From NCBI GenBank assembly GCA_001574975.1, contig KQ965740.1, forward strand, positions 62,001 to 126,000: a stretch of 64,000 nt of DNA. Direction: 5' to 3'. Below are positions 1 to 64,000 of the stretch, one piece after another. Within the stretch, counting starts at the first letter, position 1. Every line of letters begins with the position of its first letter. The translations under genes were made by a program, and so were the position numbers. This DNA is from Gonapodya prolifera JEL478 (Eukaryota; Monoblepharomycota; Monoblepharidomycetes; Monoblepharidales; Gonapodyaceae). A model generated the notes under the pieces. That model was not told the DNA's origin and made no database searches. It saw nothing but the letters and a program-made list of their open reading frames with translations.

Positions 1-1771
1 GCGGCACGCTTGCAAAAGAACTTGGCGTATCTTGCTGCGGCGGCGGATTGGTTTACAGGAGGGGTGGGTGGGGAGGTGCGTTGGCGGGGATGCGCGGCGG
101 ATGTGTTGTGGTTTGGCTGACCGTGTGCATGACTTTGTTCACTCCAACCTGCAGGGCCCTGCTCACCCATTACCCGACATGGGACCCGTCCGGCAAACTC
201 GCCTGCTGCATGCTGCTGCCGAAGCCGCCGCCGACGCGGCCGTAGCCGCTGCTTCCGTCGGAGGCCGGATGGCGGCGTTTGGGGATAAGCCGCCGGTCAG
301 GAAGTTTCCTGAGTCGGGTGTGGGGCCAGTTGGGTTGGGAGGGGATAAGGATGGGAAGGATGCAAAAGATGGAAAAGATGGCAAGGATGGGAAAGAGGAC
401 CCACGTCCGGTCAGCACACTCAAGGACGAGGACGGCAACAAGAAGCAGACCACCGGTGCTCTGCTTCAGATGCAGATGCAGAAGCTCCTTGCTGCCAAAG
501 TCAGCGCCGCTGCGGGGGGGCAGATGGGGGCCCAAGTCGGTGTCGGCGTCGGTGCTGTGGGAGCCCCCGGTGTTGGACAAGGCCCTGCAAAGACTCCCGC
601 GGCGACACAAGAACAGTTGTTGGGGCTGTTGGCGGGTATGGCGAAGGGGAACCAGGCGGGGAAGATCGGAGTTGGTGCTGGGGCGGGTTTGCCCGATGGG
701 ATGTTTGGCGATGGAGGCGGGGCCGTGCCGTTTGCGGGATTGGGTGGTGCAAGGGGCAAGGCTGGTGCCGGTGCCGGAATTGGTGTTGGTGTTGGGGCGA
801 TTGGGTCCTTGCCGGGTGCTGCGGTCCAAATAGCAACATCCGGAACTCCTCGGCGTGGGTTGTCGGCGGGTATCGTGACGCCTGCGGTTGCACCGCCAAC
901 GCAGCACCTGCAAGGGAAAGAATTGGGGCTGGCGGGACTGTTTGGGCTGGAGCAGGACGACACGCTGGGAATGGACCGTGGGGAGGACGGTATCATGTCC
1001 CTGGACGATTTGTTCGGGGGGGCAACGCAGGATCGTGACCCCGAGGCGCCGTCGCGGGTGACGAGTTCAAGTGACGGGGGCAATGGCAGTGGTCCGGGCC
1101 GTGGCGCCGGTGGTGGAGGTGGCGCTATCCCTGTTGGCATTCCCGGTAGCAAATCAGTGACGGGCCTATCTCTCTCGAGTACATCCAGCATCGCCGCCTC
1201 GCCACCTCCCTCTATGCCCGCATCTGCAGCAGCGCTTCTTGCTGCCCTTCCCGAGCCACGGTTCGTGGCGGACCCCAACCCGCTCCTTCCCCCGGGTTAC
1301 CAACGGCCATCGACGTATATGCCAGTTCCGCCGTTTGCGCTGCCAGATGGTGTGCCGCGGCCGCCGTCGATCGCGACAGGGCAGGCGGGCTTCTTGGATG
1401 GGATTGGCCGGGACGTGGCAGCGGAGAGGATCAAGGAACGGTATTTGGAGGAGAGTAAGGGGCCCGCGGGAACGAGGGGTGAGGCTACGGCTGGTGGGAA
1501 TGGCGGAAACGGGCGTAGTGGTGGTGGTGACTCAGGTGGAGCGGTTGGAGTTGGAGTTGGAGTTGGTCAAGGAAATGGCACAGGGGGTGCCGGGCAAAAA
1601 CTTGACGCGACCATGGGGGCAACGGTTGTTGCCAGTTCCGGTGACCCTGGCGAATCAGCTGGTGGGGTGACATCGATGGAGGACGATGAGCAAGCGACAA
1701 ATGAATTCTTGGACGGGTTGTTGGACTTTTCGGCAATGGATGATGACGGAGGGGATATCTGGGCTACGTGA
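1..1771 (+). CDS. SS18/SSXT-like transcriptional coactivator, 3' part
   Basis: The gene is cut by the window start. Frame 1 opens with LQKNLAYLAAAAD, which matches the end of the SSXT domain of animal SS18 and plant GIF proteins (human SS18 has LHTNLVYLATIAD there). An intron with GTGGGT donor at 64 (or GT at 76) and CAG acceptor at 152-154 joins phase 0 to the long reading frame that ends with the stop at 1769-1771. The rest is low complexity: a KDGKDG-type repeat near 350-400, Ala/Gly/Val-rich stretches including a VGVGVGVG run near 1545-1570, and an acidic tail FLDGLLDFSAMDDDGGDIW that resembles an activation region. SS18 family members belong to SWI/SNF remodelling complexes; yeast Snf11 is a remote relative. 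The SSXT call rests on about 15 visible residues, so it is fair rather than firm. Confidence 0.6.
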   Translation, partial: RHACKRTWRILLRRRIGLQEGWVGRCVGGDARRMCCGLADRVHDFVHSNLQGPAHPLPDMGPVRQTRLLHAAAEAAADAAVAAASVGGRMAAFGDKPPVRKFPESGVGPVGLGGDKDGKDAKDGKDGKDGKEDPRPVSTLKDEDGNKKQTTGALLQMQMQKLLAAKVSAAAGGQMGAQVGVGVGAVGAPGVGQGPAKTPAATQEQLLGLLAGMAKGNQAGKIGVGAGAGLPDGMFGDGGGAVPFAGLGGARGKAGAGAGIGVGVGAIGSLPGAAVQIATSGTPRRGLSAGIVTPAVAPPTQHLQGKELGLAGLFGLEQDDTLGMDRGEDGIMSLDDLFGGATQDRDPEAPSRVTSSSDGGNGSGPGRGAGGGGGAIPVGIPGSKSVTGLSLSSTSSIAASPPPSMPASAAALLAALPEPRFVADPNPLLPPGYQRPSTYMPVPPFALPDGVPRPPSIATGQAGFLDGIGRDVAAERIKERYLEESKGPAGTRGEATAGGNGGNGRSGGGDSGGAVGVGVGVGQGNGTGGAGQKLDATMGATVVASSGDPGESAGGVTSMEDDEQATNEFLDGLLDFSAMDDDGGDIWAT

Positions 1772-4700
1772 GTGAGGCGTGGTCGAATTGCGGCGCGGGA
1801 ATGAACGTGGGATGATTCAAAGTGCAGTGTACACGAATGTAATTAGTTATTTTTCTTTGTTTGTCTGGGATGTCGAATGTCTACCTTTTTGTCCCTGACA
1901 CCAAACCTCGGACACCATTCAATGATCCATACCCTCAGAACCACCAACACGCCGACAATGGTCTACTCACGTCCTTGCCGTCTATCGCAGTCTCCAGTTG
2001 GGCTGAGCGGGATTGGGACCGTGAGCGCCGTAGTTGCGCCGGCGGTGCTACCAGGACTAGTACCAAGTGACGTGAACAAGACCGGGTCGCGATAACCCGT
2101 CCCTCAGTAGCAGATATTTCTCGGGGAAGTTCGGAAAGGTAGCAATCTGCGATTTTGTAATGGTGTTACCCATATGACTCTGAATGTTTCTCGGGAGCTT
2201 TATGCAATAGGGGACTTTGTTTCAACCGCATACGATGATTTGGAGGGCAACAGTTTTCTTCATTTGCCCGATGGTCTTCGTGTTGCAACCCGGCTTTATC
2301 AACTGTTCACTGCCCGTTGGTCGTGGGATGAGTTCTTGGACCGGTGGAGGGAGAGAGAGGGAGGAGCGTGCTGGGCATGGAGCTGTTGACCTCGGTGAGT
2401 TCGTGGCATTCTGCTTACCAGGCATCACCAATTCTAACTTTTTCTTCGGGTAGAGCTGGAAAAGCGTGCGGGTCATTGATGGAGAGATAGTCACGAACCC
2501 TGTCGTACAAGTACGAATTAATTCACTTGTGTTTTCATTTGTATTTTTGCACAATGCACGATTCAAGATACTTCTTTTCACGCTTATATCCAATGAGTAA
2601 AATGGCCCCCAAAGACTGTTCTTAATTAACTCGAACAAACCCAGGGGATCGCGCAAGCACGATCGAAACAAAACACATGGGCAAGAAACAAAACACGGTT
2701 CACCATATGCCAAAAGAATGTTGGGTAGAATATTCGGCTGCCATTCGATGTGCACTTGTGGGAAACTATTTTTAATCCGTTTCATTTATGGGAGACCGAG
2801 AGACTTGAACAACTCTACAACATCATTCGTCGTGATATCTTGAACCACGTGCTCGTTAAGGCCCTCCGTGACGAATTTCCCCGTAGTCCGTCGCGCTGAC
2901 CGAATTCCAAAATGACCATGTCATGACAGCTACCAAACATTTGCCTGATAAGATACTCACGTTGCATTGAGCAGCACACCGACGCCATATTTTTGCAGCT
3001 GGAAAATTCCAGTGAACGCACCGGTCCATACCGTTCGTGGTACTACCCACACCAATCCAACTGAGGATGCCGAACTCCCGCCCCCTTCCCCGGAAAAGGC
3101 CAGCAGTTTCACACCCGCAATGGCCGAGGATGTCCAGTTTTCTCGGAACGTACACCAACAATCGGGCACAAGGAAATAGTTATGTAACAAGCGAACAAAT
3201 TGAGTGTCTCCGACGGGTGGCTTATTACCGCTGCTCGTATCGCCGGTGATCACCAGATGGGTATGTCGGAGAACCCATCACCAGCTGCAGCCTGCTGAGT
3301 ACAATTGAATCAACTTCTACTTCCCCCTTTCTACCTCCCCCCTCCGTCTCACCCCTGTGCCGCCTTTCAGGTGTCCAGAAACCCATGGCGACGACGAACC
3401 GGACCGAAAGGCGCATGCAGATTTCGTCCGTCTCAGAGGTACACGACGGACTCATAGGGGACGCGTCGCTGTGTCATTGTAAGAATAGAAAAACACGCAA
3501 GTCAGCGATTAAAAGCGGGGACCTGGGCTCAGCAACGAACCACTCACGAGTTGGAGGCTAAGAATGGCGAGTCCCCCATCGGCCAGCACATGGCTGTACC
3601 ATCTGGACGGAACACACACTTCGCCGTCCCCGCTGCCACACAACGGTCACTGTGGGCATGCAGGGAGACCGTTTCGTTTTCAAGAAGTCCGGTAACCGCA
3701 GCACCCAAGGGCATCATTGTATGGTGACTCTAACGGCCATTGGGGACAGCGTCGCTGGAGATTTGAGCGATGGATGTTAGACCGACGTCGTCTGCGAGGA
3801 CATCCACGAGAGACTTAGACGACGTGATGCTTTGACGGGCGCGTCCCCCCGTTACCCCAGCATAAAGCTGTACCGCAAACGATGGCACCTTGGGCGCCGT
3901 TTCCGCCGGGCGGAACGATTTTCTCGCTGTCGTGGGCAGTTCAAATGGAAATGGTTTGCACAAGCAGGGGTGTTACATATGATAGGCACTGACTGGTACG
4001 GTGCAAGGGCACTCAATTCATTTCCTAACCTCAAATGCCGTTGTTCAACATCCCATCCTCACCTTCAAATTCATACCGGTCCCCGGTTGTCCAATTGGAC
4101 AGCATAAGCACAAGAGACAATCGAGGGATGGAAGCGCGAAGGAGCTATTCGGAGCCGACACATACCTCTCAGGCAATGCGAGAGGATCTACTTGCAGCGA
4201 GCGTGCACGAAGACGTGGCGCAAGGTGGGGGAGCGTTCCCAGTCGGGGAAGTGTCTCTTTAGGTCGAACGCGAAGAGGGTCGTGGGAGACTCACCTGTTG
4301 GGTACCGTACCGTACGCATCTGTCGCCGTGGTTACGGGTGAGCGAGGCTGCCCGTGACCGGGGGAAACCACCTCCGAAAGCAATGCAAGATGGCATACTG
4401 GAACATGGAACATGGAATGGAAGGAGAGCCGTTGGAACCCATCTGGACAAGCGTGCTTACCGGAGTTCTACAACTTCGGAAGTATGGTATTGGCGTCCTC
4501 TTCAATGGGAAGTGAGCAATGTTATCAATAAGCGTGGCTGCCTAAATAGAGAAGTCCTTTTGGACAGATTGTTGAACCACCACGACAATCTTGTTACGAA
4601 TGGGTTGAAGGACCGCGCGTTGGTAGATTTTGAGGCGGATGAAGAGCTATGGCTCTGTCAAATCTCTTGCTCTCCTTTGAAGGTTGTGTGAGGTTTCTTC

Positions 4701-4857
4701 TCATAGACTGTAAATGCTCGTACATATGTACAGCAATAGTCACTCGAATCTCACGAACTGGCGGGTTCAATACAATTGCCATGACCTCAGTACATAACCT
4801 GGTTCACACCATCAATAAGCGCCCCTGTGTTTTGTTTCGATCGATTGGAATGGAAGG
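1772..4857. other. 3.1-kb stretch without a supported gene
   Basis: Only short open frames with no recognisable domain occur here. The one notable signal is a pair of inverted, diverged sequences at about 2957-3035 (minus) and 4436-4516 (plus). Both read as WT...TG..QL.KYG.GVL.N and are followed by a GTGAG-like donor, so they may be exons or relics of an unrecognised gene family. About 50 bp at 4396-4425 carry a short GGAACAT/GGAAT tandem repeat. Confidence 0.5.
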
Positions 4858-7800
4858 ATGAACAAGCCGCAGCGACAGGGAATCGCACCAGCGACATCGG
4901 GCGGCGCAACCAGCGGGGGGGATGGCAGCAGAATGGGGGCCACGCTCAATGTAACCGCACACCCCACGCAACCCACGCAACAACCGCACGGCGATGCTGC
5001 GACACTGACCTCGCCGTTCCTGGCGTTGACGGCGGGAGACAAGCCGGGGCTGTCGGTGACGGAGGATACACTCACGAACACAATCGCAGTGGTGGGTGAT
5101 CGGTTGGTATTTCGAAACATACAAGCTGTATTTTACACTTCGCTTTTCATTCTCTCTTACTGCAGACGGGAGTGGGCGCAGTGGCGTGGCTGCGTTGGTG
5201 CTCTCCTCCGCCAGACACGGAAATGCCGTCTGTGGCGGACCAGGATCCCGTTCTTCTCGCTTACGAGCAATGCTGTGCGCAGGGTGTACCTGCACTCTGG
5301 CGGTGGACTCCGGAGACGTTTGCTCCTCCTGTGCACGTGCAGCAGCCGCTCTCGTTTCCTTCGCCTGGCGGTGCTCCCTTTTCTACAGTGGACCCTTCAA
5401 ACCCATCCGGCACCACTCCACCCTCCTACTCACCCCACACACATGCATCTTTCCCCACCAACGCATCTGCTTCAGCCGTTGCTCCCCATTTTGTACCTTC
5501 CCCGCGTCGCCGAGACTTTTGGACCTTCCGCCTGCACCCAACTGACACATCACCTCAAAATGCACTCGCGCACGTTCTGGCCCGTGCGCCTTCTATAGCT
5601 CGATGTACACTTGTTGATGCCGGTGGTTTTCTCTCCGAGGCCGCATACGACCCGCCGGCACCATTGGGAACTCTGCCCCAGCCTGCGGCGATGCAGCCGC
5701 ACCAGGTCCTGCCCATACTTCTGGAGGCCCTCAAGGACTTGATTGGAAGGAAGATGTGCGAGCTTGCGCCAAGGGGGTGGGTCAGGGTTGGAGAGCGTTT
5801 TGTGGGATTGATTCAGGACAGGTGCGTTAAAATTGACCAAAACACGTCGGCACGAATGGAGCTGCAAGGGGGCAGAGCGTACACGCTGAGCGGCAGAATG
5901 GCAGAGAGGCGATGTGGTTGTCCGTCGGAGATGAGTTGCCCAGAGCTGGGGAGTGCAGACTGCCTTCTAAAGCAAACAAACATTTATCTCACCTACCCCA
6001 GTTCCCGTCCACCACGCACACACAGACCAACACCCACATTTCGGCTCTCCCTCTCTCTCATCCCTTCCTCACCGTTTCCCCACGGCATCGTCCCTTCCCC
6101 TCCCACACCGCCTGGCGGTCCTTCATCCGCCCCAACCTCAAACGCCACTCCGGGAGCATCTAACCCGGGTACGCCTGGGACTCCAGGACCGATTACCCCG
6201 GGAGGCGCCCCTGCGGGTGGAGCGACAGCACCGGGAGGGCAACTGGTGGTGCGAGTGGTGACAGAGCGAGGTGGTATGAGGAGGCTTACGGACGAGGATG
6301 GTGAGGGAGCTGAAGGTGAGCTTATGAAAACGAAAAAGAGGGATTGTGGAGCTACTCGCTCGAGCACCGCGCGGCCCTTTCGACGTACAAATAACCGAAA
6401 GGGTGGGACCTACCGATTTGAACAAGGACTTGTGCTTTTGACATACAGCCTCCGAAACTTCTTCTTTAGTGATGCACAGCTGACAAACTTACTTCTACTA
6501 GTCATCCTGGCCCCTTTCGGCCTCTCCGGCCGTCTGCTGGCTCCTGTATCAAACTTCCCCGCCCCCGTCGTTTCCCCCTCATCCGACACTGCATGGCCCC
6601 GCCTCCTCGGCACTCCGTTGTCACTTCTTTTTACTGCACCACAAACACCGCAACCATCGGAGGACCAAACGGATACCGGTAAACCTCAACCCCGCCTTGC
6701 TCGAAGGCCAAAGTACAGCTGGGACCGTATCGCACAACGTTCGGGCACGAGAGGACGTCGCAGTCCTCCCTCTTCTCTCGCTGGGATAGGACATGGCGTG
6801 AGAACCCCCACCGACGGAGGACCTGATGACGGCACTGTCCTGGTCGTGCTCGACGCATCGCGCAGGACGATCAGTACAGACTCCTTCCCCCAGGGGATGA
6901 CCCCCTTTTCGGCGCCAGGGACGCCGGGTGCGTCGCAATCGTTCCAGATGGTGTTGGGAAAGAGGAAGCGCGATGCCGAGACGATGTCGACTCCTGGTGT
7001 CGGTGGGGCTTACTCAGTGCAACCCGCTCAAGTGCAAGTCCAACAGGACGTTGTGGTGCGCATGCCGAGATCCTGCGTGTTTGTTCCCCTCAGACCGGGT
7101 GAGGGAGCCTCTCACCTTGATGGTTCCGGGACTTCTGCACCCACGCACACTCACACGTCCACGAACCCTGCCGAGACACCGAACCCCCCACGGTATCTTC
7201 GCCGTAGCGTGGGCAGGGCGTGGGCGGCCGCGTCGAACAGGGAGCGTGACTGGGGGTTCGTGTACGCATCGCCGCACACCGGTCCCCACCATACCGCCAC
7301 ACCCACTCCCGTCCCTCTGTATGACTCACCCGATGCCACTGATCGCCCGACAAAGCGTCCGCGCCGGCAGTCCGCTGCGACCAGCATTCCGTCATCACCC
7401 TCCCCGTCCCTCGTCGCCTCCCATCGCGTACCTGGACCGCCAGGGCCTATTGCGCTCGTGCTTGCTTCGACAGTGCCGTTTCAACCTGCGCCACCTGGGG
7501 GAGCGTTCGCGGATGTGGTGCTTCGGAGCGTGGGAAAGCATGAGGGTTTGTTTAGCGCGCCTGAGGCTGTGGGTGCGGCAGCGGTACGGCAAAGGGAGAA
7601 GGGAAAGGACAAAGGGATGAAAGAGACTGAAGAGAAAGTAGGGGCCGAGGTGGAAGGGAGAGGTGTTCAGACGGTAGTGGAAATGTTGTTGGCTAGGTCG
7701 GCAGGTGCACCGATGGCGCGCAGTGGGACGGAATCTCGTTCCATACCGGAAGCGGGCGGGACGGACGGGGCCTCTTCGGGTCCCGACGGTGGCAAAGAAG

Positions 7801-10800
7801 CTCCACCGCCTGTTGCCGCAGGGCCCAGCTATAACTTCTATGTGTCGAACCAGGCCGCTCGAAAGCTGGACGAGGACTTGGAGCTGGAGACGGTAGAGGA
7901 GGACGTATTTGACTTTTTTGACGACGATGCTGGTGGTGGCCACGATGCGGCAGGCAAGAGTTCCCCGGACGCTTATAGTGCCGTGGGGCAGGTTTTGCCA
8001 GCTGATGACCATGGCACGAGACAAACAGAGTCCCAACATGCTCCAGCACTACCAGCATTTGTTGACGTCATACCGGATGCTTCGTCCGCAATGGCGTTTG
8101 TTGATCCGCTGTTGAATGGTGAGGGGCTCGGGTCTACTGTTGGAGTACCCCACGACCTGTGGAGTCCCGAATCCGACGTAGCAGTGGCACCTGCCACCCC
8201 ACCGGTTCAGGAGATAGAAAAATGTGTCCCGACGGAACTTGCTCTTGTTCCTGTAGGAACCGATGAATCCGTGCCGGACGAGTGGGGTCCTTTGGCCTTG
8301 ATTGTGGGAACACAACAGGCTCGCGTCGAGACAGAAAAGGAAGTGCATACACAGAATGCTGGTTGGGGCGGGGATTTTAGTAATGGGAAGGAAGATTTGA
8401 GCGGATATTTGCCGAAATTTCAACCCAGCAGTCGGGAGGATCGGGATGCGGAAGTTCCAGCTCCACCGATTGAAAGCGCTTTGTTTGTCGGCGTGGCGGA
8501 GTCGACCGCGGATATCTTGCCTTCTATCAGCACTACGCACGTGCCCACTATTGTCTCAGATAATGTCGTTGGTGCGGATTGGCTCTGGGAGAATTGCACT
8601 TACGGCTGTACTTTGGGCTCTTTGAATCCGTTCACCGTCGTGTTTCCGTCCACCCCAATGGTACCAGCAATGACCCCGGGAACTCCTGCCGCTTTACTAC
8701 CGCAGTCTCCCGCCCCTGTCGCAACTCCCAGATCTGCTGCTGTTCCAGAAACGCCACCAGCGGTCCCTCTCGGGATGCCCGTTTCCGCTTCTTTCGCCGA
8801 TGTTGATGACTTGTTCATCTCACTGACCCCTTATGCGGTCCAACTTGCCCTCGAAGTGCTCGCCAGACAAGTGTCATTTTCTGGAAGATCGGGGCAACAA
8901 CCCGAAGTCATTCGTTATCTGCGGCCTTTTGTTCCCGATATGGTGATTTCGGACGATTCTTCCCTGAATGCATTCCAAATTTTGCTTGCGAAACGACACC
9001 CGGCAGCCGTCTCGGCTGAGAATGATTCAGATTGCGCGAAAGGCCCACCGAGGTTTGCATGGCAGGTCGTTTCTGACTTGAAATCGGTGCTTCTTGCAAC
9101 AGTAAGGATGCTCGATACAGAGGCAGCTCTGTCTGAAGCAACCGGAGAAGTGGAAACGGGAAAGAGAATTGCAGTGAGAGGTCCACTCACCGTCAGAGAA
9201 TGTTTTTGTGAGTAAAGCGCCTTCGCAAGGGCAGAACGAAATCTCACACGTGTTACATCAGGTTTGGACCCGGATAGATCCACGGGAGTCCCAAATGTGA
9301 CGTCTGCAAAATATTCCAAGTTTGCGGTCAGGAAAAAGAAGACAGCGCCGACAGTAACGAAATCCAAGTTGCCTGGGGAGTCTGCTTCCAACTTTTTCCA
9401 GTTGCATCCCCCAGACGTTGTCGTGGGTCACCCAGCCGGTACTTCGGCCATTCAAGCTCACCATTCTGTCCTCAACTATTGGCCATATGCGGGGATTTCC
9501 CCCGTATCCAAGAAAAAGGACATCCGCTGGTTCGTGTTTTGCCCTGGAGGAATTCTCGACGGTTCTGATTCCAGCGACGGAGGGAATGCGCTGAAGTGGA
9601 ATATTTCTGCTGTCGAAATGCAACGTATTTGGATGCAGGATCTTAGTGCCATGTACGAAAGTTTAGGACTTGGTACGCACAAAGCAGCATCTGTCGGAGA
9701 TTTTCAGAACGGAGTCATGCCTGTAGTGCTCCTGCGTGAGTGGTGGTTGGTATTATTCGTCGAAGACTGTGATCCAACTTAATCTTTTCAAGCACAACAA
9801 CAGGGCGAGAGCGAATATAGATGTGCCATTCGCAGCTATATGATGGCGCTGATGAAGCTCGGTATGATTCTGGTGCATTCCTACAGATATGTCCTCACTC
9901 TGAAGTAGCTTTACTTTGTAGCGCAGGCACTCAGTGCATCTCTGGGAGTCAAGTCCGAGGCTGTTGATAAACCTTTGGAATCCACCATACCCTCAGGGAC
10001 AGATGCCGAGGGGTTTCCATTCCCCAGCGGAATCGATAGTAAACCGGCTTCCAGCCGATACTTGGTCTTGTATCTCATTGATCCTTTTGGGACACCAGCT
10101 GGATGGTGGGATCTTTGCCGGGCCGTTGTGGCAGGTTTAGTGCAGAGTATGGTCAAAGATTTGGGTTTGTCCGAGCGTTTCATCATGGCGAAAATCGTAA
10201 CCCACGTAAGTCCGCGGCTGTACGCGTATTTTGCTTGAGAATCACTGAATTTCTGATGCTTCTTCTCGTTCATTTCGATATTTGAAAACAGATAATTCCT
10301 CTGGAAAATATAAACGGTTCCAACAACTACCAAGGACGAACACAATTTTTCTTAAGGGATACCTCGTTTTCTGTATATTCCAAGTGCCCTGAGGTTGTAT
10401 TGCGTGGGACTTCGCTTGGAGGAGCACCATCACCCGATCTAGGAATCGGCATTGCGCACCGTCCATTGTTTGTTCTTGCTCGATCACCGAGAACAACGAT
10501 CCCACGATTCTCTCTGATGAATCGTAAGGGCGTTCTGGGTGGTCAGATTGATGTCATGGAACCCGACAGAATTGTTCACATCGCGTATTCAACCATTTCT
10601 GATCAGAGCACCGATGATGTGTCCCTTGCAGGTGCAGCGCGGTCAACTCCATACTCATCTGTTTGTTGGGTGGATTCTCGTGGGGAGATGAATGATGTGC
10701 AAGTATTTGCTACTCCTGTTGCATTGGGGGGCATTCTTGCTCTGGGAGGAGGGCGACGAGACTTGTTTCGGAAAATTTGGCATCGAACAATCCGTTTGCT

Positions 10801-12034
10801 CGGCACAAATGGCCTGTTCTGCTGGCGGATCGTTATTGCCAAACTTGGGGAGTTGGATCAAATGGAGCTGGAAGATTGGGAGTCTGCGTTGGCAGATTGT
10901 GTGTCAGCATTGGAGACGGGGGAAGCATTAGTTGAAGCACCACCTCCTGACATTGAAATGGACTTTACCCCCGAAGTTCACGGTGGTGTTGCGGACTTGT
11001 TGCATTTGTCATTTGGTGCGTCACTCCCAGGGGATGTTTTGAGCGCAATGGAGGCGATATCACCACCCGTCGACATCGACGGATTACCCAGCTCATTTGG
11101 ATTGAGCCCAGAAGCCCAGACGGCAGAAGCGTTGGAGATTGTGGATGGCGAGGGACTTCCATACAAAACATCACGAACATTCAATTTCAGCATAAACAGC
11201 ATTAGTATTGGCCAAATACTGCCAAGCTGCGATCTCCACTTATTACCCGTGACCTCGAAAGAGTCATCTGATGGTGGGATAAGGAGTGACGGTGGATCCC
11301 GTGTTCTCTCAAAAGTGGCCGAGCCGGAGCCTGAGTGGACTTTGGACTCTTTTCTTTCGGGAGTACCAGCTCCCACTTCAGCTCCTATACCCAATCCCCC
11401 TAAGGAACCAAACTCTCCCAAAGTCGTTTCGAGTCTTCCTGCCGGCGATCAACTGATCAACCGCGATGAGGAGGTATGCTATGCATGCGTTGCAGGAACA
11501 TATCGAAACCCTGTTGCTGTAAGCACACCCTCTGAGAGCGACCGTATTACAATAGTGGACCGAACACTAGATTTGGGATTGTCAACTTTGCCCAGCAATC
11601 AACAACTGCTTCCCCTTGCAACAGGTTGGCTTGCCAATGTACCGGGCCGCGAGCTTGAATCTGGTGGTAGTGGGGTCGCCCTCTTCCAATTTGATTTGAT
11701 GTGGCACAAAGGAATTACTGGGCTCGATGTGACGGACACATGCTTCCCTTCCTGGATTCAAACTCAACCAGTAAACGGTCAAGTCGCGCAAGGAATGTCG
11801 GTGGAAGGCGCTCCGAGGATGGCTCCGACACAAATATTCGTTTGTATCGCCCGAGACATCTTGACTGAGTACAACAATCTACGCTTCTTGGACTCTCATC
11901 TTATAGATGTTGAGTGGAAATCCGTTGGAGGTGTCCTTGGAAGTACCAAGCCATCCATCGAAGGTGCGCTTCCAATGCACTGTCGTGTTGTGCATCGAGT
12001 GGGGGAGACAATCTCCAAGGTTATGAACCAGTAA
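4858..12034 (+). CDS. MED13: Mediator complex subunit 13 (CDK8 kinase module)
   Basis: This is the large Mediator kinase-module subunit that links the CDK8 module to core Mediator and modulates RNA polymerase II. The start at 4858 leads into TLTNTIAV, then an intron 5092-5165 and the long exon with VLLAYEQCCAQGVPALWRW, as in MED13 N-termini. Splice-supported boundaries are 5821/5905, 9207/9262, 9735/9922 and 10205/10292, all phase-consistent. Recognisable parts are a Pro/Gly/Ser-rich middle, EEDVFDFFDDDAG near 7895-7930, VVGHPAGTSAIQAHH and KKDIRWFVFCPGG near 9420-9545, YLVLYLIDPFGTPAGWWDLC near 10060, and the C-terminal block RTTIPRFSLMNRKG to FVCIARDILTEYNNLRFLDS. The region 5905-6480 is Ser/Pro-rich and probably holds one or two more introns that I could not fix. 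The total length of roughly 2,200 residues fits the family. It converges with the dehydrogenase gene. Confidence 0.88.
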
Positions 12035-12105
12035 TGTAATATTCATACAAAAGGTACAAGTGCTTTTTTGGACTCAGGTTATGGGAGACGATTACCCACG
12101 TTTAC

Positions 12106-14828
12106 CTAAGACAACACCTTGAGAATTCCCAGAGGAGTTACATTCCAACGTGTAACATACCTTCACAGCTTTAACTTGTGTATATGCATTCAGATATTCA
12201 CTTGAATATTCTCTCTCCCAACCCGATTCTGGGAATTGTTGATAGATAGCATTGCAAACAAATATAATCATGATTTCTTCCACCTGACTCACCTTTGTAT
12301 CCTCCGAATGGAGTCTGGGGTTCAAGTACATTCGCACAGTTCACCCAAACGGTTCCAGCTTGGATTGCACTTGATACCCTGAGTGCCCGGGTTATGTTCT
12401 CGGTGAATATGGAGGCTTCGTTTAATGACATGGCGATTGGATACAGGTTTCATCAGATTGGAAGACGTCACTCACCTCCTAGTCCGAAAGTAGTGTTGTT
12501 CGCTCTTTTAATAACTTCGTCCTCGGTTTTGAAAGTATTCTGAAAGAAGGGAGTGAGGGGTTGCAATCGCAAACATTTCCAATGTTCTCACAATCGCCAC
12601 AACAGGTCCAAAGCTAAATGAACGAGAATAAAATGAAACAAAAAACGAGGAGAAGAACTCGAACACGCTTACATTTCCTCTTTCATAATGGTCGCATCGT
12701 CTTTGACGTCGGCAAAGATTGTGGGTGCCACATAAAAGCCTTTTCCACCCAACCGTTTGCCACCAGTCACCAGGGTAGCCTCTTTTGACCCAATGTCGAT
12801 GTATCGCATCACCTTCACAAAAGCAAGTCAGTTTTAGCGGAGGGTCTTCCCAAAGCCGTCGTTGACAAAATTCACATTCTGTGGGTGTGGGAGGGAAATG
12901 TTGGCCACCGTTTATGGCACCTAAATTGGCGAACAGAATCACTCACGTTAAGCTGCGCCTCATCCACAAGAGGTCCCAATCCAGCCTGCGAGTTGGGATC
13001 GAATTGATCTCCGACTCCTTGGTTTTCCGTCTGAAATTAAAATTAAAATGTTGGACGTTGTCGTGTACGGTACTTGTGAGGAGCCTCACAATCTTCTTGT
13101 ACGCTGCGATGAATTGATCTTTCACCGACTCATGCACGAAGCACCGCGATGAAGCAACTGGGATGAAAAAAGCTCATGAAGAAGCCCGTAAGTGGTACGC
13201 AGTACTGTGGTTGATCTCACTGCAAATCTGCAAAGTTTGGTCAATGACACTTGTGTTTTCGGACTCGTGAAGAAAATGACCGCCTGATACCCACTTGGCC
13301 GCTCAGCGCAAAGACACCCCGCGTTGCCCATTTCGCTGCTTGTTCGATATCAGCATCTTCGAATACGATCGCTTGTTCCACGAAATGAAGGTCGTGGTCA
13401 AAAATGTGTCACCAGGAAAATTCGTGTTCACTCACCTGGAGATTTCCCTCCGAGCTCGAGCGAGATTTTCTTGAGGTTGCTTTTCGAAGACATTTCTACG
13501 AGCTTCTTGCCGGTGCGAACAGAGCCGGTGACTAAACGACCAAACGGATGAAAACTTGGGGAAGCTTAGGCCCGGAGACTTGTCTCACTCACAAGTCACT
13601 TTCGGAACTGTGGGGTGCTCAACGAGTGCGGCTCCGGCGGTGGGACCGAATCCAGATACAATATTGATCCTTTTCGTAGGAGTGATTTCTTGAACATCGT
13701 TTGGAAGCTCTCGATCGGGGAATACCACCAAGCCACTCACACTCCGTCCGGAATGCCAGCTTTCTTAACGAGCTCGCAGAACGCCAAGGCTGAAAGAGGA
13801 CTCTTCTCCGAGGTTTTCACCACGACTTCAAAGACACATGAGGAGATGGCGTGGACAAAGAAGTCCGATTTTCAATCTCACTGGTGTTGCCGGTGGAAAG
13901 AGCCATGCAAATCTTCCCAGTCAATTGAGAGAAGGGTGCGTTCCACGGTGTGATGGCACCAATCACGCCTGGTGTGGAATGTCAGAGATGACCCAGCCAA
14001 ACGCAATCGATTCACGAACCATATGGCTCTCGCCGAGTGTAAGAAAAGTATGTGCCTTCGTTCATCATCACCTTGCCCTCAATTTTATCGCACCAGCTTT
14101 CGGTGTTGGGGGTTTGTATCGCGACAAGGAAAGTCTGCCGGGTCTCATTAAACGACTCACCCAGCAGCGTATTTGAATCGGTACGGAATGAGATCCCTCG
14201 TGAACTGAACCGATTTTGAGACGTGTTTTCCTGGGGATTGGTTTTCGGCCAATTACTCACCCCTAACGCCGTGTTCAATTTCATTCCGTTGTCGAGTGCC
14301 TCGATTTCAGCCAAAAGCTGATGCTCTTGCCCGAACAATTCGCCAAGTTTCCAGAGAAGATCTGCGCGCTTGGCTGGGGGAAGTTTGCTCCAGACTAAAA
14401 TCGAAAGTTTCACATGAGTAAGGCAATGGTTGTTTATGGTCAACAGCATTGATTCGCCACACCTTCGTCATATGCCTTTTGTGCAACGGCAACGGCAGCG
14501 TCAACATCTGCCTTGTCGGCCTCATAAACCTCGCAGATGACTTCGCCGGTGGCAGGATTGATTGTTGGAAACTTCTTCCCCGCGTTCGAGGAGATAAACT
14601 AACGGGCCGACACAGATGTGCAATCGTTCCATCATCGTGGCAACATGTCGATCTCACTTTCCCGTTGATAAAAAGACCTGTGTGTATCTTGAGTTTGTTT
14701 CCATTCACTGAATCAGAGATGGTCGGAGTGAATTGAGGACGATTCCTGTCTCGACCTTGAAAGCAACAACGAAGACAAGTACCGTCAATCTCCTGAACAT
14801 CGGGCGTGTCTTCGTCGACTCCGAACAT
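12106..14828 (-). CDS. NAD(P)+-dependent aldehyde dehydrogenase
   Basis: This minus-strand gene of about ten or more exons encodes an ALDH-superfamily enzyme that oxidises aldehydes to acids. From the N-terminus I can follow [27 protein letters not shown] (near 14490-14560), [16 protein letters not shown], the coenzyme segment [19 protein letters not shown] (near 13920-13975), [13 protein letters not shown], the catalytic Glu in [10 protein letters not shown] (near 13430-13460), the catalytic Cys in [15 protein letters not shown], then [17 protein letters not shown] and AGTVWVNC with PFGGYK near 12295-12370. The end [22 protein letters not shown] suits a cytosolic/mitochondrial ALDH. The last intron gives a stop at 12106; without it the stop lies at 12092. 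The Ile-Cys active-site codons sit in a separate 7-nt exon at 13221-13227. ATG at 14828 is the first in-frame Met; no clear mitochondrial presequence. Confidence 0.88.
13221..13227 (-). other. 7-nt microexon carrying the ALDH catalytic Cys codon
   Basis: On the minus strand the upstream exon ends at 13295 after ...LSGQ with donor GTGGGT. The 67-nt intron ends in TTTGCAG, followed by ATTTGCA and a new donor GTGAGA. The next intron of 63 nt ends CATCCCAG at 13158, and coding resumes with TTGCTTCATC. Joining gives [16 protein letters not shown], which is the expected ALDH active-site block, with phases 0 and 1 agreeing on both sides. Reading straight through after the first acceptor instead meets a TGA within 20 codons. 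Confidence 0.75.
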
Positions 14829-15011
14829 TTCCAAGTTGTGGATGCCGTCGCAGGCTGTGAAAGTTGGTGAAACGGGAAACGGAACCAGAATGGACCGAAT
14901 TTAGGAACCAAAGCGGAGGACAGCACCCTTTTCTGCTCCAAGTGCCGAACTGTAACAACAACAAAGACGCGCTCATTGGAAAACACGTTTAGATTGTAAA
15001 TACATGCATAA

Positions 15012-18000
15012 TCATTCTGCTCTGTTCTCGGTGTTCTCGCTGACGGGGCTCGACCAAACTGCTCGTGTGAGCACCACAGCCCCAAGTTCTTTCAGGAATT
15101 CAATAAATGTCGCGTATGCGGGTATGAATGTCGATTCCCGTGTGACGGGAACGGTAAGTTTTGCTGCGCTGAAAGCCGTTACAAGTCCCTGTGCAGCGTC
15201 CGTAGAAGCCGATACGAGGCCCTGTGCAGCGTCCATGGAAGCTGTTACGAAGCCTTGTGCAGCCTCCGCTGAAACGTCGGGAGACGGTACAAGTCCCTCC
15301 GCATTCTCTGCACTGGTATCGGATGGTTGCTGTATCGGGGTACCGTCTTCCGTCACAGTGTCGAACTGGTCCCAGAACCCGCGCGCCTTATCGTTCGCCA
15401 TCGCCAACCACGCCTTGATATCGCTCACAAACGACTCCGGGTCAAGCGCGATCGACAAGCTCTGCTGCTGCTTGTTGTAAGCCACCACCCCCCCCGACCA
15501 CACGTTGCGGACCTTCTCCTCGAAATCCACAACGTGCGCGCTCCGCGACCGCGCGGCAACTGCCACCGTCTCAATCACGTCCAGGATACCGTCTTTCCCA
15601 CATATGAGGCTGTGAACGCTTCGATGCGGCACGGCCGCCAAAAGGGTCACGAGACTTGTGGCCAGAAGCACCTGCTCAGCAGGAAGCTCCAAGATGGAAC
15701 CCAGCAGCCGTCGCAGCGCAGTTCGGAAAGAATTTGCGTCGCCGCTGCATGGAAGAGGCTCCTCCGTGGCGAGTTCCAAATCTGACGCAATGCGGTCCCA
15801 TCGCCGTTTGCGCGACGACCATTCCACACCACCCCAATCACTCGACACTGCATCGACACACTTTTCGCATCGGGTCTGGGCGTCGGACAGATACTCGTCG
15901 AATCCTTCCACCGAAGGCGGCGCAAGGGCAACTTCGCTTGTTGTCGGTATTGCCGACGGTGTTGCACCATTTGGCGCTCCGTCGTGCACTGCGTCGTACA
16001 AAGCCACCGGCGGGGCCGATTCCGCTGTCCCATTCCATTCGGTCGATAGCGCCATGAGAGACAGAATGCTGTTCATGTTGGTGAACCAGCACATCGATTG
16101 CCGTTAGTCTGGCGGCAATGTGCTGGAAGTGACTCCGCATCAAGACACTCACCGGACCGCCGATTTCCTGACTTCATCCCTATCCGCGTCCACCGAATCT
16201 TCCTCTGGTCCCACGATCCCAAACGCCTCCATGACCTTTCGATCGCACGTCGAGAACAGAGCGTCCAGAAGCCTCAGTGTCGCTATGCTCAACTAATTCA
16301 GCGAAAGGAAAAGAGCAGAGTTCGTCGCCAATGTTCTGTGCCTGTCATGCCGCTACCAGATCTCTCACCTCATTCCGTGCTTCGAGAATCAACCCCAACT
16401 CCTCGTCCTGAACCTTCTCCTGGTCTACGGGATTCACCTCCACCATCCACGCCGGATCCAGCCGCTTCACGAGCACTTCGGGTACAGTCGTGGGTCCGTT
16501 TTCCGAGTGTGGAACGTTGCCCTGAAGAATCGACTGCACGAGCGCTTCCAGAACGCGAAACGACAGCGTGGACCGGAGGAGATCGGTGAGGTAGGTTGTC
16601 GAAGCGATTGAGAGAAGGAGGTTTGCGGGCGTGGGCGTGTGCGAGCTGCGTGTGTCGTTCCGTTGCATTCATAAATTCCAAATACTTTGATCGTGGTAAC
16701 CACTTTCGAAACACACCTCGTGACGACATCTCGGACGACTCTTTGGAACAAAGTCCCCGCGAGTGTGGCAACGAGATGGCGCGAGAGCGGCTAGAGGGAC
16801 AAGAGAAGGTATGGTATGAGTCCAAAACAACACGTACTCCACAGCACCACGGCACAAGCATGATGCCACCCACCTCGCATCCTCTCCGAACCCATCCCAC
16901 CACGGACCCCCACCATCCTCTCTCCCACCCGCCCATGGTCGCGCCCCAAATCTCCCTCTTCGCCTCATCGCGTCTCCGCTCGGAGCCGGCCCAACCGCCA
17001 CCACCAGCTCCCCCAGTCGGCGCGTAAATACTTGGAACAACCGGTTTGGTCATCGGCAACAGCATCCCCGACGACGTCGGAAGCGAGTCCTGTCTCTTAT
17101 GCGCGTGTGCCGCCTTGGCCCGCCCCGGATGCGGCGGCTGCGGGGCAGCGAGAACGGCATACAGCGAGACGAGGTGCGAGCACACGACCTCGGCAAGCCC
17201 GCTCTCGGCCGCCCACCACTGCACGAGGCGGTGGCGGTACGTAGGGTCGAGCTGGCCCGCCGCGCCGTCGCCGGCCGCGAGGTCCGCGAGGAGGTCGACC
17301 GAGACGGAGAGAGCGCGGTATGCGGGCGCGGGGGAGCCGGCGGGGAGGAGGGCTGGGCGGTGGAAGAGGACCAAAGGGTGGAGGAGGGTTGAGAGGAGCG
17401 GGAAGTGGAATACGGGCGGTGCGTCGGTTTGGGGCGCTGGGGGAGCTGTGTCCGTGAGTGGTGTGTCGGTTTCGGCAGGGGATGTTGTGTCCTCGGACGG
17501 TGCTTCGGTTTCGGAAGGGAGCGACTTGCCAGTGCCGTTCATGTTGATGTTGGCTTCGTCCACGACCATTCGAAGAAACGAAGGCTCCACGTTGAGGACC
17601 TGCCAAAGCTGCAAGAGAAGGTCGCCGATGGCTGCGGCGACGTCGTCTGGCGGATTGGGAAGTTGAAGGTGGCGATACGAGTGGGATATGCCGTTCGCCG
17701 CGGAGATCCCGATGCCGTAGTCTGATAGAAATGGGTCTATGGACGTTTGAGATGAGGGTGTCAAGGGTGATGACGGGCCATTGGCGGTTTGCTGTGCGTC
17801 GTCGAGGGCAACCGCGGATCGAAGCACAGCGCGAACAAGTGGATCGCGGAAGTTTTTCTCTGGGAAGAGTTCGTACACCACGCGGCGAGTGGGGAGGGAG
17901 CGCAAGAGGGCCAGGAAAAAGTGTAGAACGAGCGTGAGGGTATCTGGTGGCGACGTTGGCAGCGCGGCCAACGCAACGAGCTCATCGGGCAGTTGGACGG

Positions 18001-18518
18001 TGAGGAACAGTTCGAGGCAAGGACCAAGCGCATGTGCGAACCGCCGCTCTCCTCCAGGATCGTCGCTCTTGTGGCTCACTTCGAGGGAGGGAGCGCGAGA
18101 GAGCGCTTTCTGCAGCGCCGTGTCCTCATCGCACAGAACCTCTACGATGGCGTCCAGATGGGCCGGCAGGCGTGTCGAGAAGACCGAATCGGCCGACTCG
18201 AGGTGGCCTTTTCGGAGGATTGCAAGTTGGGCATTTGACAGCAACAAGCAGGTTTCGGAGTGAGGGGGAATTCCAAGGTCCGCCATCGAATGAAAACGCG
18301 CGACACGGCGATCAGCGCTGTAGGAAAAGAGCACGCGATGGATCGCACTTCTCACCGTTTTCGAGTGGGAATCGGATGTATCGCGTCCACGTGTGTTTGA
18401 GCGTTTCGACTCTCGCTCGACTCGCCGCTGCCTCGTCCCACCCACGATTCGCAGCAGCATCGTCCCAGCCCAGCACGATGTCCGCGGCCTCGCTCAGAAA
18501 TCCCCGCAGAAGATTCAT
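15012..18518 (-). CDS. FHIP / RAI16-like (FTS-Hook-interacting) protein
   Basis: FHIP proteins (FAM160 family; FhipA in Aspergillus) join Hook adaptors to cargo for dynein-driven early endosome transport. The start at 18518 gives MNLLRGFLSEAADIVLGWDD and KHTWTRYIRFPLENG, then an intron 18355-18208 leads in phase to STRLPAHLDAIVEVLCDED. After that come GPCLELFLTVQLPDELVAL and LTLVLHFFLALLRSLPTRRV, the family's signature region (near 17860-18030), a Ser/Thr/Pro linker, LTDLLRSTLSFRVLEALVQ (near 16540-16600), LLDALFSTCDRKVMEAFG (near 16240), and RRLLGSILELPAEQVLLATS near the C-terminus (15640-15720), matching the FHIP C-terminal helices. Near the end it has three 11-residue repeats (15175-15273). 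Exon limits between 16100 and 17050 are approximate. It shares a 98-bp upstream region with the divergent thioredoxin gene. Confidence 0.75.
15175..15273 (-). repeat. three tandem 33-bp units inside FHIP
   Basis: The units lie at 15175-15207, 15208-15240 and 15241-15273. They encode SAEAAQGFVTA, SMDAAQGLVSA and STDAAQGLVTA on the minus strand. The 11-residue period with small/amphipathic pattern resembles the 11-mer lipid-binding helices of perilipins, synucleins and LEA proteins. Confidence 0.85.
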
Positions 18519-18616
18519 AAGAAATGCATGATGCTGCGGTCAAAGCAGATCCACCGTCCACTCGATTCCCCATCTCCTCACCAATAAACTATACTCTTCT
18601 CTTCATTCCTTCCAAA
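18519..18616. promoter_or_regulatory. short bidirectional promoter between FHIP and thioredoxin
   Basis: Only 98 bp separate the two divergent start codons. A CACCAATAAACTATACTC stretch (about 18580-18596) resembles a CCAAT box plus an AT-rich initiation region on the thioredoxin side. The role is inferred from position. Confidence 0.45.
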
Positions 18617-19089
18617 ATGGTTGTGCAGCTCGTGCAGTCCGAGGACGAGTGGGAGGCCGTGCTCAGGAAGGGTCCCGTGGCCGTCGACTTCTTTGCCCAA
18701 TGGTCAGTGGTGATGTCCACCAGTCGCGTCGCCGTCCGTCCCCTCTGATCGAACCATCCTACACAGGTGCGGACCGTGCAAGATGATTTCTCCAATCTTC
18801 GAGAAGCTTTCGCAGGTTTGCGCGCTCCCGTCGGATCGGATCGGACGCAATAACTGACAGAACCAAAATGAACTTGTTTTTCAAGGACGCCAAATACAAG
18901 AACATCCAATTCGTGAAAGTCGACGTGGACGAACTCGAAGGCGTCGCGGCAAAGCAGGAGATCTCCGCAATGCCCACATTCCTTATCTTTAAGAATGGTA
19001 CCAGGATCGGCGAAATGGTCGGAGCTAGTGCGGATGGTTTGGTAGAGATGCTCAACTACTTGAAGCAAGAAGAAAGTGCTAAACTGTAG
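18617..19089 (+). CDS. TRX1: thioredoxin
   Basis: This is a small dithiol-disulfide oxidoreductase of 112 residues in three exons: 18617-18702, 18767-18815 and 18886-19089, with consistent phases. The spliced protein starts MVVQLVQSEDEWEAVL, has the active site FFAQWCGPCKMISPIF split across intron 1 (WC-G-P-C), then KLSQDAKYKNIQFVKVDVDE, the cis-Pro loop EISAMPTFLIF and the family's GASADGLVEML end. The length is typical of cytosolic thioredoxins and there is no targeting extension. The ATG (AAAATGG) is the only in-frame start. It converges with the XPB gene, whose stop is 164 bp downstream. Confidence 0.95.
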
Positions 19090-19252
19090 AAGTATCAATT
19101 GCCATTTTTGGACAGAGAATCATTGTCGGACCCGGACCAACTTGAACACCACCAGTCTCACATTCGAACGACAAAATCACATTTTATTTACTTTATAAAT
19201 TTAAGCAAAAAAGTGAAGAGTATGGAGTATGCAAACAGCAGACAGCAAACAT

Positions 19253-22200
19253 CTAAAAGTTATCAGTGGGTTTCGCATTGCGCTTCAGCATCCGGTCAAA
19301 CATCTTGTGTTTCGCCTTCTTGTTCACCGCCACGGGCTTGTTGTACTCAATGTATGCCTGAAAGTTGGTGCGAACAGAGACTGCATCAGCACACACACAC
19401 AATTGAACTGCGCAGCGTTCGAACAAACAACCAACCATATTATCCGCCCCGCTCAGACTCGTCATCGACCCCACAACCTTCTTGTAAGTTCCTCCCTGCC
19501 CACCATACGCCAGATCGTCCATCTCTTCGACTTTTTCCTCGTCGGCCGCATCCAGCGCCTGCATGCGCACGTCCAAAAGGAGCGTCAGCTGCTCCTGCGT
19601 CGTTGCAAAGGCCAGGTCGGGCGTCGACTCCATCCCGGCCAGCTTCGTAATCACTTTGAAGCTGTACCCCTGGTCAATCAAAAACTGCTGCCGCTTCGTG
19701 GAGTAGTACATCTCTTCCGTGTCCGTGGAGACAAGCGTGTAGAAGAAGGCGTTGAACCCTTCGTCGGTCCGTCTCTTGGCTCGCAGAATTCGTCCCAGCC
19801 GTTGCGCTTCTTGCCTGCGAGACCCAAAGTGTGACGAGATCTGAATCAGACACGTGGCCTCGGGAATGTCGAGCGACGTGTCGCCGACTTTGGACAGGAA
19901 GATGGTGTTGACAGTCGCGCTGTGTTTGAATTTTTCAAGCACCTGGAGTCGTTCTGCAGTCGATGTTGCTCCGTAGATGAAGTACTTGTTCAACTTCTTG
20001 GCATATGTCTGTTCGAGAATGTATTTTTGAGCGAGTGCGTCGTTCCCGAAACGCGAAAAGCAACCCACCATCAGAGCATAAACGTTGTCCGAAAACACAA
20101 TGATCTTATCGCCTCTCGACTCGTGATACTGTATCAGATACTGGCACGCGTGGAACTTGTGCGGATTCATGATGGCCAGTAGGCGACGCTTTCTGCAATA
20201 CCGACAGAAAATCACACCAGTGTTCCGCCACCCATAGTGCTATAGAATAACTCACTTTGATGGTTCGTTGAGGTAATCTCGGTAAAAGTGCGGCGTCATC
20301 GGGCACCACACTTCCGCACACTGAACTGTGGCAATGTGTCCCCGCTCGGCCAAGTCCATCCAATTCGCTTCGTACAGCTTCGGCCCGATCAAGAAGTTCA
20401 AGTCTTCAATCTTTTCATCTTCACGGACAAGCGTCGCCGTCAACCCAAGCTTGGCATGAGCGCTCACCACCGTGAGCACAGACCGGAACATGTTCGCCGG
20501 TACGACGTGGACCTCGTCCAGGATGAGAAGACCCCATTCACGCTCCTGGATAAAGCGCATGACCTTTTCGGCATCGTAGGCACGCTTTCCTTTCTTTGCG
20601 ATCATCGTGTACGTTGAGATGATGATACCAGCGTTGCCTTTGAACTGCGGGCATGAAAGCAGTCAGCTGCGAACACACTCGTGGTGAGCACTTCTTGTCC
20701 ACTCACAGTCTCTTTTCCCTCTGCTGTGAACTTTCCTATTTGGTTTTCCGAGACCGTGGTCCATTGGCGAAACTCTCGGGACCACTGTTCGACACTGACA
20801 GCACTGGTACACAGCACGAGGACACTTTTCTTTACAGTGCACGCCGCAGTAATGCCAACAAGAGTTTTCCCGGCACCGCAGGGCAATACGATAATGCCCG
20901 ACCGCGCGCGACCATTCCCAAACATCTTGGAGAGCGACTTCTCTTGATACGGCCGAATCTGCGTGGTCGGTTTGAGGTCGATCTCAAAGTGGGGGTTCGT
21001 TGCATCGTTGCGGAAGTCGTATTCTTCCAGCAACGGGTATTCCATACTACTGCACAGCCGACGAACGTCCTGAACAGATCATCACGTGGTGATGTAGAGC
21101 GGAACAAACCCCACTTATTTTCCAAAAACCATCTACGCACCTCGACTTTTTGTTTGATAACCTCGAAAGAATACACCTGGGCCTCTTCTTCCACCTCATC
21201 GTCCTTATCAAGATCGTAGGCAGCACCTAACCCATCATCTTGCGACCGATTTGCCGTCTCTTCCTCCTGCTGATCTGTCGGTCCATTATCTGGCAATGCA
21301 TTTCCACCCTGTGGAGCAGCAGGCCCTTTTCCCTTGCCTTTCGGGTCAGCTTTCCCATTCACACCAGCGATCTGCATATCTCGAGCTGAAGGTGCTTTGT
21401 CCATCAACAGGGCCATGAAATCGTCGTTTGATCCGCTAGCTCCTTCAGGAACGACCGACGCTTCTTTTATGTTTTCGTTCTTGAGCAGCTTCTGCAATAA
21501 ATCCGTGTGGGCACTTTCAACAAAGTATCGGTTGAACTTCAAGACGAGCTTTAGCTTTCCGTAAGAAGCAGTACACGCCCGAATGTAATCTTCGATGGAT
21601 GTCGGAACTGGAACTTTTGAGAGACGGTTGAGAACTTGAATGATAGATAGCGTCTCGAGTCCAACTGAAACAGCAGCGTAGAGGCTGTAGGCGGTAAGTT
21701 TGTACTCGTGGATGAAGGTAGGACTGAAGGAGACACAATTATTTCAAGACAAGCACTTGCTTCAGGTCCAAAAGCGCAAATACCGGCTGATGGGCTCCGC
21801 AATAGCGATGAGGAAGTCCTGCGCCTGGTCTGCCACCGGAGAAAACGCTTCCAGAATAATGCGGCCATCTTCGCAGACGTACAGAGGTCGTGATGAGTGG
21901 TCAGACTTTAATTGAAGATAAGTGAAGTCGTCCTAATTGCGAAGACAAAGTGAAGTGTCCACCCCAACGATCGCCCGTCATGTGAACGAAAGCCCGTTCT
22001 GGCAACAAACTCACTTTTCTTTCAAAAAGGGCCTCTGCGGCATCCATGAGCGTTCCATGGGGTTTCACCTCGGCTACGGGTTCAACAACCTCGACAGCTA
22101 CACAGATGGGACGCCATTGAGAGAGTTAGTAAAAACTCTCAGACAAACTACATCAGTCCTTTGTGCCCGCCGCCTCGTCCGGCTTCGCTGCTTGTCATAG

Positions 22201-22474
22201 CCATAGGTCCACTCACATCGAGCTGCTGAGACTTTTCCAGGACGCCTCAGCTTCCTCTTGAGCTTCTGCTTTCCCGACGCGCGGTCATCGTAGTCATCGT
22301 CGTCAGGTTCCACAGGATTGTCCCGGTAGTCGTCGTAAGTGCCGTCGTTCTCATCCTCGTAAGGATCACCTGTGACAAGAATGCACATTCATGCCACAAG
22401 GAGAGGATATGAGACGAATAGAACTCCATGTAGAGTTAAATCATCTTCCCACCGTAGCCACCCCTCCTCTTCAT
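19253..22474 (-). CDS. SSL2: XPB/Ssl2 3'-5' DNA helicase of TFIIH
   Basis: XPB is the translocase subunit of TFIIH in promoter opening and nucleotide-excision repair. Exon 1 (22474-22453) is MKRRGGYG; exon 2 (22369-22217) is an acidic/basic region; exon 3 is 22097-22015; exon 4 is 21932-21784; exon 5 starts at 21723; more follow. The damage-recognition part reads [19 protein letters not shown] and [19 protein letters not shown]. The Walker A motif is [12 protein letters not shown] (near 20865), the DEVH box LDEVHVVP (near 20515), then [13 protein letters not shown] with the RED motif, the thumb-like segment [18 protein letters not shown], and motif [22 protein letters not shown]. It ends [17 protein letters not shown] after an intron at about 19350-19445. 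The linker after YFVES (about 21200-21480) is long and low complexity. A broken copy of the 5' part lies at 57.9-59.0 kb. Confidence 0.95.
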
Positions 22475-22780
22475 CTTGATGGAGTTGGTGGAAGAGTGGA
22501 GTAAAGGATTTCGAGCTATGAACTGCGAACTTTATTGGTCACTCAATTCTGCAACCATTTTCTCTCAACTTTACTCCGCCACCCGGAACTAAAACAACCT
22601 TTTTACTGCTGCCTCTAACTCTTCAAAGCGAAAGCAACAGTGCATAGTGTGATTGTGACTAATCAAAGACAAACGTATTCGGCATGAAAGGGAAAATCTA
22701 TACGGTTCTGCAAAAGTGATTCGATGGGAAAAGGTGCAATGGCAAGGTGATATGTACAGTGCAATAGGAGTGTACGGGCT
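22475..22780. repeat. XPB upstream region, copy A of a three-copy junction element
   Basis: The sequence between XPB exon 1 and about 22630 aligns by eye with 58635-58790 and, more weakly, with 23910-24110. The end near 22600 resembles the 3' end of the RRT8-like gene (AACTCTTCAAAG against AACTCTATTAGAAG), so this looks like an old gene-gene junction rather than ordinary promoter DNA. Similarity to the third copy continues past 22740 (GTGATTCGATGGG against GTGATTCAATGGG). Confidence 0.55.
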
Positions 22781-22926
22781 GAGCGACCGGGCAGCTGGAA
22801 CGCTTGGTTCACCAAAAGTCTGCACGCTCGATATTAGTAGACACCCACCATCATCACTCAAGCTCCAATCACCTCCTTGGCCCTCACTCATCCATCGATT
22901 TCAGATTCTTGATTTGGCGTTCCAGC

Positions 22927-23213
22927 TCAGCCAATTTCGCTTGCAGACGGGTCCTTGTAGACCTCTGGGTTCTTGAGCAAACGTTTGATCTGTAGTTTTC
23001 TACGCAAGTAGTCTTCAAAGCCACTGAAGATGAAAAGAATTGAGAGAAGAGAATTCAAATGTATGATCAAGATATAGACACCTTTGTATCTCTTATGACG
23101 ACGGTGAGGCCAAAAAGGCTCAACCAACCGATCCATAAGACGGCGGCGGCACACAGTGTACGGAAATAATACGCATTGGAGCGCACATACGAGACCGAGG
23201 GCGCTTTAGGCAT
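22927..23213 (-). CDS. small single-pass membrane protein, unrecognised
   Basis: Two exons, 23213-23080 and 23023-22927, join in phase 2/1 to give 76 residues. The protein has a short N-terminus (MPKAPSVSYVRSNAYYFR), one hydrophobic segment TLCAAAVLWIGWLSLFGLTV (residues about 19-40), then a charged helix with FEDYLRRKLQIKRLLKNPEV and a stop at 22927. I do not recognise the family. The last exon is also open in the next frame, which would end in KLAELERQIKNLKSMDE with a stop at 22884. That frame can be reached from the same donor with acceptors further downstream, so two C-termini, or a frameshift, are possible. It lies in the disturbed RRT8-XPB interval. Confidence 0.45.
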
Positions 23214-23757
23214 CGTGGCCCAGGTGGTCATGATAAGTACGAGGACATCTTCGAATATCTAAAGCCCCCCAATTGTCAACAGCTGAAAGTTGTGGTGCGG
23301 AATGTAGTGGCCGGCGTCTCGAAGACATGTAAGGATGCGTTGGTCGAAGGGGAGCAAATCGACTATCCAGTCCGGCGATTGCTCCGAATGACCTCAGGAG
23401 TCCTGCAACGGTTTCCAGCAGCCTCTTGTTCAGATGTTGTTCCAGAAGAGAAAAACAGCATCCCTTGTCAAATACAAGTCTTTTCAGCCGCTCTGTCTGG
23501 TCCTGCTGCAAGTGATTGAACAAGATTGTGACTGTGTCCTTGAGCAGATTGACGAGACGTCGCGTTGACCAATTGACGGGCAGACGGATAATCGATGCAA
23601 GGGGAACCGTGCTTTCAACAACACATAGGTACGTCGGAGCAATGAGGAAGAAATTGAAGATGAGGTCCGTGTTGATGTGGCGATGTGGGTGAATCGCATT
23701 CAGCCCGACAACGAGCGTTCCGCTTTCGCTGCCCTTTCCGCCCTTTTCGCTCCCCAC
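23206..23757 (-). CDS. hypothetical protein, start not resolved
   Basis: A minus-strand open frame with gene-like codon use contains NTDLIFNFFLIAPTYLCVV and RLVNLLKDTVTILFNHLQQD, a possible membrane or helical segment. I do not recognise it. It has no in-frame ATG at its start. A preceding exon in another frame, beginning after a TTGATTCAG acceptor near 23840, reads VYELLTSDRSSLRSMNAEKR and ends in a stop exactly where this frame takes over. That suggests either a missed intron or a one-base frameshift. It sits between two copies of the duplicated RRT8/XPB junction. Confidence 0.25.
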   Translation of the reverse strand: MGSEKGGKGSESGTLVVGLNAIHPHRHINTDLIFNFFLIAPTYLCVVESTVPLASIIRLPVNWSTRRLVNLLKDTVTILFNHLQQDQTERLKRLVFDKGCCFSLLEQHLNKRLLETVAGLLRSFGAIAGLDSRFAPLRPTHPYMSSRRRPLHSAPQLSAVDNWGALDIRRCPRTYHDHLGHDA

Positions 23758-23889
23758 GCAGCTTTCGCGACCGCTCTCTTCTCGGCGTTCATGCTGCGAA
23801 GACTACTGCGGTCACTCGTCAGCAGCTCATAAACCTGAATCAAATATAATGAATTCTACCTTTTGGTGAAGGCTAATAATTCGATTTAC

Positions 23890-24110
23890 GTAGTAGTTAT
23901 CACAGTAGACTCTTCCCATCGTGGCACCCGTTCTCTTATGGAATTGGTTGAAGCTTTGGATTGAACATTCGTGATGGTATTCAGGAGTGACATTAGTACA
24001 ATAGGAGTTGTTAGAATTCTCCAGCCCCAGAGTGTCTCATTTTGGTACTTCAGCATCCACAACTTCCAAGAACCATTTCGCCGCACCCACCGCCGCCGCT
24101 AACTCTATTA
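23890..24110. repeat. copy B of the RRT8/XPB junction element
   Basis: Directly after the RRT8-like stop, 23910-23955 aligns by eye with XPB exon 1 and its donor (22445-22495). Compare CTCTTCCCATCGTGGCACCC with CATCTTCCCACCGTAGCCACC. The start codon is lost here. The 3' end of the RRT8-like coding region (about 24040-24110) aligns with the sequence upstream of both other copies. Confidence 0.5.
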
Positions 24111-25041
24111 GAAGATTGAGAACAGGCACCGCAGATGCCAACGACGCAGGAAGGTCGAATGCACGATACTCTGCATGTGGTGGGAAGGGAAACTTGGTGG
24201 GATCAAGCAAGCTGTCGTATTTTGACGGTTGATGTGGTTTGCCGATAGCTGCGTTGCGATGATCGCGGTGCACCTTCAGGTATTTACGATGTAGCTGGTA
24301 GGTGGGTGATCTTGAAGGCGGGGATGTAAATGCAAGAACGAAGGCGCCAATGACGGGTATAAATGTCAGCAGGAAAAGAAAGAACTGGTTGGGTTTGGGG
24401 TTACTGCTGCGTTTGTGCCAGTGCTGATGCTTTCAGTCAACACCCACACGCGTTGTCTTTCCCCATGCCCAGCTTTTGAATCTTTTGTCCAGTTCAGTGA
24501 ACAATGAAGGAGGATCCTTTTCATCATTTCCCTTTACGGCAACGCCGTCGCCAGTCATGACACCAGGAGTTGGAACACCTCCGCCCAGTCTGTTAGCGTC
24601 GCTCCCATGGTCGCTTTTTCGCTGAGGAGTGTTGCTGTCGACGCCAGTGGTGCTCTCCGATGACGTGTCTTTCCATTTACTTTTCACGCCTTCGGCACCG
24701 ACAGAAGACGGTCGAGCTCCGAAAGCCTCGCGCTCCTTGATTCCTTCGCGGACCAGAGTCTCGAACATCTCCCATCGCATTTTTGCGATCCATCCCCTCT
24801 CGGCCGCCCAGAAGGAAACGGGAAGTATGGAGCCGGCAAGTGAGATCAAAAAAGGTAATGTCTTGCATGATGGCATGGATGATACCGCCGATGGGTTTAA
24901 AATCATGTAAATGAGCGCGATGGGCGTGTAGAAGACCTTTGCGACATGCGAGGCGACGTTCGCGGGATCACGGAGGCCTGCGAATGGAGCGAGGAGAGCG
25001 CGCAACAAGGACAAAAGGAGAACACCGATGCTGCTCGCCAT
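24037..25041 (-). CDS. RRT8/EI24-like membrane protein
   Basis: The start at 25041 gives MASSIGVLLLSLLRALLAPF, then YTPIALIYMILNPSAVSSMP, LPFLISLAGSILPVSFWAAE and MRWEMFETLVREGIKERE, followed by a polar linker. Continuous reading meets TGA at 24433-24435. An in-frame intron of exactly 114 nt (24537-24424, donor GTAAAG, acceptor CATCAG, branch-like TTGACTGA) removes it and continues with FFLFLLTFIPVIGAFVLAF, QLHRKYLKVH, and AFDLPASLASAVPVLNLLIE followed by LAAAVGAAKWFLEVVDAE. This order of membrane hairpins and the ending fits the fungal RRT8/LDS outer-spore-wall and EI24 families (lipid-droplet or ER proteins). Two exons give about 296 residues. If the intron is retained a 202-residue form results. 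The function is inferred from family only. Confidence 0.6.
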
Positions 25042-27738
25042 GGAGGACGTGATTGAATGTTACCTAAGGCCACAGCGCATTGGGTGCACCTGGTGACACT
25101 CTGTGACGCTATAGTACACTCAGCAGCAAATATCATATTCATTTCCCCTTGACGGATGCTAGCCGATCCAATTTTCAACAGACATCCCCGAATGACAAAT
25201 CATTCGTGCTCTTCATGAACCGTACCACCCACCCCCCCGTTTCCGTTGCTTGAGCTCCCGCTGGAGATTAACGAGTGAAGTCGGAATCTAGGCAATCGGG
25301 ATCAAGATGGAGGTGGACGTGGAGAACTGCGAGAACGGGAATAACGAACAATGATCAACTGACATTATGTATTTCCTTCTTCGTGTTTCCTCGTAGTCAC
25401 TTCAGGTCCCGTCCAAACACATGCATTCGTCTGCTGGTCGGTCTACGACGTAAATTTTGGAGATGTTTTCTCGATCAGCTCGGGACTTTCCATCACAGCT
25501 AGTGGTACAGGGAAACGTACATCTTGGCCTCATTCCTACCCGTTTCCGGGTATGAAATTCAAGAAACTCAATACTAAGCTTGATGTAAAATGGTCATGGC
25601 TCAAATTGATCTTCCTGTTTTCGAAAATGGGCTTGTTTCGACATATCAGCAAATTTCCGCTCCTCGAGCAACTCACTCACGCGTCGTTCGCCTTCAAAAT
25701 ACCACAGGAAAATGTTTGTTCTACAATCTGCTCCCATTGCGTCGCAACTCGCGCAAATGTACTCCCCAAAACATGAACAGTCGTCGAGGTTTCCAGGACA
25801 CGCCTAAAGCAAACTTCAGAGCTTTTGCGGAGAGCCTTTCGCGAAGCAACACAATACTTCGCTTGAATAGACATGGTCAAACAGCTGAATTCCCCGTTTC
25901 GTTTTTCATTGCGATCTTGGATCATGCTTTGGTCCTGAGATTGTACCACCACTTGAGGCCCGAACGGAGAACACAAGAGAATCCATTTTGTTGTAGTAGA
26001 AGGGACCTTACGCGAAAAGGGGAAGCGAGGGCGTCGCTGACGTGGAGAAATGTTCAAGGAAAGCGACTGAAGCGGGACCGATTACGATGGTCAGTCGGAC
26101 GTTTTTGAAACCAGCACGACGCGCTTGGCTTCACACCATTGTCACCTGTTGAGGTCATCCACGCGGCCTTGCCACCAAGCTCTCCGTCTTTCTTCTTCGG
26201 ACTAGGCGGACGCGGACTCGAGGATCTCGATGGAGACGGGAGTGTGGGACAACACGCACGAGGTGCCGTCCCAACAGAATTCACGCAAGTATGGTTGGTC
26301 GTGCCGTACACGTGTTATCGCGACAACACGCCATAGATGCGCTGAAAACCTCGGGGCTCGCGGACGCCGCAGTTCGTTCCATTGGTGAAGGGGGAGTGCC
26401 CACCAAGTGAAGTGTGTGCCCCTTGCAGGCGGAACAAAGTCAATACGTTAATGATTCTAGAGCGGGAGGCGATCGCATCAGTACGATGGGACAACAGGAA
26501 AGAATGTTATGTGGACTGGGAATGTATCCGCAGGGCGGCACTCAGCCGAACATTAATAATGAAAGTGAATTATACCGATATGTACTCCACTCAGATCTCG
26601 CCACGACACCTCCTTGCGTCAGGACTCGCGTCGAACAACGAAAGAACGGCTTGGTCTTCCAACTCCAGACCCCGAAACTGCTCGCCATGCCTTGAGCACT
26701 CACAACATTCACACATGCACAAAGAGGCTCTGGAGCTGAATCAAAGGTAGAGACCGATTTACTTGAAGGAAGATAATACAGAAGAAGCGTTATCAATCTT
26801 GGAAGGGAAGCTGGCGAAGTTGCGAAAAGGGGAGGGGAACCACGGTGCACTCGGGATTCCAGAGACGCTCAAGTCAGTGCCTGACCAAAACTGCTTGCTT
26901 TAGTGCGTGGAGCTGGGTGGACGCTTGACAAGACACGGAATTGGCCAAGTCACGGGAGTAGTGCTTAGACTATGACGAGAAGACTCGTGACGCGACTCTC
27001 TTTAGTCATCCACCCTCCAAGCTTCCTGGACACATTTCATTTGGTTGTAGACTCGTAGACTCTATGTGCGTGCGTCAACATTCAGATTTCAGGTGGTACC
27101 CCGCCCGAAGTTACACGTGAATCTTATTCATGCTGAATCAGGCATGAATTACTGTATCCATTTGGCACGGCGTAAATTATTATCGGATCGGAAAGGGAGC
27201 TTGCAAAGCAGGACCTCGAGTCTGAACTTTGGCTGGTGAATAACTGTGAACCGTGAGGCGAGGACTGTAATTCAGGCTGAACCGCGCGGCTGTGGCCTTC
27301 CCCTGCCATCCTCAGATCGTCCAGCTTTTCAATCACGGCTCGATCGAGTTCGTCTTCGCCAGTTCAGCATCGAGGCACCAGTACCGAGCAGGATCAGGTG
27401 CACTACGAACAAGTATATAAATTTCGCCCTTTCATCTTGTCACCCCGGCTTCTTTCCATGATATCACAAGAGCGACAACTCTGTCGATTCGCGTATTTCA
27501 GTTCCCACGGTCACCTGCTTTTGCGCCTTCGACGCTAAAGGTAGAACGCCCAGCTGCTGTGCTTTTCCTTTACACAGTTATTTCACTTCTCCTATCAAGG
27601 AGAGGAGAGGTGACTCATCGCGGAATCACGGAGGTCTCCAAACAGCTCAAGAAGAGCCCAGCGAGGGGAAACGGGAAGCACACGGATCAAATAGAATTGC
27701 AATATTGTAATTTCGCAATAAGGCAACATAGTTAGGCT
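25042..27738. other. 2.7-kb stretch without a supported gene
   Basis: Short frames only. A frame on the plus strand near 26290-26400 is helix-like (GRAVHVLSRQHAIDALKTS, then a stop before 26411), and a minus-strand frame at 26054-26311 is Pro/Ser-rich. Neither has a recognisable domain. I see no transposon ends or RNA gene. Confidence 0.5.
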
Positions 27739-30324
27739 TCAATCAGTGTCCCACCCCTCCGCATCCGTATCTCCCGATGAATGCCAGGCCCCCGGCATAC
27801 CCGATCCCGTGCCATAACCGCTCTCAGCAGCGCCGCTATTCTGATGCGGCGAGGATGTGCTGCTGGTACCGTCACTAGCAGCACCAACAACACCAACACC
27901 AACCATGCCGAAATTGAAAAACACCCCCGGGGGTAAAGTCGGTGTCGAACCCTCCGTCTCCACGTCCACGTCGCCGTCATCATCGTCGACCCAAGAGTCC
28001 GTGTCTGGATCGCTTTCCCCCGAGTCGTCGTCCGAGAAGTCAGAGTCTGCCTCTTCGCGGTACTCTTCTTCCTCTTCCTCTAATTGGTGATGTAGGATTT
28101 GGGATTGGCGTGTCGGTCGTTCATGCCAGCAAAGATAGTTCATTAGGAGATGCCCCAAACCTGTTCCTGCACCACAAGCGATTCTCACCCTCTATTCCTC
28201 TCGGATCCGCCACCAAATCCCACATATCTACACATTGCGCGAACGACGCAAGACCGTAAATTCATCCGACACTTGGTTGGCACAAACTGACAACGCAAAA
28301 CCCACCGTCCCCATCCCAAATGAGCGGTCGACTTTTGCCACCCTTGAACCGTTTCAGAAGTTGCTTCTCCACCCTTGTCCCCATATCCAAGCAATCGTCG
28401 TTTTCTCCCCACCCGAGGTACGTGAGCCGCTTGTGCTTGAGCGCGCTAATAAACGCACTCTGCTCGATTCGGTCGTCCATATCGGCACCGGCTGCTGTGA
28501 TGTCAAGGCTGACAAGGTTGGGCAGGCCCGATAGGAGCGTCTGTAGGGACTCGGTCGTAATACAGGGGCAATCGACAAGAGAGAGGACTTCGATGTTGGG
28601 GCAGTGAGTTGGCAGGGTGGAAATGGATGTAGCTGACAAACCACTGCAGTTGGTGAGGTCGATTTTTCGGAGCCGAGGAAGAGTGTAAAGGAGCATAGTG
28701 AAGAAAGGATCGGTAAGGTTTTGGTGTCCTGCAATGCTGTGGGAGACCGAGCGGATATGGATTGCAGTGAGAGAACCTCTATCAACTTCAACAAATGCCA
28801 GGGCCTCACCTGAGATGAGTTAAACCTGACATGAGCCCAATATGTGCCAAATATCTATCACTTAATTCGTCGCAGTCCCCGCTCGGAGCCTCCACGTCGA
28901 GCGATCTCAGCTTGTCGCCGCGCCGAGCCAAAATCTCGTACAACTTGGGCTTGTAAACCACGCTCAACTCAGCGAGACTGACCCACTCAAGCGCAGTACA
29001 CTGCTCGAGGATGCCGAAAAGAGTATCGTCCGGGATGGGAAGACCTCGAGGGAATGAGAGGTGTGTGATGTTCGGTAGGTGGACTATAGAGGGCAACAAG
29101 CGGAGAAAACGGAGAGGTAGCGAGGGAGGAGGTAGATTTTTCGAGTTTTTCGGGGGAAGAGGAGGAAGATCCAGGTATAAACGCTTGATTGGCCTCGGCT
29201 TTAAGGGTGCTGGCGCGTTTTCCGATGATGTAGTGTCCATGGGCGCATCAGCCTCCAACACCGTATCCTTCCCTGGGAAAGTTGTTGGAAACCTTCGTGA
29301 TAATGGGACGTCATTTTGTGAGGTGGGTTCTGGCTCGAACCACATCGTAGGAAGTATTTGGTCGACATCTTCGAGGAGGAGCGAGAAGGCATTGCCCGTA
29401 TTGGAGCAGATACTAGCGCTCCCGACGCCATCACGATTCATCTGTGGACGCGTAAAAAGGACGCAATTAAACACGTTTATGACGAATGCGAAGACAAGGG
29501 TACGCTCTCCCCGTTGCGAACGTACGCGTTTCCCGTTCCACGGAAAATGACCTCCCGTTCCTTCGTAGCCACTTGTTCTGGACATTGGAGGCGGAACATT
29601 GGGACTAGCCCCTCGGGAGAATCCAGGTGGCAATGATTTCGGAGTCGGCACCGGCCCAGGTATTTCGTTGGAGGTCACACGACGGCCTGAAGACTCTGCC
29701 TCAAGAATAGCGAGAACCCATCCAAGCTCCCGAATCTGAACGATGTGTACATCACGCCAGACAAGGTAGGAGGCTGGGGTGGACCACGAGCGGTGTACCA
29801 GGGCGCACGAGATCAGGGAGTGCTGAAGGTTGAGTATCCACGTAGAGAGACAAGTTTCGTTGATAAATATGAATATTCAATCGGCATCGCGTCATTCATT
29901 CATCTTACGATGTCCAAATAGGAGAAAATGCACGAGAGAATCTCCGAAGGAAGTGAAATCGCTGTATCGGCGAGGGCAAGTTCGCGTCTGACGACGGCGA
30001 GAGTGTCGGCGAGACTTGGATGCCTAGGACATGGGTCAGAAACGGGCAGCGCGATGCAGAAGAGGAAAAATGTGAAATGCGTTTGAAATGAAACAATACC
30101 AGACTGACGGACGAGACAATCACAACAGTATCGAGCTGTCACGATGATTATAACCTCCAAAAGGCTTTCCATCATTTCTTTTTTCTTTCAGAATCCAGGC
30201 AGTCTCCAGATAGATGGGCAAGGATGCGGCTACCAATTTCTCACCTCTCAGCACCCTCGGCTTCCTTGGATAGTTCGCTTAAGGAACTTTGGAACATTCG
30301 CAGAAGCTTCGAACGAGGAATCAT
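27739..30324 (-). CDS. F-box and leucine-rich-repeat protein
   Basis: This is a likely substrate receptor of an SCF ubiquitin ligase. Exon 1 starts at ATG 30324 (MIPRSKLLRMFQSSLSELSK) and splices in phase 2/1 to HPSLADTLAVVRRELALADT and the F-box LPSEILSCIFSYLDI, then after a GTAAGA intron HSLISCALVHRSWSTPASYL completes the F-box. A Pro-rich spacer is followed by leucine-rich repeats: LPNITHLSFPRGLPIPDDTL, LEWVSLAELSVVYKPKLYEI, LRKIDLTNCSGLSATSIST, IEVLSLVDCPCITTESLQTL and LPNLVSLDITAAG. After a short intron near 28270 the C-terminus is strongly acidic (EEEEEEYREEADSDFSDDD) and Gly/Ser-rich, ending at 27739. Exon limits inside are approximate. The start lies 242 bp downstream of the kinase gene on the same strand. 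Confidence 0.75.
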
Positions 30325-30565
30325 CGTGAATACGGTTTCTGATGGGGGAGGTCAGGTTTTCGGTAACTGCGGCCAGCCCCTTTACTGTTCACTCTGCGAG
30401 TTGTGGATGAGTGGTCACCAAAAAATGTAGACTGTTCGTGGTTACAAATGCATAATGATTTAAACCACCATCCAGAAGGTAAGTATCTCTTCACAAAATA
30501 AGTCCAGTTCACGCAGTCTCCCAAATCGCCCACAATGCAAAGTGCAAAAGCTCCCTCCCTTCTCA

Positions 30566-33007
30566 TCACCTAGCACCACCATTCGATTCCGAATCCTCCT
30601 TCCGTCCACCTTTCTTCCGTCCCTCAACCGCCTCCGCGGCGGCCCTTGCTGCCGCCAATGCACCACCTGCTTTCCTACTTTGCTTGCGAGCAACGGTGCT
30701 CGCGCGACGGGCCGTACTCGCCCGTCGCACCATGCCCGCCACGGCGGGACCATCACTGTTCGGATTGCCCTTCCTGCCCTTGCGCCACGGAGCAACCTTT
30801 GCACCCCAAACACCTTCACGGAACCAGGGAGCGACAATCAGATTGAGAACTGCGGGGAAGGATTCGGCGATAACTGGGGCAAATGGAGCAAGCCTGTGAT
30901 CCGGCGAGGGGTTATTTTGGAATGATAGTAAGTGAAATGCAAAATTTCTGGAACCATTGTAAACTCACTCTCCATCGACATCCAGAGCTCCCTTCACCCT
31001 GCCACGAATCAAGTCCTTCTTGTATTCGTCAATATTCTCCTCGCCCTGTCCTTCTGCGCCCTCGGGTACGAGCGCATATGCAACAACACGTTCCTCTGCC
31101 ATCCACGGTTTAGTCACCATTCCACCGTTCTCTGCATCTAAGAAGGCCGTGAGAAGAGCCTTGGCGGAACGCTGGCCGGTGTAGTTGATGGTAATCAGGC
31201 CGTCCGAAAGGCGAGCAGCTGGAGCGCAGTAAGTGTTTGTGTCCACCCACGGCTGGTTGAGGGCTGACGACCGAAATACAGAAATAATTGAAACCGACTC
31301 ATACTCTTCTTCGACGCTGAATCATCTCTACTCACCCATGAAGTAGGTGATCTCATCCACTGGTTCTTTTGACCAACCCTGCGCCGTCCCAGACTCAAGC
31401 TGCTCAATGGTGACATCCCCGAACTTTGGTGCAAGAGGATCACCACCACTCGGTCGAGTTGCGCGAGTTGTTCCGTGATACGTGTAGAGCTTAATCCGGT
31501 AAACGCGAGGAGACATGATGTGGGTAAGGGCGGACATGGTGGATCGAAGCTGGCCCAAGTTGCGGTAGCGTTCTGATTCAATGTCAATGTCGGCGACGAG
31601 ACCTAATTGGTGGAGTTAAAGCAAGATATCGTCGCGTATGTCCGCCACACAGGGCTTACCGAGGTACAGTCCAAGGTGCGAGAAAACACGCTTGTCACCG
31701 GACCTGAGTTTCTGTGTGACGGAAATCACATCCAACGGGTTTGTTCGGCCTGAGGATAATCAAATAAATGTTCGGTCGTAACAATCACAAACACGCAATC
31801 GTATACTTACCCCTGATAACACTCAGCACAGCCCACTCGAGAGGTACAGCATCAATATTCTTCGAGAGGGCGTTTCCAGTGCCAGCGGGAACAATGCCAA
31901 CTGGAACCTCCCTAGGTGTAATCTCTGCCTCGTAACCATCGTGCCCAATGACAGTGTAGGGGGTGTCACGATCCGGCCTGTTCAGCAAACCATTTATCAT
32001 CTCGTGGAAGAGACCGTCGCCCGAAACGGTGAGAAGACGGGAGTAGTTTGTGATATCTGGTAGCGATTGGATAATTTCACTGGCGTGTCTGGGATATTCA
32101 GTCGCTAAGAAAAGGAGATATGAGGCGGATTGATTTCTACTCGGTCTTCAAAGTGGCGTTGTTGTCGAGACCTACAGCGTACGTCGAGGTAGTAACCAGC
32201 CAACGACATCATCGGCCTAACGTAAGTCTCGTAGATCTTGGAGGCCTTCTTGCGGCCTCCAAAAGGATTCAAAAGCAACAGAGCCCTCCGTGACTTGTCG
32301 ACCCCGGGGCGCTTCGATGGATCCCTCCGCTCTCCGACTTCCACAATGTCCTGCAGGTCTTGCACCCATTGGAAGGCTTCGTCTGGAGACGGGGCGCGAA
32401 AGGCGAGGTAGTTCACGGCGGGCTGCTTTTGATTGTCGGCATCGGTGAGGTTCAAAGTGTGAATGAAAAACACGTCAGTTCCTCGGAAGTCTCCAGGAAC
32501 TTGCGACCCTTCCAGAATCCTTGTGAGCCGCTTCGGTGTGTCTGTTGCCGGGTAAGCGAGAGTCGACGCCTTGGTAGCCACATCGAGCCAGTCTGGGTTG
32601 GCAAGTGTGATTGCGTACACGGTAAATGTGGGGATGTGCACTGGTGGCGGCGGAGGTGTGAAGCGAGCCTCGACAGTTTGGATCGCACGGAACATGATGT
32701 TCTCGTCGCTGCAGGCGAGGTGAACGATTCCAGATCCATCGTGTCCAGCACCTCCCAACGACACCCTTGAACCTGACTGGTACCCTCCCGGCAGCCTGAT
32801 GGAGCCAGACGACGTTCCCTGGCGTGCGAGCTTCCCTGGCGCTGCGACTTTTTTCACAGGGAAGAGGGCAAAGTGCTGCTGGAGGAGCTCTTTTGACTGG
32901 GGGTCTGAAAAGCCACAGCCAAGAAACTCGACGTTTCCGGAGACGATGGCATTCGGGAAGAATTCTGTGTGCGCCTCAAGGCGAGGCTCTCCAGCGGAAG
33001 GCTCCAT
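30566..33007 (-). CDS. sphingoid long-chain base kinase (diacylglycerol-kinase catalytic domain)
   Basis: The enzyme phosphorylates sphingoid bases with ATP at membranes. The N-terminal third holds a PH-like region (PAVNYLAFRAPSPDEAFQWV). The catalytic domain has ALLLLNPFGGRKKASKIYET (near 32220-32290), HASEIIQSLPDITNYSRLL, the nucleotide loop SGDGLFHEMINGLLNRPD (near 31960-32020) and VPVGIVPAGTGNALSKN. The C-terminal lobe has MSPRVYRIKLYTYHGTTRAT, EITYFMALNQPWVDTNTYCAP, LSDGLITINYTGQRSAKALL and GRVKGALDVDGE. The last exon ends VVNLIVAPWFREGVWGAK-type sequence, then an Arg/Ala/Lys-rich tail and the stop at 30566. Introns are about 60-100 nt. ATG 33007 (MEPSAGEPRLEAHTEFFP) is the first true in-frame Met. 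Lcb4/Lcb5 or sphingosine kinase is the nearest family; a ceramide kinase cannot be excluded. Confidence 0.8.
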
Positions 33008-33168
33008 CGCACTGGGAATGGGGAATGGCGGTGAACTTGGTGGGGATCGGATCAGCACCACGAGAGGTACCACGAGGCAACGCCACAAAGATTTTGGCTT
33101 CTTTATTTTCTCGTCCCTTCAGCCAACCTTTTCATCCAGGACGATCTTTTTTCCCGCACTTTTACCGT

Positions 33169-35384
33169 TTAACCAAACATGTGTACAATTTTCTCCAACT
33201 TTGCAAAAGCGTCAATAATTGTTTCACCAAAAGTGACAACACCGTCCTCATGTCCCGCCATCAAAAAGTACCCGCACTCAAGCACGTCACTCTCCGCAAA
33301 CAGCCGCCTCACCTCCCGGCACATGTCGGGGGTCCCGTACGCAACAGATGCGCGGGTCGCAGGAGGGGCCCCCGGTGCCGTTGTGTTTTGCGCCTGCAGC
33401 ATGGCCGACCAGATTTTGCGATTGTGGAAGTGCAGCACGCACCGCACGCGGTCACCGCCGGCTGCGTACACCGTCGCGTGCGTCATGCTTTCACTGCTGG
33501 CCTTGACGGGCCCGACGCATCGAAGTGCGTTCCGCGATTCGTCGACGTGGGAAACCACAGTGTAGTGGTGTTCAGGCGCGAGGTGGAGGAGACTACCAGT
33601 CTGTGTCCCCGTGATCACAAAAGGTCGAAACTCGTGTCCGCGCCCCGATCCCGATCCGGCGAGCAAGCACGAAACGTTTCCAAACGCAACGCCATCAGGA
33701 TAGCTCCCCAGAAGTCCGAGGTTGTAGAGCTTCGACCTTGTCTCATTGAGCACAGCCAATTCCTGAAGAGTGCTGGTCACATCGCGCGATAATGCACCGA
33801 CGGCGGCTTCGATTGACGCGACCTCCCAGTGCAGCGAGAACTTGATAACACCGTCAGATGGTGCTGAAGCCGGATTCTCGAGTATAGGCGCCGCAATATC
33901 CACGGATATCTTGTCGGGTCGGCCGTTATCGCTGGGGAACTGGGCCGCGTTGGCGTCATGCTTTGAAAGGGACGCACATGCAACGAGCTCTCACCATTAC
34001 GCCAAGCCCTTCCTCTCCGGCCTGGCAGACGCCTCGTTCGGTGATCAGCGCGGTCACGAGTCGGGACGGTGTGACGTCAAAGGCTGGGTTGAGCGCGGAG
34101 GAACTCGGGTCGATTGCTCGTACGGTGACCACTTTTTGGTCTGTACCGATGGTGGACCTTTTTCGGGCAGAAGAATGTCACTTCATGTTGAATCGTTCAT
34201 GGGGCCTTGGAAGTTCCACAGAGTTGGCTGTCACTCACCCAGCGACGATTGGACCCTCGACGTTTGTGACTTCGTCTTCGCTCCGAAACTCGATCGGTAT
34301 GTCGTCCCCTGAAGCGATATGCATGTCGACGGTGGAGGAAGGGAAGGCGACGAAGAAGGGAACGGCGTTATCCCTGGCGGACAGGGCTAGGGAGTACGTG
34401 CCGATTTTGTTGCACACGTCGCCTGACGGGAGGAAGTGTGAGCGTAGCGAAACGGCTTCGTATATGGAGATTTCGGGATTCCTCGCTTCTCCTTGTCGGC
34501 AACAAAGTTGGGAACTGACCATTCTTGGCAACACGGTCAGCACCAACAATGACCGCGTCGACCCATCCCTGTCTCATGAGCCATCCGCCGGCATTGTCCG
34601 CCACCACTGTATGCGGAATTCCCGCCTTTGACAGCTCCCAAGCTGTCAAACGGGCTCCTTGTAGCCGAGGCCGCGTCTCACGCACCCACACGTGAACTGG
34701 GATGCCCTTGGCGTTGCTTGTGTAGATGGGCCCAGTCGCAGTGCCCATGGTCACGCAGGCAAGCAATCCCGCGTTACAGTGCGTCAGAACGTTCAGGTGG
34801 TTTGGATAGGGATGTTTTCCTTTGACTTTGGGCAAAGTTGCCTGGCGGTGTTCGCTTATGCGCTCCCATATGTGCGACAGCAGTCTTGAACCAGCTTCGC
34901 CGATAAGGTTGCACATTTTGACGTCGTCTTCGCAAATTGCGTCCGCCTGGCGGAGCAGCGAGGCTGCAACGTCGCGCGGTGTCGCGGCACTATTGGATTG
35001 CAGCGTCTCTTCTGCCAGGCGAATCTGCCGGTCGACGGCCCAAGCGAGATTGACTGCCGTGGGACGGGTCGCTTTCAGGCGGTCGCCGGAAACGCGGAAG
35101 CGAGCCCCGAAGTCTTGTTGCCAGTCCCCGGATTCATCAACTTGCGAAGCGATTTCTCTGCCGGCGACGAACATGCCGTACGCAGCCGTGACGCCGATGA
35201 GCGGGGCCCCTCGCACCTGCATTGTTTTGATGCATCGCTCGAAATCAAGTGCGGTGGCAAGGCTGACCACAACTTGCTCAAATGGGATTTTCGTCTGGTC
35301 GAAGATGAACACGTTGACTGTGCCATCCGGCGACGTGCGAGTCCAGATTGTTCGCAGAGATGTCCCCACCGCCTGGCTCTCCAT
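33169..35384 (-). CDS. MRI1: methylthioribose-1-phosphate isomerase fused to a class II aldolase
   Basis: Exons 35384-34520, 34422-34239 and 34157-33995 give a complete MtnA/Mri1 isomerase of about 404 residues: MQVRGAPLIGVTAAYGMFVA, LTHCNAGLLACVTMGTATGP with the catalytic Cys, HTVVADNAGGWLMRQGWVDA with the catalytic Asp, VGADRVAKNGD and NPAFDVTPSRLVTALITERG. A donor GTGAGA at 33994 and an acceptor at 33961 (34 nt) or 33940 (55 nt) both join in frame to a class II aldolase domain of about 260 residues ending at 33169. That domain has YNLGLLGSYPDGVAFGNVSC, FVITGTQTG, KASSESMTHATVY (catalytic Glu), RCVLHFHNRKIW (HxH metal site) and LMAGHEDGVVTFGE (third His). The aldolase part has no in-frame ATG near its start. 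Isomerases of this family make methylthioribulose-1-phosphate; class II aldolase relatives cleave or dehydrate it. Without splicing, the isomerase alone would end shortly after 33995. Confidence 0.8.
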
Positions 35385-36104
35385 CGGTCCAAGTGTGGGG
35401 GTTGCGAGTTTCGGTCAACTTTTGTGGTCGTGACCACAACCAACGTGCACTTTTTCCAAGCGGAAGTGTGTGAAGGAGCGCTAACTCTGGCATCATACGT
35501 AGTTTTCGGGTGGCTTCAATGTCGGCAGAAGCCATCGCAATCCTAAAATGGAATACAGTCAAGGAGGTTTCTCACACAGTATTAATATTGTCCAACAAAG
35601 TTGTGTATTATCGGGTTGAACAAAACACTGTCAAACCTTTGGTAAGAGTCAGATTTAAAAGGATGTCCGGTCGTTGGAATGGATGTTTGTGCTTCTATGG
35701 GGGTGCTTGCCATGATCTAAAGGTCGACTCTTGTGTTATACTTTCATCGGTCCACATTGTCGCATCAGAAATTGTTCATGATATTACTTCAAACTCGGTA
35801 CAGAAATAATCGGAATTGAAGAAAGGGGGGCGTTTGTTCGCGGGATTGTTCTCATTCCGCTCTGGTCTGATGATTTCGTTTGACGCCCCAGACACCATCC
35901 ACGAACCATGATATCATTCCATTCCTTGGTCTTCTTCAAACAGCACTGGAGGCATTGCTGGTGGTGCTAAACTTGGTCAGAGAACGGCGTGAAATGGGGC
36001 GGATGGGACCCTGACCAGAGCAACACGGGTGCAATGATCTTCCGGAATCAAACTGCTCAAGTCACACTCGGGTCCATTGAGAACACCACCCGGAACCTCA
36101 CCCA
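35385..36104. promoter_or_regulatory. 720-bp divergent upstream region
   Basis: It separates the divergent isomerase-aldolase and thiolase genes. Short frames only; I see no recognisable gene or clear motif. Confidence 0.4.
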
Positions 36105-37873
36105 ATGGCATCGCAACGCGCAGCGCAAGTGGCATCGCACCTCTCCGCGAAAACACCCAAACCCTCCGGACTCGGCACTCCCGGAATCAAACATGACGAC
36201 GACATTGTCATCGTCGCCGCGCTGCGTACCCCAATCACCAAGGCCGGCAGGGGCGGTCTCTCGGAAGCCGGTCTCGAGGAGATGCTGGCAACGGCGCTGG
36301 ACGGTGTCGCCCGCAAGGTCGGACTCGACAAGAGTCTAGTGACGGACATCGTTCTTGGGAACGTGCGGATGCCGGTGAGGAAGCGCTTATTGTGCGTGCC
36401 GCGTGGGACTCTTCGTGATCGGCAGCGCTCTAGGGCTCGGCGTTCCAATGGGGAAGAGTTGCCGCGTTGTACGCGGGCTACCCCGTCGAAACTTCCGTGA
36501 TGGCGGTGAACCGCGCTTGCAGCAGTGGACTCCAAGCGGTAAGTCGACCGTGGTGATCAATGGCGTCAGGGGATGATGTCCTCGAGCTCAATGCTAACTT
36601 TATCTCTGCGATCATTTTTGCAGGTTGCGAACACCGCGATGGCCATCAAGACTGGCGTTACGGAGATCGGAATTGGTGAGCTTTCACAATTCCTTCCAAA
36701 AATAGCAAACATGGACTGACAATCCATGTGCCTCAAGCCGCGGGTGCTGAAAGCATGACCCGTGTTCGCACAACACCAATGGCTGACCCCAAAGACTACT
36801 ATTTGGAGGTTCCAGACGTGAAGGACTGTCTCCTTCCCATGGGGTAAGTTCTCTCTACCTCAAACTGCTAATGACGAGCGCCACCTGGCACTTACCGTCA
36901 ACCAAAAGAATTACTTCCGAGATCGTTGCGGAAGAGTTCGGAGTTCCCCGCGCAAAGCAGGACGACTTCGCTCTCAAATCGTTCCAGAAAGCCATCGCGG
37001 CCCAGCAGGGCGGCCTCTTCGACGAGGAAATTATTCCCGTGACGTTTGTCAACAAGGCCGGCCAAAAAGTCACCATCTCCAAGGATGACGGAATCCGCCC
37101 AACCACCCGCGAGGGTCTGGCGAAATTGAAGCCTGTGTTCAAGCCAGATGGCGCCTCGACCGCCGGTAACTCGTCGCAGATGTCCGATGGAGCCGCTGCT
37201 GTGCTTTTGATGAAGCGCTCCAAGGCCAAGGAGCTTGGCCTCGAGAAGCACATCGAGGGCAAAGTACTTGCCCACGCGACCGCCGGGGTACCGCCGAGGT
37301 GAGCTGTGAAATCCTCTGTGTCTATACCAAACATGACGTGGACGATTTTTCTTAGAATCATGGGTGTCGGTCCTGTTTTCGCTATCCCCAAAGCCGTGGC
37401 GCAAGCCGGGCTTACTGTCGGTGACATTGACGTCGTGAGTAGCAATTGAGGCTTTGTCTTCGAGTACGACGGGGCTGACCGATGCATATGGCTCCTAGTT
37501 TGAGTTGAACGAGGCCTTCGCATCTCAAGCCATTCACTGCATCGAGACTCTCGCGATCCCCTACGAGAAAGTGAACCCGAAAGGAGGCGCGATTGCTATT
37601 GGACACCGTAAGTGGCGTGTTTTGGGGGTATTTTTTTTCACACTTGTTGTCTCATTGTGTTGATGCATCAGCGGTCGGCGCGACAGGCGCTCGCCAAGTC
37701 GCCACACTTTTGACCGAGTTGAAGCGCACCGGCAAGCGTTACGGTGTTATCTCCAGTACGTCATGACTTATTGCTTTTACATCGGAAGTCTCCGTTGCTA
37801 ATTTCACTTTTCTTAATTCGAAGTGTGTGCGGGTTCTGGGATGGGTGCTGCTTCAGTGTTTGAGCGGGAGTAG
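36105..37873 (+). CDS. POT1: peroxisomal 3-ketoacyl-CoA thiolase
   Basis: It catalyses the last step of peroxisomal beta-oxidation, cleaving 3-ketoacyl-CoA to acetyl-CoA and a shortened acyl-CoA. ATG 36105 gives [18 protein letters not shown], where RAAQVASHL matches the PTS2 pattern except for Ala at the second position. Exon 1 ends at 36374 (GNVRMP). An intron ending CTCTAG at 36433 leads to [20 protein letters not shown] and the catalytic Cys in [10 protein letters not shown]; exon 2 ends at 36538. Later exons hold [80 protein letters not shown], the catalytic His in [17 protein letters not shown] and the second Cys in [10 protein letters not shown], ending at 37873. Eight or nine short introns. 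All catalytic residues are intact, so it is probably functional. Confidence 0.93.
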
Positions 37874-38397
37874 ATTTGGCTGATGTATTGACCTAGTTCC
37901 TAAATATCGATCAAGTTTAGTTTGAAAAAATTAAGTTCGGGAGGGGTTGTTACTGGAGCAAATTTGTGGCACAGTTCGGTTACATTCCTCCTCCGAAACG
38001 CAAAACTCACCGTTTCCGGTTGATGGTACGTAAACTTGAAGGGACCGCGGGGCATTTTGCATCGCTGGAGCTACGCAGAAGTCTGCGAAAAGCTGAGCTA
38101 TCGCCGGGTGGAACTGTCTTGGCGGGGGGGGGTGTTGCCAAGACTGGGAACTGAGGGAGGCTTGGCAAGTGGTGTCGGTCGCAACGGAGTGTAGAAATCT
38201 GCAGTGCTTTCTACCAAAGCTTTCGATTCCTTATTCCGCTTGATTCGCGACGTGCACTTGGTGCGCTTTTGTGACCACTTTGCGGCACATCTGACAAACC
38301 CTCTTCTTCTCTACCCTTAAAACCGATTTTGGTTTGAACTATCCTTATATACGACCTTATCGGTACACAATTGGACTTCTAGCTGGTGATTTGACGA
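37874..38397. other. upstream region of PacC, no gene seen
   Basis: A 62-residue plus-strand frame at 37966 lacks any recognisable feature and runs into a G-rich stretch. I see nothing else. Confidence 0.4.
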
Positions 38398-41300
38398 TGC
38401 TGTTGGCCTTGCCCTTGCAAACCGAAACCAGGGAACTTGGAAACATGGACTTGGCAGCACTTTCTGACCCGTTCGCGGACATTGAGAGTCTTCTAAACTC
38501 GCAGTCGCCTCTCGGATCGTTCTCAAACTTCGAATCAGCACAATCACAGCTACACCAGATTCAAAGTTTGCAGAACCCTCATTCCCTTCCTCTGTCAACA
38601 CAGCCTCTTGCGGCTCCTCCGCTGAAGGAACTTTCACCGGATTCCGGTGCGACGCAGATTGTGCCGGTGAACCCTGCGACCAAGACGGTAATCCTCCAGT
38701 TCGCCAACGGAACCCAACCTCTCATCACTTATGCTTCCACTCCGACCACCTTTGCCGAGGCGTCACACAACTCCGCACTCGTCGGCCTTTCACAACATGG
38801 CGCATTTTCTCACGAGAACGATGTGCATTCCTCTTTGTACGCCCCTTCGGGCGCTCGAGTCCGTCATCAAAGCTTGGAGAGTGATGCAGGAGAAAGCCAT
38901 CGAAGTGGCTCTACTCCGCGAGATCTCAACGGACACGGAGTTCCTGCTATGGGCTCAGAAGAATACCAAGCTGGTGATGACGATGAAGACGACGGAGAGC
39001 GCCTCGAATGCCTGTGGGTTTCGCCAATGAGGTGCGGTCACGTCTTCTCGGATCCGGAATCTCTCTACAAGCACCTGACAGAAGACCACATCGGGAGGAA
39101 GGTGAGAACTCACCCGAACTTTAAAAGTGACATGTCCTTGACGACTTGACGACTCCTGTTCCAGACGAAAGGCAACCTCTGCCTCGCTTGCTTCTGGAAG
39201 GGGTGCTCCCATATTGGGGAGACATTCGGGAAGAGAGACCATGTTACGTCTCATCTACGTATTCATGTTCCACTCAAACCCCATGTTTGCGAGGTATGTG
39301 TATTTGATTGGACTGAAGTCACTTACTTGACCGCTTCATGCGTCAACATGGGACATAGCTATGCAAGAAAGCCTTCAAGAGGCCGCAGGATCTTCGTAAG
39401 CACGAACGTAGTCATGTGGAGCAAAAAGGTTCCTCGGCCGGTTCAAACTCCAGCGCCAGTCCGGAACATAAGGGTACTCTCGGGTCCCGATCTCCTGTGC
39501 CCCGTTATGCATCGCTTCCTGTGAAAGTTAAGCTCGACCCCGACGACGAGTACGTTGATCCTCCGCGGGGAGCCAGGAAGGCCGAGAAAACGAACCGCGT
39601 GGGTGGAGGTCCAAACAGGCGACCAGGCCAAAACACATCCAAGAGTTCGAACAGAAGGAATCAGGACGAAGATGAAGGTGAGTATGGGCGTATGGACGCT
39701 CTACCATATGGACAACAAGAAAATAAATGAACGATGTCCCCAGATCGCAGCATCAGCGTTGGCAGTCCGGAGCTAGCACTTGAATCTGACGGGTTACCAG
39801 GATGTGAGATTGCAAAGCAAATACAACCCAAACCGTCTACAATACTGATAATGCGTTCAATAGCTTCCTCGAGTTCTTTCAGTCACTACCGGGTCCGGTC
39901 AGATGCAGGGAACGTGAGGATGAAGCCATATCCAACTCCGTATCGGGCAGAATCGGGACCTCAGGTTCGCATGCGATCGGAAGCGCCAGCATCATCGGCG
40001 GGCCTCTCTAGTCATGTTAGTGCGGGTCCCAGCATTGATGGAGGCTTGACGGTGGACTGGCTGCGACAAACATCAGCATTCCGGGAGCAAGATTTGCTGT
40101 CGGGACTCGTAAACCAGGACAACATGGCGTTTTCTCTGGCTCTCACGTCACAACCCGACTTTGCCCAGTATTACAGTGCAGTTGCATTGCCAACAACTCA
40201 AGTACCTTCGAATGCAGGGATTCACTATGGGGCGACCCTGAACTCTCAGCAAAGGCCATCTGTCTATGGAGCGTTCCCCACAATGGTGGATTCCACTATG
40301 TCCAATCCCATGCTTCCTTCAGTCAGTTACCAAACGCCGGTTCAACACCTCGACACCTATTCGGTGTATCCACAACAGACCATTCGGTATCTGATTCCTG
40401 CTTTATCAGCGCCTGCAAACCGACATGACGGATCCGGCTCCACTGTAATGACCTCTCAGGTTTACAACAATGGAAAATATGGAGCTGTACCCGGGCGAAC
40501 TGCATCCCACCCACACCCGCAACATGTCCTTGAAATTCGTGACGTCCCGCTCGACAAGATTGGTGGGTTATACGAGCCCAATTCGGGCACAAGCCGAGCT
40601 CTTCAACGTGGTGCAGAACAACCTGGCGATCGATTGTCTGTGGAACCTCAGAGCCCTGTTCTTACACCACGGAGCCCCAGTTTGCCATCCTCTCATTGGA
40701 ACGATACACCCTCCCCACCTCCTAGCAGCGACGGTGAAGAACCGAGGATGCATCCTGTTTGGAAGCCTAGACCTTCACGTTCACAAGTCTCCCCTGTATC
40801 TTCACCTCTTAAGACCGATATGTTTGCGAAAGAGGCGCGAACTGGCGTTGCAGTTGGGGAAGGTGTTCATACCGGGGAGAAGAGGGAGCCAAAGCCCGGG
40901 CATCGGTTCCTTTCTCTCAAGAAGCTTGTCTCGGGTTTCGGAAAGAAGAGTGGAGAACGGAAAGAGGTCGCTTCGGCCGCGGTATCAAATGACCACGAGA
41001 AGCTGGAGAGGTCCGGTGCCTTGGACTTATTGGCATCTGTTGCTGCGCATATTGGCGGTGACAGCGCAGCGGCCGCCGCTCCTTCTCCCCCGGAACATTC
41101 GGAGGCTTCGCAGCGTCCACATCTAGCGGGACTTATTATGTCAGTGGACAGGTTGAGTTTGGAATCGCGGGAACAGCCTTCACTCCCAGCGCAGTCGCGG
41201 GGTCATACAGACTCGTCGGACATCCCGTGTTCCTCCGTAGCGACTAACTCCCCGCCCAGCTCAAAATATGGAGGCGAAGCATCGATTGGATCTCAAGTGG

Positions 41301-41401
41301 GCGGTGCTCGGGTAGACAACGGGAGAGATGAAGATGAACAGCTGTTGGACGATTTAGCGGATGAGGAGGTGGAAGATTGGAAGGAAATTATTGCATCGTG
41401 A
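38398..41401 (+). CDS. pacC: PacC/Rim101-type zinc-finger transcription factor
   Basis: PacC/Rim101 factors control ambient-pH responses in fungi. Three consecutive C2H2 fingers span three exons: [20 protein letters not shown] with KHLTEDH (exon ends 39101), [20 protein letters not shown] with HVTSHLRIH (39165-39293), and [18 protein letters not shown] (from 39359). The linkers IGRKTKGNLC and [11 protein letters not shown] are diagnostic of PacC. Further exons start at 39744. The long C-terminal part is Ser/Pro-rich and ends in an acidic segment [16 protein letters not shown], where other PacC proteins carry regulatory and processing regions; I cannot see a processing site. ATG is 38398 (MLLALPLQ) or 38445 ([17 protein letters not shown]); the second begins a better conserved-looking region. 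An additional intron near 39804-39866 is likely. Confidence 0.85.
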
Positions 41402-41546
41402 AGGAAAGCATTATCATATGATTGGATTATTACATTTTACAGCTGTGGAATGCGAGGCTTTTTGTTCTAATCAATCACCATGAGATACACTTCGTGACTA
41501 CATGACTGACAAATTGTAGCAGTGTTATGCGAAGCTTAGAGTCCTA

Positions 41547-44500
41547 ATGAATCACAAAAAGAGACTGAGGTGTCTCAACCTGGAAGATATCCCTCCGAAG
41601 GATGCTTCACGTTATGCTTATCTTCGGCGAGCAGTTGTGGAAACAGTGGAATCTCAGGTTGGCGCCAGTCACTCACGTTTCCATCACTGCACACCTATCA
41701 CGACGCTTGCTCCAAGGGAACTTTGCCTTCTGATGATGATCATTCGCATTGGACCGGAACCTTGCTGCCGCAGCTTGGAAGTTCGGAACCTTTCGAACGG
41801 ACAGCCGCTCTCCGCGGTTTACTTACGATTTCTCCAGTGCTTTCGATGAAATTGAGGAGCAGATGTTTGCAAAAGGCCCTAGTTATCGTCTTGGGTGACC
41901 TGGCCATGTCGGACGAAGTGAGATCACAGATGTTGATGGTTTCACAAATTGCATTCACCCTGTGCTCCTTGTTCAGGTACAAAAGAACAGGTACATTGCT
42001 CTGAGACTATTGGGAGACGCCTGTGTCGCTTTCAGGGATACACTTCACCACAAGGTTACCTTGCTTTCATTCAACATCTGTCTCCGAGTGTTACTCCGAC
42101 TGTTTCCAGTGGAGCGAACAAGTGATCTGAATCGTCCCCCCTTTTGCGAAAAGTGGTGGCTCCGTCCCCATCCTCAAATCCTGAATGCAGAAGTGCATGC
42201 TATTGATAGCATCAGTCGTTTTTTGGGGCTTCCCCCTGCACAAGCAAATGAGCCATTTATGCGCTACATCGACGCTCTGTTCGCCTACTTATTGAGCCCA
42301 AAGGTGTGTACGGGTCGAAGGTACCTTGCTTTGACCAAGTCACCAAACGTTTTCTTGAGAAGGCGCCCAAAGTTATAGTTATCGCTGTCTTGAGGGCGCT
42401 TTCACAGCATCTCCCACTTACGAACCGAAATAGGACCAGAGTGGAAGTATATTTTCGAACTCCAATACGGATCCTGGTGGATACTTTTATTGAGAAAGGT
42501 GTCTTCAGTCGGAAGGTTATGGCACCTGAGAATGGGACTCTCCAGTCACTTCCACTAACCGAGCAAGGCTTGGACGCCGCCGAAGCGAATCGTGATTCCG
42601 CTCCAGATGACCATACGGGGATCATTGATCAACCAAAGTTGTCGATGAAGGATCCCCTTCTTTTGCTCCTACAACGGGAGCTCTATCGATTTTGGTCTGT
42701 TTGGTTTCCTTTGCCTCCAGATGCTGCAATTTTGAAGCTTAGCGAGGAGAACATCAGGAGGATGGGTGATGGTTGCTATGTAGCCCGTCGAAGAGCTTTT
42801 CTCAAGTCGAAGAGGGACGATCGAAAGATTCTCTCGTGTCCATACCCAGAAGGTCCTATGGCTACCGAAGTCTTCTTTTGGAAGCGGGAAAAAGTGATTG
42901 CGAAAGACATAATTGCGTCATGCCACAGTAGTGTTTCCGAAGTCTCCAAGATGGCATCCAAATCTCCGGGTACCGATTCGTGGACTGTATTACGACCCCT
43001 GGACTCAAAGCACCATCTCCAGGAGCTCTCCTTTGACTCGTCCGATGGGTCGACACTGGTATTTGAACCCAACAGCCTTAATGTTATCGTTCCGCAACCA
43101 CTATTGCTGTTCAATCGACATCCACCAGCGTGTGATATCACCATTCGCAATACCTCCACCACGCACCCAGTCTTGTTTCATGTTCAGGTTGAGCCTGCTG
43201 GGATGTTTATCGTGGAGCCTAGTGTTGGGGTTGCTGGCCCACGTGAAACTGTTCTTGCGAGAATTACTTGTATCGGAGGATCGAAAATGCCATGGATGGT
43301 CTCCCGGGGGACTATCGTTGATGGTTGGTTGAAAGTTCGATCGGGATTCGATGCTTGGAGTGTGGAGAGGTGAGTTGCTGAATCGCTGTTGGGGCATACG
43401 TGTAATGGTTAGCGTCGCTCACCAACCTTCTTCGAAGAGTTCCCCTCCGTGCGTACCGATTCCCCATCCTATCGATCTCAGGAAGAAGTCTTAGTTTCGG
43501 TATATGCCCCCCTGGGGATTCAAGGACATTCCCCGTTTACATATCAAATCTGGCTGACGCTGATGTCGCTGTTGCCCTCGCTATTCCTTCCGGGCGGAAA
43601 ATTTTCAATGTGACACCATCGAGTCAGATTATTCTCGCAGCTCGGGAAACGAAGCAAATTGCAGTCCAGTTTACGCCAAGTATTGATTCGAGGAGGACCT
43701 TGGGGGAGAATTCGACATTGACTGATTCGCTTGTTGTTGTTACCATTGGAGGAGAAGTCCATAAAATTTTGTTGCATGGTGTTGTTGGAGAAACGTTGGG
43801 ACCGATCCCTCAAATGATCGATTTCGGCTCTGTAGACATAAACCACCCAGGGATCACAAGACATATGCTGCTAAGAAATTCAGATTCTGTATTTCCACTT
43901 CCCTTGGGGTTTGAGATCAGTACAGATGATATCATGGTCAATGATGGACACCCTTTGGTGCTTAAGCCAGGAGCTGTCGAAAAGGTTCCAATTGCTTTTA
44001 GAAGCAGCCTTGTGGGAGAACGATCAGAGACTTTGCGAGTGTTTGGACCCGGGCTGCTTCCACGTGATGTGAAGATAACTTCATTTTCGGGTCCGAGTGT
44101 GCTGTTCCCCATTGCGAATGAAATATTTCTGGGACCTCTGTCCCAAGCGACAAGCGGACTCTACTCTGTTACTGTTCCAATCTACAATATATCTTCCTCC
44201 ACAGCAAACGTTGTGCTTGCTGTTAGGAAAGGGATGGGTTTCGGTATAGGACGACAGAGCGACCGAGATGTCTCCGACAGCGAAGAAATCACCTGGGGAT
44301 CGATCGAGAGTTACCCAGAATATAAAGAGTGCAGAGGTGGTATCTTGGGGCTTCCACCAAACTCCAGAGCAATGATGGACGTAAGTAGTCGCAACAATCT
44401 GGTGATCCTTTTGTTTCACACAGGCATACCATTTTCCAGTTATGTTTCCATCCGCTCGGTGTCGGTACTTTTCGAGCAGATCTCATAATGAGAGTCGTGC

Positions 44501-47500
44501 ACCCAAGACCGGAGCCAGAACAGAGGATCACACTTAATGCAATGGCGATTCCAACTGCTGATGTTCCGTCACTTCAAACCCTTCGTACGTGGTGGAAGAA
44601 ACCATTCTTGGAACCGCCGTCGTCATCGATGTCCAAACTTGAGGGCGAAAATGACTTCGATACGGAGATCTCTTGGGGTAATTCTGAAGTTCTGTATTTT
44701 GACCAACAGAATCAGACAGTTGTGGCAACTGATGAGGCTGGGGCTACAATTTTCGAGAACGTTACACTGACAAACGCAAGCCAACAAAAGCAACCGTTCC
44801 GTCTGGTAATTTCTCACCCATTTGAAACGGACATTCCACTTGACGGGTTGCTTGATCCGGGGACCTCCATTGATATTCCCCTAAGATACGCTCCGTTGAA
44901 AGATAAGGAACCACAATCGAACAACGTTAATCAGATAACGGCAGTTGGCAGCATATGCGTAGTGGATGCCTTCAATTTTGTTCGAACGGTTCCTCTCTTT
45001 GGAGTTTGGAAGAGCATGGTATCTGTGGAAATGCGAGGCGGAACACGAGACCTGAAATTTTCGAGGACCCAGCTTAACAACAAGAGTTCTCGGAAACTTC
45101 TTCTTAGGAACAAATCTGCGTCGACCATAAGCCTGGAAGGTCGTGTGAATAGTCTAGGGCAGCGGGCGAGCTCTTCAAAGAACAACCAAAATAATTTAGC
45201 ACCCACAAGTGGTGAAGGCCTTGTCTACTTTTCATTATCACAGCAAAGATTGACTTTGCGCCCGTGGGACTCAGTGATCCTGGAGATCAACTTCCAAGGT
45301 ATTCGATCAGGATTGAATAAGGCACACCTTTTTCTTGAACAGCAAGACTCGTTGTCCCGAGTTAGCGCTTCGGGAGACCGTGCAAATGAGTCTATTAAGA
45401 ACAGGAGACCTGTGCTTTCTTTGAGTCTATTGTGCGAAGTGGGCGACTCTTCGTGGATTGTGGAGTGTGATAGTGTCGATTTTGGTGCTGTTTCACTTGA
45501 CGAAACCGCCACCAAATTGGTAAACATTAAGAGCGAGTGGGCAGCAGATGCGACTTTACTGTTTTCAACGACACAACCTGCGATAGTTGGTACAATCGAC
45601 AGGAACCTTCCAGCAATGCGCGTGTCAGAAATTCCACTTATGTGCCACGGAACCAGAACAGGACTATATAATTGGTTTTTTCAAATCTCAGGGAGCTCCT
45701 GCTCAAAATCTTTAGCCCTTGTAGCCAGAATCGGGTCGCACAAAATTCTTGCGGACAAATGTGTTCCTCTGATAACCCCGCGTGACCAACCGAGTGGAAT
45801 TATGGAAATTAAGCCAGATGTTGCACTGAGTAACATTATGAAGCAAAGTGTTGTGGACTTCGGCCAGGTTTCCTTAAACGACACATCCGTCAAATCTATT
45901 CGACTGACTAACGCGGGCACTCTTGGCATTGCAGTTTCACACATCGCTGTGCGAGATCCCATAAGATTGCATTGGACGGTCGTCGATGACAGAGAGTCTC
46001 TGGATTCATTGCTTCTGTGTCAAACACCATCTATCAAATGCGTGTTGCAGAGCTCCGACAGAACGCTTGAGGATAATCGTAACTCTGACTATGAGCTACC
46101 GTTTGAGCCAAGTGGAAATAGTTGGTTAGATTCGGCGGAAATCGATTGGGACGAAGTTTATGCTCAAAGTTTGGACGGATTTGGTTCACGGACGACACAA
46201 AAAATGGTTGCAACAAAGCGTCCAAGGAGATTTGACGTCACGACGACGGCAGGTTCCATCGGTACCAAGTCCGCCAAAAACTTGTTCCCGATCAGGATGG
46301 AACCTGGACGTAGTCTCGACCTGATTTTACGGGTGGCTAATCTAGAGCAGGTATGATGTCGTTTCTCACGACTGCGGCTGAAGCGTTTCATTCACTACGT
46401 CTGCAGGGCCTTTTTCAAACTGTTCTGAATGTAGATTTCGAGCGAAGCGGAGGGGAACCATACAGGATGGAGATGATTGTTCAAGGCAATGCTCAACCTC
46501 CGCTTCGGCTGCTCGAGAAGAAACTAGAGTTTGGCGTGAAGCCAGTTCGCGGTCGAAGCGTGAGTACATTTTCGTGGCACAGTGGATCCGATGCGATTCC
46601 GCTAATCCCATTTTACAGACGTTTCCACTCAAGTTTGAAAATCCCGGTCAGTTCGCAGTTCCGTGGGAAGTGAGGTGGGGTAATACTTCTTTTCGTCATC
46701 ACTCGCGTCATCCGCGAGCAAGCGATATGTCCAATACCTTGCTGAGGCTGGATAAATATGAAATGTGCCCCTTTGATGTGTTTCCTACCAGCGGCGTACT
46801 TGCACCTGGATGCATTCAAACGTTGGATGTCACGTTTCGTCCTACTCTTTCTGAAACTGAGGTGTCCTCAAAATTAACATTGGTGTCAACAAAGTTTTGC
46901 GAGTTTTCCATCGACCTACACGGGATTGGGGGCTCAACACGATTCGTTTGCTCGCAAGATAATATCGATTTCAGTACTCTCCGCATCGGTATCTCAAAAG
47001 AGAAGACGATTTCCATCAGTAATCGAGGTATCCTGCAATCAAGGTACTTCATTGAATCTTCTGATGCTGCATTCACTACAGAGCCAGAACAAGGTATCCT
47101 TGAAGGTGAGAATGGCTCCCTCTTTCCGAGTCCATTTTGCACTCGTCCAGAATGCGCTCACTGTTGTTTTGTGAAACCCAGGGGATGGAGATGTTGATAT
47201 TTCAGTTTCTTTTAAACCACGCAGGGCAGGGTCACATTTTGCCAGACTGCTGATTTTCGGCAGGTCACTGGAAGGAGCGTTTCATCTACAACCAGTGGTA
47301 ATCCAGTTGTGTGGGGTTGGAGGATATCCGGAAATCATCTGCCATACAAAAGTCTTAGATTTTGGGACTGCCCTCTACATGATGCCAAATTATCGACACG
47401 TCTCCATTCAAAACAAGGGGTCGGCAGAGGCTGAGATCCAGTTTGATTGCTCGCATGCATCGATCACACTCGCCGAAGATGAGGATGGAATCATACTAGC

Positions 47501-50500
47501 GCACCAAACAAAGGAAATCAGAATACAATACATGCCGACCACAGTTGAAGTGTTGGACATCAAAGGTTTTATCAGGTCTTCAGATAGTCGTGGTGATTAT
47601 TGCATGATCACACTTCGAGGGACAGTTGGTGTTCCGAAGTTGGAAGTGGTGCCGAAAGACTTCAGTTCTTTGCTTGATTTCGGGATATGCAGCATCGGAA
47701 CCACATCTCAGCGCGAATTAAGTATCGTTAATACGGGAAACATTTCCCTGAACTTTGCTATCCTGTTGACCAAACGGAGGCCCCTCCCGGAACCCGAAAC
47801 CACAACAAGTGCAGCCGAGCCTGTTACTATCACGCCTCAATCGGGCAAAATCGAAGTCGGTCAGTCGATTTTAATCTCGATCAAATTTTCTCCCGCTGCG
47901 ATGGTGCAGTATCAATTTCAAACAATCTTTAACTATGATTTCCACATGATTGAAGGTGTGCTGAAAGGGTTCGGTGGAGCCGCAAAGCTAAAAGTCGCTT
48001 TGCCTCATCGAGTAATCGATTTCGGCGTCTGTCGTCTCGGTCACCCCTTCAAGAAGCGTGTCGCTTTAAATAACGAAGGGAACGTGGGAACATTTTTCCA
48101 TGTTCGACCCCATCCAAAGGACGGGAATTGGTCCGTCTATGAAGAAGAGATCACAAGAAATACAGGGAAAGAGGCGGAAAAAAATATTAATAATATGGAA
48201 CTGCCTCAGCTGGAACACGATTCGGCGAGCCGGATTGATTGGGTGGCTGAGCTTTATGACCTTGGCTTGCGCATTCTAACCCCAGATGGCTATTGCGGGC
48301 CTGATAGTCGTGTGGAACTTGTGTTCGAATATCTTGCCGAATGCGAAGCTCCGATCTCAACTTCAGTACGGACATACTTTGGAGATCGTTATGAAGAGTT
48401 TACCGTCTTGGCAAAGTCCTCTGTTCCAAAACTTGATATTTATGGATATGATGGTCGATGTCTTTCTGGAGCCGAATCGGCACCCTTGGACCTCGGTGTT
48501 CACCGCGTTGGGAGTCACTTCAAATCATTTCTATCACTTAGCAATGAATCGCCTTTCGGTCTTGACTTCTTTGTGCAGCCGACAGGTCTTCAGGAATTTG
48601 AGGTCTCTCCGCAGCGAGGTCATGTCCCGGCCGAATCCAGCGTTCCGCTCTCTGTCGTGTTTAAACCTCACGGGGAGGAGCGGGTAACAATGGATTTGAA
48701 GATACTTTGGGAAAAGGAAACTCTTTGCGCCTTAATCGTTGGCTCTGGAGGACTTGGCCGGATCGATATTGAATTTACAGAAGAAGCGGATCAAAAATGT
48801 GGCTACTTGGAGTTTGGAATGGTTCCTTTCAATACTTCGTCTGAGAAGCGCTTTTATGTCTGCAACACTGGAATGGTAGAAGTCGCTTTCCATGTTTTGG
48901 TCGACAACCCTGAGTTTGGTATTACAGTGTTGAGCGACCCGATGCCATTGGAGGATCGGAAGAAAGGTTTGCGACAGAGAGAACTTCACTTGAGGCGAAC
49001 TACAAAACTACAGTGGTTCGCAAGTGTTTCTTGTGTCGTATCACCTGGAAGTTGTATAGAATTGGGTTCCAATTTCACAAGCAAAGCCCCCGCAATATCT
49101 CAGGGATACATACGAGTGATGTCTGAGAGCGGTAACAAAAGTATCCAAGTCCGTGGTAGAGGCGGTACAATCAACTTAGGACATCGAGGAGATTTGAGCT
49201 TTGGCGACATCTCGAGCAATTTTGTGTATTCGCGCACGTTGACTCTCTTTAACACAGGGTCAATTCCAGCTTTTTGTGATTTGGAATGGTCTGTAGTGGG
49301 CCATAATGTGGATGCGACGGAAGGGAAAGTTACACTGGTACAATCTTACGTTCAGCATGATCCTCGAAGCGGGTGGGCTCGCCAACAGGTTCTCAATGAA
49401 AAGAACTTACCTATCACCACAAATGCTCCGAGGTTTGGCGCAAAAGATTACTGGCAAATGATTCGCATCTCGGTTTTGTTTACGGATCATATCGTGAGAA
49501 TCGCCTCGGAAGACACCGCTGTGGTTAATACATTGTCAAAATCCAAGAAAAGTCAGGTGCAACTTGCGCTTGATCTTTCGGGAACAACACAATCCAAGAA
49601 GAAATCTGGTCGCATTGGAAGGATGGCGGATCACAGCAAGAGAAAGCAGTCCTTGTATCAGCTCGTTGCTTCTAGTCAGCTGACAAGTCAAAGCACAGCT
49701 AAGCTGCACTCGTACATTAAAGTGGAGCCCACGTCCATTCTGATTCCAAGCTATGAAGAGGTCACGATCATGATTGAAGCTTGCTTGTTGACGGAGGAAA
49801 CATTCTTGGCCACATTGCTATGCCGTCCCCAAGTACCCAACACTCCACCACACGAAATTGCACTGTCTGCAACTCCGAAAGCTGTTTCGATCCTCTGCGA
49901 CGACGTCCGCGCATTGAATTTCTATCGTCAACCCATCAATGAACCCGAAACGCTGGTGCGGACATTTTCCAATGTCGGGCATAAAGATATCACGTTTCGT
50001 ATTCGCAATGAGAACCTCGGTCTTTCTATTATGCCTTCGAAAGGCTCGCTGAGAATGGGTCAATCAATTACGATTCAGTTCACGTTCCGCGCCGCCGATG
50101 AATATATACAGAATCTCCCTGTAACGTTCGAGGCAGATTGCTCCCAGCCAATCCGCTTCAACTTTTTTGGAGCCGGTGGCGCGGCAAAGGCGTCTCTGGC
50201 GAAGTATCGCAGGTTTGATTTCGGCCATTGCATGATTGGAAAGAATACTGTAAGTGTGATAATTTGATCACATAATCCGTTTTGAAGTAATACCCAAGTT
50301 GCTGTTTCAATAGACATCTTTTCTTCCAATCGCGAATGAGGGGAACGCGATCCTTCATTTGACTAAGTTCGAACTCGAAGAGACTGATACTTTCATCTGC
50401 GGACAAGATTGGCCAACGGGACGGTACGTCATACTGCACCATTCGGCAACCCAGATCCACCTTGATGTCTTCGTTGCTTTCATTTTCCGTAGAGTGTCTT

Positions 50501-53500
50501 TACCACCTGGGAAAACGTTTAATCTACCGATTGTCTTCAATCCACAGGAGGAGAACCCACCAGCTGGAAAGCTTACTGTCGGTACAATGAATGAAAGGTG
50601 GACAATTGAGCTTGTAGGCGCTGGCAGAGAGGTGAGCATCTTCTTCAGCTATCATTCTGAAGAATTGAACTTCAAGATACATTACAGGCTGTTCTCATCA
50701 TCTCGCGGAGCTCATTGGAATACTCCGACTGCATCATCGGAAACCGCTATGAACAACGTCTTGATTTGAAAAACGTTGGAGATGTGGTGCGTGACAAGAA
50801 ATCGTTTCCAACGAGGCGTTATAATACATTTCGTATTTGATCCACCAAGAACTATCCCATAACGTTTCGGTTTGATTCGGACTGTTCCGATCTTCGTGTT
50901 ACCCCAAGTACGCTAACGATACTACCTTTTTCGGAGTCATCCGTAATGGTGGGATTCGTACCAACAAAGGTGACTGGCATTAGACCGTATGATTTGGGGG
51001 GACTCAGCACGTAACGAGTTTCCCACTATTCCCAGGAAACGAAGAGAACAGTTGTCCTCGAGGTGACATCCCCATATTCTCATCACAGAGTACCCATTAA
51101 CTTGCACGCAGGCTCGGTTACACTGGAGTTTAGCGTGGAGAGTTTGGACTTCGGAATGTTTGAGAAATCCACCCGACCGGAGTTGAAGTTCAGCATTAAG
51201 AATGTTGGCACAGTTAAAACATCCTATCATTTGAAGGACTCGAGTCGACCGTCGAGGTTTCATATCACAAACTCGAAGGGTAACCTTCCACCCAAAAAGA
51301 TTGCTGAACTTACTATAACAACCATACGGTACGAAGTCGGTAGCTTCAAGGAAAAACTTGTTCTAAAGACGGATCTAGTCAATCGGCCGCTGCAATTGGT
51401 TGCTCATGGACAGTGTGAAGAAGCCCTTCTTCAGCATGAAGAATTCAATTACGTCAACTTAGGGCTTTGTCCAGTTTCTGATGTGACCAACAAAACGGTA
51501 ATATGGCGAAACTACGGTAGATTCCCACTTTCTTGGTCTATGAAGTTCGCCTACCCTGTGAAGGCATCTCCCGCTTCAGGGGTTACTCTAGGGGGTGAAA
51601 CTACTACGTGTCATATTTCTTGGACACCAAGTGGTGCATACGAACTTCGGACAGCCATCAGTCTGGTCACAAATATAGGAACATATCCAATATCTGTCAG
51701 AGGAAAGGCGCTCTTTCCCGAGATCGGTATCAGAAGCGTCTTTGTGGACTTTGGAGTTTGCGCCATTGGCACAACCTACACGGAAACTATATCTATCACG
51801 AACAAGGGCAAAGTACCGCTAGCGTGGCAGATTCCCCCACCCAAGGAGCACTATACTCTGTCGAAATCTGAGGGATGGATGTTGCCCAAAGAAAGTGATG
51901 ACATACGAGTTTCCTTCACACCCCCCAGCTTCGGAAAGTTCACTTCCAATTTACTGGTAGAGTGTAAGGGTATAAACTACAAGGAAGTTGCACTGCTTGG
52001 TGTCGGTGGTCGAATGAATCTTGATATATCGCCCACCGCTCTGCAATTAGGTACGTTACACGAAACGAGTGCATTCCTCTGATTGATCTTTGCAATGATC
52101 AACAGGAAAATGTCCTTGCAATCATTTTGCCTACGGAACAATTGTGTTAACCAACAACGGCGATGTCACCTTGCATTGCAACTTCACAATCTCTCGCCTC
52201 GAGTCTGAAGTTGGTGATATCAGCCTGCCAGAACCGCTGACCCTCAAACCAAACCGAAGCGCTCGCTGCGTGATTGGATTGGCGTGTCGGACGATGGGAA
52301 GATTTCAGCAATCTTTAAACCTTGTAACGAAGGAAAGGACTTACGAGCTCGTTGCTACTGGTAAGGCTCGAGAAAATTTTTGTACCCGGTCCATTCGACA
52401 TCACTTGTACTTGCATTAGGTTACGGCATCAAAGTATCTCTGACGGACATATCGCGCAGACTCTTGCAGGAGGAGGCACTGCCATATGTGAGTCCACCGC
52501 CTCACCCTTGACTTAGCGACAGTAGTAATTGCCTGTCATTTCAGTTGCAAGTTGACAGTCCTTTTACGAAAGAGATCACGCTTGAATCCATCAGCACTTG
52601 GATGAAGCAACTGCGGCTTCCAAAAGACGTCTTCCGTCTACTGGATCAAATTCGACGAACAAACTCGACTGCGGAAGCATCATCGTTGGAGATTGGCAGA
52701 CAAACGCTGCGCACTGTTGGATATTTTTTGGCTGGATTTGAACCACTCCTAGGTTCACAAGCACTCGAGAAGAAGAGCACGACTGAAGTGGCTCTCGAGG
52801 AGGTTGCAAAAGAAGAATTGGGAGGCAGGACCTTGTTGAATGACACGGACATCCAATCCGCGCCTCCTCAACAACTCGAAGACAAGATCCGCGATATGCA
52901 GTCATCTACCGGATTAGTGATACCACATCCAGTGCAAAGGTTATCCAAAGAGATCAATTCACTGATTGCACGTACCGATCCACCGACCGAGGAATCTGTT
53001 GTGAAAACACTGATGGAGGTATGGTCAGCCAATTTAATAGTTCAGTGAATGCATTCATTGTATTCGGTTCTTTTGTTAGGTCGTGAAGTGGAAGCTGCAG
53101 GGGCGTTACTTTGACGAAGACGTAGTGGAAACAACAGAAGATACTCCAGTGAACACGGTTATCACGTTCCCCATTCCCATGGTTCGTTATGGATGAGGCG
53201 TTAAATGTTCCTCTTTACTAACGAGAACTCATCTCATCAGATCAGAGACGTTTCTGTCAATCAAATTCTTTGTATACAAGAGCCAGACACTACAGTACTC
53301 TACGACAAGCTTCTCAATCGGCCATTGCCGTTTCCTGGTGAAGAACCACCTGTGCGTACATTTTCTTTGATTTTGAAAAAATCAAACTGAGGCTCACCAA
53401 ATCTCCAGAAATCCAACACGGCTGGTTTCTTGATAACCGCGCGCCCGCGAGAACGAGAATTTTCGAGTTTGGACCGCTCCAAACGCATTGCGCGAACGGT

Positions 53501-53546
53501 TGGGACTTTTCGAAAGGACGTGTATACGGACGGGAGTTCACAGTAG
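41547..53546 (+). CDS. giant ASH-domain (HYDIN/CFAP-like) protein
   Basis: This gene of about 12 kb encodes some 3,700 residues. Exon 1 starts MNHKKRLRCLNLEDIPPKDA. The N-terminal 400 residues look like helical repeats (ERTAALRGLLTISPVLSMKL, HAIDSISRFLGLPPAQANEP). From about 43050 onward come many immunoglobulin-like ASPM-SPD2-Hydin modules marked by FG and NTG motifs: MIDFGSVDINHPGITRHMLL, VDFGQVSLNDTSVKSIRLTN, LDFGICSIGTTSQRELSIVN, IDFGVCRLGHPFKKRVALNN, VDFGVCAIGTTYTETISITN. The C-terminal part is helical (ISTWMKQLRLPKDVFRLLDQ) and ends, with canonical splicing, at 53546. ASH proteins act in cilia, centrosomes and their traffic; HYDIN, CFAP47, CFAP65 and DLEC1 are relatives. I cannot assign an orthologue. 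At least ten short introns occur; several near 46350-47300 and 50250-51060 are approximate. Confidence 0.75.
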
Positions 53547-53611
53547 CACTTTTGTATTTTTATCCTGGTGAAAGGGTGCGCCTTGCATTGCGACAAATTA
53601 AATGAATGTAT

Positions 53612-56081
53612 TTACTCAGTTGAACGTGTATACGATGCGTATTGTTCCTCTACTATCCTTCGTCTTTTCATCACCTTGGAGTTGGGTGCTATTTCAAACA
53701 TCTCCGAAAGGACAGGTATGTTGCGGTATGTAAGCCTCCCTTGTACTTGTCGTCCATTTGATGGCGGGGCGCTTCTGCCCACAGCGTCGTGGTAAGCTGC
53801 GTACGCCTCACCGAAGGCACCCCGTATTGCAGCAACTTGAGTTGTACCCCGCGTCACATCATTTGATGGATTAAGAGGATCCTTGTTGAGAGGAAAAGCC
53901 ATGACGGGTGTGAAGCGGAACGACCAAAGGTACAACAACAAGAGTGTGTTCAATATGAGAGAATTGTAGTGGTTGTGAAACATTCCACCTCACCTGTAAA
54001 CTCAGCTTCCACGATCTCCAGTCCCCTCCATTACCCTCCATTATCCCTCGCAGATCCGATTTGTGCCTGATCCCGGCCTGCTCTTCGGATTCCCCAGGAC
54101 ATAAGACGGCCTTTTCATAGGGAAACACTGGGACACGTTGATGACTGGCCAGGTGAGTCGGTCCAAAGTACAAGAGAAAGCGCAGGTACAGGAGACCGAG
54201 GTTATCCGCAGAATTGACTGGAACGTCGGGTGGCACGTCTGACGGGATCTCTGACTCTGTCGTGGAAAAAAGGCCGCTTTGCAACCGCAAAAACCCCAAA
54301 ACCATGCAAAACAAAGCGTAGCCGCCAACTACACACGTCATTTGTATGTTTCATCAATACTCTCAACACTTTCAGTGACGAAACAAAGAGTTCCACTCAC
54401 GTCCGCCCGAAAACACTTCCGCCAGGTCCCTTGAATGCAACAACAGCTTGACGGCCACAACGAGGGGCCGCACTCTCCAGTCGCTGTCGACGATCCCGCG
54501 AACCCATTGCGCGGCGCTGACGCCGTCCGACCGGCCGTACGTCACGTCCACGTCGAATCCCGTCGCGCTGTCGACGTATTTCAGCACGGGAACCCTGGCG
54601 CGATGTATGAGCTGGACAGATAACGGACGTGCGGTGAGCGTGGGATGCGACACGTCCAAGGTTTCGTCGCCGTCGCCGTCTGAATCGTTTGCGCGGCGGT
54701 GAGCGTGGCCGGCAGGCTTGGGTCGCTTTCGCTTTTTGTCCCGGTGGCGAGACGCCTGGCGGTCCCGCTTCGCCAGTTCCGAATGCTCCACTCGCAACGC
54801 GTGGGCTATGCGGCCGAGGTGTTTGGACTGGGCTCCTTGCGTGAGAGCCCTGTGGTGCGGTCGCGATGCAGACTGTGAACCGTCGTCGCTCTGGTCCTCC
54901 TCGTCTCTGGTAAGATCCACCAGGCCCCGCGAGGTCGCCGGATCTTGCGCGTGGTCTGAAGGGTCCACCGCCCCGCGGTGGTGATGGTGAGGTTGCGTGA
55001 TGCAGACATCAATGTCGCTCGAGAGAACTTCGAGCCCGCTGCCCACGCTTCCAAACACGTCCACCCTCGCACCACCTTTAAACCGGCGCTGCACGACGGC
55101 GTCCAGGCGCGACAGGGCGCTGCTACGCGCCCAGGCTTCCGACGGTGTCGATTGGGTGAACTCGGACAGGAGGAGCAGTTCCCGGTGTAGGTGTAAAGGC
55201 AGCGTCTGAGCGGAGAGCGGCGGGAAGTCGTCAGGCGGCGCAGTGTACCACGGTGCCTTGAAGTGGATGGGGCGAGGGCGACTGCCCGGGGGTGATTCGC
55301 TGCGTCGCGGTCGTTTCAAATGCCGCTCCACCCCCACGGGTTCTTCGTCGTCGTACTCCAAGACGCTCTCTATGCGCCGTTTTGTGTGACGAGAGCCCAC
55401 GAAATCACGTCCAGCGTCCCGCTCCCGCTCCATCGGCCGTTTCCCGTGAAGTGGAATGAAATCAAGCTCGGCGTCGCTCACGGCCTCGACAAGTTCAGCG
55501 TTCCAAAGGTCCCGTGTGCTCGTGCTCGTGCTCATGTGTTGGAACCGTCCGGCTCCTTTCTCTCCTTTCTTCGCCTTCCCACCTCTGCCTCTGCCTTTGT
55601 CTCCACCCCCCTTGCCCCGCCCGTGCTCCCTCTCCCACTTGCGATTCCGCTCCTCCCCTGCCCCCCAATCATCGTCGATCCACTCCATCGCGATCCAATC
55701 GTTATCGAGGTGCTCCTTCTCCTTCTTCTTCTTCTGCGGCTGCGGCTGCGGCTTGCTCTTCTTCTTCTTCCTCTTGCCCACACCGTGATCTTCATTCATT
55801 CCCCTCGCGTTTCGCAGCAGAAACGAGCTCATGTTGCGCCGCTTTGGCTGCTGCACCTCTGCATCGTCTGGAATCCATAGGCGGCGACCGTGGGATTGCC
55901 GTGCCGAGTTTGAACCTGCACCTCCCCCACCTCGCCCACCACCTCCACCTGCACCCCGTGCGCCCATCCCGGTGTGCAGCGCTCGCAGGGATGGAAAAAA
56001 AGGTGCGGGTATGACGGGAGTGATGCGTGACGCGATGCGCGGCGTCTGGACGAGGGAAAGGAAGAGGGCGCGCGGGACCAT
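53612..56081 (-). CDS. TRF4: TRF4/PAPD5-type non-canonical poly(A) polymerase
   Basis: Enzymes of this family add short A-tails to nuclear RNAs for exosome decay (TRAMP complex) or modify small RNAs. ATG 56081 starts a basic, low-complexity N-terminus with Lys-rich runs (KKKKSKPQPQPQKKKKEKEH). The catalytic domain starts HFKAPWYTAPPDDFPPLSAQ and has DVFGSVGSGLEVLSSDIDVC with the DxD aspartates (near 55010). After an unusually long polar insert comes KYVDSATGFDVDVTYGRSDG with the third Asp (near 54550). Downstream exons hold YALFCMVLGFLRLQ, NSADNLGLLYLRFLLYFGPT and the PAP-associated motif DPLNPSNDVTRGTTQVAAIR near 53840-53880. The gene ends at 53612, 65 bp from the stop of the convergent ASH gene. 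The catalytic triad is present. Exon limits between 53880 and 54420 are approximate. Confidence 0.85.
54560..55005 (-). other. low-complexity insert between catalytic aspartates of the poly(A) polymerase
   Basis: About 150 residues separate the DID pair from the third catalytic Asp, against roughly 55 in yeast Trf4. The insert holds QPHHHHRG, DLTRDEEDQSDDG, KRDRQASRHRDKKRKRPKPA and NDSDGDGDE. No stop or splice pair is needed to read through it. Confidence 0.65.
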
Positions 56082-56426
56082 CCGAAGAGGACGTGAGGGT
56101 GTCCGCAGCAATCGTCTTCGCCAAGGCACGTGTTGGGGTCAAGCGGGTTCACTATGATACAATCGTGCAATTTCAACAAGCATGAGTGTGCTAGTCGTAA
56201 AAATAAAAGTGTTTGCGTTTTCCTCCCATGCCAAAACGCGCGAGAGTATTCGGCTTCGCGGATCATTGATATGCCAACGGGACATTCGCCTCCGGCGGAC
56301 AGCCTCGCTTCACTCGGTCTTTGGTCAGCGCCTAGGCCTCGGGCTCGCTGCGCTCACGTCTCGCTCCTCCGGTGCACGCTGTGCTCGCAGGCCTCCGTCG
56401 CTCGACACACCCCAACCCCCCCCCCT

Positions 56427-57015
56427 CTAATCATCCGCTTCCTCATCGCTCCTGCCATCATCCGCCACGGCCCTCGCATTCCTGGCCGGCGCGTACCGTC
56501 CGGCACCACCTGCAACTCCTTCGGGGGCCACGTCTCTGTTAATCTCCTCGATGGAGTCGATCCATTTATGGTACACGTCCGTGTTTTCGTCAAGGGCTTT
56601 TGAGGGGGTGTTCCAGATTCGTTGAGTAGAGACGGTCCGAGAGGCAACCGCACGTCAGAACGGAGGGCCTGGAAAAAGCGCTTGGCCAAGCAAAACCCAC
56701 AGGTGATTTTCGTCTGCCAGCCGACCCCGCAGGTCCTGCAGGTCAGAGTTGCGACTTTGTTCGGTCGATCCCTTTACGATGGTCGATGGTCAAGAGAGAG
56801 CGACGGGCGACCGTTGCGGTGGACGGAGGGAGTAGCGCAAGTAAGAAGCAGAGCAGAGCAGGGTGAGAGTGTGAGACGGGGAGTGTTCGCTCGGGAGATG
56901 CTCACAGCTTGATGTCAATCGACTTCTCGTGGTTGCAGAACGGGCAGTTGAACTCTCTGTCCAGCACGACCTTTGTGCGTGTGGGCGCCTTGCGCTTCGC
57001 CCGTCGCTTGCCCAT
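56427..57015 (-). CDS. ELF1: transcription elongation factor 1 (Elf1/ELOF1)
   Basis: This is a small zinc-ribbon factor that travels with elongating RNA polymerase II and takes part in transcription-coupled repair. Three exons with consistent phases, 57015-56906, 56771-56701 and 56596-56427, give 116 residues. It begins MGKRRAKRKAPTRTKVVLDR, has the zinc ribbon FNCPFCNHEKS ... LTCRTCGVGWQTK, then the family's DVYHKWIDSIEEIN, and ends with an acidic tail DDGRSDEEADD. The Lys/Arg N-terminus and four cysteines match yeast Elf1. The gene is probably complete and functional. With XPB and MED13 it adds to the RNA polymerase II genes in this window. Confidence 0.93.
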
Positions 57016-57287
57016 GCCGCAGTCCGCTGCAGAGAGACAAGGAATTGCTGTTGGCACACCTGTTGCTGCGGTCACTTGGAACTCCCGCCATTTCCTTTCT
57101 TTCCCTCCTTCTTACCTTCTCTTCTTTGAGATTAAATCCTCTACGTATGATAGCTAAAGTACATGAAGCACGACTGCAGCACCAGAATAACTGACTTGTA
57201 TCCACAAGCGAAGTTCTGAGGAGGAAGATCACCCCAAGCCAGGGGTAACTCGTGAGATACTGAGAAATTGACCTAGTGGGGGTGTCT

Positions 57288-57355
57288 CCTCAGTTGGACA
57301 AGAGATTATTGTCTCGTGAGCCTCAGTTGGACAAGAAGAATTGTCTCGTGGGAGT
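57288..57355. repeat. two tandem 33-bp units
   Basis: Units at 57288-57320 and 57321-57352 share CCTCAGTTGGACAAGA and TTGTCTCGTG. A purine-rich A-run follows at 57361-57390. The whole 57240-57500 block lies between Elf1 and the XPB pseudogene and has no gene. Confidence 0.8.
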
Positions 57356-57854
57356 GAGCCACAAAAAAAAAAAGAGAGAAGATAAGAAAAGACTTGATTG
57401 GGGCTCAAGAATCGAACCTTGTCTTCACGCCTTTTGCGAGTGGCGCAATGGGTACTAAATCACTTGGGAGATGCATCGAACACGTCTGCAAAAATTCATA
57501 TAGAGTTTACTTTACAATAAATAAAATCAGCCCAAATCCTTGAAAATGAGTCAACACTCCACTGAACTTCTCAAATCAAAGGGACAACCCGCGATGGAGA
57601 TTGTCCATGGATTGCAAAGTTCAGCTGCGATTCCGACTTGTACTACCTCCCTCTCCTTTTTAAGACCTGGGCAAGCGAAGTCGTCTGCAGAACCAACAGA
57701 TGTGCCTACTTTTCGTCAGATGATTCATAAATCTCGATTGTTCTTCGCTGTGAGAAGAGGAGATTGGAGTGAAACCCTGCAGATCTTCTTCTGGGTTCTG
57801 ACTGGGCGCGTCGCTGCTGGAAGATGTGGTGACATACTGGCACCCCTTCGCCAA

Positions 57855-59035
57855 GGGATGTCGGAACTGGAACTTTCGAGAGACAGCCGAGAACTTGAAT
57901 GATAGAAAGCATTCCGAGTCCAATTGAGACAACCGCGTAGAGGCTGAACGCGGTAAGTTTGTACTCGTGGATGAAGGTAGGACTGAAGGAGACACAATTA
58001 TTTCAAGAGAATCACTTGCTTCAGGTTCACTCTGTATTCCAAACCGGCTGAATGGCTCTGCAATAGCGATGAGGAAGTCCTACGCCTGGTCCCCCACTAC
58101 TGGAGAGAGCGCTTACAGAATAATGCAACTGTCTTCGCAGACGTACAAAGGTCGCAATGAGTGGCCAGACTTCAATTGGAGATAAGTGAAGCCGTCCCAT
58201 TTGCGGAGAGAAAGTGAAGTGTCGCCCACAACGGTCGCCGGCCATGTGAACGAAACCCGTTACGGGAACAAGCTTACTTTTCTCTCAAATAGGGCATTTG
58301 CGGCATCCATGGGCGTTCCATGGGGTTTCACCTCGGCTACGGCTTCAACAACCTCGACAGCTACACAGATCGGACGCCATTGAGAGAGTTAGTAAAAAGC
58401 ACTCAGACACGCTTCCTCTTGAGCTTCTGCTTTCCTGATGCGCGGTCATCGTAATCGTCGTCGTCAGGTTCGACAGGATTGTCCCGGTAGTTGTTGTAAG
58501 TGCGGTCGTTCTCATCCTCGTAAGCATCACCAGTGACGCGAATGCAACATCATGCCACAAGGAGAGGATATGAGAAGGGAACTCCGTGGGGGGTGGGTAA
58601 TCTTCCTACCGTAGTCCCATCTTCTCTTCATCTCGACGGAGTTGTTGGAAGAGTGGTGTGACACAATCTGTCTTTTGGAGTACAATTGATTCTCCACCCC
58701 GAAGTTCTCTAATTTTACTCGGGCATCCAGAACTTCCAAGGGCCTTTTTACTGGAGCCCCACGACTCTTCGAAGCAAAAGCAACAGACAAATAGCTGCCA
58801 TAATATGTAGAAGGTTTTGTAACTACAAAGAAAGACGTTTTCCGCGGAAAAGAAAATCTACGGCTCTGCGAACGTGATTCAATGGGCAGAGATGCAAAGC
58901 CAAACTGATATTAGTATGTTTAGGGTTGTGGGCCAGATGAATCTTTCCTATTCAGGTTCGATCAACTTCCAAGGGCTTGGCACGCTCGATTCGACCAATT
59001 TTCGGCCAAGCATCCCACTCTCAATCAAACCGCAG
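57855..59035 (-). pseudogene. truncated, decayed copy of the XPB 5' end
   Basis: Minus-strand sequence aligns by eye with XPB exons 1-5 and their introns. Exon 1 reads MKRRWDYG (58634) for MKRRGGYG. The acidic exon 2 is recognisable near 58410-58530, PFE-like exon 3 near 58280-58380, exon 4 near 58020-58195 (DFTYLQLKS-like), and exon 5 ends at [18 protein letters not shown] near 57860, where similarity to XPB stops abruptly. The acceptor of intron 1 is CACTG instead of CACAG (near 58542), so normal splicing is lost. Upstream of exon 1, similarity to the XPB upstream region (22475-22780) continues to about 59035. No helicase motifs are present. This is a dead segmental duplicate. Confidence 0.8.
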
Positions 59036-59061
59036 CTGTCTCTGGAGAATCTAGAACGCAG

Positions 59062-59804
59062 ATGCATTTAAGGGAGGAGTTAGCTCCACAGTTCTTCTCC
59101 GACTCACTGTTGGAGCAACACCCGCGTCTCCGAAACAATTCGCCGAAGCAACCACAGATAGCGCCGCTCCTTCTCGACTTTCTCGACTTTTACAGTCAAC
59201 TCGATGTTGAGCAGGTGGGACTGGTTGTGACCGAACCTGGGCCGCGCCTATTTCTTCGATTTGGGCGCGTACTACAAGGAGGGCCACCAGGAGTTCAACC
59301 GAAAGCACCGTATTATTGGGGTCCATCAGCCACGGTTGGCAGTGTTGAGTCCGTTTGATCCAGGTACCTCTTGTAGTGCTCGCTCGCTGGTTGCACCACT
59401 TAATGTTTTGATCTTCTGTTTAGGAAACCGAGATTGGCGGCGGAACGTACAAGTGGGCGCAATTTCAATCTGAATTGCTCAAGATCTCCATGGCTCTCAA
59501 AAATCTGAAGGATCGGGATGTTGCTTCTGTTTTGCGACCACCTCGCAAGCCAGAGTCGATTCGGCTGGCGTACGACGCATTGTGCAAAGCTGTCGACAAG
59601 AATGAGTTGGAAGTACGGGTCGGAAGAGGGTTGAGAGGGAGACCAACGAAGGAGCGGTGGGCGCGAAGTGCACTCGAAGAATTCGAAGGGCGTCCTTTTG
59701 AGAAGGATGGCAAGCAGAAACGACATCGAGAAGAAGACAGCTTATCAGACGGTGAAGCTGGACCAGGAAATGGCAAGAAACAGAAGATGCTCTTGCCAGC
59801 ATAA
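59062..59804 (+). pseudogene. 3' fragment of a poly(A)-polymerase-like gene
   Basis: Plus-strand pieces spell the end of a non-canonical poly(A) polymerase: SLLEQHPRLRNN and LLLDFLDFYS in frame 1 (59100-59195), then YFFDLGAYYKEGHQEF and GVHQPRLAVLSPFDPG in frame 2 (59249-59363), then GGGTYKWAQF and LLKISMALKNLKDRDVASVL in frame 3 (59430-59800) with a Lys-rich tail. The intron 59364-59423 has good sites but its phase leads into the wrong frame by one base; GGAAAC(C)GAG would read GNEIGGG. Between the first two pieces no AG acceptor exists in the right place. The nucleotidyltransferase half is missing. It is not a copy of the TRF4-like gene at 54-56 kb, whose motif is NPSNDVTRGT. It abuts the XPB pseudogene head to head. 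Confidence 0.6.
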
Positions 59805-61681
59805 ATTAACATGAAAATACATACACTTATCGACAATACGTAACTTTCATTTTTTCTAAGTACGGCTGGGCTTGCAGTCTGAGAATCAGATGTTTGGAGT
59901 TTATTAGGGAGAAAAACAACCGAGCTCTAGACGAAAGTGGCGGCCGAGTGCGCAGAAGCATTTGCAAGCTTTGGGCGAGGAAGACCATGGGACGACGGGT
60001 CCGTTGTCTGGCGTTGCGGTACATGCTTGGGGGAAATGCTATTCGAACAGTCATACCGAAATCGACAAATATATCTATTCAGTTCTTCAGTTGCCCCTCG
60101 TGCACCCCTCTCAAAAGATCCTTCGTCTCGTTCTGCTTCTCCACTTCCATGCCAACATTCATCACGTTCCGCCATCGTCTCCTTTTACTCATCTGCCAAG
60201 TTGCTCTCTTTCGGCATCGCCCTTCACGCGACAGAGCTCATGATCGTTGGGGTCTCGACCAGAGAAACCATCTCTGCATACTTGAGATACAACTTGATAG
60301 GGCAGTTCGACGTTATTGCACGCAAGTCACGCCAAGGCAGACAGATACCTCCCCACGCGGCCCGTTGTGGGAGACAAGTCATCACGGCTTGGGGGGCGCT
60401 CAAAGGATGGTGTAGGGGACAAACTCGAGGAGAACGATGTCAGTCTGGTGGGATGTGTTGCTTGAGCAACAATACTTCTGTAGAGACCACAGAAAGGTGT
60501 AAAAAGTACTGGGTGAGATTATAATGGACGAGCAAAGAAGAGATTGCTTCGGGGAGGTACCCACCATTGGTAGATTGGAACCGAAACATTGTTCCCCAGT
60601 CCCCAGTTCCCATCACCCTCCGGCTTCCCGCTCCGAGAGTCGAGGGATTTGAATTGAGAAGGTGAACTGGCAATCCCGAGTAACTGATATCGGGAGGTGG
60701 TATCGAGGCACTTTCGGGAAGTACACCACTCCCCACTTTACGTTGGTGAGGTGCTGAGTTGGGGTGATTTTCAAACGAGGTCACCGAAGAGAAGAGCTTT
60801 TTCCACGAAAACGAGGCCCAGCTCGTAGATGGTTGCGAGTCTTGGGACGCAATCATTTATTCCGCTCCGAACAACGCAGGTCCTCAAAATGGTACGATTC
60901 ATTGGCGTTTGGCTTGCAAAGTTTGCAGTGGCAGAATTTGCAGTTGCACCGGTCGTCGCTGTATCCAAGTGATGCTTGAATATCATGAACGACGATCTGG
61001 GATGAAGGAACTCGAACTTCAGTGCACTCCGGAGGAACCACTGCCGCCCAAGAACTCTCCGAATGCACCCTCAGTGAAATTCTCGAGACGCACCGGTACA
61101 GATGCAAAAGCAGATTCAGATAATGAGGAAGGGAGACCAGCAGAACATTCCACCGACGCACGGTCCAAGTTCCCTCCCATCTTTTATGCACCAATGATTG
61201 GAGACAAGAATCCATAGCCGAGGGAAACAACGGTACGCAGACAGAGCCTGCTCCACCTGCACCATTCTTGCTATCCGTCTTTATCGCAGACGTACTCTTA
61301 TCATCATACATACCGCACTCGTTCGTTTATCTTGTAAATCCCATTTGTTGCTTCTACGTGCCTTCTCGCTGTAAATATTCCGGTTAAATCTGCGATACAG
61401 CATCCTCGCTTGTGGGGCGTCCCTGCCTTGTGCGCCTGCGACTCGCCAGTAGCTTACCCCTCCCACAAGCGTCCTCCAGGGTCCGTTGGGAACCCATTCC
61501 CGCGGACCTCTGCGGTCCAATCGGCGTACCCTCCCCCTCCCCCGGAAAAAGACTCGCAGCGGGTCCGGCATCCTGTGGTCACTCCCACTCTTCACAGGTT
61601 TTGCTTCCACATCCCCTCAAACCACCTCGTTTCGCGCCTCCCTCCACCCGCCCAACCATTTCATCTCCGCTCGTCCCGGCC
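59805..61681. other. 1.9-kb stretch with only doubtful frames
   Basis: Two frames may be real but lack recognisable domains. A minus-strand frame at 60440-60856 is Ser/Pro-rich and contains DWGTMFRFQSTNG before a GTGGGT donor. A plus-strand frame at 60909-61217 ends in ARSKFPPIFYAPMIGDKNP. Nothing else is supported. Confidence 0.4.
60909..61217 (+). CDS. hypothetical protein, doubtful
   Basis: A frame of about 100 residues with a Cys-rich start (KVCSGRICSCTGRRC) and a charged, Pro-rich end. Its first codon is uncertain, and an upstream ATG in another frame reads MVRFIGVWLAKFAVAEFAVA. No family recognised. It could equally be noncoding. Confidence 0.2.
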   Translation: MACKVCSGRICSCTGRRCIQVMLEYHERRSGMKELELQCTPEEPLPPKNSPNAPSVKFSRRTGTDAKADSDNEEGRPAEHSTDARSKFPPIFYAPMIGDKNP

Positions 61682-64000
61682 ATGGCGACGGGGGACTTGC
61701 GAGGGAACCTCGTCAAGTTGCAATCGGAGCTCAAGAGTCTAGGCCACAATGGGACGCTCGACCATCTCGGGTACGCCCTTGTCATTTACCACCTCGTAGC
61801 GCTCGCTCATCATCTTCCCATCGTTATTCCTCCTCGCGCATGCCGCAACTCCCCCAAACCGGGAAATCCGGCTCCATCTCAACCCGTCAACCGACATATC
61901 CACACCCCTATCCCTTGACATGTGGTCAAACCCGTCAACCGACACATCCCATTCCTTGACATGTGCACTTGCACCCACCCATGTCAAACCCGTCAACCGA
62001 ACATATCCCATCCCTTGACATGTGACCTGACACCCACACCAAGACTTTCGCGCGGAGACCCCGTCGCCTTCCTCCCCCTCATCCACTGGATCCTGCTCGA
62101 CTCCACCGCGGTGCTGGCGCGCCACTTCGCATCCAACAACCACGAGCTCGCAGGCAGACGCGACATGCGATTCATGGAGGCAGTGTACAAGCTCTGCAGG
62201 GACGAGTTTGGGTACCGCCCGGCCCTGAGCCGAGACCAGTTCTTTGGTATGGGCTTTGCCGAGCGCAAGATTCTCTTTGTGGTCGACTTGTGCGTCAAAT
62301 CAAAACAACTCGCCAGTGATCTCGTCAAGGGAGTGCTAGCGCCGGCAACCAGTTCTGCTGCCTCCTTGACCGGCTCTATGAATGGATCGAACAACTCTGC
62401 CTTCTCTGCAGCGCTGTCCAAGGCGGGAGCGGGAGCGGGCGCCGGCGTCGGTGGCGCCTTGCTGGATCGTCGGGACCGGGACCGCACATTCGCGAAACCC
62501 GACGCACTCACCAACGCCGGCGCCTTGACGAGCTACGCCGACTCGCACAAACACAGCCCCGACTACCATTCTACCGCCATATCGGACCGATCCGCGAAAG
62601 GAACCAACGGCGCAGCATCATCGTTCGCCGTGCCCCCGTCCCCGCCAAGTTCCTCTGCGCACCCGCACCCGAGCCGATTCAACGACACGACCGAGGATCG
62701 CGACCTTTCCTTCTTTGCGTCGACCCGGCCCCTCTCTGTCGTATCTTCTCGCGGGACAGTCGTGTCGGGCACGCATCGAAACGCCGACACGCGCGGCGGC
62801 GGCAGCGATCGTTCCGCGCACGCAAACGCCACCCCACAGCCGCAGTCGTCGGACGTGAGCACATCGCGGACTATTGCGAATGGGGCGCGCCACGTGAAGC
62901 AGCACAGTGGATCCGCCGGTAGGATGGATCGCCCTCACTCGAGTACCCCCGGTGAAGACCACGGTCGTGCAGCGCAGTTCCAGACGTTTCCGCGCTCCTA
63001 CGGCGGCGAGTTTGGAACGTCGGGCGCGTCGGCGTCGTTCTTGGCCGAGTCCAACCCCCAGGCGACGCACGTCGTCTCAAGGGGCACAGCGAGGTCTGGT
63101 TCGCAGAGAAGCTCCCTGCACGGTGGCAGCCCTGGATTGTACACGCCCCCGCAAGAGATCATGTCGAACCCTTCTGTACCCACGGCGTCGTCGCACTACG
63201 GTGTGCTGGACAGTCACGGTGCGGGACCGACTTTGGGGTCGCCCCGACATCCATCCTTTCGACCTGCGTCGATTCCGTCACCCATCTCACCTACACTCTC
63301 CCTGACATCCCGCCCGCCGTCATGGTGCTCGGACGTGTCAGCGTCGGTGCTTTCGCACCCGCCGTCCCGCCATATGACGCAGGAGGCCTGGAATTATCAC
63401 GTCACTGGACAATTCACGAGTCCCGATGGCACGCCGAACCATCGCGACGCCGTTCGGGAAAGATCCGAGATTCGTGTGCTTTCGAGGGTGGACACATCGA
63501 CGAGCACGGCAACCTCTGCCATGTCAAAGGAGGCTTGTGAAGGGGAGGAGCTGCACCGTGCAAACAGACAAGTAGTCTTGGAGGATAATGGCAAGGGAGA
63601 GGTGGTGGATCTGCTCAGGAAGATGTTGGCTGATAATAAAAAAATGTTCGCCGAGTACCAAAGGATGCAAGTGGACAATGAAAGCCTGCGGGAGGTGAGG
63701 AGGAGTACCTGTGCTCGTGACGCTTGTTGGCGCTGACTTCCTAGCGTGCCCTTGTTGGTAATAGCTTCTCACTTCTTCTATGACGAAACTTGGAGCACGT
63801 CTGGACACACTCGAAAGGCAGATGGAAACGCTTGCCAGTCGTAGCGGCGTCATGTCTACGATCGGTCGGACTGATTCAGATGCGCAGAGCTGGGTCGAAC
63901 AACTCTCGTTCGAAAATGTAAGGATCACGCCATCATGAGAATGATGGCGAGCATCAAATACTGACGCTGCCGGTACGAATTCACAAGCCGTCGAGTCCAA
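61682..64000 (+). CDS. CEP44: CEP44-like centrosomal protein, 5' part
   Basis: CEP44 is a centriole/centrosome protein involved in centriole maturation and cohesion. Exon 1 (61682-61770) reads MATGDLRGNLVKLQSELKSL and ends in phase 2; the acceptor at 62043 restores GLSRGDPVAFLPLIHWILLD, then RDMRFMEAVYKLCRDEFGYR and PALSRDQFFGMGFAERKILF, the CEP44 domain in order. A long Ser/Pro/Gly-rich linker without recognisable domains follows to about 63560. The next segments, GKGEVVDLLRKMLADNKKMF with YQRMQVDNESLRE and, after an intron near 63694-63795, RLDTLERQMETLASRSG, look like coiled coil. A donor GTAAGG lies near 63919 and the gene runs off the window. Together with the ASH gene it points to a flagellated fungus. 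Confidence 0.85.
61881..62025. repeat. tandem repeat inside CEP44 intron 1
   Basis: Three units share CCCGTCAACCGA, CATATCCCA-like and CCTTGACATGTG. They start at about 61883, 61931 and 61990, with variable spacers. Together they fill most of the 3' half of the 273-nt intron 61771-62043. Confidence 0.85.

Follow-up and report, generated by a model that had tools for sequence, protein, structure and literature searches.

A predicted isomerase–aldolase fusion and a candidate DHAP-forming salvage route in the zoosporic fungus Gonapodya prolifera

A single gene of Gonapodya prolifera JEL478 appears to encode, within one polypeptide, a methylthioribose-1-phosphate isomerase (MtnA) followed by a class II aldolase. 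The reading preferred here, to which a probability of roughly 0.6 is attached, is that the gene makes one bifunctional salvage enzyme of the dihydroxyacetone phosphate (DHAP) shunt type, that this enzyme offers another route alongside the complete pathway of methionine salvage, and that it probably stems from a fused bacterial operon. The gene lies on contig KQ965740.1 in a stretch of 64,000 nucleotides, the whole of which is referred to below as the window. In a search of openly licensed PMC papers, no description of an MtnA–aldolase fusion was found.

The fusion gene

Translation of all reading frames, together with a listing of splice sites, gives a four-exon gene on the minus strand, from 35384 to 33169, with a product of 660 amino acids. 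Its features, in window positions, are as follows.

35384, minus strand: start ATG
34520..35384, minus strand: exon 1, MtnA residues 1-288 and one base of the codon that follows, with the THCNAG and GADR motifs (from translation, splice sites and profile match)
34423..34519, minus strand: intron 1, 97 nt, GT...AG (splice-site listing)
34239..34422, minus strand: exon 2, MtnA (splice-site listing)
34158..34238, minus strand: intron 2, 81 nt, GT...AG (splice-site listing)
33995..34157, minus strand: exon 3, MtnA towards its C-terminus, NPAFDVTP...ITERGVCQAGEEGLGVM
33940..33994, minus strand: intron 3, preferred length 55 nt, GT...AG; lengths of 34 and 85 nt would keep the frame too
33169..33939, minus strand: exon 4, the last MtnA residues FPSDNG, a linker, the class II aldolase domain and the stop
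33171-33169, minus strand: stop TAA
33102..33107, minus strand: AATAAA, 62 nt past the aldolase stop

All three introns run GT...AG and are phase-consistent. In this regard, a previous sequence-only reading of this DNA had described phase-consistent isomerase exons, which holds, and two in-frame acceptors for intron 3, a number that has to be raised to three (34, 55 and 85 nt). Its central proposal, an isomerase–aldolase fusion in one gene, is supported by the exon structure, by an MtnA tail that extends across the last junction, by the order of the corresponding prokaryotic genes and by three single open reading frames (ORFs) from Omnitrophota. Some 160 nt beyond the aldolase stop, a further gene begins at about 33007 and runs downward on the minus strand; it bears a likeness, by eye, to sphingoid or diacylglycerol lipid kinases, and its first open stretch is without a Pfam match.

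The isomerase half

On profile and motif evidence, the N-terminal half is a complete predicted methylthioribose-1-phosphate isomerase. The spliced protein scores 378.7 bits against the MtnA model TIGR00512 (cut-off 279), covering positions 10-334 of 335, and with the 55-nt intron it also covers positions 1-278 of the 280 in Pfam IF-2B. Both the THCNAG and the GADR motifs are present in the translation, the Cys of the former and the Asp of the latter being presumably the catalytic residues of MtnA.

The aldolase half and its subfamily

The protein encoded by exon 4 shares 36-47% identity with 80 prokaryotic proteins, more than chance would give; its codon usage barely sets the true frame apart from the shifted ones (0.061 versus 0.040 and 0.002). 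These 80 relatives, retained from among 329 and the basis of all locus counts given below, belong to cyanobacteria, Bacteroidota, Omnitrophota, Nitrosomonas, a number of archaeal lineages known from MAGs, and other groups. When they are aligned with the window domain to give 81 rows, the following residues are invariant.

33490..33492, minus strand: Glu of the SSES motif, identical in 81/81 aligned rows
33424..33432, minus strand: HxH metal ligands, each His identical in 81/81 rows
33250..33252, minus strand: third metal His, identical in 81/81 rows

The aldolase-like domain with HxH, a third His and the SSES Glu that had been described beforehand is thus borne out. All 81 rows match Pfam Aldolase_II (PF00596), the window domain with 32.5 bits against a gathering threshold of 22.2 (30.5 bits in the spliced protein, at positions 46-177 of 183). 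An AlphaFold model of the domain has a pLDDT of 88.3, with low values over the first 30 residues, and gives VIA-align Z-scores of 18.5 with FucA, 18.0 with DrdA, 16.7 with an AraD epimerase and 16.4 with MtnB (APIP). From the Pfam score, the three His and Glu, and a fold Z of up to 18.5, the C-terminal domain is a class II aldolase fold.

Assignment within this fold is a separate matter. The window domain falls far below the cut-off of every NCBIfam model that it touches, the MtnB models included (TIGR03328, 15.6 bits against 137.05; PRK09220, 19.7 against 226), and no fuculose-phosphate aldolase model matches it or the spliced protein at E<=0.001, FucA_Meth reaching only E 0.17. Among all 81 members, no match to an NCBIfam model is better than E 4.2e-12, obtained with the generic aldolase PRK08660, and matches at E<=0.001 are found for 77 members with PRK08660, 73 with PRK09220 and 65 with TIGR03328. 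E. coli Ald2, in contrast, passes PRK08087 (365.6 bits, cut-off 264) and so belongs to the FucA subfamily. Against a profile of the new subfamily, Ald2 scores 21.9 bits, two bacterial MtnBs 20.4 and 23.8, and the MtnB of the fungus itself -1.9. At E<=0.001 the same profile finds only two AraD sequences and aq_1979 among PDB sequences, the solved DrdA being absent, and the AraD matches carry SSD where the subfamily has the SSE Glu. The comparison with MtnB, Ald2 and class II aldolases, which the sequence-only reading had put forward as a check, accordingly puts the domain under the MtnB cut-offs and apart from Ald2; by these profile scores, the aldolase half is assigned to a subfamily that has no curated model and is distinct from MtnB and from E. 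coli Ald2.

Searches further afield gave no match to the aldolase in plasmids, no confirmed relative in viral contigs, and none in a first scan of genome contigs with the window protein alone. Two sequences labelled as plasmids, NZ_CP141089.1 and CP125156.1, have the appearance of bacterial chromosomes by their size (4.9 and 5.4 Mb).

Prokaryotic gene order and bacterial fusions

An mtnA-like sequence is present in 45 of the 80 prokaryotic loci that carry this aldolase subfamily. It stands upstream and on the same strand in 41, in 38 as a separate gene and in three within one ORF, which is the order of the two domains in the fungal protein. The genes are closely spaced, 31 of the 38 separate pairs lying between a 59-nt overlap and a 20-nt gap (the value of -799 in L054 is an artefact of the ORF start). 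Exceptions are L055 and L019, in which mtnA is downstream, and L051, in which it is on the other strand. These linkage counts are lower bounds, as many loci run into contig borders, and the Gemmatirosa locus (L099) was not used. In most of the cyanobacterial loci the aldolase gene lies away from mtnA. A gene that is MTAP-like by eye occurs in 5/80 loci, and in all five of those genomes the MTAP model exceeds its cut-off beside the aldolase.

The three ORFs which hold both domains come from Omnitrophota MAGs (L025, 599 aa; L026, 583 aa; L069, 657 aa). They share with the fungal fusion the same two domains, of the same subfamilies and in the same order, and differ from it in being bacterial and uninterrupted, with other linkers. 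Matches to the family at E<=1e-15 were found in 19 of 285 Omnitrophota genomes; 12 of these are strong, of which three are in frames of about 600 aa. The three fusions do not group together in either the MtnA or the aldolase tree.

Proposed chemistry

In the route proposed here, MTAP could release 5-deoxyribose-1-phosphate from 5'-deoxyadenosine and 5-methylthioribose-1-phosphate from methylthioadenosine, and the N-terminal isomerase would convert one or both of these to the ribulose-1-phosphate form. The C-terminal domain, as a metal-dependent class II aldolase with three His and the SSES Glu, would then cleave the sugar phosphate to DHAP and an aldehyde, either acetaldehyde or methylthioacetaldehyde. 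The activity and substrates are putative, and fusion may in addition confer some channelling or other advantage. Aldol cleavage to DHAP and an aldehyde is described for bacterial MtnA–Ald2 and DrdI–DrdA in PMC10986504, PMC5893883 and PMC6079011.

Sequence and fold by themselves do not choose aldolase chemistry, since the Ald2 and MtnB scores against the subfamily profile are alike and the Z-scores of AraD and APIP are near that of FucA. The fold matches also include epimerases, decarboxylases and non-haem oxygenases, and this, together with a subfamily named by no curated model, could be accommodated by a domain which acts on another phosphosugar or has other chemistry of the superfamily (epimerase, decarboxylase or oxygenase). 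Such a role is nevertheless unlikely, as the subfamily has the SSE Glu and not the SSD of the AraD matches, and as mtnA, and in some loci MTAP, adjoins the aldolase gene.

Rather unlikely, too, is a C-terminal domain that is a methylthioribulose-1-phosphate dehydratase, in effect a variant MtnB, such that the fusion would join two ordinary steps of methionine salvage. MtnB is of the same superfamily and its two models give the frequent weak matches noted above, albeit with more for the generic PRK08660, and other salvage fusions, MtnAK and MtnBD, are reported from Tetrahymena in PMC3698126. The scores against the MtnB models are, however, a small fraction of their cut-offs, and the position aligned by eye with the Glu of the MtnB HQEM/FEM motif is variable (E 51, Q 13, A 12, D 4, S 1; n=81), where the SSE Glu is invariant. 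Moreover, the fungus has a canonical MtnB and MtnA elsewhere, the former being the one with the negative profile score.

The gene content of aldolase-bearing genomes also bears on this point. ARD is required downstream of MtnB, and with a dehydratase feeding methionine salvage it should be common in such genomes. MtnB, ARD and MTAP were searched for in 50 of the 80 genomes, all aldolase-bearing, namely the 45 with mtnA linkage and five cyanobacteria without it. MtnB exceeds its cut-off in 4/50 (two of the 45) and ARD in 5/50 (three of the 45). One of the ARD matches is marginal (29.3 bits); the genomes with strong ARD are the four with MtnB, and both occur in 2/45 of the mtnA-linked genomes. 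Put the other way, 43/45 mtnA-linked genomes are without MtnB over cut-off and 42/45 without ARD, although many of the 50 genomes are MAGs and some of these absences may be gaps. Weaker matches at E<=0.001 occur in 47/50 genomes for the MtnB model and 8/50 for ARD. MTAP is over its cut-off in 15/50 genomes and above 200 bits in 18, with weaker matches in 29 and none in 3. In the three Omnitrophota fusion genomes ARD has no match, MtnB nowhere exceeds its cut-off, and matches to the MTAP model are weak in two and lacking in one. Two cyanobacterial genomes (L044 and L090) have MTAP, with MtnB and ARD not over cut-off.

With MtnB and ARD over cut-off in so few aldolase-bearing genomes, aldol cleavage as in the DHAP shunt fits better than dehydration, and the reading as MtnB is disfavoured by model scores and genome co-occurrence alike. 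The choice between dehydratase and aldolase, which the sequence-only reading had left open, therefore leans towards aldolase.

Salvage genes of the fungal genome

The fungal assembly measures 47.6 Mb and contains 72 matches to Fungal_trans, as against none in 14 control genomes, all prokaryotic, in keeping with the attribution of the protein to a fungus. Domains on the contig within the window include Med13, CEP44 and HYDIN/CFAP65-like. The HYDIN/CFAP65-like Ig domains (44389-52079, plus strand) point to an organism with flagellated cells. Taken together, the Fungal_trans matches and these flagellar and centrosomal domains indicate that the genome is most likely that of a zoosporic fungus. Bacterial contamination was considered and rejected, given that the fusion gene has three introns and that the contig carries these eukaryotic genes.

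The fusion was found at a single place in the assembly. A second, canonical MtnA lies in exon pieces on another contig (C5), which once joined give 325.9 bits with human MtnA; at this locus (L011, C5:433500-437000) a long acidic, low-complexity open stretch precedes the NPAFDVTP exon and is either an insertion or an in-frame open intron. MtnB is found on two contigs, C102 and C154, its best exon reaching 132.5 bits (cut-off 137.05), and enolase-phosphatase on two more (C22 and C23), such that both of the genes looked for elsewhere in the genome are present. ARD pieces lie on C20, C35 and C92, and MTAP-like exon pieces on C6 (108 and 97 bits, both below cut-off). The fungus hence keeps the full methionine salvage pathway beside the fusion (MtnA, MtnB, enolase-phosphatase and ARD), and since these separate canonical sequences exist, with the MTAP-like ones, the fusion would constitute an extra branch. 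Several near-equal gene pairs fall on two contigs (C102/C154, C22/C23, C35/C92 and C24/C147), as if separate haplotypes had been assembled.

The junction between the halves

Under the 55-nt intron 3, exon 4 codes for the FP of the MtnA tail, to give the reading GLGVM-FPSDNG. Of 42 MtnAs encoded in prokaryotic aldolase loci, 31 have FP at the corresponding position and four have YP; the C-terminal motif of the linked prokaryotic MtnAs is mostly LFPE-like. Because exon 4 then supplies this FP, the 55-nt intron is preferred. Against a profile of the linked MtnAs, this variant scores 432.3 bits, compared with 429.0 for the 34-nt intron, 428.6 for the retained intron, 428.5 for the 85-nt intron and 428.3 with no tail, such that among the predicted variants of intron 3 it fits best, by a modest margin of 3.3-4.0 bits. 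A 34-nt intron would also be short, given that a neighbouring gene, thiolase-like by eye, has four introns of 57-85 nt (placed by eye). Of the two junctions originally envisaged (34 and 55 nt), the tail and the profile score thus both favour, if modestly, the longer.

Both domains would then be made from a single mRNA as one protein. The earlier statement that the aldolase part has no ATG of its own is upheld for exon 4, whose first Met is residue 152 of 257, downstream of the SSE Glu, and needs qualification at its edge, where the last codon of exon 3, directly before the donor, is itself ATG. A transcript starting inside exon 3 could consequently splice to exon 4 in phase, and retention of intron 3 would add 12 codons before a stop, ending the isomerase in VRARCMCVPFKA with a score about equal to those of the 34- and 85-nt variants. 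That the isomerase mRNA ends in practice after exon 3 or retains intron 3, with the aldolase coming from a separate or alternative transcript, is for all that unlikely: the only AATAAA or ATTAAA on the minus strand from 35450 to 32900 is the one beyond the aldolase stop, with none before 33107, the first Met of exon 4 comes only at residue 152, this exon also codes for the FP of the MtnA tail, and single-ORF fusions are known in the three Omnitrophota MAGs.

Origin of the fusion

The MtnA tree comprises 52 rows, including 42 MtnAs from aldolase loci; two fragments (L043 and L019) and the mtnA end of L016 were left out. The linked MtnAs and those of E. coli, Sinorhizobium, Rhodobacteraceae and Azospirillum form, together with the fusion MtnA, a clade of 45 rows (100/100). 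The fusion MtnA is 46% identical to the MtnA encoded in the mtnK-mtnA-ald2 cluster of E. coli. Within this clade it is placed beside the other 44 members and not among them. The canonical fungal MtnA pairs with human MtnA (100/99), apart from the fusion MtnA. Long branches in this tree are those of L055 and Klebsiella. In the aldolase tree, the fungal aldolase is on a long branch (1.9) without a reliable neighbour. The fusion was probably acquired from a bacterial mtnA–aldolase operon whose two genes fused.

Relation to known salvage systems

The DHAP shunt of Rhodospirillum, Rhodopseudomonas and some E. coli, MtnP (or MtnN/Pfs and MtnK)–MtnA–Ald2, has an isomerase of the same clade and, behind the isomerase gene, a gene for a class II aldolase; it differs in that Ald2 of E. 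coli belongs to the FucA subfamily, whereas the fungal aldolase is of another, and is fused, in a eukaryote. The 5-deoxyribose salvage of Bacillus thuringiensis, DrdK–DrdI–DrdA, likewise combines an isomerase with a class II aldolase, and DrdA is among the best fold matches, but its enzymes are separate proteins in bacteria (PMC6079011), and DrdA is missing from the PDB sequence matches at E<=0.001. In Haliscomenobacter hydrossis and Synechococcus WH7805, according to PMC6079011, drdA clusters with a gene for an isomerase. Among eukaryotes, salvage steps are known to be fused in Tetrahymena MtnAK and MtnBD and Arabidopsis DEP1, with other partners. DEP1 joins a class II aldolase domain to a phosphatase domain, and besides dehydratase/enolase/phosphatase activity it showed aldolase activity on 5-deoxyribulose-1-phosphate (PMC6079011).

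Two statements from this literature give the finding its setting. PMC6079011 suggests that plants, like numerous other organisms, deal with the 5-deoxyribose of radical-SAM chemistry by side activities, and cyanobacteria that lack an Ald2 homolog are said to require another pathway of 5'-deoxyadenosine salvage (PMC8102628). An even chance is given to the broader proposal that the fusion serves a zoosporic fungus as a dedicated enzyme for salvage of the sugar derived from 5'-deoxyadenosine (and possibly methylthioadenosine), made by fusion of the two genes of a horizontally acquired bacterial operon, and that the aldolase half represents an uncharacterised DHAP-forming subfamily, which may also supply the aldolase missing from cyanobacteria in which mtnP and mtnA are present and MtnB and Ald2 both absent. 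The subfamily is a candidate for 5'-deoxyadenosine salvage in cyanobacteria that lack an Ald2 homolog, and in the L044 and L090 genomes, too, it is a candidate for the 5'-deoxyadenosine route. A single fungal protein may thus perform the clean-up of sugars left over from S-adenosylmethionine by a route so far bacterial; if so, the fused isomerase–aldolase, beside full methionine salvage, would be a dedicated eukaryotic route for 5-deoxyribose.
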